Shown: positions 1-43,765 of the stretch, one piece after another | Numbering within the stretch: position 1 is the first letter of the stretch | Layout: the number at the start of each line of letters is the position of its first letter | Assembly: GCA_004292595.1 (NCBI GenBank) | Contig: RDXM01000098.1 | Coordinates: 1-43,765 of the forward strand | DNA length: 43,765 nucleotides | Direction of reading: 5' to 3' | Source of the DNA: Candidatus Kapaibacterium sp. | GTDB lineage: Bacteria > Bacteroidota > Ignavibacteria > Kapaibacteriales > UBA4661 | Program-made: the position numbers and the translations under genes | Notes under the pieces: model-generated | Databases searched by the model: none | The model's input: the letters and a program-made list of their open reading frames with translations, nothing else | What the model was told of the DNA's origin: nothing

Positions 1-186
1 ATTGACGCTCACATCGGTCATACCCACAACCACAATATGACCAACATCTTTCAAGATGCGACCGTTGGCTTTGAGCACAATCGTGTGGCAGTTTTTGCGC
101 ATCACGTGTTTGGGGCTGGTTTTGTACAGGTGATCCAGTTCCTGGTGCTGTGATTCGGTAAGAATCGGAGTGTTTACTCTTGTCAT
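1..186 (-). CDS. IS630-like transposase, N-terminal part (cut by window edge)
   Basis: Reading the minus strand from an ATG at 186 gives 62 codons without a stop up to the window edge. The peptide begins MTRVNTPILTESQHQEL and continues with a basic helical stretch (HVMRKNCHTIVLKANG) followed by a recognition-helix-like segment. This resembles the helix-turn-helix DNA-binding start of IS630-family transposases, which normally precedes a DDE catalytic domain that would lie beyond base 1. The assignment is by pattern only: no catalytic residue is visible and the terminal inverted repeat could not be identified. It could also be a decayed fragment. Confidence 0.5.
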   Translation of the reverse strand, partial: MTRVNTPILTESQHQELDHLYKTSPKHVMRKNCHTIVLKANGRILKDVGHIVVVGMTDVSVN

Positions 187-685
187 ATCAACAAGATACG
201 ACATTTTGACCACAAAACGCACTTAATATAAACTAAATATTGAGACGTACTTACCACTTTAATCTTTTATTGTCCACAACCTTATAGGTCGCAAAGAAAC
301 TCAATCAAACAGCGTTGAAAACGAAACTCTACATGACGGCTCTTCATCATGCTTTTGAAGAACTCCGCAAACTTCAGCCAGTTCAGTTTCAGAATATCGC
401 TGCGTAAGGTGAGTTAAGTAATTTGATGACATTGGGCTGTAGCCCCTTGTTTGCAAAAGTGAATATTGAAGCGACTTACAGAGTTTTTGTCGTGTACTGA
501 GGAGAGGAATACCAAGATGCTCCAATAACCAATGTGTTCAAGATTTTCAGACCACTACAAATTGCTGAAATTCTTCGTTCCTGTATATTTTTTGCACTTG
601 CCATATCACTTGTCCTTTGTATTTTCACAGTATTCGGAAAATTATTTTATCTGTTCCTTAACCACTTCAATTTTCAGAGTATTGT
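187..685. other. Intergenic stretch without a recognised gene
   Basis: About 500 AT-rich bases separate the transposase fragment from the sugar-kinase gene. A 74-codon minus-strand reading frame (301-525) is open but has no recognisable motif, and I do not call it a gene. The stretch probably includes the end of the insertion sequence and the kinase promoter, but neither boundary could be fixed. Confidence 0.5.
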
Positions 686-1648
686 ATGGCACATAAGTAC
701 GAACCAATCATTGTTGGCATTGACGGCGGTGGCTCTCGGACGCGCGGCATTTTGTATCGTGGTGAAAAAGAGCTTGCACAATCAGAAACCTCCACAGCCC
801 GTGTGGGAACTGTCGGTGTGGTAGAATCAGCAGAGCGTTTGCTCAATTTAATTAGCGACCTTATCACAATGGCGCAATTACCCAACAGAGAACTTGATGC
901 AGTATTTATCGGCTTGGCTGGGACATGGCTGAAAGAAGAGCAACTCCGCTCGCAGCAGCTTATTTCCTTGCTTGCGCGGCGCGAACGCAAAATTGATATT
1001 GATAAACTCGTCGTTACGAGCGATGCTGCCATTGCGCTGGAATCTGCCTTTGAAGGCGATCCAGGCATTGTTCTTATCGTTGGAACAGGCACGATTGCGA
1101 TTGCGAAAACGCCGAAAGGGGATTTTGTGCGGTGTGGTGGTTGGGGTATCGAATTATCGGACGAAGGCAGTGGCGCGTGGATTGGTCGGGAAGGCTTAAC
1201 TGCGATGGCACGTGCTTTCGACGGACGCGGCAAATGGACTGCCTTTGCCGATATGATGATAAAATTCTTTCCTAATATCAACCCCGATGCGCCTCGCAGC
1301 TTTGTTTCTGCCTACAACGAGCGTGCTTTTGATTATTCGACCGTTACGCCTTTTGTGATGGAATGCGCTGCAAATGGCGATGAGGTCTGCGTGGAGATTA
1401 TTGAGCGAGCGTGCAAGAATTTGATTGAAAACGTTGTAACGCTCTACAATACGCACTTTAAGGGCAAAAAGGTCTCTGTTGCGTGTGTTGGTGGAATTAT
1501 GGAAGCCGATACCATGCTCGCAAAGCTCGTCAAAACAGGACTGAACAAGCACGATGGCATTAAGGTTATTGCGCCGAAAGCTGTTCCGCTCTTTGGTGCT
1601 GTGCGCATGGCGCGGGAGCTTGTTGCGAAAGACCAAGAGAATTTTTAA
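686..1648 (+). CDS. BadF/BadG/BcrA-family ATPase, N-acetylglucosamine-kinase-like
   Basis: This 320-residue cytoplasmic protein has the sugar-kinase/ASKHA ATPase fold. The phosphate-1 loop is GIDGGGSRTRG at about residues 11-21. A second phosphate loop (VGTGTIAIA, about 132-140) follows, then the GGWGIELSDEGSGAWIG signature typical of N-acetylglucosamine kinases, and CVGGIM near the C-terminus. Members phosphorylate amino sugars such as GlcNAc, so a role in cell-wall sugar recycling is likely. The BadF/HgdC activator branch is less likely because the cluster-binding cysteines are not evident. The gene is followed by a strong terminator, so it looks monocistronic. The sugar substrate is inferred. 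Confidence 0.85.
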   Translation: MAHKYEPIIVGIDGGGSRTRGILYRGEKELAQSETSTARVGTVGVVESAERLLNLISDLITMAQLPNRELDAVFIGLAGTWLKEEQLRSQQLISLLARRERKIDIDKLVVTSDAAIALESAFEGDPGIVLIVGTGTIAIAKTPKGDFVRCGGWGIELSDEGSGAWIGREGLTAMARAFDGRGKWTAFADMMIKFFPNINPDAPRSFVSAYNERAFDYSTVTPFVMECAANGDEVCVEIIERACKNLIENVVTLYNTHFKGKKVSVACVGGIMEADTMLAKLVKTGLNKHDGIKVIAPKAVPLFGAVRMARELVAKDQENF

Positions 1649-1676
1649 CGTGTCGAGCATTATTACGAGACTGTAG

Positions 1677-1730
1677 AACCCGCTCCACATCGAAGCACAG
1701 TTTTGTGCAAGACGTGGAGCGGGTTTTGTT
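1677..1730 (+). terminator. Rho-independent terminator after the sugar-kinase gene
   Basis: A perfect 12-bp stem pairs AACCCGCTCCAC (1677-1688) with GTGGAGCGGGTT (1714-1725), followed by a short T-rich run. The loop contains a second small stem, GCACA/TGTGC (1695-1699 with 1704-1708). Confidence 0.8.
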
Positions 1731-1782
1731 TGTGTTGGGTTTGTTTTCAGGAAAAAGCTACACGAAAACCTACGAAACTGCG

Positions 1783-1790
1783 TATATTTG
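1783..1790 (+). promoter_or_regulatory. Bacteroidetes-type -7 box (TATATTTG) before the J-domain gene
   Basis: TATATTTG matches the TAnnTTTG -7 element of the Bacteroidetes primary sigma factor and lies about 45 bases before the start codon. No clear TTG is present at the expected -33 distance, so this is a weaker call than the two promoters at 3032 and 5181. Confidence 0.45.
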
Positions 1791-1835
1791 CCGCTCATTC
1801 CTCCTTTTTCCACATTCGTTTTTCGCTAAAATTTT

Positions 1836-2993
1836 ATGGCTGAACTCAGCACCAAACGTATCTTGGGCACACGCGAAGAAGTGCTTGTTGGCTTGCGTAA
1901 GCAGCACGGCGGCTTAATGAAAAAAATCAATACCGAGCGCAAGAAACTCGATACCTTCAAAGAAGATATTCGCACTATCTCTGGCAAGGCGCAAGGCGCG
2001 TTGCAGAGGAAATTTCAAGAACTGCGCGAGAAGAAAGATGCCCTGAAAGCGACCTATCAACGCTGTGCAACGTCGAAGGTTTTTACCAAAGCCGAGCGGA
2101 AAGATTTTTATTGGATGCAGGAAGAATTAGACGAAGTTGCGGCTGATACCTTTGGTCCCGCCTTCAATATGAGCGAAGAAGACCTTGCAGAAATGGCTCG
2201 TCAAGCAGCAGAGGAGCGGCATCGGCAGGGGTTTGATTTTTATGACCAGTTTACACCGCCCGTTCCAGAAGCCGAACAAAAGAGCATTCGTGAGGTGTAC
2301 AAGCGTTTGGCAGCGAAATTTCATCCCGATAAAGCCTCTGGCAATGCGCCACTGGAGCAGCGTTTTCATACCATCATGCAGCGCATCAATACGTCGTATC
2401 AGCGTGGCGACATTGCGGATTTGCTGGCGATAGAATCGGAATACACGGAAATGGCGGATATTCTCGCGCAAGCAGATTCGCCGCTTGTGGATGTTGTTGA
2501 GCGAGAAATTGAGCGATTGCGCAACGAAATTGAACTCTGCTCGCTCCAACTCGAACGCCTGAAAACCGAGCGCAAACAACTAGAGCGTAGTCACGACGGC
2601 AAGATGATAAAAGATTACAAAAAGGCAGAAAAGCACGGCGTGGATCCGATTCAAGAAATGACCTCCGACCTCGACCGAGCAATTACGGGAATGCAGCAGC
2701 AAATCGACCTTTTTGAACGCTTGCTGTCGGGGAAAATCACCAAAGACCAGTTCATCGAAGAATCAAATAAACTGATGCCGATGGATATGGACGATGGATT
2801 TGATGGTGGATTTGATGGTGGATTTGATGGTGATTTTAGCCCATTTGCTGATGCGGGTGAAGTTACCGATATGGGCGAAGTTACGCCAGAACAACTCATG
2901 GAAATTCTTGCGATGCTCGAAACGCAAGCCGGACCACCTCGCAATCGCCAGTCGAGACGTAGCTCTGCGCCAAAACGCGGTTCGCGGCGATAA
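1836..2993 (+). CDS. J-domain (DnaJ-like) co-chaperone with coiled coils
   Basis: This 385-residue soluble protein starts with a highly charged coiled-coil region (about residues 15-80). An internal J-domain-like segment follows, in which EVYKRLAAKFHPDKA carries the HPD triad (about 163-165) that stimulates DnaK ATPase. Next come a second charged coiled coil (about 215-300) and an acidic tail with three FDG repeats (about 322-333). The Gly/Phe linker and zinc-finger domains of DnaJ are absent, so it is a J-domain protein of class C type, probably targeting Hsp70 to a specific client. The HPD and helix-II pattern supports the J domain; the client is unknown. It probably has its own promoter at 1783. 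Confidence 0.8.
   Translation: MAELSTKRILGTREEVLVGLRKQHGGLMKKINTERKKLDTFKEDIRTISGKAQGALQRKFQELREKKDALKATYQRCATSKVFTKAERKDFYWMQEELDEVAADTFGPAFNMSEEDLAEMARQAAEERHRQGFDFYDQFTPPVPEAEQKSIREVYKRLAAKFHPDKASGNAPLEQRFHTIMQRINTSYQRGDIADLLAIESEYTEMADILAQADSPLVDVVEREIERLRNEIELCSLQLERLKTERKQLERSHDGKMIKDYKKAEKHGVDPIQEMTSDLDRAITGMQQQIDLFERLLSGKITKDQFIEESNKLMPMDMDDGFDGGFDGGFDGDFSPFADAGEVTDMGEVTPEQLMEILAMLETQAGPPRNRQSRRSSAPKRGSRR
2796..2831 (+). repeat. Three perfect 12-bp tandem repeats inside the J-protein gene
   Basis: GGATTTGATGGT occurs three times in direct succession and encodes the repeated FDG residues of the acidic tail. Perfect 12-bp units can gain or lose copies without a frameshift. Confidence 0.85.
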
Positions 2994-3031
2994 GAGCGGG
3001 GACAATTTTCTACCAGCATTCACGAATAAAA

Positions 3032-3063
3032 TTTTGTAGAATCACAGGAAAATCATATCTTTG
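3032..3063 (+). promoter_or_regulatory. Bacteroidetes-type promoter of rplU-rpmA
   Basis: TTTTG (3032-3036) is followed after 19 bases by TATCTTTG (3056-3063), matching the -33/-7 promoter class of Bacteroidetes. It sits about 95 bases before the rplU start, leaving room for a leader that could carry autoregulatory structure. I could not define one. Confidence 0.65.
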
Positions 3064-3156
3064 CGATTCTGTACTCGAAATTTTTATAAATTTTTGAGCG
3101 AAACACGAGAAAAACGCAAATAAACATCACATTTTTCAATAGTATTACTCAAAACA

Positions 3157-3462
3157 ATGTTTGCAGTTGTAGAAATTGCGGGCTTTCAATACCGCGTTCA
3201 TCCCACCGAAACCTTGACCGTGCCTCTTATGCAGGCAAAAGTAGGCGAGGAAGTAACATTTTCTAACATCCTTGCTATGGGCGAAGGCGCGAATGTGCGC
3301 ATTGGTGCGCCCTACGTGCAAGGTAGCGTAACGGCAAAAGTTGTCGCACATGGTCGTGCGGAAACGGTTGTTATTTTCCACAAAAAGCGTCGCAAAGGCT
3401 ACCGTAAAAGAAACGGTCATCGCCAGCACTATACGCAAATCCAAATCAGCAGCATCGCTTAA
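3157..3462 (+). CDS. rplU: 50S ribosomal protein L21
   Basis: The 101-residue protein has the standard L21 length and sequence. It starts MFAVVEIAGFQYRV, has the central VGEEVTF segment, and carries the conserved basic C-terminal KKRRKGYRKRNGHRQHYT that contacts 23S rRNA. It is a structural protein of the large ribosomal subunit. It precedes rpmA by 94 bases, the usual rplU-rpmA pairing. The GTPase gene obg, often next in other bacteria, is not here. Confidence 0.97.
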   Translation: MFAVVEIAGFQYRVHPTETLTVPLMQAKVGEEVTFSNILAMGEGANVRIGAPYVQGSVTAKVVAHGRAETVVIFHKKRRKGYRKRNGHRQHYTQIQISSIA

Positions 3463-3556
3463 TCTTAAATTTTAATTTTTAGGCTGTGCTTGAGTACGAC
3501 GGCTTTACTACTACGATTTTCTCTTTATTTACTTTGATATTGAAAGGACGCGCATC

Positions 3557-3814
3557 ATGGCTCACAAAAAAGGTGCCGGCTCCACGAAAAACGGTCGTGA
3601 TTCTAATGCCCAACGCTTGGGCGTGAAGAAATTCGGCGGTGAAAGTGTTATCGCTGGCAATATCATTATTCGTCAAAACGGCACTGCTACTCATCCGGGC
3701 GTAAACGTTGGTGTTGGCAAAGACTATACACTCTTTGCTCTTTCCAATGGCGTTGTGGAATTTAGCCGCAAACGTGATGGCAAGCGGATTGTATCGGTTG
3801 TTGCAGAAGCATAA
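3557..3814 (+). CDS. rpmA: 50S ribosomal protein L27
   Basis: The 85-residue protein begins [20 protein letters not shown], the invariant L27 N-terminus that reaches toward the peptidyl-transferase centre. The usual [11 protein letters not shown] and [10 protein letters not shown] segments follow. Length is standard. There is no N-terminal extension of the kind removed by a protease in Firmicutes. It is co-transcribed with rplU and ends before a strong hairpin terminator. Confidence 0.97.
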
Positions 3815-3844
3815 ATCTTCTGTTGGCGGCAAAGATAGAAATTC

Positions 3845-3893
3845 AAAAAAAAGCGTTGTTTGCTCTTGTTGAAGAGCCGACAACGCTTTTTTT
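3845..3893. terminator. Bidirectional terminator between rpmA and the lipoprotein gene
   Basis: AAAAAAAGCGTTGT (3846-3859) pairs with ACAACGCTTTTTTT (3880-3893). An inner GCTCTT/AAGAGC stem (3862-3867 with 3872-3877) extends the structure. The A-run on the left and T-run on the right let it terminate both convergent transcripts. Confidence 0.85.
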
Positions 3894-3951
3894 GGTAATA
3901 GAGCAAAACATTGCTCTGAACTCATAGTTTCTGATACAATGCCTGACAGCC

Positions 3952-4920
3952 TTACAACAGCTGATTGGTCTCTACATACCGCTCGCCATCCCATTGGTAG
4001 AGAGTTTTTGTGCGTTGGGTTTCCGCTTGTTTGTCTCCTTCTAAGGTGCTTTTGCGGGTAACAGTGCGAGCTACCAGAAGAGAATACAGCTCCTTGCCCC
4101 ATGTATTCATTGTTTCGAGCGTGGCTGTGTCATCGGTGATATTTTCAAATTCTTCACTGCCAACCGCATTGTTTTTAATGATGTTGGAAGTTGCCAACTC
4201 AAAGAGCGGAATCATGGTGTCATGGTGTATGCGGAAGAGCGAAAGCATTGTGCTTTGCTGTGTGTGCTGGGCATCGGATTGATTCACTTTCCATTCCACT
4301 GCTAAGGCAAATTCATTCTCAGCAATACGATATTTTTGGTTTGTTACTGATTTCAAATCAACATCTTCAAAGTCGGGATTGTAGCTCAGATGAGCAATGA
4401 CGGGCTGCACATTTCCTTCACGAAACGTAAAAATATCAAGCGAGCAGTTACCATCATTATTTTCACCGCCAACTGTTTTGACAATGGCAATATATTTCGG
4501 AGATTCGTTGGGAGTTGCTTCATTGCCAAGAGGCTCCACGAGCATATCTTTAATCGTCAGCGTTGAGCTTGCGTCTGGCTTCAGATGCTGTGTGTAGAGC
4601 GTTCGCACGAGTTCTTGCACAGGAAATTTTCCGCAAAACTTTTCAGGAAATGGTTTTTTCGGTGCAATGATAACAGTCGCTTCGTATATGGTGAGCGTAT
4701 TCGAGGCAGCGTTTGTTTTCGTCTCGGCAATAGCATTTGTAGTACTTGCTGCGCCGTCCTGTGGGGTGTTTGTCTGTGTTGTTACGCTTTGCTGTTCGGT
4801 TTGGGCGGTCTGCTTTTGCGTATCGGAGCAGGAGGGAAGTGATATTGCGCAAAATGATGCTGCGCCGAGTATTACGAATCCTCGTATTAATGCCCCTGGT
4901 GTGTTATTCGATGTTTTCAT
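3952..4920 (-). CDS. Putative lipoprotein of unknown function
   Basis: This 322-residue protein has a lipoprotein signal peptide: an Arg at position 13, a hydrophobic stretch, then LPSC with the lipidated Cys at 31. A Thr/Gln/Asn-rich linker (about 32-75) separates the membrane anchor from a globular domain with no recognised motif. The domain has two cysteines (in the KFCGKF and GNCSLD segments) that could form a disulfide. It is predicted to sit on the periplasmic face of a membrane. It is convergent with rpmA and divergent from the FnIII-like gene. The family was not recognised. Confidence 0.75.
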   Translation of the reverse strand: MKTSNNTPGALIRGFVILGAASFCAISLPSCSDTQKQTAQTEQQSVTTQTNTPQDGAASTTNAIAETKTNAASNTLTIYEATVIIAPKKPFPEKFCGKFPVQELVRTLYTQHLKPDASSTLTIKDMLVEPLGNEATPNESPKYIAIVKTVGGENNDGNCSLDIFTFREGNVQPVIAHLSYNPDFEDVDLKSVTNQKYRIAENEFALAVEWKVNQSDAQHTQQSTMLSLFRIHHDTMIPLFELATSNIIKNNAVGSEEFENITDDTATLETMNTWGKELYSLLVARTVTRKSTLEGDKQAETQRTKTLYQWDGERYVETNQLL

Positions 4921-5043
4921 GACATTTGATATGGTAAGTAGTTTTCCACACTAGCGGCTATCAAAGCAGCGTAGAGAGTAGAAAAAATAGAAGTATCACC
5001 TAGCACAGCTTAACAGAGATTGAATCGAAGAAACGCTAAAGAG

Positions 5044-5071
5044 CAAATATACACATTTGTTATCAGAGCAA
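5044..5071 (-). promoter_or_regulatory. Possible Bacteroidetes-type promoter of the lipoprotein gene
   Basis: On the minus strand TATATTTG (5051-5044) is preceded by TTG (5071-5069) at a spacing of 17, shorter than the usual 19-21. It lies about 125 bases upstream of the start codon. The rest of the 4921-5259 intergenic stretch is AT-rich and shows no gene. Confidence 0.4.
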
Positions 5072-5180
5072 AAAGAGACATTAACACATATACAAATAAA
5101 TTTTCACAATAATTTTCCCCAATAAGTCTGGGCACACTGCTATATGACTTTTGGTCATAGAAAGAAATGACAACAATTCC

Positions 5181-5211
5181 TTGTGCAAGCGTCTTCAAAG
5201 TGCTATATTTG
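5181..5211 (+). promoter_or_regulatory. Bacteroidetes-type promoter of the FnIII-like gene
   Basis: TTG (5181-5183) is followed after exactly 20 bases by TATATTTG (5204-5211), an ideal match to the -33/-7 consensus. The start codon at 5260 lies about 45 bases downstream. Confidence 0.7.
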
Positions 5212-5259
5212 CCCTAGTAAAAGTTTTCTTTTTCGTTGGTTGGTTTGATTCTTTTTTGT

Positions 5260-5718
5260 ATGAAACGCTTTCGTGAAATATTTATTGTGTCCATTCTCAC
5301 TGCGCTGCTTGCCACATTCTTGCCGATGAGTGCTTTGGCGCAGGCTGTTATGGAGAGCTTTGTCGCTCGCTCGGATGGGCGTTCGGTTACGCTGGAATGG
5401 CGCACATCCAAAGAAACAGATATTGCGGTGTACGAAATTGAGCGTTCCCCCGTCAATCAAAATGATTTTAAGAAAATTGGTTCTCTTCCAGCGCGGAACG
5501 CACCGCAGTCCTATCGCTTTGTGGACGAGAGTGCGCTTGCATCTGTCAGTGGTGGTAGCGGTAATGGTGCAACGGCACACGGCGGTGCGGTGTATATCTA
5601 TCGCTTGAAAATTATTGATGTGGCAGACAAAGCAAGCTATTCTAATACCATCTCTGTTACACATACAATCAGTTCTGTGCGCCGGACGTGGGGAATGATA
5701 AAAGAAATGTTTCGCTGA
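5260..5718 (+). CDS. Secreted protein with a fibronectin-III-like domain
   Basis: The ATG at 5260 is preferred over an upstream in-frame TTG because it gives a clean signal peptide: MKRFREIF, then a hydrophobic core, with likely cleavage after ALA at about residue 27. The mature part (about 125 residues) looks like one FnIII-type beta-sandwich: VTLEWRTSKETDIAVYEIERS, then YRFVDE, then YIYRLKIID and YSNTISVT. Such single domains in Bacteroidota often mediate surface or periplasmic protein contacts. No catalytic motif or secretion tail is seen. It has its own promoter at 5181. Confidence 0.7.
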   Translation: MKRFREIFIVSILTALLATFLPMSALAQAVMESFVARSDGRSVTLEWRTSKETDIAVYEIERSPVNQNDFKKIGSLPARNAPQSYRFVDESALASVSGGSGNGATAHGGAVYIYRLKIIDVADKASYSNTISVTHTISSVRRTWGMIKEMFR

Positions 5719-5733
5719 TACATACCAAGCATA

Positions 5734-6216
5734 ATGATAACTACTACGGTACAAAATTCTGGTGTAAAAAATCTCATAAACCGCATGAATACTTGTTCAT
5801 GCGGTTTTTTTATCAGTATCCTGTTGTGTGCGATGCTGCTAGGCATCGCTTTTGGATATTCCGCAGTTGCCCAAGAATCGTCGGCAGTACCGTCGCCTTC
5901 TTGCAAGCACGTCGAACACGCATTACATCAAGCAGAAACCCTGCTCCAGCGTCTGGGCAAGTCTTCCTCACGCGATAGTAGCACCGTGAAGTCTCTCGTA
6001 CAATATACCCGCACCGCCCATGACTCCGCGCTTGCGTGTAAAAATCACCTGAGCGCAATGATGTTTCTTGCCACGAGCGAAGCCGCAAAAAAGCTCTTTG
6101 TTGCAGAAAATATTCTTTTGTTTCGCCTCCACGTCCGCGATGTGCAGCTCTTCCTTGCAGAAGCCCGTAAATACTGGGCTGCACACGATTCACCCAAGAG
6201 CAATATACGAGAGTAA
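5734..6216 (+). CDS. Putative exported helical protein, unknown
   Basis: The frame encodes 160 residues. An N-region with Lys and Arg (GVKNLINR) is followed by a hydrophobic core (ISILLCAMLLGIAFG) and a possible AVAQ cleavage site near residue 47. The mature part is predicted helical (SCKHVEHALHQAETLLQRL and a similar later segment) with two cysteines. No family was recognised. The start is uncertain: the in-frame ATG at 5785 would remove the basic N-region and lies inside a terminator-like hairpin (5778-5811), so the ATG at 5734 is favoured. It begins only 15 bases after the FnIII-like gene. Confidence 0.5.
   Translation: MITTTVQNSGVKNLINRMNTCSCGFFISILLCAMLLGIAFGYSAVAQESSAVPSPSCKHVEHALHQAETLLQRLGKSSSRDSSTVKSLVQYTRTAHDSALACKNHLSAMMFLATSEAAKKLFVAENILLFRLHVRDVQLFLAEARKYWAAHDSPKSNIRE
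5778..5811 (+). terminator. Terminator-like hairpin overlapping the start of the next gene
   Basis: AAACCGCATGAA (5778-5789) pairs perfectly over 12 bp with TTCATGCGGTTT (5796-5807), with a 6-nt loop and seven T residues (5805-5811). It would terminate the FnIII-like transcript. It lies inside the next reading frame, and its left arm contains the in-frame ATG at 5785. Confidence 0.7.
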
Positions 6217-6460
6217 AACCTTGAACGGATTTCCCGCTTTTTTTGTTGTGTATCGTTGTGCCACGTGTTATCATTGTAAGCGATAAAAAGTAAGTGATAG
6301 GTAGTGATAAAAGCACGGTCGGTTGTTGGATATGGTGCTGACAAGTCGCTCTACACGATATTTTTCCTACAACACCCCGTGTTGTGTTCAACAATTCTTT
6401 CCTTCATTTTCTCCTATTTTCTCTCGGATGTTTGCCGAGATGTTGCAGAAAGAAACCACT

Positions 6461-7927
6461 ATGAGTACATCCAATTTTGAGGACGATTTCGAGTCTGGCG
6501 AATCATTGCCAGAATGGAATAAGAAGGAAATGGACGAGCAAATACGCCGTTTCCGCGAAGCTGCCAAGCGTGGTGAAGCAAAATCACACGTTCCAAGTAT
6601 GAATGTTTTAGAGGAATTGGTGCTGTACTGCATTGAAACAGATAAATTCGACGATGCACTACACTTCTGCAACCAACTTCTTGAGATGGTGCCGTATTCT
6701 GGCGATGCGTGGCAAAAAAAAGGTATTATTTTGAGCGCACAGGGCGATTTCGCGGGCGCACTCACCGCGCTCGACCACGCATTAACGCTGCATCCCTTTG
6801 ATTCGGAAACCTTACTCAATCGTGCCTGGGCGTTAGACGGTCTGCACCGCTACGACGAGGCAATGACTATTGTTGAGCAGCTTTTATCGCTTGACAGCAG
6901 TAATGAAGAAGCACTTTTCATGAAAGCTACGCTCTATCAGCGTAGCGAGCAGTACCGCGAGGCAATTAAAATTTTCCGCTACTTGCTCCATTCCGAAGAA
7001 TTAGCAACCGATGTCTGGTACGAACTCGGCTACTGCTACGACTTTATTGATGAACCAGACCTGGCGATTCAAGCGTATCAAAAACATATCGACGAACAGC
7101 CCTACAACTACAATGCGTGGTATAACTGCGGTGTTGTATGCAGCAAGGGCGAGCGATATTATGCAGCGATTGAATACTACGATATGGCACTGGCGATTAA
7201 GGAAGATTTTGGTGCCGCATGGTACAATCGCGGCAATGCCTACGCTTCGCTCCATCGCTTGATAGAAGCCGTCGAAAGCTATGAAGAAGCATTAAAGCAC
7301 GACCCCAACGACACCGCAACGCTCTACAACCTCGGCAATGCCTATCAGGAAATGGGCGACTTCCGCAAAGCGATTGAACAATACACAAAAGCTATCAATA
7401 TCCTTCCGACTTACGAAGAGGCGTTTTTTGCTCGCGGAAGCTGCTACGATGCAATGGAGCAATACCACAGCGCATTAGCCGATTACGAGCGAGCATTAAA
7501 ACAAAACCCCAATGTTGCCGAAGTTTGGTATGCCGCCGCCGATATTTTGTACAATACCGACCGCTTAGAGCAATCGCTCGAATACTACTCCCATGTGCTG
7601 CGCCTCACTCCCACAGACCACGAATGCTGGTTCGATTACGCCGATACTGCGCTTCAATTAGAAATGGTGGATATTGCAGCCGACGCACTGAGAAAGTGTA
7701 TCAGCATTGCGCCAGACTGGCACGAATCCTACTACGCTCTGGCAAAAATTTTTGCCGCCGCCGACGACCTTGAACAAGCCGTTGCAATGCTGCTTAAAGT
7801 GTTTGAGCGGAATAAAGAGCTACGATACGAATACAAACCAGAATTTGCCATGTTTCTCAGTGCGGACAAGTTAGACCGCCTCGTGCAAGCAGTACAGCAA
7901 CAGGAAACAGAAAAGATACAAGGATGA
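6461..7927 (+). CDS. Tetratricopeptide-repeat protein
   Basis: The ATG at 6461 (MSTSNFEDDFESG) is chosen because the 46 in-frame codons upstream read as untypical, Phe/Ser-rich sequence. The 488-residue product has an acidic N-terminus and then about a dozen consecutive 34-residue TPR units, for example AWQKKGIILSAQGDFAGALT, AWYNRGNAYASLHRLIEAVE and TLYNLGNAYQEMGDFRKAIE. No signal peptide or enzymatic domain is present, so it is a cytoplasmic protein-interaction scaffold. Its partner is unknown. The carboxyltransferase gene follows 83 bases later on the same strand, but no functional link is evident. Confidence 0.85.
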   Translation: MSTSNFEDDFESGESLPEWNKKEMDEQIRRFREAAKRGEAKSHVPSMNVLEELVLYCIETDKFDDALHFCNQLLEMVPYSGDAWQKKGIILSAQGDFAGALTALDHALTLHPFDSETLLNRAWALDGLHRYDEAMTIVEQLLSLDSSNEEALFMKATLYQRSEQYREAIKIFRYLLHSEELATDVWYELGYCYDFIDEPDLAIQAYQKHIDEQPYNYNAWYNCGVVCSKGERYYAAIEYYDMALAIKEDFGAAWYNRGNAYASLHRLIEAVESYEEALKHDPNDTATLYNLGNAYQEMGDFRKAIEQYTKAINILPTYEEAFFARGSCYDAMEQYHSALADYERALKQNPNVAEVWYAAADILYNTDRLEQSLEYYSHVLRLTPTDHECWFDYADTALQLEMVDIAADALRKCISIAPDWHESYYALAKIFAAADDLEQAVAMLLKVFERNKELRYEYKPEFAMFLSADKLDRLVQAVQQQETEKIQG

Positions 7928-8010
7928 TATCCACATAACGCATAATCATAATAAAGTCCAGAAGCCGCATCACAACTTATTTTCAAGCAATTTTCAGGAG
8001 ACCACAGACC

Positions 8011-9561
8011 ATGAGCAATCGCGTAGAACAACTGAAACAACTTCGTGCAGAATCCTTGCTGGGCGGCGGCAGAGACCGCCTTGAGCAACAACACAAACGC
8101 GGCAAACTCACCGCTCGTGAGCGTTTGGACGTGTTGCTGGATGAAGGCTCTTTTCAGGAAATTGACGCATTTGCGCGGCATCGTTCCACAAATTTTGGTC
8201 TGGAGAAACAGCGTCCGCTCGGCGACGGCGTAATTACTGGGACTGGCACGATTGAAGGGCGCATCGTCTGTGTGTTCTCGCAAGATTTTACTGTTTTTGG
8301 TGGCTCGCTTTCGGAAGTGTATGCTGAGAAAATTGTGAAAATCATGGATTTGGCAATGAAGATTGGTGCGCCCGTGATTGGTCTGAACGACTCCGGCGGC
8401 GCACGCATTCAAGAAGGCGTGTCCTCGCTTGGCGGCTATGCCGATATTTTCTTGCGTAATACCCTTGCAAGCGGCGTGATTCCTCAGATTTCCGTGATTT
8501 TGGGTCCATGCGCGGGCGGTGCGGTTTATTCGCCCGCCATCACCGATTTTATCTTCATGGTGCGTGGCATTTCCTATATGTTCGTTACGGGTCCAAACGT
8601 CGTGAAAACCGTTACGCATGAAGAAGTTACCTTTGATGAACTGGGCGGTGCAGATGCTCATGCTGGCAAGTCTGGCGTGGCGCATTTTGCCTACGATACC
8701 GAGATTGAATGCCTCATGGAAGTGCGAAAAATGATGAGCTTCCTTCCCTCGAACAACCGCGACCGCTTGCCGCTCAAGCCCACCAAAGACGACCCCAAGC
8801 GGCTTTGCTACAAGCTCGACACGATTGTCCCCGATAATCCAAACAAACCCTACGACATCAAAGACGTTATCCGCGACGTGGTGGACGAAGGTGATTTCTT
8901 TGAAGTTCATGCAGACTTTGCACCAAACCTCGTTGTTGGCTATGCTACGCTGGACGGCAAGCCGATTGGCATTGTCGCAAATCAGCCTGCGGTGATGGCG
9001 GGCGTTCTCGACCTCGCCAGCAGCGTCAAGGGCGGACGTTTTGTGCGCTTTTGCGATGCGTTCAATATCCCGCTTGTGGTTTTTGAAGATGTTCCAGGAT
9101 TTTTGCCCGGCACCGACCAAGAGTGGCGCGGCATCATTCGTCATGGTGCGAAGCTGCTTTACGCTTTTTGCGAAGCCACGGTGCCGAAAGTTACGGTCAT
9201 TACGCGCAAGGCATATGGCGGCGCATATGACGTGATGAACTCCAAGCACATTCGCGGCGATTTTAATTTTGCCTGGCCCACCGCCGAAATTGCAGTCATG
9301 GGCGCGAAAGGCGCAACGGAAATTTTGTATGCAAAAGAAGCGCAAAAAACACCCGAAAGCGAGCGTGCTGCCTTGCTTGCAAAGCTCGAAGCCGAATACA
9401 ACGAAAAATTCTGTAATCCCTACGAAGCAGCCGAGCGCGGCTTCATTGACGATGTGATTTTGCCCCACGACACGCGCCGCCGCCTCATTCACGCACTCAA
9501 AATCCTCGAAACAAAAGTAGATACAAACCCGAAGAAAAAACACGGAAATATTCCGTTGTAA
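8011..9561 (+). CDS. pccB: Acyl-CoA carboxyltransferase subunit (propionyl-CoA carboxylase beta / methylmalonyl-CoA decarboxylase alpha type)
   Basis: The 516-residue protein is full length for the biotin-dependent carboxyltransferase family. It has [19 protein letters not shown], then the N-terminal crotonase-like half with [11 protein letters not shown] and [12 protein letters not shown] (acyl-CoA binding and oxyanion hole). The C-terminal half has [29 protein letters not shown] and the carboxybiotin-binding [10 protein letters not shown]. It transfers carboxylate between biotin carried on a partner subunit and propionyl- or methylmalonyl-CoA. Biotin carboxylase and carrier subunits are not in the window, so the choice between carboxylase and sodium-pumping decarboxylase is open. 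A CAGGAG ribosome-binding site precedes the start. Confidence 0.92.
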
Positions 9562-9597
9562 CGATTGTGTGAGATACTTCATACAAATCAGCCTTCA

Positions 9598-9687
9598 GTG
9601 GCACGGGCATTCTTGCCCGTGTTTATCGCTTGAATACAGCACAAACACTCACAGACAAGCTGAGGGAAGCCCTCAGGTCTGTGCCAC
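9598..9687. repeat. Family-A REP-like inverted pair between pccB and ftsI
   Basis: The left unit GTGGCACGGGCATTCTTG... (9598-9621) is a hairpin with a CACGGGCA/TGCCCGTG stem. The right unit (9648-9687) runs in inverse orientation and ends GTCTGTGCCAC. Inside the right unit the usual loop is replaced by another palindrome, CTGAGGG/CCCTCAG. The whole element is bounded by GTGGCAC and GTGCCAC. Confidence 0.75.
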
Positions 9688-9753
9688 TATCTGGTGCCTT
9701 TAAAAACAAAGCTAGAATAGCACATAAAGTATCAGCCAGACCGCATCAACGCT

Positions 9754-11973
9754 ATGATTCAGCCTATCAATCCCGATCATCTTTCCAATACTCCACCCAC
9801 AGAGCTTGTCGGCGAAGCGCGTCCTGCGGCAGCACCCCTGCGCGACGAACGCATCACACGGCGCATGAATGCGAAGGTGAAACTTGTTTTTTTGATGTTT
9901 CTCGCAGGCTTTTTGATGGTCATTGCCAAGCTCTTTTTAATGCAAGTGCTGCACAGCGATTTTTTCCAAAATTTATCGCGCAAGCAGTACGAATCAAGAG
10001 TAGAACTCCCTGCCGAGCGTGGTAAAATCTTCGACCGCCGCCGCCGACTCATCGCAACAACCGTCGAAAAATACTCTATCGCCGTGGACCCAAAAATGCT
10101 TGGCGACACACTCTTTATTTGCAAATGCTTGGCAAGCGTAACGGGAAAGCCGCATGAAATCTATCTCAGTAAAATTCGTGCCTCCAAGCAATCGCGCTTT
10201 GTTTGGCTAGAACGCGCTATTGATGCGCCCTCGAGCGTTTTGGGAACAGTGCTTGATTCCCTCGAAGCGAGCGGGCTTATCAAAATCCGCGAGCCACGCC
10301 GCAGTTTTGCCTACGGCTCGCTTGCCGCACAAACACTGGGCTTCACCGATACCGACAATCAAGGTGCAAGCGGTTTGGAAATGGGCTGGGACAGTGTTCT
10401 TGCTGGAAAAACAGGCTATATCTATCTCCAACGCGACGGACGCGGCAGAAAACGCCCTATTCCTGACTCGCCCACATTGCAGCCGCAAGTGGGATATTCG
10501 CTCGTCTTGACGCTGGATATGGATATGCAAACTATCGTGGAAAATGAGCTCAAGCAAGGCGTGGACATGGCAGAGGCGGAATCTGGCTCGGTTGTGGCAA
10601 TGAATCCAAGAACCGGAGAAATCCTTGCCATTGCGACCTATCCAACCTTCAATCCCAATAATCTTGCCGACGCAAGCCCAGGCTTGACGCGGAGTTCCTG
10701 CTTTACCGACACCTACGAACCCGGCTCTACCTTCAAGCTCGTAACGAGTGCTGCGCTCTTGGAAGAAAAAATCGTAACGCCAAGCACCACCGTAACCGGC
10801 GCAGAGACCATTACCGGACGCGACGGCGTTGTGGTTGTGCGCGACGAACATCCCGTTGGAACGGTGCCATTTTCCAAGGCATTAGAGCAATCAAGCAACG
10901 TTGTGATGGCAACAATGGCGCAGAAGATTTCCAGCCCAAAATTTTACAAATACGTCCGCGACTTTGGTTTTGGTATTTTTACAGGAATTGACGTGCCGGG
11001 CGAAGTGCGCGGAACGGTCAAGAAGCCGCATGAATTCAACTCCACAACGAAAACCTACATGGCATATGGCTACGAGCTTTCTTCGACGGTCGTGCAGCTT
11101 GCTGGTGCGTATTCAACGATTGCCAACGGCGGCGTGATGATGAAGCCATTTCTGGTGCAAGGAATCATCAATGCTGAAGGCGACGAAGTACAGCGTTTTG
11201 AGCCGCAGCGCGTCCGTCGCGTCGTTTCCGAAGCAACCGCCACAGCACTCACGCAAATGCTTGTTGGCGTTATTGAGCGCGGAACTGGCTCGAATGCTCG
11301 CATTCCGGGCTTGGCAATCGCAGGAAAAACAGGAACATCGCAGCAATACAGCGAAGGCAAATACAACAAACGCGATTACAATGGTTCATTTGCGGGCTTT
11401 TTTCCTGCTGGTGCGCCAGAAATCACGCTGGTTGTGCGCTTGAACAAGCCGCGCAAAGGCTATTATGGTCGGGAAGTTGCCGCGCCAATTTTTCAGCGTA
11501 TCGCACAAAAGCTCGTGTCGTCGGGATTAGTGGCGAATGGTTCACAAACAAACTCCGCCAACGGCACGGATTCTAGCTCCGCGCAAGCACCAATCATTGA
11601 AGTGCCAGATTTACGCGGTTTAGCGTGGGAAGATGCGCAGGAAATCGCGCAAGAACTGGGCTTGAAACTGAAAATTATCCCTGCAAATACCCGCGCAAGC
11701 GGCATTGTGAAAGAACAACTTACCAAAGCAGGGGCAGTTGTGCGGGCAAATGCAGAAATCAGCGTTCAGCTTCTTCAGCCTGATTTTGCTGCCGAGCGCG
11801 TAACAGCAAAAACACTCCCGAATGTGCGCGGAATGAGTGTTCGTCGTGCTTTGACGCTCCTCCATGCTGCTGGCGTAAAAACGAAAGTCGTCGGCGAAGG
11901 CGGCATTGTTACGCGGCAAGAATTCCGCGATGGCAAGGAGCCGCTCTGCATCATTGACTGCGGGAAAGAATAA
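9754..11973 (+). CDS. ftsI: Peptidoglycan transpeptidase FtsI/PBP2-type with two PASTA domains
   Basis: This 739-residue inner-membrane protein has a cytoplasmic tail, one membrane segment (about 43-63) and a PBP dimerisation domain (RVELPAERGKIFDRR). The transpeptidase domain has all three motifs: STFK with nucleophile Ser325, SSN at about 380-382, and KTGTS at about 525-529. Two PASTA domains follow (about 615-673 and 686-735). It cross-links septal peptidoglycan and is the target of beta-lactams. C-terminal PASTA repeats also occur in SpoVD-like PBPs, but FtsI is the natural role here. No other division and cell-wall genes flank it, unlike the usual mra cluster position. Right after its stop codon begins a MITE-like repeat. 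Confidence 0.88.
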   Translation: MIQPINPDHLSNTPPTELVGEARPAAAPLRDERITRRMNAKVKLVFLMFLAGFLMVIAKLFLMQVLHSDFFQNLSRKQYESRVELPAERGKIFDRRRRLIATTVEKYSIAVDPKMLGDTLFICKCLASVTGKPHEIYLSKIRASKQSRFVWLERAIDAPSSVLGTVLDSLEASGLIKIREPRRSFAYGSLAAQTLGFTDTDNQGASGLEMGWDSVLAGKTGYIYLQRDGRGRKRPIPDSPTLQPQVGYSLVLTLDMDMQTIVENELKQGVDMAEAESGSVVAMNPRTGEILAIATYPTFNPNNLADASPGLTRSSCFTDTYEPGSTFKLVTSAALLEEKIVTPSTTVTGAETITGRDGVVVVRDEHPVGTVPFSKALEQSSNVVMATMAQKISSPKFYKYVRDFGFGIFTGIDVPGEVRGTVKKPHEFNSTTKTYMAYGYELSSTVVQLAGAYSTIANGGVMMKPFLVQGIINAEGDEVQRFEPQRVRRVVSEATATALTQMLVGVIERGTGSNARIPGLAIAGKTGTSQQYSEGKYNKRDYNGSFAGFFPAGAPEITLVVRLNKPRKGYYGREVAAPIFQRIAQKLVSSGLVANGSQTNSANGTDSSSAQAPIIEVPDLRGLAWEDAQEIAQELGLKLKIIPANTRASGIVKEQLTKAGAVVRANAEISVQLLQPDFAAERVTAKTLPNVRGMSVRRALTLLHAAGVKTKVVGEGGIVTRQEFRDGKEPLCIIDCGKE

Positions 11974-11974
11974 G

Positions 11975-12105
11975 ACTAGTACATTGTTTAGTTAATTTTT
12001 ATAGTTTCATTTTGTTATGACGTTGCTGTACGTGTCGCAGTTGTAGTCCACCTCTGAGGTGGACTACAACTCTAGCTATAAAATTCTCTTAAACAATGTG
12101 CTAGT
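11975..12105. repeat. MITE-like element with nested palindrome (family B, variant 1)
   Basis: The outer arms ACTAGTACATTGTTTAG... (11975-12004) and ...AAACAATGTGCTAGT (12076-12105) are inverted repeats matching at 24 of 30 positions. In the centre lies a perfect palindrome, GTTGTAGTCCACCT, CTG, AGGTGGACTACAAC (12040-12070). It starts two bases after the ftsI stop codon. No coding capacity. Confidence 0.75.
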
Positions 12106-12130
12106 ACTCTATCAAATGAGTTTTAAGAAA

Positions 12131-12199
12131 AGCAGACAAGAGTGTCTGCTCTACCGAAGCCAGTATTGACGGTGGCGCAGACACTCTTGTCTGCGCCAC
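12131..12199. repeat. Two family-A-related hairpins
   Basis: AGCAGACA/TGTCTGCT (12131-12150) and the perfect 12-bp stem GTGGCGCAGACA/TGTCTGCGCCAC with loop CTCT (12172-12199). The second is a stem-conserving variant of the family-A REP unit, with GCGCAGACA in place of GCACAGACA. Confidence 0.7.
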
Positions 12200-12231
12200 G
12201 AGACGCTAAAAACTTGTTTGACGGACTACGA

Positions 12232-12323
12232 GGACTTTCGCACACCTCACAGGCAAGAATGCCTGTGCCACTACAAAACTGATAGATACTGGCTTTGGTG
12301 GCACAGACATTCCTGTCTGTGAG
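12232..12323. repeat. Family-A REP-like inverted pair downstream of sprA
   Basis: The left unit CTCACAGGCAAGAATGCC... (12246-12271) and the right unit GTGGCACAGACATTCCTG... (12298-12323) face each other. The left flank GGACTTTCGC (from 12232) and right flank CTACAAAACTGA are shared with the copy at 27107, so the repeated block spans about 50 bases there. With the neighbouring elements it fills the 446-base gap between ftsI and sprA, which holds no gene. Confidence 0.75.
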
Positions 12324-12419
12324 CTTCAAAAGCACATTGTGCAAAAGTCCTAAAGACAAAGAATAAGACGTGGTGCAATGTTCAAGCACAATATTCTGTC
12401 TGCTGCCACGCAATTTCCC

Positions 12420-15400
12420 CTAAAAATTCCGCCCACCACTCAAATTCAAGCGAATATCCACCCCAAATTGTATGCCATTGCTGCCGGGCGTTGCCGCGCC
12501 TTCGGCTAAATTGCCGTCGTAGCTGAGAAAAGCTCGTGCCGTGAACTGCTTGCTGAAGGTGTACCGTGCGCTGACTTCCGCCGTGATTTTTGTTGTGCCG
12601 TCAATGACGCGGCTGGGAGTCGTCCCGCGTGGGATAACGTCCAGCGCGAGCGTCGTGCGGCGAAGATAGCTGAACTGCAAGCCGTATTCAATATCGTTTT
12701 CGACATTTACCTCCGAACCCAGCATTTTCAAGAGTTCCAAGCCCGGAATCTTCGGGAGCTTGAATCCACGCCGTGTGTACGTGCCTTGAATGGTGATGTT
12801 GTTCGTTTGTTCCTGCGTCATTACCGTCGGTTGCGACGACCGCATACCGTATTGCGCCTTGTTGTCGTAGCGGAGAGAGCCGCCCAAAAGCCCTTCGGCA
12901 AATTTATCGTCGAACTGCACATTGATTGCCAAAAGCGGCTCGAAGGAAACTGTCACGCTTTGCATATCGAACACGCGATTGCCGCCCCGCGTTACGCGCT
13001 CGGTGGAGGAATACCGCGCCACGTACTTGTGTTCGAGTGTGCCAGAGCGGAGAATGCCTTTCAACGGCTCAAATTGGTCGAGCGCGTTCCAGCGAAATGT
13101 CCAGTTTATCGCAAGTGGCACGTAGAATTTCCGCGCTTGACGTGCGGTGTCGGATTCATTGAACCCAGCAGAAGCATCTAAACCGTCAAAGAAAGCATCG
13201 TTAATATCCCTGATTGCGCCTTGTCGCCGCCCTGTTGTGTCTTTGCTTGGGCGCAAGGAAGGAATATTCCGCAAGGTTTGATACTGATTAAACAAGCTCG
13301 TTACCCGCTCAGGTGAATTGAAAAACGGAATGCTCAAGATGCTACGGTCGAAGGTGTAAAATTCCGTCGCATTGGCGGGCAACGAAACAATTCGTCCGTT
13401 CTCGCGCATATAGCCTGTTCCGTCGGTCAGCATGGTTTTCATAACGCGGTATTCGTTGCGTGCGCCAGAGGAAATTTCCAAGAGCGCTCCTTGCCAGAGT
13501 TCGCGCTGCATTCGCAGGTCGAGCGTGGTATTTTGCCGGAAAGCATCCAGCACGGCGGCGTTTGTGGGTCGTATGCCGCCGAGAACGCCGAAGACGGAAT
13601 CGCCCCGCGAAAAGAGATTGAACAAATTCTTGAGTTGCAAGTATTGATGCGGTTCGCGGACAAGCCCCAGTTGATACGCCATGCTCGGACCGTACATCTG
13701 CAAACTATCTGTTCCCAAGAATGGAATACCCGCAATGCCCGATGCGAAGCCCGTCCCACCAAAGCGATTGCCCAGAATACCGCTATTATTCGCGGTGCTG
13801 GTTTGTTGGAGATTAAAACTAATCTGCTCGAAGTCGCACAACGTCCTGACAAAGCGCGTCATTCCTTGCCCAATGGCGTGGAAAAAGACCGAATCAGGGT
13901 CGGCAGCGGCTTTGGTGGAATCAATTTTTTGTTGCGTTGGATTCGCGCCCGCGAGCGAAAGTGCCTGCCCAAAGGGGTCGTTCAAATTTGCTCCAAAGGG
14001 CGGCGCGGTCGGGCTTTGCGGCTGTTCTGGCGGAAGAATTGTTTTGACCAAATCCTTTAAACGCAGCGACAAACCGCCATTTAATGCGGCTTCTACGCGC
14101 GTGGCTTTGTTCAGGGCGTTGTTTTGGGAAACGTCGCCAGAGCCAGAAAAGATGCGCTCCCATGCGTAGTTTGAGGTATAGCGCAAGGTTGGCACAAGGA
14201 AACGATTGCCGCCCATAAACGCGGGAAAGCGCGGACGGAAATTCAGTGCAATGTTCTGCGTGTGGCGCATTTCCTCGCCGAGATTGAGCCAGTCAAGCGG
14301 GTTTGGTTTTCGGAAATCAAGAATGCGCCGAAAAACTGCGGTGTCCTCGCGCTGCGCTAAAATATCCCTTCCCGTTGTTTCATCCCGTACTATCTGGGTT
14401 TCAAAGTTGAGCATCGTGCTGAAAGTGGAAACCGACCAATCCAGCGTGGGATTCAGCAAGCCGTTGTCCTCGAGCTTCCACATCATTTGCATTTGCCGCA
14501 TCGCGTCGAAATTGCGCACCACGGGGGAATAGATGCTATCCAAGCGTGGTCGCCAAAAAGTTGTTTGCGTCTGCCGCGTCAGGCGGTCGAAAAAGCCTTG
14601 CTCATTGATGTACTCCTGAAGCACTACATTGCCCGCCGTATCCCGCCGCATCGTCGCCAAGCCGCGCAACGCCTCACCAACACGGGCGCGGTTCATTTCG
14701 ATATTCAGCGAAATATTGCTTGGCAAGACGTACAGCGTCCAATCTTTCAAGAAATCAAGTGCGGGAATGCTGTCCGTCCAGCCAAAGGGACGAATGGGAA
14801 TTTGCGCAAAGTTGCGGACGTACTGCGTTTGCCCGCGCCAGTTGAAGCCTTCGCGTATCAGCACAACGGGCGAGCTTTCTCGGCGCCGCGTGTAGGAGAA
14901 ATTGTGCGTGAGTTGGTTGAAGAAATCGGTGAAGAAGAAAAATTGTATCGGCACATTCAGCCGTACACCTTGCATTGCGAACTGCTCTTCAAAAACTTCG
15001 GTGTTGGCGGCTTGTTTTAAAAATTGCTGGTAGCCCGTTTTCTGTGCGTCCGTCTGATTGCGCTCTCGCAAGGATTCACTTTCAGCGAATTTCGACACGA
15101 TAATATCATTTTGCGGCAAAAAGCGCGGACTATCAAGACTGTAGGTGTAGGTGTGCGTGATGGGCAAACTCGACCCCGCCCAGTCGGCAGGCAGGAAACG
15201 GTCCAGCGTGAATTGCGAACTCACGTTGATGCTCGTCCGCGCATTCCGATTGCCAAAGCGTTCTTCCAATCGGTGAAAATAGGGCTGGGTAATGTTGACC
15301 GTTCCCGTCACGCTGCCGATGTCGGCAAATTTCGCTGTGACATTGCCCACTGCCGCAAAACTTTCTAGGCGAAACGCAGAAGCATCAATATCGGGGTCAA

Positions 15401-18400
15401 TCGCCCGCAACTCATTTGCCCAGAGCTTGACTTCACTGAGATTCGCACTGCCGTTGTTGCGAAGACCAATAGCGACGTACTGCAAGCGCGTGAGCGTCGG
15501 CGAGCCGCGAATAATAGACTCCGCTTGCGTGCTGGGGTCGATTGATGAAAACGAGCCGCCGCGCCGCAAGAGAGAATCAACGCCGCGTCCACCTTTGAGA
15601 GCACTCAGCACTGCAAGGTCGATGTCTGCTTGCTGCCAGCCTTTGCGCAAGGGGATATTGTATTCGTAGTAGTTGAGCGTATCGACACCAAAGCGCAAGA
15701 CGGCAAGAATACCATTGCGCCCTTGATTGACAACGGGATCGCCATTGAGAACAGCACTTGCGCTCACGGAATCTCCTAAGCGCACAAATTCGGTATTTTG
15801 CATCGCACCAACATTATCCGCGCTGCCCTTGCCATGAAAAAACATACGCAAGCGACGATAGAAAAATATATCGAAAGGACGGAAGAATCGCGCCACGAGA
15901 TGCTCCTGACGAGGCTGCAAGCCCTGCGAAGTAATAGCGAGTGCTTGCTCGTTCATGGCAATACGCAAGTTCGGGTCGGGGTTGCCGAGCTGCGTTTGGC
16001 GTTGTACGCCCGGCGGGCTGGTGTAAAATTCTGGCTGACCGCTATTGTCCTCCACGCCCACAAATCCTACTTGCAAGCGATTATCCACCTCGCGTGTGCC
16101 GGGCAGAAGCGCGGGCTGGCGTATCCACTGCGAGCCGACAAACCGCCAATCAGCAATGCGAGCGCGAATCTTCCCACCCACCCAGAACACCCGTGCATAC
16201 TGGATGTTCGTAAAAAGCGGATTCCCCACCCGCGTAAATCCTTGACGAATCGGGATGCGATAGGTGATGTATTGCAAGGAATTATCCGCTCTGCTGATAA
16301 CGCGATTCACAATTTGCGGGTCAGTTCCCGTGCGCTCAGTGGAGAGATTCACCTCGTAGCGGAAAAAGGCATCCGAGCGCATGAGCGTTTGCCCGTTGTT
16401 GTTGTTCAAAATTTCGGTATCGGGGAATTTCCCTGCATCGCTGACGGTGTTGCCTTCCACGCCGTTGTAGCGCACGAAATCGGAATCGCGCTGGAATTGA
16501 AACTGCGTGTTTGCATCGGCAAAAAAGAAATCATCGCGCGAGGGGTCTATTTCATTGCGAATGATGGAATCGCGGTTGTTCAAGGCGACTGCTTTATTGC
16601 GCACCGAGTTGTAGAGCGTGTCCCAGCGCACGGCGTTGGGATTGAAGAGCGTTGGTATAACCGTCGCAGCAGTGATGCGCGTTACGGATGTTACGGGAAT
16701 ACGAGCAGTCGAATCACGCAAATTCAGGCGTTCCAAGCTGCTCGGAATACCATCCAAACCATAATCTTCCTTCGCTTCGGAGGCAGTAATCATGCCGTTG
16801 ATGGTCGGCGACCACGGCAAAATACCGTCTTCGGTGTCAAGATTTCCGTTTGGAATCATATCCTCGCTAATTTGCCCCAAGTCAATAAACATCCGTGCTT
16901 TGGGTCTCTTTTTATTGGTGCTGTCGGTAATAATTTCCGATTCGCCTTCAATAACTTTCATCACAACTTCGATATATTCTACGTTGTCGTTGTCGAAGTT
17001 GTTGTTGAAGGGCGAGAGAAGGCGCATGAAACCGCCCCAGATATGATTTCTCGTGGAATCTTCGGCAAGGAATTTAGAAGGATTCCGTGTGCGGTCAATG
17101 TGAAAGGCTGCCAGTGCAATATCACGGCTGGTTGTAGCAGTGGTAAGTGCTGGAAGCCCAACGGAACGGCGATAGTTGTCAATCGCTGCTGCACGAGCCA
17201 TTGCATTCGTAGTAACAAGACTTTCGCAGTACGGCAGATTTGCTGGCGCGAGGTACGTCAAACTATCCCGAAAATTCTCATTCGGATTGTAAATGCCGCG
17301 CTGTTTGGGGTCGAAGGCAATTTCAAGTACCTTTTCCGCACCATTTGCCAGTGCGCCACCGCGAATAACGGAGCGGTTTGGCGCGATATTTTCAATCGGC
17401 TCGGTGCCACCAAAAAACTGAAACCAGTTCAAATTGCCGCGATACCGCGCCACTTCTTGCGGGTTGCGTCCCCACGTGGTAGGGAAAATACTACCTGTCG
17501 TATCGGTTGGCGGCGAGGCAAATCGCCACTGGGAATCTTGCCGCCCCAGCGAGAAATTACGCTGTGCGCCCTCGAAGTCGTCGATGTACACGGCGGGTTT
17601 GCCTTTGTCGGAAACCACGTCGGAGGCGCGGCGGTTCGGCGTTGGGAGCATAAACGCAATTTCGCCGCTTCCGGTGATGCTGGACGGTGCTTTGGTGTCG
17701 TAAAAGGGCAGCCAATCAAGGAATTTCGTTATCCAGTCCGCATTCCACGCAAACTTTGCATCCGCGCCAATCATGGTGTTGTCCATCGGCTCTTCGCCTA
17801 AGCGAATGCGCTCGGTCATGACTTGTTGGTTGTAGTTCATGACCGTAATTCCGAAGTCCGCCGTAATGTCGCGCGAGCGCAGAATGGGCTTGGTATCAAG
17901 GTCAATGCGGAGTCCCATCATTTGCTTGTTCGCCATTTGGAACACGTCGTTTTGCTCGTATTCGATTTCCAAATTCGCGCCCACCGCCAGCGCATTGGGA
18001 TTGATAATTTCCACCACGCCCGTAAAGTATTCGATGCGGTAATCGGTGTATTCTTCCAATACTTTGCTATTCAACAACACTTTCACGCTGCCGGGCGCGA
18101 GATTGAAGGCATTCGGAATCTGAATGCGATTGCCCGAACTGCCCGCCACTTCGCCCGAAATAATGAAGCGGTCGCGGGAAATATCGGTTTTGGCGGCATC
18201 GCGCGTGGTGTCATAGACCATCGAATAAATGAGCGAGTCGGGACTGAGAGAAATGCTATTGTCTCGAAAATACTGCTGCAAGCCCTCGCGGAACGGCTCT
18301 AAGCTCGGAAAGACCAGCTCGCCGCGCTGCGCATTGAAAATGTAATCTAAGTGCAAATCCATCAAACCATCGGCGGGACCAGAACCTTTGTTGTTCACCT

Positions 18401-20537
18401 TGTCCACACCAAAGACCGTTACGAGCTTCGCGGGCGAGCGAAACTGCGCCGGCAAGCTCTGAAGCGAGTCATTGCCAATGGGATTCATATAGACAATATC
18501 CAGCCTCGTATTTTCTGGCTTCACCTGCTGTACGCCGAGTTGATACACGTTCATCATTTGGCGTTGCCAGAGCGCACTAAAGGCGGGCTGCATATTCGGG
18601 CGATAGACCATTTGCAAGCGCAAAAGCGAATCCGTCGAGCGTGCCGACGGCTGGGGCGTGTTTGCATTTGTGCTGTCTTGTGTGCGGTTGCGGGAAAGAT
18701 TCACATTGCGAACAAAGGTGCCGTAGGTAATATCGTCGTCGTCGTCCAAGCGGTCGCCTTCCACGCGGTAGGCAATGCCGTAGGTGTTGGTTTGGCGCAA
18801 ATTGAAAATGATGAGCCGCCCCAAGTTTTGGTCGTAGAAATAGCGCGATTCGGGCAAGCGCACAAACCGCCCACGCTCAAGCGAACCCACGACATTCGGA
18901 AAATTCGGCGTATCGGCATATTTTTCAGGCGGATAAGCGGTATTTGGACCAATCACGGAATCAATGCTTGCAACAACGACCGCCTCCGCCGCTTCCTGCA
19001 CACGCGGGTCGGGAGTGCTTTCCCAGACTTCAATTTCCTTGACGCGCATTCTTGTTGCTAGGTCCGACGTTGGCGGTGCGGGCGCACTGCGCGTGTATTG
19101 CCTCCAAACCTCGCGGTGCCGAGCGTTGATGAAAAAATTATTGTTTGCGTAGTCGTAGGCGCGAAGCTGCACGGGCTGGCGCACTGCACCTGCCTTCACG
19201 CTCGCAACCTTGCGCTGTCCACGCTTTTGCGCGAACAAGAGTTTCACGAAAACAGGACCAAACTGCAAGTCCGTCCGCACACCAAAGAGAGCTTGCGACC
19301 CCGCAATGAAGGTCGAAGGCGAGTTCAAGGTAACGTTTCCTACCTCAATGCGGCGGAAAATCTCGTCTGGTTCGCCGTCGTAGGCAAAGCGCAGAAGGTT
19401 GTCGAACTCGAACTGGCGTTGGGTGTTGTTGTCGAGATTGATGCTGAATTTATCACCCAAACTCGCGGAGATATTGCTTTGCCAGCTTTGATTGAAGAGC
19501 GGCGAGGGCTGTATTTGACCATTTGCCGAGGGCGTGATATTATTGGCAATATTCAGCGCAAGCCCCAAGCGGATATTGCCCTCAATGTTCGCATTTAAGC
19601 GGAGTTCAGGCTTTCCGAAAATGGTGGTGAGAGGATTGCTGGGGAAGGGAATAGAAACATTCGAGGACTGCATGAGAATACTGGCAAGCTCTGCCTGAAG
19701 CGGCTTGCGGAAAGCGTAAAAGTGCATGATGGAATCCTGCACACCGCGCCGCAAATGCTCGTTCCGCGCCGAGACGTACTCATCCAGCGTGTAGGTCTGC
19801 CCGCCCGTGCGGAGGCTCGTTCCCGAAAGCGATTCTTGGATGCGCATGGATGCCGCATCGGTCGCGGGATTGCCCGTACTTTTGCGAACAGACTGCGCTG
19901 CCGTGCTATTGCTATTACCATTTTGAGCGGAAGAGGAATGTTGCTCCAACATCGCTTGAAAGCTATATCCTTGCGAAGAATTGTAGGGAATACCCTCTAC
20001 GCCGCTTCCACTGCGCCCGCCGAGCGCGTCGCTGCGCCTGACACCAAGCGAATCGGCAATGCGAGCAATATCCACAAACGGCTCGGAGAGAAGCGGGATA
20101 TTTGCTGCGTTGATGGTGTTGAGCGTGGCGTTGGTTGCGGAGAGAGCATTTGCGTTGGTCGCGGTGCGGGAAGCCGTTGTCGAGCTTGCAAGGAGGCTGT
20201 TGGCGTTGGTTGTGCGCACGGTGGCTTCGGTTGGGAAGTTCATCGTGAAGGCATTCAAAAAAGGAAACTCAAACCATGCGGAGGATTCCAGCAAATAGGG
20301 AGATTCAAGGAAATATGCGGTTTCTAAAAAAGAAAGTTCCAACGGAGCTATTTCTAGTGAAATAACTTCCAACGAGGCAGCTTCGAGCGCAGCAGGGGCA
20401 AAAAAACAGCACAATACGAGCAACACGCCCCGTACCGACGCTGCAAGCATTTGGCGATATGCGGAAAAAGGAGTACGATGAAACAAAACACTGTTCAATG
20501 CACGAAAAAGCAAGAATTGATGCGGGATATAACGCAT
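12420..20537 (-). CDS. sprA: SprA-family outer-membrane translocon of the type IX secretion system
   Basis: This giant exported protein (2,705 residues from the ATG at 20537) matches SprA/Sov. Early conserved blocks include KPELRLNANIEGNIRLGL, LGDKFSINLDNNTQRQFEFD, RRIEVGNVTL and FGVRTDLQFGPVFVKLLFAQ. The central part has VYIDDFEGAQRN, and the C-terminus ends in a beta-strand with terminal Phe (RLNLSGGRNF), as in outer-membrane barrels. In Bacteroidetes SprA forms a very large barrel through which folded type IX substrates cross the outer membrane. The start is uncertain: TTG at 20594, ATG at 20537 or ATG at 20450. The last gives the simplest signal peptide (MLAASVRGVLLVLCC...). No other secretion-system gene or obvious cargo tail is in the window. 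Confidence 0.9.
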   Translation of the reverse strand: MRYIPHQFLLFRALNSVLFHRTPFSAYRQMLAASVRGVLLVLCCFFAPAALEAASLEVISLEIAPLELSFLETAYFLESPYLLESSAWFEFPFLNAFTMNFPTEATVRTTNANSLLASSTTASRTATNANALSATNATLNTINAANIPLLSEPFVDIARIADSLGVRRSDALGGRSGSGVEGIPYNSSQGYSFQAMLEQHSSSAQNGNSNSTAAQSVRKSTGNPATDAASMRIQESLSGTSLRTGGQTYTLDEYVSARNEHLRRGVQDSIMHFYAFRKPLQAELASILMQSSNVSIPFPSNPLTTIFGKPELRLNANIEGNIRLGLALNIANNITPSANGQIQPSPLFNQSWQSNISASLGDKFSINLDNNTQRQFEFDNLLRFAYDGEPDEIFRRIEVGNVTLNSPSTFIAGSQALFGVRTDLQFGPVFVKLLFAQKRGQRKVASVKAGAVRQPVQLRAYDYANNNFFINARHREVWRQYTRSAPAPPTSDLATRMRVKEIEVWESTPDPRVQEAAEAVVVASIDSVIGPNTAYPPEKYADTPNFPNVVGSLERGRFVRLPESRYFYDQNLGRLIIFNLRQTNTYGIAYRVEGDRLDDDDDITYGTFVRNVNLSRNRTQDSTNANTPQPSARSTDSLLRLQMVYRPNMQPAFSALWQRQMMNVYQLGVQQVKPENTRLDIVYMNPIGNDSLQSLPAQFRSPAKLVTVFGVDKVNNKGSGPADGLMDLHLDYIFNAQRGELVFPSLEPFREGLQQYFRDNSISLSPDSLIYSMVYDTTRDAAKTDISRDRFIISGEVAGSSGNRIQIPNAFNLAPGSVKVLLNSKVLEEYTDYRIEYFTGVVEIINPNALAVGANLEIEYEQNDVFQMANKQMMGLRIDLDTKPILRSRDITADFGITVMNYNQQVMTERIRLGEEPMDNTMIGADAKFAWNADWITKFLDWLPFYDTKAPSSITGSGEIAFMLPTPNRRASDVVSDKGKPAVYIDDFEGAQRNFSLGRQDSQWRFASPPTDTTGSIFPTTWGRNPQEVARYRGNLNWFQFFGGTEPIENIAPNRSVIRGGALANGAEKVLEIAFDPKQRGIYNPNENFRDSLTYLAPANLPYCESLVTTNAMARAAAIDNYRRSVGLPALTTATTSRDIALAAFHIDRTRNPSKFLAEDSTRNHIWGGFMRLLSPFNNNFDNDNVEYIEVVMKVIEGESEIITDSTNKKRPKARMFIDLGQISEDMIPNGNLDTEDGILPWSPTINGMITASEAKEDYGLDGIPSSLERLNLRDSTARIPVTSVTRITAATVIPTLFNPNAVRWDTLYNSVRNKAVALNNRDSIIRNEIDPSRDDFFFADANTQFQFQRDSDFVRYNGVEGNTVSDAGKFPDTEILNNNNGQTLMRSDAFFRYEVNLSTERTGTDPQIVNRVISRADNSLQYITYRIPIRQGFTRVGNPLFTNIQYARVFWVGGKIRARIADWRFVGSQWIRQPALLPGTREVDNRLQVGFVGVEDNSGQPEFYTSPPGVQRQTQLGNPDPNLRIAMNEQALAITSQGLQPRQEHLVARFFRPFDIFFYRRLRMFFHGKGSADNVGAMQNTEFVRLGDSVSASAVLNGDPVVNQGRNGILAVLRFGVDTLNYYEYNIPLRKGWQQADIDLAVLSALKGGRGVDSLLRRGGSFSSIDPSTQAESIIRGSPTLTRLQYVAIGLRNNGSANLSEVKLWANELRAIDPDIDASAFRLESFAAVGNVTAKFADIGSVTGTVNITQPYFHRLEERFGNRNARTSINVSSQFTLDRFLPADWAGSSLPITHTYTYSLDSPRFLPQNDIIVSKFAESESLRERNQTDAQKTGYQQFLKQAANTEVFEEQFAMQGVRLNVPIQFFFFTDFFNQLTHNFSYTRRRESSPVVLIREGFNWRGQTQYVRNFAQIPIRPFGWTDSIPALDFLKDWTLYVLPSNISLNIEMNRARVGEALRGLATMRRDTAGNVVLQEYINEQGFFDRLTRQTQTTFWRPRLDSIYSPVVRNFDAMRQMQMMWKLEDNGLLNPTLDWSVSTFSTMLNFETQIVRDETTGRDILAQREDTAVFRRILDFRKPNPLDWLNLGEEMRHTQNIALNFRPRFPAFMGGNRFLVPTLRYTSNYAWERIFSGSGDVSQNNALNKATRVEAALNGGLSLRLKDLVKTILPPEQPQSPTAPPFGANLNDPFGQALSLAGANPTQQKIDSTKAAADPDSVFFHAIGQGMTRFVRTLCDFEQISFNLQQTSTANNSGILGNRFGGTGFASGIAGIPFLGTDSLQMYGPSMAYQLGLVREPHQYLQLKNLFNLFSRGDSVFGVLGGIRPTNAAVLDAFRQNTTLDLRMQRELWQGALLEISSGARNEYRVMKTMLTDGTGYMRENGRIVSLPANATEFYTFDRSILSIPFFNSPERVTSLFNQYQTLRNIPSLRPSKDTTGRRQGAIRDINDAFFDGLDASAGFNESDTARQARKFYVPLAINWTFRWNALDQFEPLKGILRSGTLEHKYVARYSSTERVTRGGNRVFDMQSVTVSFEPLLAINVQFDDKFAEGLLGGSLRYDNKAQYGMRSSQPTVMTQEQTNNITIQGTYTRRGFKLPKIPGLELLKMLGSEVNVENDIEYGLQFSYLRRTTLALDVIPRGTTPSRVIDGTTKITAEVSARYTFSKQFTARAFLSYDGNLAEGAATPGSNGIQFGVDIRLNLSGGRNF

Positions 20538-21133
20538 TTGGTTATCGGATAGTTGAACAAAAAAGCTCTGCAATGTAACCAATAGCAATTTCAAGAAAAC
20601 TGCGACAAGAGAACCGCGAGCTGTACAACGCTGTTTTTATGGGCAGAAGTTGTATCGTATCGTTTATCAGATAAGCAAAGCCTTTGAAGAGGTGAAACAA
20701 ACAAATCACAAGCGAGGAGCAAATTTACGAGAACAAATTGTTTTTTGGAATATTTTTTTTATTACGATTCTATCTCTGCGATATTTTGCTCTGTTCGCGC
20801 TCGGCAAATCTAGCCATACTGCGGTAAAAGCGGGTGGTTTGGAATGGTCATGAGTGCATTGGTCATTGGTGGTGAGATGATAGACAGCGAGGGCGTTTCC
20901 TCTCTTGCGCTGCTGAGTTTTTGCGAAACTTTATGCTGCCTTTACCGTCATTTTTCAGGTCTCTCTGCGCATTCATGCCAGCAGAAACATGAATATACTA
21001 AAAATGGGTAAAAATTGCATATCAAAAAGTGAAGGCGTTGAGATGTAGTCCACCTCAAAGGTGGACTACATCTGCAGCAATAAACCTTTTTCAGTATAGT
21101 TCCACCATTTACACCATTTTCACAAGAAAAGCA
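20538..21133. other. Divergent intergenic region between sprA and the DUF4386 gene
   Basis: About 600 bases without a convincing gene. On the minus strand TAAATTTG (20727-20720) and TAGATTTG (20814-20807) are candidate -7 boxes for sprA, but neither has a good -33 TTG. The right third is occupied by the MITE-like element at 20994-21098. Small open frames here have no recognisable protein features. Confidence 0.5.
20994..21098. repeat. MITE-like element with nested palindrome (family B, variant 2)
   Basis: The outer arms TATACTAAAAATGGGTAAAA... (20994-21018) and GCAATAAACCTTTTTCAGTATA (21077-21098, given here as its two halves GCAATAAACC and TTTTTCAGTATA) are imperfect inverted repeats. The core palindrome AGATGTAGTCCACCT, CAA, AGGTGGACTACATCT spans 21041-21073. 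The right half recurs at 27163-27223. It ends 35 bases before the DUF4386 start codon. Confidence 0.75.
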
Positions 21134-21814
21134 ATGCTCAAACACAACCACCTTTCCCCACGCGCATTCGCGCTCACCGTTGGCATCACAATTTTGTTCA
21201 TGGCTGCTGGAGGCGGCTTCAGCTATGGTTTTGTGCTGAATTCAATCCTTATTCCCAATGACGCTACGGCAACATTTGCCAAGCTCCAAAGCGCACCAAT
21301 GCTCTTTCGGGCGGGTATTCTCAGCTTTCTTGGCGTGATTATGTGCGATATTCTTTGCGCATGGGGTTTGTACCATCTTTTGCGTGGCGCAAACGAAGCA
21401 CTGGCGCAGCTTGCGGCATGGTTTCGTGTGGCATTTGCGGCGGCGTTTGCGGCACTTCTTTCATTTCTCGTGAGTGTTCTACCGTTGTCTCAGAATGCTT
21501 CTCATGCAGTGCAGATTCATCAGCTTCTCACAACCTTCAATAACGCATGGTCACTGGCGTTGGTGCTGTTTGGCATACACTTATTGTTGGTTGGATATAT
21601 TGTTGCAACGAGCGGAGAAGTCCCGAAAATACTGGGATTTCTGGCAATGTTTGCCGCGCTGTGCTATATCGGCACAAGCGTTGCTGCGCTCGTTATTCCG
21701 CAGTATGCACTCTACAAACCCAGTGTTGAAGCGGTCTTGAGCTTGCCGATGGCGTTGGGGGAGCTTTCGCTGGGGCTGTGGTATTTGCTCAAAGGCGGTA
21801 AAGCGAAAAAATAA
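21134..21814 (+). CDS. DUF4386 family membrane protein
   Basis: The ATG at 21134 is chosen because the upstream in-frame codons lie inside the repeat element. The 226-residue product has about six transmembrane helices. It shows the DUF4386 pattern: an N-terminal helix with ITILFMAAGGGFSYGF, a loop with an FRAG segment, an IMCDILCAWGLYHLL helix, and a C-terminal PMALGELSLGLWYLLKGG segment. The biochemical function of this family is not established; it is an inner-membrane protein. The gene stands alone, convergent with pbpC. Its 5' region is dominated by a palindromic repeat that may supply or affect its promoter. Confidence 0.75.
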   Translation: MLKHNHLSPRAFALTVGITILFMAAGGGFSYGFVLNSILIPNDATATFAKLQSAPMLFRAGILSFLGVIMCDILCAWGLYHLLRGANEALAQLAAWFRVAFAAAFAALLSFLVSVLPLSQNASHAVQIHQLLTTFNNAWSLALVLFGIHLLLVGYIVATSGEVPKILGFLAMFAALCYIGTSVAALVIPQYALYKPSVEAVLSLPMALGELSLGLWYLLKGGKAKK

Positions 21815-21973
21815 GGTAACTGGTCAGGTTTTTAAACGTAGATTTCCATGATGAAGAAGATTTTAGAGTGGACGATTACATCTTTTTTTGGTAGTGTCGA
21901 AAATTAGTTGCTGCTCATTACCCAGTTACAGTACACATACTGAAGCAATAATTAAACAATAGCAACCAATTTC

Positions 21974-24451
21974 TCACTGCCACTGCACCTGAATCCAAAT
22001 ATTCGTATTTCGCCCTTTGTCGTCGCTGCAAGAAATTTTATTTACACCGCGCTCTGGCACGAAAAATAAGCGTTCATGAGGTGTTGCGGTGCGATAAAAT
22101 TTATCATTCACAAACCAATAGACCGTGCGAACATCGTTTGCGACCGAGCAAGTGAGCATCAAACCCCCTTCATTGCTGGTGTTGTTGGAAATTACCGTAG
22201 GCTTGTCACAAATATATTCTTTGCCGTCCGAGAGCGAAGTAATGACGGGCGCAGTGCCTTGAAATGCCCGCGAACACTTGGGATTATGCTCTGGAATACG
22301 CTCAAAGACTTGATTCTGCGCGGCATACAGGCTCAGTATCTCTGGTGGAAAATTTGGATAGAGCTTCGTTTTGTAGCCCGTTTGCGGCAAACATTCGGTG
22401 CAGTAGGAAACGCGCTCATCGGCAGAAACGAAGACCTCTTTGGCGTGTTGGCACTTCTGGTTCGAGGAAATACGCGGGATGTAGTATTCCGAAATTTGAT
22501 TTGTGCAAAAATCCTGAGGAATGAAGCCGCTTTCCGAGCAGACTAACCGAAAATCCAGCTCTGGCGGCGGCTGAAACCAATCGTTGGGGGAATTGTAGTC
22601 AATCGCATTGAAAATATCGAAGAGGAGCGGCGTAGCCACGTCCGCGCCGACGAGTTCTGGTACGCCCACACCTGAAAAATTTCCCACCCACACCGCCACC
22701 GTGTACCGCTTGTTGTAGCCAATGCTCCACGCATCGCGCCGCCCGTAGGATGTGCCTGTTTTCCAGGCAATTTTTGGCAAACGCTGCGTGTTGCTGAATT
22801 TATGCGGCACGTCGGGGCGCGTGAGTTGTGTGAGAATTTCGCCAAGCATAAACGTCGCCGAGCGAGACAGAATCTGGGTTTGCGGGGATTGGTCGCTGCT
22901 TGTTTTTATTGAAAAAATTCTCCAAAAAAATGCGCTTGTGCTTTGCCAGATTTGCTCGAAAATATTTTCACTCATTTTGCTAGATGGCTCTGCACACAAG
23001 AACTGAAGCGGCTTCCACGTGCCTTCATTCGCAAAAGCAGCATACAAACCCGCCATTTCCTCCAAGCGCACACCGCAGCCGCCCAGCACCGACGACAAAC
23101 CCAGCTTTCGTGCGTCTTTGCGGACTTGCTCAAAGCCCGCTTTCTGCATTGCTTCGGTGAATGCCGCCACGCCCACACCGCGCAAAAGTTTCACCGCAGG
23201 AATGTTCAGAGAGTTGATTAAGGCTCGCTCGGCGGAGATAAAGCCGCGATATTGGCGGTCGAAATTCTCTGGCGCGTAGCCGTCGAAATCGGATGGAACA
23301 TCGGTCAAAATTGTGGACGGCGTTATCAAACCTTTGTCCATCGCAAGCCCGTACACAAGCGGCTTCAAGGCACTTCCGGGCGAGCGCACAGCCCGCACAC
23401 CATCGACCTCACCAGCATTCGTTTTATCCGCAAAATTTGGCGAACCCAAGTACGCCTCCACTTCACGCGTCCGATTATTCACCACCAGCACCGCCGCGTT
23501 GTTGATGCCGTACATCTGCAATCGGCGCACGACATTGCCCGCAATCGTCTGAACGCTTTGCTGCTTGCGCACATCCAGCGTCGTGCGAAGAATGGGAGCG
23601 TCCGCAAAGGCAGATTTCATGCGGCTTCCGAAGTGCGGCGCGAGATTGGGAATTTCCTGCCGCCGAAGCTGCACTGGCTCGCGGAGCGCGTCTTGCAGGG
23701 TTTCTGTGGGAAATTCGCGCATCGCACCAAAGCGAGCGAGCCATTTGTCGCGCTCTTGGCGCACCATTCCAGCGTTTGCTTCGTCCAATTTCAACGACGT
23801 TGGGCGATTGGGAATAATGGCGAGCGTGGTGGCTTCGGCAAGGCTCAATTTTTCGGGCAATGTTCCAAAGTACAGCAGTGAAGCGGCTTTCACGCCTTCG
23901 ATATTCCCGCCATATGGTGCAAGATTCAAATACCATTGCAAAATTTCATCTTTCGAGTACGAGCCTTCGAGCTGAAACGCACGAAAAAGCTCGACGCATT
24001 TATTCCAAACCGTGCGCTCGCGGTTTCTCCCAATGCGCTGATTCTCCAGCATCCGTGCTACCTGCATCGTGAGTGTTGATGCGCCCGACGTGGTTTTTCG
24101 CTTGAGCAAATTATTTGCCAAAGCTCGCACAATCGCGGCAGGATTTACGCCAAAATGCCAGTAAAAAAAGCGGTCTTCTTTGGCAATAATGGCGCGGCGC
24201 AAGGTTGGGGAAATCTCTGCAAGCTCAGTCTTCATGCGCCACTTGTCGTCTTTTGCCAAGAATGCTTGTACCACGCTTCCGTCGCGGGCGAGAATGATGC
24301 TGGAAAAAGGAACATCCGCACGAAGCGGAAATACGAGCGACAGAACACCCAGCAACACAAGGAATGATGCGGCAAGGAGCAGTGCATAGCCCAAAAGTCG
24401 CTTTGTGAGCGAGGTGGAAGCGAGGCGTAAAAATAGGTTTGGAAGGCGCAT
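21974..24451 (-). CDS. pbpC: Bifunctional penicillin-binding protein 1C
   Basis: The start at ATG 24451 gives 825 residues with a short basic N-terminus and one membrane anchor (about 18-42). The glycosyltransferase-51 domain has the catalytic EDRFFYWHFGVNP (Glu92), STLTMQVARML and AEATTLAIIPNRP. The transpeptidase domain has SALK (Ser360), SLN (about 414-416) and KTGTS (about 564-568). A cysteine-containing C-terminal BiPBP_C domain (about 735-825) is diagnostic of PBP1C. It polymerises lipid II and can cross-link peptidoglycan in the periplasm. An in-frame upstream ATG at 24526 is possible. alpha2-Macroglobulin, its common operon partner, is absent. It is divergent from the beta-lactamase-fold gene. 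Confidence 0.9.
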   Translation of the reverse strand: MRLPNLFLRLASTSLTKRLLGYALLLAASFLVLLGVLSLVFPLRADVPFSSIILARDGSVVQAFLAKDDKWRMKTELAEISPTLRRAIIAKEDRFFYWHFGVNPAAIVRALANNLLKRKTTSGASTLTMQVARMLENQRIGRNRERTVWNKCVELFRAFQLEGSYSKDEILQWYLNLAPYGGNIEGVKAASLLYFGTLPEKLSLAEATTLAIIPNRPTSLKLDEANAGMVRQERDKWLARFGAMREFPTETLQDALREPVQLRRQEIPNLAPHFGSRMKSAFADAPILRTTLDVRKQQSVQTIAGNVVRRLQMYGINNAAVLVVNNRTREVEAYLGSPNFADKTNAGEVDGVRAVRSPGSALKPLVYGLAMDKGLITPSTILTDVPSDFDGYAPENFDRQYRGFISAERALINSLNIPAVKLLRGVGVAAFTEAMQKAGFEQVRKDARKLGLSSVLGGCGVRLEEMAGLYAAFANEGTWKPLQFLCAEPSSKMSENIFEQIWQSTSAFFWRIFSIKTSSDQSPQTQILSRSATFMLGEILTQLTRPDVPHKFSNTQRLPKIAWKTGTSYGRRDAWSIGYNKRYTVAVWVGNFSGVGVPELVGADVATPLLFDIFNAIDYNSPNDWFQPPPELDFRLVCSESGFIPQDFCTNQISEYYIPRISSNQKCQHAKEVFVSADERVSYCTECLPQTGYKTKLYPNFPPEILSLYAAQNQVFERIPEHNPKCSRAFQGTAPVITSLSDGKEYICDKPTVISNNTSNEGGLMLTCSVANDVRTVYWFVNDKFYRTATPHERLFFVPERGVNKISCSDDKGRNTNIWIQVQWQ

Positions 24452-24600
24452 GAAGATTGGGAAAGAAGAAACATTTGACTGCGCGAAATTACACCGTAGT
24501 TTCCGTTTCATGCAAGTATTTTTCACGCTTTCTCGCCTTCAGCACTTGGATTTCTAGGGACTTCTTTGCAGATTGTCTTTTTAGGATTCATGTTTTTTCA

Positions 24601-26007
24601 ATGAAGTTGTTCCCCATGATAATTGCTCTCGTTATTCTCACGTTTCTTGCCTCACACGCAAGTATTCATGCGCAATCCAAGCAAGCAGCGAATAAAAAAA
24701 ACAAGGCTACGCTCAATACCGCAGCGATGATAAAAAGTTCGCTTGCGACGGTGGTGAAATTTTCTAATCCGCCGATTGAAATGCCGCCGAAGTACGATTC
24801 TACCTTGCTTCCGAGCCTGATGAAATCAAAACCAGAGCAATTCGATAGTGTTCTCAGCAATCCCGCGCAATATCGGGTGCAGATTTTATACACACAAATT
24901 GACCGCGACAAGAGCAACCGCCCTCGTTACACGTCATACAGCTATCGTTTGGACCCGACCGAATACTTTTATCCCGCAAGCACGGTGAAGTTTCCGACGG
25001 CACTAATGGCATTGGAAAAAATGAATGCGATGAAATTGCCGAATAAATCAATTCCCCTGCGGATTGACAGCGCACGAGCCGACCAAACTCCTGTGCGCGG
25101 CGATACGACTTCATCCAACGGCACAGCGAGCGTGGCGCATTACGTGAAGAAAATTTTGCTCGTTAGCGACAACGATGCACACAATCGCTTGCTCGAATTT
25201 GTCAGCCCCGATGAACTCAACAATGGCTTGTATGCGAAGGGCTATCGCAACGTCAAAATAAACCGCCGTTTGTCAGTGGGTTCGTCGCCAGAGCAGGACC
25301 AGTTCTCGAATCCCATGCAGTTTCTTGAAACAAAAGGCGGTACGCCGACCAGCGCACAACCCAGCGCAGAACGTCTGCCGTTGCGGCAAGCCAAGAACAC
25401 GTATTTGTTTGAAAATCTCCGCGACTTGAAGCAAGGAAAAGGCGTGATGCGCAAGGATTCGCTTGTGAATGAGCCGCTCAATTTTACGCCGTCGAATTAC
25501 ATCGCGCTCGAAACATTGCAAAAAATCCTTCGGAACGTGATATTTCCTGAGGTTGCACCAGCCAAAGAGCGCTTCAATCTTACGCCCAGCGACTACGATT
25601 TTCTGTACAATTATATGGGAATGTTCCCCCGCGAAAGCACCTTCCCCAAGTACGACACGAGCTATCACGACGGTTATGTGAAATTCTTTATGTTCGGCAC
25701 GAGCAACGACACCATTCCGCGCAATATCCGCATTTTCAATAAAGTCGGCAATGCATATGGGTACTTGATTGACAACGCCTACGTGGTGGATTTTAACAAG
25801 AATATTGAGTTTTTTGTTTCGGCAATAATTTACGTGAACGCCGATGGAATTTTCAATGATGACAAATACGAATACGATGAAATTGGCTTTCCCTTTTTTA
25901 CCAATCTTGGCAAACTCTTGTACGACTACGAACTCACGCGCAAGCGAGCAAATACGCCAGACTTGAGTAAGTTTTCTACGTATCAAATGCCGAAATTTTT
26001 GGAGTAA
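24601..26007 (+). CDS. Exported class-A beta-lactamase-fold serine hydrolase
   Basis: The ATG at 24601 opens a standard signal peptide (MKLFPMIIALVILTFLASHASIHAQ). The 468-residue protein keeps the order of class-A serine hydrolase motifs: YPASTVKFP with S127xxK130, VSDNDAHN with SDN at about 189-191, and NKVGNAYG with KVG at about 381-383 in place of KTG/KSG. The spacing between the second and third motifs is much longer than in true class-A beta-lactamases (about 190 residues). This suggests a periplasmic peptidase or carboxypeptidase-like enzyme rather than a resistance enzyme. Substrate unknown. It lies between pbpC and era, which fits a cell-wall role. Confidence 0.75.
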   Translation: MKLFPMIIALVILTFLASHASIHAQSKQAANKKNKATLNTAAMIKSSLATVVKFSNPPIEMPPKYDSTLLPSLMKSKPEQFDSVLSNPAQYRVQILYTQIDRDKSNRPRYTSYSYRLDPTEYFYPASTVKFPTALMALEKMNAMKLPNKSIPLRIDSARADQTPVRGDTTSSNGTASVAHYVKKILLVSDNDAHNRLLEFVSPDELNNGLYAKGYRNVKINRRLSVGSSPEQDQFSNPMQFLETKGGTPTSAQPSAERLPLRQAKNTYLFENLRDLKQGKGVMRKDSLVNEPLNFTPSNYIALETLQKILRNVIFPEVAPAKERFNLTPSDYDFLYNYMGMFPRESTFPKYDTSYHDGYVKFFMFGTSNDTIPRNIRIFNKVGNAYGYLIDNAYVVDFNKNIEFFVSAIIYVNADGIFNDDKYEYDEIGFPFFTNLGKLLYDYELTRKRANTPDLSKFSTYQMPKFLE

Positions 26008-26042
26008 TTTTGCTTTCTCTTTCACCTCTCTTTTCACACACC

Positions 26043-27107
26043 ATGCCCGAAGCACTGGCAACTACAACTCCTTCAAGCACAGAGCGCACCAAATCTGGCT
26101 TTGTCGCAATTATCGGCGAGCCAAACGTTGGAAAATCAACCTTAATGAATGCCATTTTGGGAACAAAGCTCTCCATCGTAACGCCGAAGCCGCAAACCAC
26201 GCGCAAAAGCATCCTCGGCATCCACACCGAAGGCGCGACGCAGATTGTTTTTTTTGATACGCCCGGAGTCTTGAAGCCCAGTTATGGTCTGCATCGGAGC
26301 ATGATGGAGTTTGTCAAATCCTCAATTGAAGGTGCGGACGCGGTTTTGGTCGTGGTAGATGTTGCGAAATTGATTGAACGCGAGCAGGAACGCCAGCGCA
26401 AGCAAGCACGGCGCAAAGCGAAAACAAGCGGCACGGAAGGTAAAAAAGCAGCACAAAAAAACGCACCCACACAAAGCGGCGAACTCAGCAACGACGGGCT
26501 TCGCGGTCTGATGCTGAAACTACAAATGCGCTTGGAAACCATTGGCAAGCCCGTCATTGTCGCGCTGAATAAAATGGATGCGGTGTTCGATAAAAAACAA
26601 GCCTTGCCCGTCATGGACGCGCTGATGAAAACAGGCTTCATCACGCACGTTGCGGCGATTTCTGCGCTGGAAGATAAGTACGTGGACGAGCTGGTCAGCG
26701 TCTTGCAAGCACAAATGCCCGACCATGAATTTTACTACGACGAGGAAATGCTTTCAACGCATCCGCAACGCTTTTTTGTGGGAGAAATTCTCCGCGAAGC
26801 AGTATTTATGGGCTATCGGGAGGAGATTCCGTATTCAACGGAGGTAAACGTTGTGGAATTTAAAGAGCGAGAGCATGGGAAATGGTATATTTCGGCGGAA
26901 GTTGTTGTAGAACGCGACACGCAAAAGCAGATTATTATTGGCAAAAAAGGTGCGAGCTTGAAGGAGCTAGGAACAGTCGCACGAGCAGCAATAGAGCAGC
27001 ATTTGGAGATGCCTGTGTTTTTGGAAATTTTCGTGAAAGTGCGCGAAGATTGGCGCAATAGCGATGCGCACTTGCGCTCATTTGGCTACGGAACAAATCA
27101 ACAGTAG
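26043..27107 (+). CDS. era: Ribosome-assembly GTPase Era with a basic insertion
   Basis: The ATG at 26043 gives 354 residues; Era is usually near 300. The GTPase domain has G1 GEPNVGKST, the switch PQTTRK, G3 DTPG, G4 NKMD and G5 SAL. The C-terminal KH domain (VVERDTQKQIIIGKKGASLKE) binds the 3' end of 16S rRNA during 30S maturation. The extra length is mainly a Lys/Arg/Gln-rich segment of about 40 residues between G3 and G4 (about residues 108-148), which is absent from standard Era. It starts 35 bases after the hydrolase gene and may be co-transcribed with it. The stop codon adjoins a REP-like repeat. Confidence 0.95.
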   Translation: MPEALATTTPSSTERTKSGFVAIIGEPNVGKSTLMNAILGTKLSIVTPKPQTTRKSILGIHTEGATQIVFFDTPGVLKPSYGLHRSMMEFVKSSIEGADAVLVVVDVAKLIEREQERQRKQARRKAKTSGTEGKKAAQKNAPTQSGELSNDGLRGLMLKLQMRLETIGKPVIVALNKMDAVFDKKQALPVMDALMKTGFITHVAAISALEDKYVDELVSVLQAQMPDHEFYYDEEMLSTHPQRFFVGEILREAVFMGYREEIPYSTEVNVVEFKEREHGKWYISAEVVVERDTQKQIIIGKKGASLKELGTVARAAIEQHLEMPVFLEIFVKVREDWRNSDAHLRSFGYGTNQQ

Positions 27108-27157
27108 GACTTTCGCAAACCTCACAGGCAAGAATGCCTGTGCCACTACAAAACTGA
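27107..27157. repeat. Family-A REP-like unit beginning at the era stop codon
   Basis: The block starting GGACTTTCGCAAACCTCACA matches 12232-12282 almost base for base, including CTACAAAACTGA at its right end. Its hairpin is CACAGGCA/TGCCTGTG. The first base is the last base of the era TAG stop codon. Confidence 0.75.
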
Positions 27158-27162
27158 AGAAA

Positions 27163-27223
27163 TGAGATGTAGTCCACCTTTGAGGTGGACTACATCTAAA
27201 GCACCAAACCTTTTTTAGTATAT
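27163..27223. repeat. Partial family-B element (core palindrome and right arm)
   Basis: The perfect palindrome AGATGTAGTCCACCT, TTG, AGGTGGACTACATCT (27165-27197) is followed by ACCTTTTTTAGTATA. This matches the right half of the element at 20994-21098. The left outer arm is missing, and a family-A unit lies in its place. Confidence 0.7.
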
Positions 27224-27239
27224 CACCGAGAGTACATCA

Positions 27240-27289
27240 TTGTGCATCACAAGGGTTAGAAACAGGCTGTCGACTCTTGTGATGCACAA
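27240..27289. repeat. Inverted pair of TTGTGnnnCACAA palindromes
   Basis: TTGTGCATCACAAG (27240-27253) and CTTGTGATGCACAA (27276-27289) are perfect reverse complements. Each is itself a near-palindrome of the form TTGTG-3 nt-CACAA. They lie between the convergent 3' ends of era and the DUF1338 gene, so a terminator or repeat role is more likely than an operator. No T-run follows. Confidence 0.55.
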
Positions 27290-27302
27290 CAACTGTTGAT
27301 AT

Positions 27303-28214
27303 CTAGTTCCGCTTGACCGTTTGGCTTGCGTAGGTGCTTTCAAAGATTTTATCGGCATTGGCAGCTTCAAAACCTTCGCGGCGTTGTTCGCGCTTCAGTT
27401 GTGTGTAGGGAATGTGCGCAAATTCATCTAATGGGCGACGCTCGGCAAATTCGACATATGAGCCAGAAATCTTCTTAATTGCGCCATCAGCAAACTCCGC
27501 ATCCAGCATTTCCGCCACTGTCGAGCTTTGAATGAGTTTTCCGTCGGGGCTTGCCTTTGCTTTTCCGCCCGAATCATTGAGCTTGAAGCCGCTTCGTTCC
27601 AAAAACGCATTGAAATCGTGGATGGTGTTGTAGCCGTCGGGCAGATTGTGAATGGTAACGGTAAAGTGATTGAGATAATAGCGATTGTAAATTACCCATG
27701 CCGCATATTCACTTTCTTCGGCGAGACGGTTGTAATCTTCGACGGTCGGTGTACGCCAGAGCGATGTATGCAAAAATGCGTCAATCTCCGCACCATTGCT
27801 GAGGTTGATGCTATCTACGGGGTCGGATGGAACTTCGTCGGTGTAGGAGCGAATAATGCGCTGGGCTTCGTCCGAAAGGTCGCCAACGCGCAATTCACTC
27901 ACGAAAATACGCGGGTAATGTGGCTTCGGTGGCGCGTACCAATAGGCATCAAGTTTCTTTGCGGCAAAGAAATACGGGTCGCGCTTTTCGTAGCCCAAAC
28001 TCAAAAAGATTTTTTCAAATGATTGGATGCCTAATTGCGGTACGCCCATTGTCCGAAACGCAATGTGGTCGTTTTCAATATCATCGCCGCTTTTGATGAT
28101 GCCTTCTTTGACCATGACGTTGATAACGCCTTGCACGTCTGGCACACGCTCTTTGTAGCGGCGCATTAAGCCATCAAGTACGATGTCGAGGGGTGTGGAA
28201 GTTGCTGTGAGCAT
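27303..28214 (-). CDS. DUF1338 protein, 2-oxoadipate dioxygenase/decarboxylase-like
   Basis: The ATG at 28214 gives 303 residues. The DUF1338 metal-site pattern is present: NDHIAFRTMG (first His), NHFTVTIH (second His) and GSYVEFAER (Glu) near the C-terminus. This is the vicinal-oxygen-chelate-like fold that binds one Fe(II). Characterised bacterial members (HglS/YdcJ type) convert 2-oxoadipate to 2-hydroxyglutarate in lysine catabolism. The protein is short compared with some members of about 450 residues, which carry a longer central part. It is the last gene of a minus-strand set with a VTT membrane protein and a class-V aminotransferase. The substrate is inferred. Confidence 0.75.
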   Translation of the reverse strand: MLTATSTPLDIVLDGLMRRYKERVPDVQGVINVMVKEGIIKSGDDIENDHIAFRTMGVPQLGIQSFEKIFLSLGYEKRDPYFFAAKKLDAYWYAPPKPHYPRIFVSELRVGDLSDEAQRIIRSYTDEVPSDPVDSINLSNGAEIDAFLHTSLWRTPTVEDYNRLAEESEYAAWVIYNRYYLNHFTVTIHNLPDGYNTIHDFNAFLERSGFKLNDSGGKAKASPDGKLIQSSTVAEMLDAEFADGAIKKISGSYVEFAERRPLDEFAHIPYTQLKREQRREGFEAANADKIFESTYASQTVKRN

Positions 28215-28311
28215 AAAAAATTCAAAACAAGAAAATGAAAAAGGAAATATTGAGAATTGCAAAGTGATAATAAAGTTGTCTTCCGATGCGCAAGCATTCA
28301 TGCGGCATTCA

Positions 28312-28353
28312 AGTTTCATACTTCATATTTCAGACCTCATACTTTTGACTTCA
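28312..28353. repeat. Degenerate tandem TTCATACTT-like repeat
   Basis: TTTCATACTTCATATTTC followed by AGACCTCATACTTTTGACTTC shows an imperfect periodicity of about 8-9 bases. It overlaps the stop codon of the VTT-protein gene and lies just upstream of the DUF1338 gene on the minus strand. Confidence 0.5.
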
Positions 28354-28809
28354 GCCTCCAATGTGCAGCATTTGTGCGCCAAAGAGCGTCGCCACGAAAC
28401 GCGCCACACGCAAGCCGCAGACAATCAGCACAAACCAGAGCAAATGAACGCGCACCGTACCAGCAACGATAGTAAGCGGGTCGCCGATAAAAGGAAGCCA
28501 CGAACCCAGCAAACTCCAGTGTCCCCAGCGTTCCATCCATGCCATTGCGCGTTGTCCGCTGCGGTTTTTTTCAAGGCGCGAGAGCATAGGGACTCGCAAG
28601 AGCGCACCAATGCTGTAATTGAGCAAACACGCCAAGCAATTTCCCACCGAACACGCCGCAAAGGCAGGTGCTATCGGCATTCCAACGGCAAGCGCCGCCA
28701 CGAGCAATGCCTCCGAACTGAGCGGAATAAGCGTGGCAGAGAGGAACGATGCGCCTCCCAAGCCCCACAAGCCGTATTCGGTGATGAATGTATGCCAGTT
28801 GATACCCAT
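28351..28809 (-). CDS. YqaA/DedA-type VTT-domain membrane protein
   Basis: This 152-residue inner-membrane protein has several hydrophobic helices. It carries the YqaA pattern: YGLWGLGGASFLSATLIPLSSEALL at the start, given here as the segments GLWGLGGASFLSATLIPL and SSEALLVAAL, then GNCLACLLNYSIG, and later LGSWLPFIGDPLTIVAGTVR. The G-P/FIGDP reentrant motif is typical of VTT/SNARE-associated proteins, which are linked to lipid flipping or membrane homeostasis. Its substrate is unknown. It lies 75 bases after the aminotransferase gene on the same strand. Confidence 0.8.
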   Translation of the reverse strand: MGINWHTFITEYGLWGLGGASFLSATLIPLSSEALLVAALAVGMPIAPAFAACSVGNCLACLLNYSIGALLRVPMLSRLEKNRSGQRAMAWMERWGHWSLLGSWLPFIGDPLTIVAGTVRVHLLWFVLIVCGLRVARFVATLFGAQMLHIGG

Positions 28810-28884
28810 TTGTCCATTGGAATAGAATGATGTTTTGAGGTGTACATCAGGTTTACATCATACAAAAATCTTCAGTGTCTCATT

Positions 28885-30033
28885 TCACCGCCGCGCCGCT
28901 TCCAAAAACACACGCTGCGCAGCATACACACCTTTTCCAGCTTCAAATTCATGCCCAATGCGGTGCAGCGCGTGTTCCATTGCGCCGAGTGCGCCGAGCA
29001 TATCGGCTTCGTCGTAGTAGCCCAGATGCGAGGTGCGAAAAATCACGTCTTTGAGCTGGTCCTGCCCGCCAATGACGGTAATGCCGAAATCTTTTTTGAG
29101 TAGCTTTACAAAGTTTTTCCCACCTTTTTCGGGCAAATACGCTACACTCACCGCATGAGACGGCGATGTGCCGTAGAGTTTGAGATTCAATGCCTCAAAG
29201 CCGCTTCGCAAGCCGCGTGAGAGCGTTGCGTGGCGATGCCAAATGTTTTCTACACCTTCTTCCATCATCAGGTCCAAGGCTGGTGCAAGCCCGCAAACAA
29301 GCGATACGGCAGGTGTCCAAGGCGTAGAGTGTTCTTGCCATGCTTCGCGGGCTTTTTTGAGGTCGAAGTAAAAATTGCGCGATTTGAAGGAAGCCGCTTT
29401 TTGCCATGCTCGCTCGCTGAGGGCGACAAATGCTAGTCCAGGCGGAATCATCAAGCCTTTTTGCGAACCCGTCATTACTACATCAATATCCCAATCATCC
29501 ATACGGCATTCGTGCGCTCCAATCGAGGTAATGCCGTCAATGCAGACAAGCGCGTTTGGCAAGGTTTCGCGCACGATTCGCGCCATTTCGCAGATGTTCG
29601 TGTAGGTTCCCGTCGAGGTTTCGCTATGCACCAGCCAGACGTTTGTTGCATCGGGATGTTTTTTCAGAATCTTGCGTAATTGCTCGGTTTCAATGGCGTT
29701 TCCCCACGGAATTTCCACATCAATCGCCGTCATGCCAAAAGTTTTCATCATTTTGCCCCATCGCTCGGCAAATTTTCCGTTGTTGATGTTGATTCCTTTT
29801 TCGCCTTCTTTGAACAACGTCGTCATGGCGGCTTCTGCTGCCCCCGTGCCAGAGGCAGTCAGCGTCAGAACAGGCTGCGTGGTGCAGAACAAGGTTTGGA
29901 GATTGCGATTAACGCGCTCCATCAAAGCAATAAATTCCGCGTGGCGATGATGAATGATTGGCTCTGCCATGCGCAGCAACACCTGTTCGGGAACGGGCGT
30001 TGGTCCGGGCGTGAAAAGACGGGGTTTTCGCAT
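28885..30033 (-). CDS. PLP-dependent class-V aminotransferase (alanine-glyoxylate/serine-pyruvate type)
   Basis: The 382-residue cytoplasmic enzyme is full length. Features include LFTPGPTPVPEQVLLRM at the start, IIHHRHAEF, TASGTGAAEAAM (PLP phosphate loop), VHSETSTG, VCIDGITSIGA (the Asp that pairs with the PLP ring nitrogen) and TGSQKGLMIPPG with the Schiff-base Lys. The C-terminal part has FRTSHLGYYDEADM. Such enzymes transfer amino groups from Ala, Ser or other amino acids to glyoxylate or pyruvate. The exact substrate cannot be read from sequence. Its 5' end overlies a tandem TCGTAC repeat, and no clear Shine-Dalgarno is visible. Confidence 0.88.
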   Translation of the reverse strand: MRKPRLFTPGPTPVPEQVLLRMAEPIIHHRHAEFIALMERVNRNLQTLFCTTQPVLTLTASGTGAAEAAMTTLFKEGEKGININNGKFAERWGKMMKTFGMTAIDVEIPWGNAIETEQLRKILKKHPDATNVWLVHSETSTGTYTNICEMARIVRETLPNALVCIDGITSIGAHECRMDDWDIDVVMTGSQKGLMIPPGLAFVALSERAWQKAASFKSRNFYFDLKKAREAWQEHSTPWTPAVSLVCGLAPALDLMMEEGVENIWHRHATLSRGLRSGFEALNLKLYGTSPSHAVSVAYLPEKGGKNFVKLLKKDFGITVIGGQDQLKDVIFRTSHLGYYDEADMLGALGAMEHALHRIGHEFEAGKGVYAAQRVFLEAARR

Positions 30034-30035
30034 AT

Positions 30036-30077
30036 ATCGTACAAAAAAAATCGTACAAAAAAATCGTACAAAAGAAA
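30036..30077. repeat. Three 13-15-bp direct repeats (ATCGTACAAAAAAA) at the aminotransferase start
   Basis: The unit ATCGTACAAAAAAA begins at 30036, 30050 and 30063 with small changes in A-run length. It starts two bases upstream of the ATG of the minus-strand gene, so it occupies the 5' leader and ribosome-binding region. Confidence 0.75.
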
Positions 30078-30098
30078 AATGGAACAGATGTGAGATTC

Positions 30099-32615
30099 CT
30101 ACGGACGAGTGATTATCTCTGATGCAGAGCCATCTGGAGCGGTGCGAAAGGGCAGCGTAACAATAAAACTTGTGCCTTGTTCTTCCACACTACTAAATTC
30201 AATCGTGCCTTCGTGCGCATCTACGGCATATTTCACAATAGACATTCCTAAGCCTGTACCCTTGATATTGACAGCGTTTTGAGCGCGGTGGAATGCCTCA
30301 AATAAATGCTTTTGGTCTTTGAGCGGAATGCCAATACCGTTATCACTAATCGTTAAAACCACACCCATACTGTCGCATTCGACATCAAAATCAATATCTT
30401 CATCCGAGTATTTTAGCGCATTGGAGAGAAGATTTGTGATGACAGAGCGCATCAATTTCTCATCCAAAAGCGGCAGTATTTCTGTTGTGCCGTGAAAAGA
30501 GTAGTAAATGCGCTGTGTTTCAGAGCTTTGCTCTAGTTCGTCAATAATCTCTTTGCTGAAGGCATCAATATTGAGTGGCGCGAAAACGGCGCGGGTCTTG
30601 CCTGCTTCGCCGCGAGCAAGGAGCAGCACATCGTTGAGCATATGCTCAATACGCTGCCCAGCAGCCATCATGCGCTCAATATGGGTAATTTGCTTTTCTT
30701 TTGAAGTTTTTCCAATGCCCGCCCGCAAAATTTCTGCCGACGAATTCATCACCGTCAGAGGTGTGCGGAACTCGTGCGAAACCATCGAAATAAAGCGGCT
30801 TTTGAGGTCGTTCAATTCTTTTTCTTGCTGCAATGCCCGCTTAAGTTCTTGCTCGGCTTCTTTGCGCAAGGTAATTTCCCGTGAGTTCAGCACAATACCG
30901 CCCACTGCGGGGTTGTGGAGTTGGTTGCTTGCCGTTGTTTCAATCCACACATACTCTTCGCCGCGCAGATACTTGAACTCCACTGTTTGTGCTGTGTCGG
31001 GATGCGCCACAACTGCCGCCAGAAACGTCCGCACCGCACTAACAGCATCAAAATAAACATTTTCGACAAAACTCTCGCCAATGCGCTCGAAGGGGTCAAT
31101 GCCAAAGACTTTCTCGCTTGCGGGCGATTCATAGCTAATCACGCCATCTTCATCAACAATCGTAATGACATCGGAGGCGTTGCGCAGCAAGCTATTCAGT
31201 CGCTCGCCGCTTTGGAGCAGCATTTCTTCAATGCGCTTGCGTTCTTGGATTTCATGCTTCAGGTCTGCATTAGCGCGTTTAATTTGCTCGGTGCGCTCAT
31301 CAATGCGGCGTTCAAGAAATTGACTAAAAAGAACATTTGCCTCTTCGTTATTTTTGCGCTCGGTTACGTCGTTGAAAATGACAAACGAACCGCTAAACTC
31401 GCCCTTGTCGTTGAAGCGCGGCGAGGAATTGATAGACTGCCAGCGTTTTGTGCCATTCGGACGCATAATCTCGACCTCGTAGCGTCCGATAGTTCCCTCG
31501 CGGCGGGCAGCATTTTCAGCATCAACAATAGCTTGCGATTCCGCACTCAAAAATTCGTGGACGTATCTGCCAACGAGATTTCCTTGCTCTACCCCAAACG
31601 CCTGTTCTGATGCGGGATTGGCGACAATGATTTTATCATCAACATCGGTAATGACAATACCTTCAGCCAGATTCTCTACAAGAGTTCGATATTGCTGCTC
31701 GCTGTGTTGTAATGCTTCTTCCACAGCTTTTCGCTCGGAAATATCGCGGGAGTTCACAACAATCGAGTGAATAGATTCATCATCCAGCAAATTACGCCCG
31801 ATGCTTTCTACGGTGATGTAGCTATCGCTGCTGGTCTTGACGCGAAAAATTGCTGTGAAGGTTTCGCGCGGATGAGCAAGAATTTTGTGTAAAATATCTT
31901 GGACAATGGTGCGGTCGTCGGGATGAACAATGCGATACGCAGACCTCCCAAATATTTGCCCCTCTTTGTAGCCTAGTTTTTGATAAAAAAATGGACTTTG
32001 ATAGGTAATCTGCAAGTTTTTATCAAGCATCGTAATAATATCTTGTGAATTTTGCACTAAGAGCCGAAAGCGCTCTTCGGTTTCGTGCAAAAGTTTCGTT
32101 GTACTGCGCTGGGCATCAGCATTTATGCGTGCTTGAAGTTTGTCGCGCTCATGCAAAGCGCGGAGTTCCCGCTCGAAGGTCGCTTTCAAACGTTCATAAT
32201 TTCCCTTGCTGACAAAATCATCTGCGCCCGCTTTCACCAAATCAACCGCGATTTCTTCACCTACTAAACCAGAAATCATAATAAACGGCGTGTGGCGTTT
32301 GCGAGCGGCATCGTGCTGGCGCGTCAGCAGAAGCGCGTCGTAGCCGCTGAGGTTGGGGAGCATGAAGTCAGAAATAACCACATCCCACAACTCGGCTTCC
32401 AATGCGGCTTCCAGATGGTCGCGGTGCTGCACAAGACGGTAATCCAGCACGTATCCAGCACTTTCTAGCACACTGACAACAACATACACATCGCTCAAAG
32501 AATCTTCAATGATGAGCGTACGAACAATCTCCGTCGACTGTCCGTTGTGAGCATTCGTCCTAGAGTGATACGGCACGAAAGCTAGTGTTGGTGGTATGGG
32601 AAAGGATTGCTCCAT
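30099..32615 (-). CDS. Hybrid sensor: receiver domain, three PAS domains, histidine kinase
   Basis: From the ATG at 32615 the protein has 838 residues and no membrane segment. Order: an N-terminal receiver (TLIIEDSLSD, phospho-acceptor Asp in DVVISDFMLPN, Lys in DFVSKG), then PAS 1 (about 165-290, with C-terminal RDISERK), PAS 2 (about 295-410), a coiled coil, and PAS 3 (about 460-575). HisKA follows with MVSHEFRTPLT, then HATPase with NLLSNALKY, DNGIGIP and GTGLGMSI. It autophosphorylates on His. The receiver ahead of the PAS array suggests control by another kinase. It lies 164 bases after a single-domain response regulator, its probable partner. An upstream start (32660) is possible. Confidence 0.9.
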   Translation of the reverse strand: MEQSFPIPPTLAFVPYHSRTNAHNGQSTEIVRTLIIEDSLSDVYVVVSVLESAGYVLDYRLVQHRDHLEAALEAELWDVVISDFMLPNLSGYDALLLTRQHDAARKRHTPFIMISGLVGEEIAVDLVKAGADDFVSKGNYERLKATFERELRALHERDKLQARINADAQRSTTKLLHETEERFRLLVQNSQDIITMLDKNLQITYQSPFFYQKLGYKEGQIFGRSAYRIVHPDDRTIVQDILHKILAHPRETFTAIFRVKTSSDSYITVESIGRNLLDDESIHSIVVNSRDISERKAVEEALQHSEQQYRTLVENLAEGIVITDVDDKIIVANPASEQAFGVEQGNLVGRYVHEFLSAESQAIVDAENAARREGTIGRYEVEIMRPNGTKRWQSINSSPRFNDKGEFSGSFVIFNDVTERKNNEEANVLFSQFLERRIDERTEQIKRANADLKHEIQERKRIEEMLLQSGERLNSLLRNASDVITIVDEDGVISYESPASEKVFGIDPFERIGESFVENVYFDAVSAVRTFLAAVVAHPDTAQTVEFKYLRGEEYVWIETTASNQLHNPAVGGIVLNSREITLRKEAEQELKRALQQEKELNDLKSRFISMVSHEFRTPLTVMNSSAEILRAGIGKTSKEKQITHIERMMAAGQRIEHMLNDVLLLARGEAGKTRAVFAPLNIDAFSKEIIDELEQSSETQRIYYSFHGTTEILPLLDEKLMRSVITNLLSNALKYSDEDIDFDVECDSMGVVLTISDNGIGIPLKDQKHLFEAFHRAQNAVNIKGTGLGMSIVKYAVDAHEGTIEFSSVEEQGTSFIVTLPFRTAPDGSASEIITRP

Positions 32616-32779
32616 GCGCGGCGAAATGTGCGAAAAAGATACAAACAAAAGCACGAACAAAGAAAATACGCTGTTGTGAGCAAGTAAACACTACAGAGAA
32701 CGCGCTTTGTGGAGGGACGACAGAGAAAGTGAAGTATTTTTTTCGAGAAAAAGCATCGTGCAACGTTGATTGATAACTT

Positions 32780-33301
32780 TTATATTTTCGTTGCTCTTGC
32801 TTCTGCATCGCGCCACTTTGCGTGATAGTCTTTAATCATACTTGTATAGCGAATTTCTCGGCGAATAACGGAAATAAGGCGTTCTAAATAGCCTTTGATG
32901 ATAAAATCGGTTGCGCCAGCGTTCATCGCTGCAACAACGGCGTTTTCATTCAAAATGCTGGAAATCATAATCACGGGAACAGGCAGAATAAGATCGGGCG
33001 GCGTCGGCTGGTGTGCTGCTTCGTAGGCGCGGATAATCCTGAGCGCGTCCATACCCGTAAAACCAGTATGGATATTGTAATCGCAAAAAATCATATCCCA
33101 CGATTGCTTGAGAACTTCATTGAGCGCAGGCACAGTGTCCACGCGCTCGTAGGTATGCTCAATATCGTGGTATCGCAAAAAGCGCGTGAGAACATCGGCA
33201 TCAAGTACCGAATCTTCTACGAGTAAAAATCGTAAGGGAGCTTGCACAGAATAATTCCCGATTGTCTGTGAATAAGTAGTGTTGTTGTAAGGAAATTGCA
33301 A
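32780..33301 (-). CDS. Single-domain response regulator
   Basis: This 173-residue protein consists of one CheY-like receiver: RFLLVEDSVLDAD (acidic pocket), DMIFCDYNIHTG (phospho-acceptor Asp), VIMISS (Thr/Ser switch position) and DFIIKGYLERL (conserved Lys). There is no output domain. A short C-terminal helix (YHAKWRDAEARATKI) follows. The start is not certain: TTG at 33301 or GTG at 33247 both fit and there is no in-frame upstream ATG. The receiver is of the same type as the one heading the kinase just downstream, so the two likely form a phosphorelay. Confidence 0.85.
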   Translation of the reverse strand: MQFPYNNTTYSQTIGNYSVQAPLRFLLVEDSVLDADVLTRFLRYHDIEHTYERVDTVPALNEVLKQSWDMIFCDYNIHTGFTGMDALRIIRAYEAAHQPTPPDLILPVPVIMISSILNENAVVAAMNAGATDFIIKGYLERLISVIRREIRYTSMIKDYHAKWRDAEARATKI

Positions 33302-33343
33302 ATCGCATCGTGCGAGGCTTCCAGAGCTTTATTCTTCTGTCTT

Positions 33344-34108
33344 TCACTCTTCTGTCTTTTTTCGTTGTCGTGCAATTTCAAACATCACCACCCCAGAAGC
33401 AACCGACGCATTCAGCGATGCAATGCTGCCATGAAGCGGGATAGAAATTGCGCCTGTGCAGACGGCGCGGACTGGCTTGGTAATGCCAGAACCTTCGCTG
33501 CCAATCACGAGAACCGTCGCATCGTCGTAGCGTCCTGTTGTGTACTCTGTTTTTGCGTCGGACTCCAGAGCAAGAACCTCAAACCCCGCATTGCGAGCGT
33601 CTTCCAGAGCTTTTGCCAGATTGCTTACTTTGGCAATGTTCAAGTATTCCAGCGCACCAGCCGACGTTTTTGCTGCTGCACCGCTCAGGGGTGCAGAGCG
33701 TTGTTCTGGTACGATAATTCCATGAAAGCCTGCACATTCCGCCGAGCGAGCAATCGCGCCGACGTTGTGCGGGTCGGTGATGCCATCCAGCGCAACCAGC
33801 AACGGTGCGTCGTGCAGGGAGAAACTTCGTTCCAAAAGCTCACTCATCGTCAGAGTGGTAAAGGCGGCGGTCAGCGCGAGAACGCCTTGTGCGCGTCCTG
33901 TGTCCTCGCATACTTCATGCTCAAGCGATTGGAATTTACGCTTGTCCATCAGCGACACCGGCACATTGCGCTTGGCAGCAAGTGTGCGAATTGCTTGAAT
34001 TGGTGCGCCTTCTGCGCCGTATTGGAGAAGAATTTTCTCTATTTTTCGTGCGCCCGCGCTCGTTTGCGAGAGTGCTTCCTGAACGGCATTTCGCCCAAAA
34101 ATATACAC
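33344..34108 (-). CDS. rlmB: 23S rRNA 2'-O-ribose methyltransferase, RlmB/TrmH (SpoU) family
   Basis: The frame begins with GTG (MYIFGRNAVQEAL, the usual RlmB opening) and gives 254 residues. A substrate-binding N-terminal domain of about 90 residues precedes the SPOUT knot domain with three motifs: DPHNVGAIARSAECAG (motif 1), VLVIGSEGSGI (motif 2) and ISIPLHGSIASLNASVA (motif 3). RlmB methylates G2251 in the 23S rRNA P-loop using S-adenosylmethionine. An in-frame stop shortly upstream supports the GTG start. The exact nucleotide target is inferred from family membership. Confidence 0.88.
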   Translation of the reverse strand: MYIFGRNAVQEALSQTSAGARKIEKILLQYGAEGAPIQAIRTLAAKRNVPVSLMDKRKFQSLEHEVCEDTGRAQGVLALTAAFTTLTMSELLERSFSLHDAPLLVALDGITDPHNVGAIARSAECAGFHGIIVPEQRSAPLSGAAAKTSAGALEYLNIAKVSNLAKALEDARNAGFEVLALESDAKTEYTTGRYDDATVLVIGSEGSGITKPVRAVCTGAISIPLHGSIASLNASVASGVVMFEIARQRKKTEE

Positions 34109-34325
34109 AAAAGATATGGTTTAATGTGAAAGGATAGTACGTCGTGCGCGAATTTTTTCCTGCAATTCTTTCCGTACATCCAAAAAAAATACCAACGCAA
34201 CCAAACAACGATAGCACGATAATCCAGATGGGAAAATACAAAAACTCTGAGAATTTTATACGATTCTTTTTGGCGCATTTTGTCAGCACGACAGGAAAAC
34301 AGGCGCAGCTCGTAAAAGCACAGAG

Positions 34326-36662
34326 CTATTCAATCCGCCAACGCACACCCAGAAAGCCGCGTATTCCCTGAAACGAGGCATATGAATAGGTTGGGTCGAA
34401 GGTGAAACGATTCGGATTGTTTACAGGGTCGTTCACAAATTTGTCAAACGGGTCGAAGGCTCGCATGATAGAATTGGCGGGCGGTGTGTAGTTCAGCAGG
34501 TTTTTGATGCCACAATAGATTTCAAGCGGCGTGTCGGCAAAGGTTTTGGTGAATTGAATATTTTGAATGCTGAAAAGGGGCGAAAATTCAGGGCGCGAGT
34601 CGTTGGGAAAAATGGGAAGCCGCATTGGACCATACACCGCACCTGTATAATCGACCTTCACGCCCAATTCCTCAAGCGTGTAGCTCACACCAAACGTTCC
34701 CGAAACGCGCTCGCTCAGGATTTGCCACGTCCGTACACCATCGTCGGTGTTGGAAACGTCCATCACCGTTACGCCAAGCGTGATGTCGAGCGGGATTGCG
34801 CCAAAGTCCGCATCAATACTTGCTGATATGCCCTTCGATTCCCCAAAGCCGCGCAGATTCTCGTAGATAATCGCTTCGGGGTCGGTATCGTAATCGGGAA
34901 TAATTTTGTTGGTGAAATGCGTAAAAAATGCTGCTGCATCCAGCGTAAGCGTGATTCCATCAAGGCTGGCGGTCTTTGAGTAATTGAGATTGAGATTGTA
35001 CGACGTTTCCGGACGCAATTCCTCGCGCACAATCACGCGCCGCGCACCCGTGAGCGCGGCGTGGTCTTCGGCAAAAAGATTCACCACGCGGAAGCCCGTG
35101 CCGCCCGAAAGCCGCACCACATCTTGCGTTTCAGACTTCCATTTGTAGTTCAAGCGCGGCGTAAAAATGCTGCCGTGTGCGCTGCTCCAATCGTAGCGAA
35201 GGCTTGCAAGCAGCGTGTGGTCGGGCGCGAAAGAAAATTCATCTTGCACAAAAACGCCCGGAAGTACAATGCGCTGTGGTGTTGCGTTGCCGTTTGCGTC
35301 GTTAGTGGCGGGCGTGTTATCTTGATAGACGGTATAGCGCGTTGCCGCGCCGAACAAGAATTTATGCGGTGTTTGGGCAATCGTGATTTCTTTGTCCCAC
35401 GTCAGTTGCGCAAAGGCAATTTGCTGCCGCGCCTCGTAAAAGCTCGTTCCGTAGTAGGAATTTTGATGATGATGATTGAAGGATGCCCGTAGCATCACGT
35501 TTTCATTCTCAAACGGCAGTTGATATGCGCCCAACGCCTCAAAACGATTTGTCCAGATAGATTCGCCATACACGCTGTCGCCGCCGCGAAATTCTGGTTG
35601 CCACTGCATTTGCCCACCCAAACGATTCTCGTGCAAATACCGCGCTGCAAGCGAGGTTTCAAGACGTTTACCGCTTTCGGTTGTGCGGTCAAAATTCCAC
35701 TTCAAAAATGCCGACAAACGCTCTTGCAAGGGAGCATCCATCATGCCGTCGGCGTTGTTGTCCACGCGATTGCTCATGGTGTAGTAATTCGCACCCAGAA
35801 GCCCCGTACCTATCGGGGTTTTGAGCTTGAGACTCGCATCCAGATTATGCTCCAACCACGACGTAGAAAAAGCATCCAAGGCAAGCAACGATGAGCGTTC
35901 TGGCGATTTTGTGATGATATTGATAATTCCTGCCAACGCCTCTGAGCCATACAAGGTCGAAGCGGGACCTTTCACCACTTCAACGCGCTCAATCATGCTT
36001 GTTGGAATGCCGCTCAAACCATAGACCGTTCCCAAGCCGCTTACAATGGGCATTCCGTCGAGTGTAACCATTGTGTACGCGCCTTCCAGCCCGTTCAGGC
36101 GAATATCACTTGTGCCACAGACACCGCAATTTATCTGGGGTCGGAGACCATTCACATTTTGTAGCGCGTCCACCAAACACGCCGACGGATTTTTTTTCAA
36201 AAAGCTCGGCGTAAAAACTTCCACCGCAACGGGCGAATCAGAAATCAAGGTTTCGCGCCATGTTCCCGTGATGACGAGCTTTTCCGTTGTTTTTGTATCT
36301 TCGTCCATTTGAAGCTGCACAGCAAGGTTTTGTGCGGCTTCGAGGCGAATGGAGTGTTTGAGCGTTTTGTAGCCAATGCGCTTTGCTTCCAGTGTGTACG
36401 CGCCTTCGGGGATATTTGCAATACGAAAATTACCAGCCGAATCCGTCCGCGCACCAAAGGGCGTTCCCACGAGGCGCACTGTTGCAAAGCCGATAGATTC
36501 TGCCTTCTTGCTTACAATATTGCCGCGTAGGGTTGATGTTTGCTGGGCTTGGGCAATAGAAAAAGCGCAGAGCATGAGCAGGAGCGCAAACATATTTGTT
36601 TGTGCAAAATACCGCATTGTGGTGAAAACTCTCATCTCGTAAACTCGTACAAAGCTCGTCAT
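34326..36662 (-). CDS. TonB-dependent outer-membrane receptor with CxxC plug motif
   Basis: The 778-residue protein has a signal peptide (hydrophobic LLLMLCAFSIAQAQ). A carboxypeptidase-regulatory-like domain follows (TLRGNIVSKKAESIGFATV to LQMDED). Next come a TonB-box-like segment (TEKLVITGTW) and a plug domain with the Cys pair INCGVCGTSDIRLNGL, PASTLYGSEALAGIINIITK and an IPTSMIERVEV segment. The rest is a 22-strand-type barrel ending GFLGVRWRIE. It imports a scarce ligand across the outer membrane with TonB energy; the ligand is unknown. Its ATG overlaps the TGA of the 104-residue membrane-protein gene (ATGA at 36659-36662), indicating translational coupling and supporting this start. 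Confidence 0.9.
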   Translation of the reverse strand: MTSFVRVYEMRVFTTMRYFAQTNMFALLLMLCAFSIAQAQQTSTLRGNIVSKKAESIGFATVRLVGTPFGARTDSAGNFRIANIPEGAYTLEAKRIGYKTLKHSIRLEAAQNLAVQLQMDEDTKTTEKLVITGTWRETLISDSPVAVEVFTPSFLKKNPSACLVDALQNVNGLRPQINCGVCGTSDIRLNGLEGAYTMVTLDGMPIVSGLGTVYGLSGIPTSMIERVEVVKGPASTLYGSEALAGIINIITKSPERSSLLALDAFSTSWLEHNLDASLKLKTPIGTGLLGANYYTMSNRVDNNADGMMDAPLQERLSAFLKWNFDRTTESGKRLETSLAARYLHENRLGGQMQWQPEFRGGDSVYGESIWTNRFEALGAYQLPFENENVMLRASFNHHHQNSYYGTSFYEARQQIAFAQLTWDKEITIAQTPHKFLFGAATRYTVYQDNTPATNDANGNATPQRIVLPGVFVQDEFSFAPDHTLLASLRYDWSSAHGSIFTPRLNYKWKSETQDVVRLSGGTGFRVVNLFAEDHAALTGARRVIVREELRPETSYNLNLNYSKTASLDGITLTLDAAAFFTHFTNKIIPDYDTDPEAIIYENLRGFGESKGISASIDADFGAIPLDITLGVTVMDVSNTDDGVRTWQILSERVSGTFGVSYTLEELGVKVDYTGAVYGPMRLPIFPNDSRPEFSPLFSIQNIQFTKTFADTPLEIYCGIKNLLNYTPPANSIMRAFDPFDKFVNDPVNNPNRFTFDPTYSYASFQGIRGFLGVRWRIE

Positions 36663-36973
36663 TGCTTGTGTCCAATCAATTCATAATACTTTTCTTTTGG
36701 TTCGCCCGTTAAACCATTTACGCCATTTTTTGGAAGCCAATAGCCGTGAACCAGAGCAAACATCAGGCTTCCAACAATACCAATGCTCCAATAGGCTATG
36801 CTGCGCAAGCCAAGCGAGGACAGTATCAGCACAAACACAAGGAATAATGCGGTCTTCAGCAGACGTTTCCATGCGGGTTTGTGTGCTTCAAAGTGTCCAA
36901 AGAAAAGATTGCCGATGTGAAAAATGGACATCATCACGGCAATATCGAACCAAAAATCGTTTGGAAGGCTCAT
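36659..36973 (-). CDS. Small inner-membrane protein coupled to the TonB receptor
   Basis: The 104-residue protein has about three hydrophobic helices: an N-terminal one (DIAVMMSIFHIGNLFFG), a central pair (LLKTALFLVFVLILSS and IAYWSIGIVGSLMFALVHG), and a short polar tail (EPKEKYYELIGHKQ). Between helices is GHFEAHKPAWKRLLK, a charged loop likely on the cytoplasmic side. No enzymatic motif is visible. It is the first gene of a two-gene operon, sharing the ATGA overlap with the receptor. I infer that it helps uptake or sensing of the same ligand. Confidence 0.7.
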   Translation of the reverse strand: MSLPNDFWFDIAVMMSIFHIGNLFFGHFEAHKPAWKRLLKTALFLVFVLILSSLGLRSIAYWSIGIVGSLMFALVHGYWLPKNGVNGLTGEPKEKYYELIGHKQ

Positions 36974-37028
36974 GTTTGCGGTTGTTCGTTTGTGCTATTG
37001 AACGGTGTTTCTATGCGCAAAATACAAT

Positions 37029-37072
37029 AATTTTAGCTCTTAAAACATATTTTTTAGATAAAGCTAAAAATT
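37029..37072 (-). terminator. AT-rich hairpin at the end of the MFS gene
   Basis: AATTTTAGCT (37029-37038) pairs with AGCTAAAAATT (37062-37072) with one bulge. The MFS stop codon lies in the stem. It is AT-rich and weak, so terminator function is only a guess. Confidence 0.35.
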
Positions 37073-38428
37073 ATGTTTTTCTGATTGCCTGAGCAGCGCA
37101 AACACACCCCAAAACAGCATACCTGACAACACAAAACACCACATCATTCCAACGCTCGAAGCCACAACACCGCATAAAATCGGCGCGACCAAGCCGCCAA
37201 TGAGCGTTGCGCTGGAGGCAAGCCCAATCATGCCGCCGTTGCGCTCTTGTGGCGCATTTTTGCTGAGTGCCGTGAAGAGCGTCGGAATAAGCGCACCGCT
37301 ACACACGCCAATCGCAATGCGCAAGGGGAAAATCCACTCGTAGTGCGGAATGAAGCCTTGCAGCATCGTAAACAAGCCCATCCAAGGCAGCATTCGGAAG
37401 AGCGTCCAGGTGAAGCCGTGTTTGTCGCTCAGTCTGCCCCAACGCGGCGCAAAAAGCACCGTCAGCACGCCAACAATGCCCACAACCGCGCCCGTAATTG
37501 TTGCCAGCATTTGCGGCGGCGCACCCTTCACTTCGAGGAAATACGCCATAATCGAGGGCGTAAAGTTGATTCCTGCCTGCACCAGCACAATCGCCAGCAG
37601 CACCAAGCGCATGAGCGGCGTATTCCAGGCAAAGCGGAGATTATCAATCACGCTCGGCGTTTCTTGCTGCGCGTCAAGTTCGGTGCGGTGTTCGCGCACG
37701 TACAGCACAACCACAATGCCGCTCACAAAACACAACGCCGACACCACATAAAACAAACTTCGCACACCAAACATATCGGTCAAAACCCCGCCAATAAGCG
37801 GTCCGATGACTGTTCCCGCCGAAATAGAGGTTTGCATAAGATTCATCGCGTAGCCGCGTCTGTGTTTGGGCGTTGTGGAACTGACAAGCGACAGCGACGA
37901 AGCAATGAAGCCGCTTACGCCACCTTGAAAGATACGCAGAAAAAAAAGCTGCCAGACGTTTTGCGCAAATCCCATGAGGAACATAGCGAGCGTGAGACCG
38001 AAAATTGCGCGGACAATCATCAGTTTTTTGCCGTATTTGTCGCCGAGTGCGCCCCAAATCGGCACGGTGAAAATGGAGAGCATAAACGCGCCAGCATACA
38101 CCAAACCCGTCCAGCGTTGGGCTTCGGCGAAGTCGGTAACGCCCAACGCCCGCACGTAGAGCGGCAAGAATGGCAAACACGCATTCATGCCAATCATCGC
38201 AATAAACGACGCAATCCACAAAACGTTCATGTTTTGCCGCCAAAGTACGGGCTGGCGCGGCGCGGAAGAAGTGGGTTCAGGCGGTGCTGCGGGCGGAAGG
38301 GACGGTTCTAAAGCTGACAAAGCGGATATTTCCTTGTGTGGGTGGAACGTATGCGGTAGCTGTTCGTGGAAGCGCAAAGAGAAGTGCCTGCGCCCTGAGT
38401 ACTGCACAAAAGTTTTAAACATCTTCAA
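37064..38428 (-). CDS. Major facilitator superfamily transporter (MdtG-like exporter)
   Basis: The 454-residue protein has an N-terminal Pro-rich cytoplasmic extension of about 65 residues (PSLPPAAPPEPTSSAPRQP) and about 12 transmembrane helices. Signature motif A is GALGDKYGKKLM between helices 2 and 3, with a related GRLSDKHG in the second half. IRIFQGG and ISAGTVIGPLIGG (motif C, characteristic of antiporters/exporters) are also visible. It probably exports drugs or metabolites by proton antiport; the substrate is unknown. A start at M67, where the first helix begins, is possible. A REP-like repeat lies directly before the ATG. Confidence 0.85.
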   Translation of the reverse strand: MKMFKTFVQYSGRRHFSLRFHEQLPHTFHPHKEISALSALEPSLPPAAPPEPTSSAPRQPVLWRQNMNVLWIASFIAMIGMNACLPFLPLYVRALGVTDFAEAQRWTGLVYAGAFMLSIFTVPIWGALGDKYGKKLMIVRAIFGLTLAMFLMGFAQNVWQLFFLRIFQGGVSGFIASSLSLVSSTTPKHRRGYAMNLMQTSISAGTVIGPLIGGVLTDMFGVRSLFYVVSALCFVSGIVVVLYVREHRTELDAQQETPSVIDNLRFAWNTPLMRLVLLAIVLVQAGINFTPSIMAYFLEVKGAPPQMLATITGAVVGIVGVLTVLFAPRWGRLSDKHGFTWTLFRMLPWMGLFTMLQGFIPHYEWIFPLRIAIGVCSGALIPTLFTALSKNAPQERNGGMIGLASSATLIGGLVAPILCGVVASSVGMMWCFVLSGMLFWGVFALLRQSEKHNF

Positions 38429-38435
38429 AACAATA

Positions 38436-38501
38436 GTGGCACAGACATTCTTGTCTGTGTATGTTGTTGAAAAGACTCACAGGCAGGAATGCCTGTGCCA
38501 C
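38436..38501. repeat. Family-A REP-like inverted pair upstream of the MFS gene
   Basis: The left unit GTGGCACAGACATTCTTG... (38436-38459) and the right unit CTCACAGGCAGGAATGCC... (38476-38501) are hairpins in opposite orientation, separated by 16 bases. The element fills most of the gap between the barrel-protein gene and the MFS start codon. Confidence 0.8.
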
Positions 38502-38556
38502 TGTGAAAGATTTTTGTATGGTACTCAGGCACACACCATTTGCGAAAGCCCCCTCC

Positions 38557-39963
38557 TTACTCAATTTGCCCCAAACGCGGATTCACCACCGAGTTAAAAA
38601 TTGAACCAAACGTATAGGAAACGCCGATTGCTGTCCAGTATGAAAAGGCAGTTGGGAGTTGTTGCCCTTGCAGAAGTGCGGTGCTTTGGTTTACGTCAGC
38701 TTTGGCAAGGGAAATTTGGTCGCGGATGAGCGCACCCGAACCCCAAAGATTGAGCGACAAACCTTCAAGAAGGCGTAAATTGAGGCGCGAATCCAACGAA
38801 ATGCGGTGCTGGCTAAAATTATCCAAAAAATTCATCCCGCGCAAAGCGATATTGATGCTGCCCCATGATTGATTGACATCGGTAATAACGGAAAAGCGGT
38901 GCAAGGGGCGTGATTCCTGCATTTTGGAATAGACCGTTTCCTGAATATATTGCAAATGCTGGTATCCAACTTCGTACACCAAGCGCAACTGCCGCCGCGT
39001 ATTTTCCGAATATGGAAAGACATTGTACTCAAGAGCAGGCGTGATGCGCTGTGCAAACTGAAAATTGCGAAAAATCGAATGCTCGCCAAAGTAGGTTGCG
39101 CCCACCGACCAGTGTTCATCAATACTTTTCACATATTGCCCAAACGCGCTCCAACGCTCGGTTGTAGCAGAAAATTTTTCATTATTCACCGTGTACTGGC
39201 TTTGATTGCGCCCGTAGGACAGGCGCAGAACGGCTTTAGAATCGTCGGTAATGCGGCGCACCGTGAAATTTCCTTCGGCAAACAGTCGAAAATAGTTACT
39301 TTCGCCTTCCATGTTCGCCCATACTTCGGTGTTGAAAACCCAGTAATCCCATGGGTCGGCTTGTTTGGTGAGGTCGGCTTGGGAGCGTTTTTTGAAGTCG
39401 AGCGTGATAGCGTCGTTGGCGGAAGATTTGACCGCAAAGCGCACCAAACCGAGCTTGAGGATTTTTGCAAGTTTTGTGCGAATCATATCGTCGGTGTCGG
39501 CTTGATTGGTGGCAAAGCGCAGCGTATCGCGCATGGATTCAAGCACTGCGCCGTGTCCAAGCATTTCAATCGTGTAGAGCGAGCCGCCGTTTGCACCATC
39601 TTGGCGAATGACGAGCATCTCCACATCAGACTGGAAGCGGTCGCGGACGAAATCAAACGCAGAAAGCTCTGTTTTGGTGAAATCTTCGTAGCAAAACCAC
39701 GATTGCGCACAATTCAGGAAGAGCCTCAGAAGTGGCTTCTGCTCTGAGGTCGTGCTTGTTGTTGTCGTACTTGCTGATGTCGTACTTGTCGCTGCTTTTG
39801 GCGTGGCAAGAGAATCCATACTTGCAAGCATTGGTGCGGCTTGCGAGCAAAAAAGCATGATAAATGAGCAGAGAAAAGCAGCAAACGATATTCTCCGTAC
39901 AGCGCACACAATGGAGCTTTGTGGCAATGAAGTATGATGTCGGTTCGTGTAGCTCGGTTTCAT
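38557..39963 (-). CDS. Predicted outer-membrane beta-barrel protein, unknown function
   Basis: The ATG at 39963 follows a GGAG ribosome-binding site and opens a 468-residue protein with an exported N-terminus (hydrophobic ISFAAFLCSFIMLFCSQA). A Ser/Thr-rich linker (TSTTSASTTTTSTTS) follows, then a conserved-looking domain (LLRLFLNCAQSWFCYEDFTK, FDFVRDRFQSDVEMLVIRQD, DTLRFATNQADTDDMI, KILKLGLVRF). Then come alternating amphipathic strands typical of a barrel. The VRDR...DV segment recalls a family of uncharacterised outer-membrane proteins in Bacteroidota and relatives; this is from memory and untested. It precedes the MFS gene on the same strand. Confidence 0.65.
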   Translation of the reverse strand: MKPSYTNRHHTSLPQSSIVCAVRRISFAAFLCSFIMLFCSQAAPMLASMDSLATPKAATSTTSASTTTTSTTSEQKPLLRLFLNCAQSWFCYEDFTKTELSAFDFVRDRFQSDVEMLVIRQDGANGGSLYTIEMLGHGAVLESMRDTLRFATNQADTDDMIRTKLAKILKLGLVRFAVKSSANDAITLDFKKRSQADLTKQADPWDYWVFNTEVWANMEGESNYFRLFAEGNFTVRRITDDSKAVLRLSYGRNQSQYTVNNEKFSATTERWSAFGQYVKSIDEHWSVGATYFGEHSIFRNFQFAQRITPALEYNVFPYSENTRRQLRLVYEVGYQHLQYIQETVYSKMQESRPLHRFSVITDVNQSWGSINIALRGMNFLDNFSQHRISLDSRLNLRLLEGLSLNLWGSGALIRDQISLAKADVNQSTALLQGQQLPTAFSYWTAIGVSYTFGSIFNSVVNPRLGQIE

Positions 39964-40122
39964 GGAAGTTTCTCCGAAACAAAGAGGTAAAAAAGATATA
40001 CGATGAGTTTCGTATTTTTTATTTTTTCTCATGTACGAGATACTTCGTAGGAAAGTTTCACAGAACAATCATCAAAAAAATATTGTCGTTTTTTTTTACC
40101 CTCTTCCAAAAAGCGAGGAACA

Positions 40123-40617
40123 ATGAGCATCTTCAACACATACACGAAAGAAAACATTCTGAATGGTGCGGTAGTCTATGCGCTCGGCGAAGTAGTCGCC
40201 ATGCTGATTCTGGGGAAATTCATGTGGCTGAAAATACTCGGAATGTTTATCGTGGGCGGCACACTCTACGCGCTGGAAATTCCCGCCTATTTTGCATGGC
40301 TTAACCGCAAAACGGCGCAAATAAATGGCTTGCGGGGGCAGCTATTGCGGGCATTGCTTTCGTGGTTGTTTTTTAATCCCCTGTGGGTTGCGCGTCATAT
40401 GGCGTTGGGGCTGATATTTTCAGGAGCGTGGGCAGGAATATCGTCGGGCTTATTTGCCAGTGCGAGCAGTGCGTTTCTTTGGAGTGCGCCCGTTTCCTTG
40501 AGCGGCAATTTTGTAATTCAAAACTTTGTTCCTCTGCGGCATCGTTTTCTTGCAAGCGGCATATTTTCAGGCTTGCACGCTGTTTACTATGCGCTTTCGG
40601 CAGTCTGGTTTGCGTAA
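40123..40617 (+). CDS. Small integral membrane protein, unknown
   Basis: A GCGAGGA ribosome-binding site precedes the ATG. The 164-residue protein has four to five hydrophobic helices: GAVVYALGEVVAMLILG, ILGMFIVGGTLYALEIPAYF, LLSWLFFNPLWVARHMALGLIFSG (shown as LLSWLFFNPLWVA and ALGLIFSGAWAGI) and GLHAVYYALSAVWFA. A basic loop (NRKTAQINGLRGQ) sits between helices 2 and 3. No family motif was recognised. It is the only + strand gene in this part of the window and is convergent with the NUDIX gene, separated by a family-C repeat. Confidence 0.65.
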   Translation: MSIFNTYTKENILNGAVVYALGEVVAMLILGKFMWLKILGMFIVGGTLYALEIPAYFAWLNRKTAQINGLRGQLLRALLSWLFFNPLWVARHMALGLIFSGAWAGISSGLFASASSAFLWSAPVSLSGNFVIQNFVPLRHRFLASGIFSGLHAVYYALSAVWFA

Positions 40618-40644
40618 CTTCTCCTGTCTCAACAATAGAAAAAG

Positions 40645-40767
40645 GGACGCAGATGAAGATGATTGCATTGATAAAGATGATAAGAGTAAGTATACCTAGA
40701 CAGTTGATATTTTCTACTTCTTTCATCATCTTCATCCATTCAATCATCTTCATCTGCGTCCAAAAAA
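40645..40767. repeat. Family-C inverted pair between convergent genes
   Basis: The left arm GGACGCAGATGAAGATGATT... (40645-40681) and the right arm ...AATCATCTTCATCTGCGTCC (ending 40761) are long inverted repeats, with a TTTTTTGGACGC end also found at 43622. The loop is about 45 bases. The right arm ends six bases before the NUDIX stop codon. The pair could act as a bidirectional terminator. Confidence 0.8.
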
Positions 40768-41433
40768 TCAGGAGCGAGCAAGCTCCGCAAATTCCCTGTA
40801 CAAATGCAGTACCTCTGCCACCATCATCGCCGTCGCGCCCCAAAGTGGCGTAGAATGGACGTTCCAGAACGGCACCATTACTTCGCGTCCTAGCACAACC
40901 CACGGTTTTGTCTCCATATTTTTCGAGTCGAGCAAGGCATGGAGCGGCACGGTAAAGATTTCTTCTACTTCAGAGGCATTCGGGCGCGGCGCAAATTCTG
41001 CGGAGGTGAAATAACCCAAAACAGGATAAATCATGCTTTTCGAGACAGGAACGTAGAGCGAGCTTAATTCACCCAAAATTTCTATCTGTGTTTTGGAAAC
41101 GGAAATCTCCTCGCAGGTCTCGCGCAGAGCCGTTTCGCGGACAGTTTCGCCCGCTTCGCTTCGCCCGCCCGGGAAGCTGATTTGCCCGCTATGATTGCGC
41201 AATTCGCTACTCCGCACGGTAAACACGAGTTCAAGCTCTGATGCGGCTTTCGAGGCATTTCTGCTTTTCTCAATGAGCAATGCCAACACCGCGCTTTGTT
41301 TGTAGGTGTCAATGTCAGTTGGCAATTCGTAGATTGTTTTTGCAAAGGGAGCCATGAGGCGTTGTCCTTCGTAGCCTGGAAGCGGCTTCAAAAGGCGTGT
41401 TCGGAGGAAGTCAAGAAACGTCGTTGATGTCAT
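40768..41433 (-). CDS. nudL: NUDIX hydrolase, CoA pyrophosphatase type
   Basis: The 221-residue protein has a clear NUDIX box, GGRSEAGETVRETALRETCEEI, written here as GGRSEAGET and VRETALRETCEEI, with the GX5EX7REUXEEXGU spacing. Before it is SGQISFPGG, which with the upstream LEL..VFTVRSS region matches the CoA pyrophosphatase branch (UPF0035). Such enzymes cleave CoA or its derivatives to 4'-phosphopantetheine and 3',5'-ADP. The C-terminal region is slightly shorter than I expect for some members. The gene symbol is given by family; activity is inferred. Confidence 0.85.
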   Translation of the reverse strand: MTSTTFLDFLRTRLLKPLPGYEGQRLMAPFAKTIYELPTDIDTYKQSAVLALLIEKSRNASKAASELELVFTVRSSELRNHSGQISFPGGRSEAGETVRETALRETCEEISVSKTQIEILGELSSLYVPVSKSMIYPVLGYFTSAEFAPRPNASEVEEIFTVPLHALLDSKNMETKPWVVLGREVMVPFWNVHSTPLWGATAMMVAEVLHLYREFAELARS

Positions 41434-41508
41434 AATGAAGAATCAAGCAGTCTGCAAATTGTTCTGTAAAATACAGATGATACGAATCGTTTATTTTCAT
41501 CTTTAATA

Positions 41509-41584
41509 GTGGCACAGACATTCTTGTCTGTGAGTATTGGTGCGGGGTTCAGGCGAAGAACACAGGCAAGAATGCCTGTGCCAC
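41509..41584. repeat. Family-A REP-like inverted pair between the MCP and NUDIX genes
   Basis: The left unit GTGGCACAGACATTCTTG... (41509-41534) and the right unit CACAGGCAAGAATGCC... (41561-41584) face each other. The flanks extend the inverted repeat to AATAGTGGCAC and GTGCCACTATT. It sits about 35 bases downstream of the chemoreceptor gene. Confidence 0.8.
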
Positions 41585-41620
41585 TATTGGAAAAATTTTG
41601 CTGTTTACTGAGGTGATCAT

Positions 41621-43390
41621 TTATCGAAGCTGCCGTACCGCCGAAGCAGGCAGCGAGCCGCGTTCACGGCGTTCCGCGTCGCGCAGCGCGGCATTCATGC
41701 TCAGAGTGAATTGCCGTGTAAGACGCTCCATATCTTCGGTTTGGCGGAGAAGTTGCTCCAAACTTTGTGCAATCGCGCCCGTACCGCGTGTGGCTTCTTC
41801 CAGCACATTCGCAATCGAACTCATGCTCCGCGCCATTTCTGAGCTGGTCGAGGCTTCCTGCTCGCTGGCAGCTGCCACTTGCGACATCACATCCGACACG
41901 CGCCCCGTCCGCTCAATGATTTGCGTGAGTGCTTGGCTTGTTTCGCTGACGAGTTCTTGCCCCGTGCGCACCAAACTTTTTCCTTCGGTCATCGTGTGAA
42001 CGGCGGCATCGGTATCGCGCTGAATGACCGTAATCATGCTCGCAATCTGCTTTGTAGCAGTTTGTGTGCGCTCGGCGAGTTTGCGCACTTCGTCGGCAAC
42101 GACGGCAAAACCGCGTCCTGATTCTCCCGCACGAGCCGCTTCAATAGCCGCGTTCAGGGCGAGAAGATTTGTTTGGTCGGCAATTTCGTCAATCACCGAA
42201 ATAATTTCGCCAATCTGCTCGCTGGATTCACCGAGCTTCGTGATTTTCTCTGCTGATTGCAATACAACACCGCCCAATTTTTCGACATTCTGCAACATAT
42301 TTTTCATAATCGTTTCGCTGTGAACCGCATCATCATTGGTCTGCGAGGCTTCGTGCGCAGCGACGGCGATTTGCTGGGTGCGGTCGCCGATGGTGTGCGA
42401 CATTTCCTCCACCGAGCCTGCAACCTGCATCACTTCTTGCATCTGCGATTTTGCGCCTGCGCTTAGTTGCTCGGTCGTCGCACTGATATGCTCCACCGAA
42501 CCCAAGGTGTGCTGCACCGAACCGACCACTTTTTCCAACATTTGCCGAACATTTTCCACGCTGCTGTTGAACGCCTCAAAGACTCGCCGAATCTCGTCAT
42601 TGCGCTCTGGCGTGAGGCGCACGGTCAGGTCGCCGGCAGCAAGGCGATTGGTTGCACGCAGGATGTGTTCGACGTTTTCCGCTAAGTATGCTCGTTGTTC
42701 TTCGGCGCGAGCAAGCATTTCTGCGGCAATGCGCTCGTTTTCTGCTTTCATAACGGCAAGTTTTTCATAGTCGGTTTGTGCCTGCGCACGGGCTTGTTCC
42801 TGCGTTTCTTCGAGCATTTTCAAGGTGCTGAATTTCGCAATTTCAAACATCCGCGAGGTGAAATAGAGAATCACCGTCATGCCAAGCGCGGAAATAAGCG
42901 ATTTCACAGCGAATTGTGCTTCGGTTAGTTGCAGGGTCGGGAATACAAAACCTCCTCGTGCTGCAAAATGAAACCCAAGCAGCATCACAACGGCAAATAT
43001 CATCCAGCGCACACCAGAGCGCAAGCCGTTCACAAGCATTGCCGTCAAAGGAACGGTCGCAAGCCAATAGCGTGTGCCGGCTGTCGGTCCGCCCTCGAAA
43101 AAGACGAGTGTGCAAATCGTGTATGCCAAACTTGCCACGAGCCAATTCCCTGCAAGCGGCATACTTTTGGACTTTTGCAGCACAAAAGGAATACACAATC
43201 CTGAAAGAAATGCAATAAAAATACACCCGCCAGAAAGAAGCAAGCGAAAGGCAAACGTGTACTGAAGCGCATAGTAGAGCGTTCCGAGAATAAAAATAAA
43301 GGAAATCCCAACGATAGTGCGGGCGCGGCGAAATTCATCGTAATTACCGCGTACTTCTTCGGGGACAAACCGTAAAATAAAATCGTTCAT
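41621..43390 (-). CDS. Methyl-accepting chemotaxis protein with multi-helix membrane domain
   Basis: From ATG 43390 the protein has 589 residues (an in-frame ATG also exists at 43429). The N-terminus holds about six hydrophobic helices (about 20-180) with very short loops and no large periplasmic ligand-binding domain. A coiled coil ([15 protein letters not shown]) and a HAMP-like segment ([10 protein letters not shown]) follow. The cytoplasmic signalling rod has the hairpin tip [24 protein letters not shown], here as [14 protein letters not shown] and [10 protein letters not shown], and [11 protein letters not shown]. It signals to CheA/CheW. Sensing is probably within or near the membrane, or of cytoplasmic state. 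Confidence 0.9.
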
Positions 43391-43621
43391 ACAAGCGAAA
43401 AGTAAGGAATAATCAAGGACAGAAGGCATTCACGCTGTGGAAAACACCTCATGGAATTGTCGCACAAAATACAATTTTCTTGCTTGTTGCCATAGATTTT
43501 TTCCGTGCGTCCTGCGATTCCTTTCTTGATTTTGTCTTGGTTTTATCTTGGTTTTGCCGCCGCAAACACCTAGATTTGCGGCGTATTTGCGTCATTGCTT
43601 CGTAATCTGGTTTGGTCATAG

Positions 43622-43668
43622 TTTTTTGGACGCAGATGAAGATGATTGAATTGATAAAGATGATGAAT
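43622..43668 (+). repeat. Single family-C repeat copy
   Basis: TTTTTTGGACGCAGATGAAG and the following GATGATTGAATTGATAAAG match both arms of the element at 40645-40767. No inverted partner is present in the remaining sequence. Confidence 0.75.
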
Positions 43669-43707
43669 AATACCGTTTTGACTGTATTTTGAATACTTTG
43701 ATTTGAG

Positions 43708-43727
43708 CAAGGCAGCATGCTGCCTTG
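43708..43727. repeat. Perfect 20-bp palindrome
   Basis: CAAGGCAGCA is followed directly by its reverse complement TGCTGCCTTG with no loop. It may be part of another dispersed repeat or a site bound by a dimeric protein; only one copy was seen. Confidence 0.6.
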
Positions 43728-43765
43728 TTTCGGAGAATTGAAACTATTCATTTTACAATCGAAAC

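Follow-up and report, generated by a model that had tools for sequence, protein, structure and literature searches.

REP hairpins of a Candidatus Kapaibacterium genome and a RAYT transposase nested in frame in its only recG

The hairpins repeated along a 43,765-nucleotide stretch of Candidatus Kapaibacterium sp. (the window; the whole of contig C51) form a REP family, the main unit of which is a 76-bp inverted pair (REPIN). It is likely that these REPs are mobilised by a RAYT transposase nested within the recG gene of the same genome and that the REPIN is the main mobile form; some REPs ride in MITEs. REPs, REPINs and RAYTs are known (PMC6006769, PMC3733652, PMC8049555), whereas RAYTs nested in sole-copy housekeeping genes appear to be new. 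A full-text search of the open-access literature returned no report of a RAYT nested in recG, alaS or methylases; a report elsewhere is possible. The genome is a 4.6-Mb draft of 199 contigs, 96.5% complete.

A sequence-only reading of the window had listed hairpins at several places, and both their positions and the quoted stems were borne out. The hairpin unit is 5' GTGG-CACAGACA-TTCY-TGTCTGTG, and the family was recognised by consensus scans, with a 20-mer genome-wide and a 24-mer in a 772-kb sample that includes the window. The pattern CRCRGRCA-N4-TGYCYGYG has 548 matches in the genome and the reversed pattern none, which is far more than chance would give, so the copies are genome-wide (548–550, about 550 in total) and not confined to the window. 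In the sample, 118 copies were found at up to 5 mismatches to the 24-mer, whereas the reversed consensus gave none even with as many as 6 allowed. Immediately before the stem, on its 5' side, stands a tag, missed by the sequence-only reading, which is GTGG in 105 and GTAG in 9 of the 118 copies (GT[AG]G together in 114/118), and GTGG is mostly unpaired in the single hairpin. Such a tag at the hairpin foot is how REPs are described in the literature (PMC6006769); here it is combined with a short hairpin, high copy number, mostly extragenic position and pairing of inverted REPs. The tag, the inverted pairs, about 550 copies and the REP-bracketed RAYT described below together make the REP/BIME-like, RAYT-linked identity proposed from sequence the right one. 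An Rfam scan across the window gave no match at gathering thresholds.

The hairpin had been described as one shape. It is indeed common to all the listed places, but three architectures stand behind it: REPIN pairs, a TA-flanked 119-bp MITE and a second MITE-like element. In the commonest arrangement, two REPs with tags outward start 48 nt apart and occupy 76 bp overall, and such a pair, as single-stranded DNA, forms a single long hairpin (folding z −5 to −6), in the manner of REPINs. The REPIN at 9598–9687 (plus strand) consists of a REP (+) at 9598–9621, with the stem CACGGGCA/TGCCCGTG and two paired changes, and a partner REP (−) at 9650–9687, whose loop is replaced by a 17-nt hairpin. This hairpin, CTGAGGGAAGCCCTCAG, replaces the loop in three REPINs (window 9650–9687, L041:11316 and L053:1179), apparently as one variant. 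The REPIN at 38436–38501 is 66 bp long, with a REP (+) at 38436–38459 and a REP (−) with a paired change at 38478–38501; the one at 41509–41584 has the usual 76 bp, with a REP (+) at 41509–41532 and a REP (−), again with a paired change, at 41561–41584.

The central place of the window is built differently. At 12232–12350 lies a 119-bp MITE with the terminal inverted repeat (TIR) GGACTTTCGCA and inward REPs at 12248–12271 (−) and 12298–12321 (+), flanked by GA/TA; TA/TA flanks were found in 7/8 copies of this element and a length of 119 bp in 8/8. One end of the same MITE is present as a fragment at 27106–27157, with a REP (−) at 27123–27146. The second MITE-like element, at about 12104–12229, carries hairpins at 12131–12150 and 12172–12199 and, as a comparison of three copies indicates, has the TIR GTAGTCCRTCAAA where intact. 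In both MITE types, inward-facing REPs surround a common spacer, AAGCCAGTAT. Three of the listed places (9598, 38436 and 41509) are REPINs, and 12232–12350 and 27106–27157 are MITE parts. The 119-bp element has the TIRs, fixed length, TA target-site flanks and lack of coding capacity of TA-flanked MITEs (Tc1/mariner-IS630-like by their flanks), and differs from them in carrying inward-facing REPs. A second palindrome family, AGATGTAGTCCACCT-loop-AGGTGGACTACATCT with a 15-bp stem, was observed at 12039–12071, 21041–21073 and 27165–27197. At its GTAGTCC end it is similar to the TIR of the element at 12104–12229, and one copy adjoins the fragment at 27106–27157. The window also contains a 37-nt direct repeat, 97% identical, at 40645–40681 and 43628–43664, about 3 kb apart.

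Because the central place and 27107–27157 are MITE parts with TA flanks, the copies at 12104–12350 and 27106–27157 were probably moved by another, DDE-type transposase, and for them the earlier suggestion of movement by a RAYT probably does not apply. It could be proposed that the hairpins in general were moved as MITEs by a TA-specific DDE transposase and not by a RAYT, since the 119-bp element has its TIRs and TA flanks and a second element shares its design. This is, however, an unlikely account of the family. It is the best reading for the two regions named, but most clusters are REPINs that do not carry these TIRs, and the RAYT itself is flanked by REPs alone.

A genome-wide search with PF01797 gave two matches. 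The first, on contig C19, is a short, truncated fragment with stops, which reads as an IS200-like TnpA and was rejected as a RAYT. The second is a RAYT, the sole one detected in the 96.5%-complete draft, and it lies in frame inside a 1060-aa recG frame, between helicase motif II (DEQHRFG) and motif III (SATPIPRT). The sequence-only reading had advised looking for a RAYT gene flanked by the same units; it was found, inside a recG that this reading could not see. This recG is the only one in the genome, the other helicase matches scoring lower and lying in other frames, and the RAYT is single-copy, although within a host frame and not as a stand-alone gene. It has the Y1_Tnp fold with HUH and the catalytic Tyr, its profile aligns along the whole domain with E. 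coli TnpA_REP (4er8) at 8.8e-10, a better match than the IS200 transposases give, and its motifs fit those of RAYT subclass 2.7, i.e., DHVH, WQ and YIxxNP (PMC6006769). Consensus-identical REPs are located at −114, −57 and +445 from the RAYT with their tags outward (REPtron arrangement), so this part of the earlier proposal, a RAYT bracketed by the same REPs, stands. None of the six frames of the REP contains a stop, and in frame the copies beside the RAYT give VAQTFLSV and QTRMSVP. Widespread in-frame placement of REPs within the ORFs of this genome was considered and rejected: the sole firm in-gene REPs of the 772-kb sample are those beside the RAYT, and the many in-frame copies within ORFs that mark Rickettsia-type palindromic elements were not found in that sample.

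The same recG loop holds a RAYT in three genomes of the family, G000 (this genome) and its congeners G004 and G007, and in all three it is bracketed by its own inverted REPs. The three RAYTs are 47–53% identical, although the C-terminal parts of their RecG hosts are 83–92% identical; in one comparison, RAYTs of 53% identity sit in hosts of 92.5% identity. The RAYTs are under purifying selection (pS 0.71–0.84, pN 0.31–0.34). The RecG of G006, which has no RAYT, shares 98.6% identity with that of G004. This, together with the divergence of the RAYTs, indicates that the loop gains, loses or exchanges them, and the RAYT now present, judged by that divergence, need not have spread all copies. The sister species G003 lacks the RAYT; in its recG (L200:1397–3931), this loop is occupied by a different insert (..PTLLPEGEG..SPSGRGLGEG..) resembling a translated repeat, and insertions of various kinds thus seem to be tolerated there. 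In G072 (L174), recG is uninterrupted, and a stand-alone RAYT was observed immediately downstream of it on that strand. The number of REPs is 550 in G000, 240 in G007 and 82 in G004, while five genomes without the recG-nested RAYT have 0–2; the link between this RAYT and the REPs is supported in that family genomes with no or almost no REPs also do not have it. However, G003 (654 REPs) and G006 (178 REPs) do not have such a RAYT either, so its presence does not simply track copy number, and loss after spread, or another source, is needed for them. As the present genome is a draft, 96.5% complete, another RAYT could be missing from it.

Nesting of RAYTs extends to other bacteria. Named genomes were scanned with the RAYT alignment and the best 80 loci were kept, which are the nearest relatives and not an unbiased sample. 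Among these, 40/80 RAYTs lie within a frame that exceeds 330 aa and extends for 80 aa or more beyond the RAYT on one side. A recognisable host protein shares the frame in 37 of the 80; Pfam identified 33 of these hosts, and motifs a further 4, all RecG. The hosts are AlaRS, ThrRS, IleRS, RecG, PriA, PurH, MetH, GcvP, RarA/MgsA and RdgB/Ham1, as well as MmeI, Eco57I, type ISP and DUF1156 methylases, an SNF2 protein and archease. Further cases of a RAYT in a methylase occur within the window's own class: at L202–L209, RAYTs were observed in frame in large DNA methylases (PglX/Eco57I-like, DUF1156), often flanked on each side by short repeated peptides resembling translated REPs. In a tree that rests on few columns and has many unresolved forks, 21 of the 22 RAYTs of a verrucomicrobial clade are nested, and the tree as a whole requires no fewer than 15 switches between the nested and the stand-alone state. 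The verrucomicrobial RAYTs enter RecG between motifs I and II, unlike the motif II–III site found here, so RecG was entered independently. The RAYT-bearing alaS is the only alaS in 8/8 genomes tested, with the RAYT near model position 373–380; weak additional AlaRS matches in these genomes fall in the domain common to ThrRS. In the AlaRS and ThrRS sets, the identities of host and RAYT co-vary, which suggests long co-inheritance.

Structures were predicted for the verrucomicrobial RecG::RAYT and for AlaRS::RAYT. The alignments were shallow and the overall confidence low (pLDDT 47 and 67, pTM 0.27 and 0.34), and interpretation was therefore confined to the RAYT block and its linkers. In both models, the RAYT is a well-predicted block (about 60–90) between linkers mostly below 40, and Foldseek matched the models to their hosts (1gm5; AlaRS structures) and to TnpA_REP 4er8. 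No protein-splicing domain was found by Pfam in the nested proteins scanned. The arrangement is similar to that of inteins, where a nuclease-type element is nested in frame in sole-copy housekeeping genes; however, with no splicing domain by Pfam, the RAYT seems to stay as a domain.

The mechanism favoured here assumes that RecG::RAYT is made as one working protein. A REPIN exposed as a single strand would fold into its long hairpin, and the RAYT, an HUH single-strand endonuclease, would cut at the tag, so copying REPINs; RecG::RAYT would in this way have cut and copied the REPs of the window. Some REPs ride in the two MITE families, probably moved by another transposase, and nesting in a sole-copy gene would protect the RAYT from deletion or loss. 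A benefit of nesting specific to RecG is possible and is not needed, because the other hosts are unrelated enzymes. Alternatively, the nested RAYT might now serve RecG as a host function and have ceased to mobilise REPs. The purifying selection, the intactness of the catalytic motifs and the fact that RecG was entered twice independently, each time at another site, are in agreement with this. We nevertheless regard it as rather improbable, since the range of unrelated hosts, a 98.6%-identical RecG that does without a RAYT and the consensus REPs flanking the RAYT all speak against it.

The hairpins had also been read from the sequence as maintained through compensatory stem changes and as possible stabilisers of mRNA 3' ends. 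The REPIN/other class has 9 cells changed on both sides yet paired, against 0.75 expected by permutation, and the MITE class has 12 against 3.9, so covariation is present. Two of the 9 REPIN/other cells are MITE fragments, which leaves 7 cells at six places, and the class also contains 8 wobble and 11 broken cells. The paired changes of MITEs are mostly one inherited A-T to G-C change. Independent paired changes are therefore real, but the effect is smaller than was first thought, and the argument from compensation is weakened because part of it reflects shared descent of one MITE lineage. Paired change also proves no role as RNA, because the stem is at the same time a DNA palindrome acted on as a single strand. 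As for position, a simple gene caller applied to the sample placed 45 of 69 clusters between tandem genes, 8 between convergent and 6 between divergent genes, 6 at edges and 4 within genes; two of these four are in recG and the other two near predicted gene starts. The median distance from a REP to a gene 3' end is 59 bp, and a role at mRNA 3' ends would fit this position. If the hairpins were retained chiefly for their action in RNA, as 3'-end stabilisers or terminators, with mobility secondary, then their closeness to 3' ends, the rarity of divergent placement (6 of 59 classed) and the paired stem changes would be expected. This proposal is slightly less probable still than the two already discussed: the GTGG tag is kept though mostly unpaired, genomes of one genus have either 0–2 or several hundred copies, and selection against gene disruption would give intergenic placement too.

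That the recG::RAYT frame arose by misassembly, or belongs to an insertion in decay, can hardly be entertained, for although the genomes are drafts and the G007 gene is split over two contigs, these contigs overlap at their ends, a single frame and all catalytic motifs are kept in three species with diverged RAYTs, pS is far above pN, and the same nesting recurs in many unrelated assemblies.

The system described here resembles the known REP/REPIN/BIME systems with RAYT (TnpA_REP) in its GTRG tag, short hairpin, inverted pairs, hundreds of copies, mostly intergenic placement and single REP-bracketed RAYT with HUH and Tyr motifs, and it differs in that the RAYT has no gene of its own and lies in frame inside the only recG. 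REPs within coding genes, repair genes included, were already known (PMC3733652), and like these and the Rickettsia palindromic elements, in-frame palindromes are found here in protein loops, including those of repair proteins and tRNA synthetases; however, those elements encode tens of residues, whereas here a whole transposase domain is nested. The survey of RAYTs left out unusually long proteins, taking them for fusions or annotation errors (PMC6006769), and surveys of this kind would miss nested RAYTs. Some annotated synthetases and helicases are in fact chimeras with a nuclease domain. RAYTs are single-copy and vertically inherited, and models of their persistence must assume a benefit to the host (PMC8049555). 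Nesting in a sole recG or alaS, as well as in other housekeeping genes from several phyla, offers a concrete and testable route by which RAYTs and REPINs may be retained. We give an even chance to the proposal that the RAYTs of this clade persist as in-frame domains of sole-copy essential proteins, where the host works around the insert, imprecise loss is lethal and expression is assured. If this proposal is correct, then it would account for the long survival of a single-copy transposase that makes no further copies of itself while its REPs spread.

Follow-up and report, generated by a model that had tools for sequence, protein, structure and literature searches.

The outer-membrane receptors ZnuD, for zinc, and OprC, for copper, form their metal sites from plug and barrel together; OprC uses CxxxM/HxM, and ZnuD is not known to have a CxxC. 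A search of the open-licence literature returned two cases of TonB-dependent manganese uptake, Burkholderia MnoT and a Stenotrophomonas receptor, and no paper devoted to the passage of manganese across the outer membrane in Bacteroidota. MnoT of Burkholderia thailandensis was described as a TonB-dependent manganese transporter by Si et al. (2017), as cited in PMC13217887. According to the same paper, Stenotrophomonas maltophilia Sm18 has an MntR-regulated CQNC-type TonB-dependent receptor (TBDR) together with a periplasmic thioredoxin-fold protein (pTFP); its authors place Mn2+ by modelling at the CQNC motif and residues of the barrel, and leave the function open (PMC13217887).

Here we describe a TonB-dependent receptor and a small membrane protein encoded next to each other in a stretch of 43,765 bases, referred to as the window, which belongs to a genome of 4.6 Mb (G000). 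Like ZnuD and OprC the receptor would have an ion rather than a siderophore as its cargo, and ZnuD is found at rank 42 of the Foldseek matches to its model; the regulators of ZnuD and OprC are other than those considered here. By sequence the receptor is closest in the PDB to XusA (9gbc), Cir and BtuB, and the best folds are those of Cir and BtuB, with siderophore receptors among the best, although these three have no CxxC in the aligned stretches and their cargo is siderophore and cobalamin. The likeness to the CQNC-type TBDR/pTFP system lies in the plug CxxC, the upstream MntR-box, the link to mntH and mntR, and a thioredoxin-fold partner, which is present in 14 of 80 loci of the receptor family of the window (PMC13217887). 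The window receptor differs from that system in having CGVC and not CQNC, a comparison made with the CQNC and CQTC rows of the order; in its neighbours, which are the small gene and the RlmB gene, with no thioredoxin-fold gene; and in its partner, a small three-helix protein (PMC13217887). With MnoT, compared by description only, it would share TonB-dependent uptake of manganese through the outer membrane, whereas MnoT works with a secreted manganese-binding protein, TseM (as cited in PMC13217887). The MntR-regulated CQNC type is already published, and the window receptor belongs to a clade separate from it, with a new accessory.

Organization of the locus

The features of the locus are collected in Table 1. 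The receptor, the upstream membrane protein of 104 residues, the INCGVCGT motif in the plug and the ATGA shared by the two genes had all been pointed out in a first-pass annotation, and each is present in the sequence, with both ORFs on the minus strand. Three Pfam domains are found in the receptor above their cut-offs (PF13715; PF07715, E-value 3e-22; PF00593, E-value 7e-23), and the plug and beta-barrel by which a TonB-dependent receptor is recognized are seen by Pfam, in the AlphaFold2 model (mean pLDDT 84.7) and by Foldseek. The RlmB gene lies downstream of the receptor and an MFS gene lies upstream of the small gene (ORFs, Pfam/NCBIfam), the predicted operator overlapping the stop codon of the latter.

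Table 1. Positions in the window of the receptor gene, the small gene and associated sequence features
Feature	Positions	Strand	Basis
TonB-dependent receptor (CarboxypepD_reg-like domain, plug, beta-barrel), 778 aa	34326..36662	-	ORF, Pfam, AlphaFold2, Foldseek
INCGVCGT, receptor plug residues 177-184 (C179, C182)	36111..36134	-	Sequence, family alignment
Small membrane protein, 104 aa, three predicted helices	36659..36973	-	ORF, alignments, AlphaFold2
ATGA, small-gene stop overlapping the first receptor ATG	36659..36662	-	Sequence; same in G005, G006
TTTAGCTTTATCTAAA, predicted MntR/DtxR-type operator, 79 bp before the small gene	37053..37068	-	Motif search

The ATGA overlap is retained in two other genomes of the genus, G005 and G006, and a longer overlap is present in G007. 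In G006 the overlap ATG is the sole ATG ahead of the receptor signal peptide and is therefore probably the receptor start there; in the window three more in-frame ATGs precede the signal-peptide core, so that a receptor start at ATGA is putative. Elsewhere in the window, positions 12420-20594 are occupied by an ORF of 2724 aa with an SprA_N domain (PF14349, motility/secretion).

The receptor family and its cysteine pair

A scan of the named genomes gave 278 relatives of the receptor, and the best 80 of these (46–91 % identical) were taken as the family and aligned with the window receptor in 81 rows. These best 80 come from Bacteroidota in the wide sense and include members from the cultured genera Chitinophaga, Flavobacterium and Pedobacter; six of them (L046-L051) belong to the genus of the window, L051 resembling the G002 copy. 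The receptor is present in seven of the eight genomes of this genus, six copies being 63–91 % identical to that of the window, and G001 has a distant match only.

Every one of the 81 aligned sequences has a CxxC at plug residues 179 and 182. The pair reads C[NS][VI]C in 78 rows, CGVC in two (the window and L046) and CAVC in one, and a receptor from a sister genus (L016, G008), 38 % identical to that of the window, has CGVC at the same place. The first-pass annotation had called the pair unusual, which is true of TonB receptors at large but not within the family, where the alignment makes it a signature of a large group of Bacteroidota receptors, beyond chance. Among the 30 best receptor matches of the order, 28 rows were usable (L016 and L030 were left out); CxxC is absent from 16 of the 28, and five represent a second receptor type with CQNC or CQTC in the same columns. 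A tree of 33 rows, midpoint-rooted and with long branches, was made from 14 family rows (every fourth), the five of the CQNC/CQTC type and 14 without CxxC, and it places the family of the window and the CQNC/CQTC type in separate groups, each with support of 100/99.

Three histidines, H398, H496 and H534, are each found in all 81 family rows. H496 and H534 occur in 14 of the 14 family rows of the tree set and in none of the other 19; H398 is common to 11 of the 14 receptors without CxxC and was rejected as a family-specific residue, and the five rows of the CQNC/CQTC-type clade have no His at 398, 496 or 534. A common Cys-His site is therefore not supported. The DxNxDG motif (D301-D309) was rejected as a specific metal site, since D301 and D305 are also present in the 14 rows without CxxC and the five CQNC-type rows, as was Cys162 as a signature, which is invariant in the genus but Cys in just seven of the 81 family rows. 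M198 and M204 are likewise present in 81 of 81 rows, although both sit in one of the two search patterns used for the family and their invariance is partly a matter of selection; neither of the patterns includes the Cys pair. A HMMER alignment places C179 and C182 close to residues 58 and 61 of the BtuB plug, a region that forms a ligand-contacting loop.

The CxxC might instead be a redox element, a disulfide that is reduced by a periplasmic thioredoxin-fold protein and gates the plug, and a metal cargo would be compatible with this. In the 80 family loci the four nearest genes to either side of the receptor were clustered, with genes taken from simple longest-ORF calls, so that small neighbours were possibly missed, and with contig ends clipping some loci; the clusters were identified by Pfam on one member each. 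A thioredoxin-fold cluster member, so identified by Pfam on one, lies immediately downstream of the receptor in 14 of the 80 loci, with a CxxC in 13 of the 14. A reductase of this kind has been proposed for the Stenotrophomonas CQNC receptor (PMC13217887). Set against this are the other 66 loci, which have no called thioredoxin-fold neighbour though the Cys pair is invariant, and the window, which has none, and we regard the redox role as doubtful, if worth keeping in mind.

A predicted operator and its putative regulator

Of the 80 family loci (the best 80 of 278 relatives), 59 have the palindrome TTTAGN6CTAAA upstream of the receptor, the zone searched extending from 700 bp before the aligned start of the receptor to 60 bp beyond it. 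These zones, amounting to 60 kb, contain 59 matches, as against 23 in the remaining 1.27 Mb of the same 80 loci. Spacers from 0 to 14 other than N6 gave matches in 0–3 of the 80 loci each, dinucleotide shuffles of the loci gave a mean of 0.27 loci and a maximum of 2, and the palindrome occurs in none of 16 loci of the order with receptors that have no CxxC. The geometry of TTAGN6CTAA is that of the DtxR/IdeR box.

A DtxR-family cluster is present within four genes of the receptor in 43 of the 80 loci, and in 36 of the 80 it is adjacent, upstream and divergent. TTTAGN6CTAAA is contained in 24 of these 36 divergent receptor-regulator intergenic regions, where letter shuffles gave at most 7 for any dyad. 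The motif is accompanied by an adjacent divergent regulator in 27 of the 80 loci and by a regulator elsewhere within four genes in six, and stands alone in 26; 10 loci have the regulator without the motif and 11 have neither. The exact palindrome is missing from 21 loci, including the 10 with a regulator within four genes, and nine of the 11 with neither carry a thioredoxin-fold gene, eight of these being Runella. In G017, a genome of the order, a CQTC receptor and a DtxR-family gene are divergently arranged on either side of TTAGTTTAGTCTAA, and because of this gene and TTAGTTTAGTCTAA the family of the window and the CQNC/CQTC group may share a role.

The genome of the window has one DtxR-family protein (PF02742). 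The PDB chains nearest to it are labelled as iron-dependent or metal-dependent regulators, followed by ScaR and SloR; among NCBIfam models MntR scores highest (222.9 bits, below the cut-off of 350), and no operator site occurs in 10.5 kb around its gene. Reference positions for the sensor site are Cys102 of DtxR, where MntR has Glu, and position 8 of MntR. All 44 aligned regulators, that of G000 included, have Glu at this position; at the MntR Asp8 position 43 have Asn and only G000 has Asp, and the Glu11 position is Lys in all 44. The sensor site is therefore not that of a classical MntR, and we call the regulator MntR-type rather than MntR, since the Glu is universal among the 44 but the Asp8 position is Asn in all save one.

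Permeases near the receptor are of the ZIP (25 of 80 loci), NRAMP (nine) and FeoB (seven) families, and a CobW-type GTPase is found in six of the 80 neighbourhoods; one member of the ZIP cluster best matches ZupT, below cut-off. The small gene or receptor is preceded by an ECF sigma gene together with a second gene at L041:3259-5428 (G007), L157:3234-4985 (G003) and L043:2998-4915 (G002), and also in G004. The sigma factor was confirmed by Pfam on two, and the second gene, a candidate for an anti-sigma factor, has no Pfam match. Surface signalling through this pair was considered, but the window has no such pair at this position.

Operator sites and mntH in the genus

One TTTAGN6CTAAA site is present in the window and three in its genome, and the eight genomes of the genus have 2–5 sites each, 28 in total. 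Seven of the 28 lie before mntH, nine before the receptor or the small gene, and one before a di-haem oxidoreductase gene (G006). Some of the exact sites are due to chance, because the remaining 11 lie elsewhere (seven of them inside ORFs) and a reversed pattern searched as control is commoner than the operator motif in each genome, with 8–24 occurrences. All seven receptors of the genus have the operator, which stands before the small gene when this precedes the receptor and otherwise directly before the receptor.

The operator precedes mntH in seven of the eight genomes, 15–84 bp ahead of the mechanically called start, and in each of the seven the operator-linked mntH is the only strong NRAMP; no NRAMP match was found in G004, which is 86 % complete. 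In the genome of the window this site is at C97:4672, 68 bp before mntH, so that the operator is shared by mntH and the small gene/receptor, and the mntH product passes the MntH model NF001923. The G000 MntH (L149:4756-6663) carries a fused universal stress protein domain (PF00582), an arrangement also seen in a Flavobacterium copy (L085:5406-7280).

The same regulon logic would hold for an iron receptor controlled by an iron-sensing regulator of DtxR/IdeR type. The box geometry, FeoB in seven of the 80 neighbourhoods and the siderophore receptors among the best folds all fit this reading, but the 44 of 44 regulators with Glu instead of Cys at the DtxR Cys102 position, and a co-target in the genus that is an NRAMP passing the MntH model, make iron unlikely.

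The small membrane protein

AlphaFold2 predicts helices at residues 5-28, 34-53 and 57-82 of the small protein (mean pLDDT 73), and alignments identify two conserved parts, an FExHxPxWKR loop and an HxYWxPKxGxNG tail. Residues E29, H31, W35, K36, R37, H76 and W79 are invariant among the seven members from the genus and a homologue of another genus at 39 % identity. No Pfam or NCBIfam family was found at cut-off, NCBIfam giving no match at all, and there was no match in the PDB; a Pfam hit to Gp34_2nd was ignored (19.3 bits against a cut-off of 27). Homologues are rare, being found in five of 395 genomes of the phylum (three of the window's genus) and in 10 of 390 of the class (six of the window's genus).

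Within the genus the small gene adjoins the receptor in four of the seven genomes that have it (G000, G005, G006 and G007) and lies apart in G001, G002 and G004. Six of the seven small genes have the operator, 79–226 bp upstream. In G002 and G004, which are near relatives and not independent, the gene is away from the receptor with its own operator 80 bp upstream, and G004 has just two operator sites, one for each of the two genes, on different contigs. A second operator with one mismatch follows the first by 22 bp before the small genes of G007 (L041:5634), G004 (L042:5866) and G002 (L043:5114). G001 has neither a receptor nor an operator at its small gene, which precedes a di-haem oxidoreductase gene; directly upstream of the small gene, L044:1-212 is repeated as a 96 % copy over 212 bp at L184:2109-2320. 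This repeated sequence is probably a mobile element, and it could have removed the operator of the small gene.

Outside the genus the operator is absent from seven loci of small-protein homologues, and membership of the small protein in the regulon is therefore a feature of the genus. No receptor is evident in the flanks of the homologues in G228, G024 and G047. A protein of about 126 aa is encoded directly before the receptor in nine family loci (e.g. L071:7501-7884), the position of the small protein in the window; that of L071 has no Pfam match.

The two genes had been proposed to form a dedicated uptake module, to be judged by whether homologues of the small protein lie next to such receptors elsewhere. 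The shared operator supplies the link to metal, but the obligate pairing falls away with adjacency in only four of seven genomes of the genus and none beside the three homologues just named. The objection raised in advance thus applies by half, and yet the small gene shares the operator in six of seven cases, two of them away from any receptor. It is quite improbable that the small protein stands beside the receptor by chance and has nothing to do with metal uptake. The limited adjacency, the rare homologues elsewhere without an operator and the G001 gene with neither operator nor receptor would be expected of a chance neighbour; they are opposed by the separate operators in the two related genomes G002 and G004, by the ATGA overlap retained in three genomes and by the possible loss of the G001 operator to the repeat.

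Proposed role in metal uptake

We put at about 60 % the probability that the pair in the window is an outer-membrane importer of divalent metal, most likely Mn2+, under MntR-type control and with a co-regulated inner-membrane accessory, a reading drawn from the operator and its targets, the conserved Cys and His residues and the operon layout, all of which are seen in the DNA. The decisive support is regulatory, namely the operator in 59 of 80 loci, the adjacent regulator in 36 of 80 and mntH as co-target.

As we infer it, the metal-loaded MntR-type regulator of the DtxR family would bind TTTAGN6CTAAA in the promoter and switch the operon off, and a shortage of metal, most likely Mn2+ and perhaps with Fe2+, would allow a single mRNA to be made, on which translation of the small gene and the receptor would be coupled. 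Driven by TonB, the receptor would move an ion or a small chelate through the outer membrane; a possible metal site would consist of the plug CxxC, which probably points into the ligand cavity, together with residues of the barrel, H496 and H534 for example. MntH, under the same operator, would then bring the metal through the inner membrane. As for the small three-helix protein, it may be a genus-specific inner-membrane accessory of the regulon, and we can offer as a guess that it hands metal over to MntH or tunes MntH. More tentative is a fuller account, to which we give less than even odds, in which an ancient Bacteroidota TonB-dependent Mn importer has a thiol site at the plug CxxC and one MntR-type operator, and the genus has added the three-helix protein as a dedicated part of Mn uptake that is able to act apart.

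Some points count against manganese. ZIP proteins (Zn/Mn/Fe) are the most frequent permeases in the wider family, the CobW-type GTPases fit zinc too, and Mn2+ usually favours sites harder than one made of thiolates. The identity of the metal rests on the MntH co-target and the type of regulator; zinc and iron keep some probability. Least probable is an importer of zinc or copper, in which CxxC and barrel residues would bind Zn2+ or Cu+ in the manner of ZnuD or OprC, since the ZIP and CobW-type neighbours (one ZIP member being nearest to ZupT, below cut-off), the invariant C179, C182, H496 and H534 and the ZnuD fold match are opposed by a regulator of the DtxR family, neither a Zur nor a copper sensor, and by MntH as the co-target in the genus.

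Because the receptor family, with an operator of its own, extends over dozens of genomes and into some cultured genera, the question of manganese in Bacteroidota becomes testable, and the operator predicts the remainder of the regulon. The di-haem oxidoreductase gene (PF06537) has its own operator in G006 (L177:1561-2840) and follows the small gene in G001 (L044:267-1830), and may for these reasons join the metal regulon.
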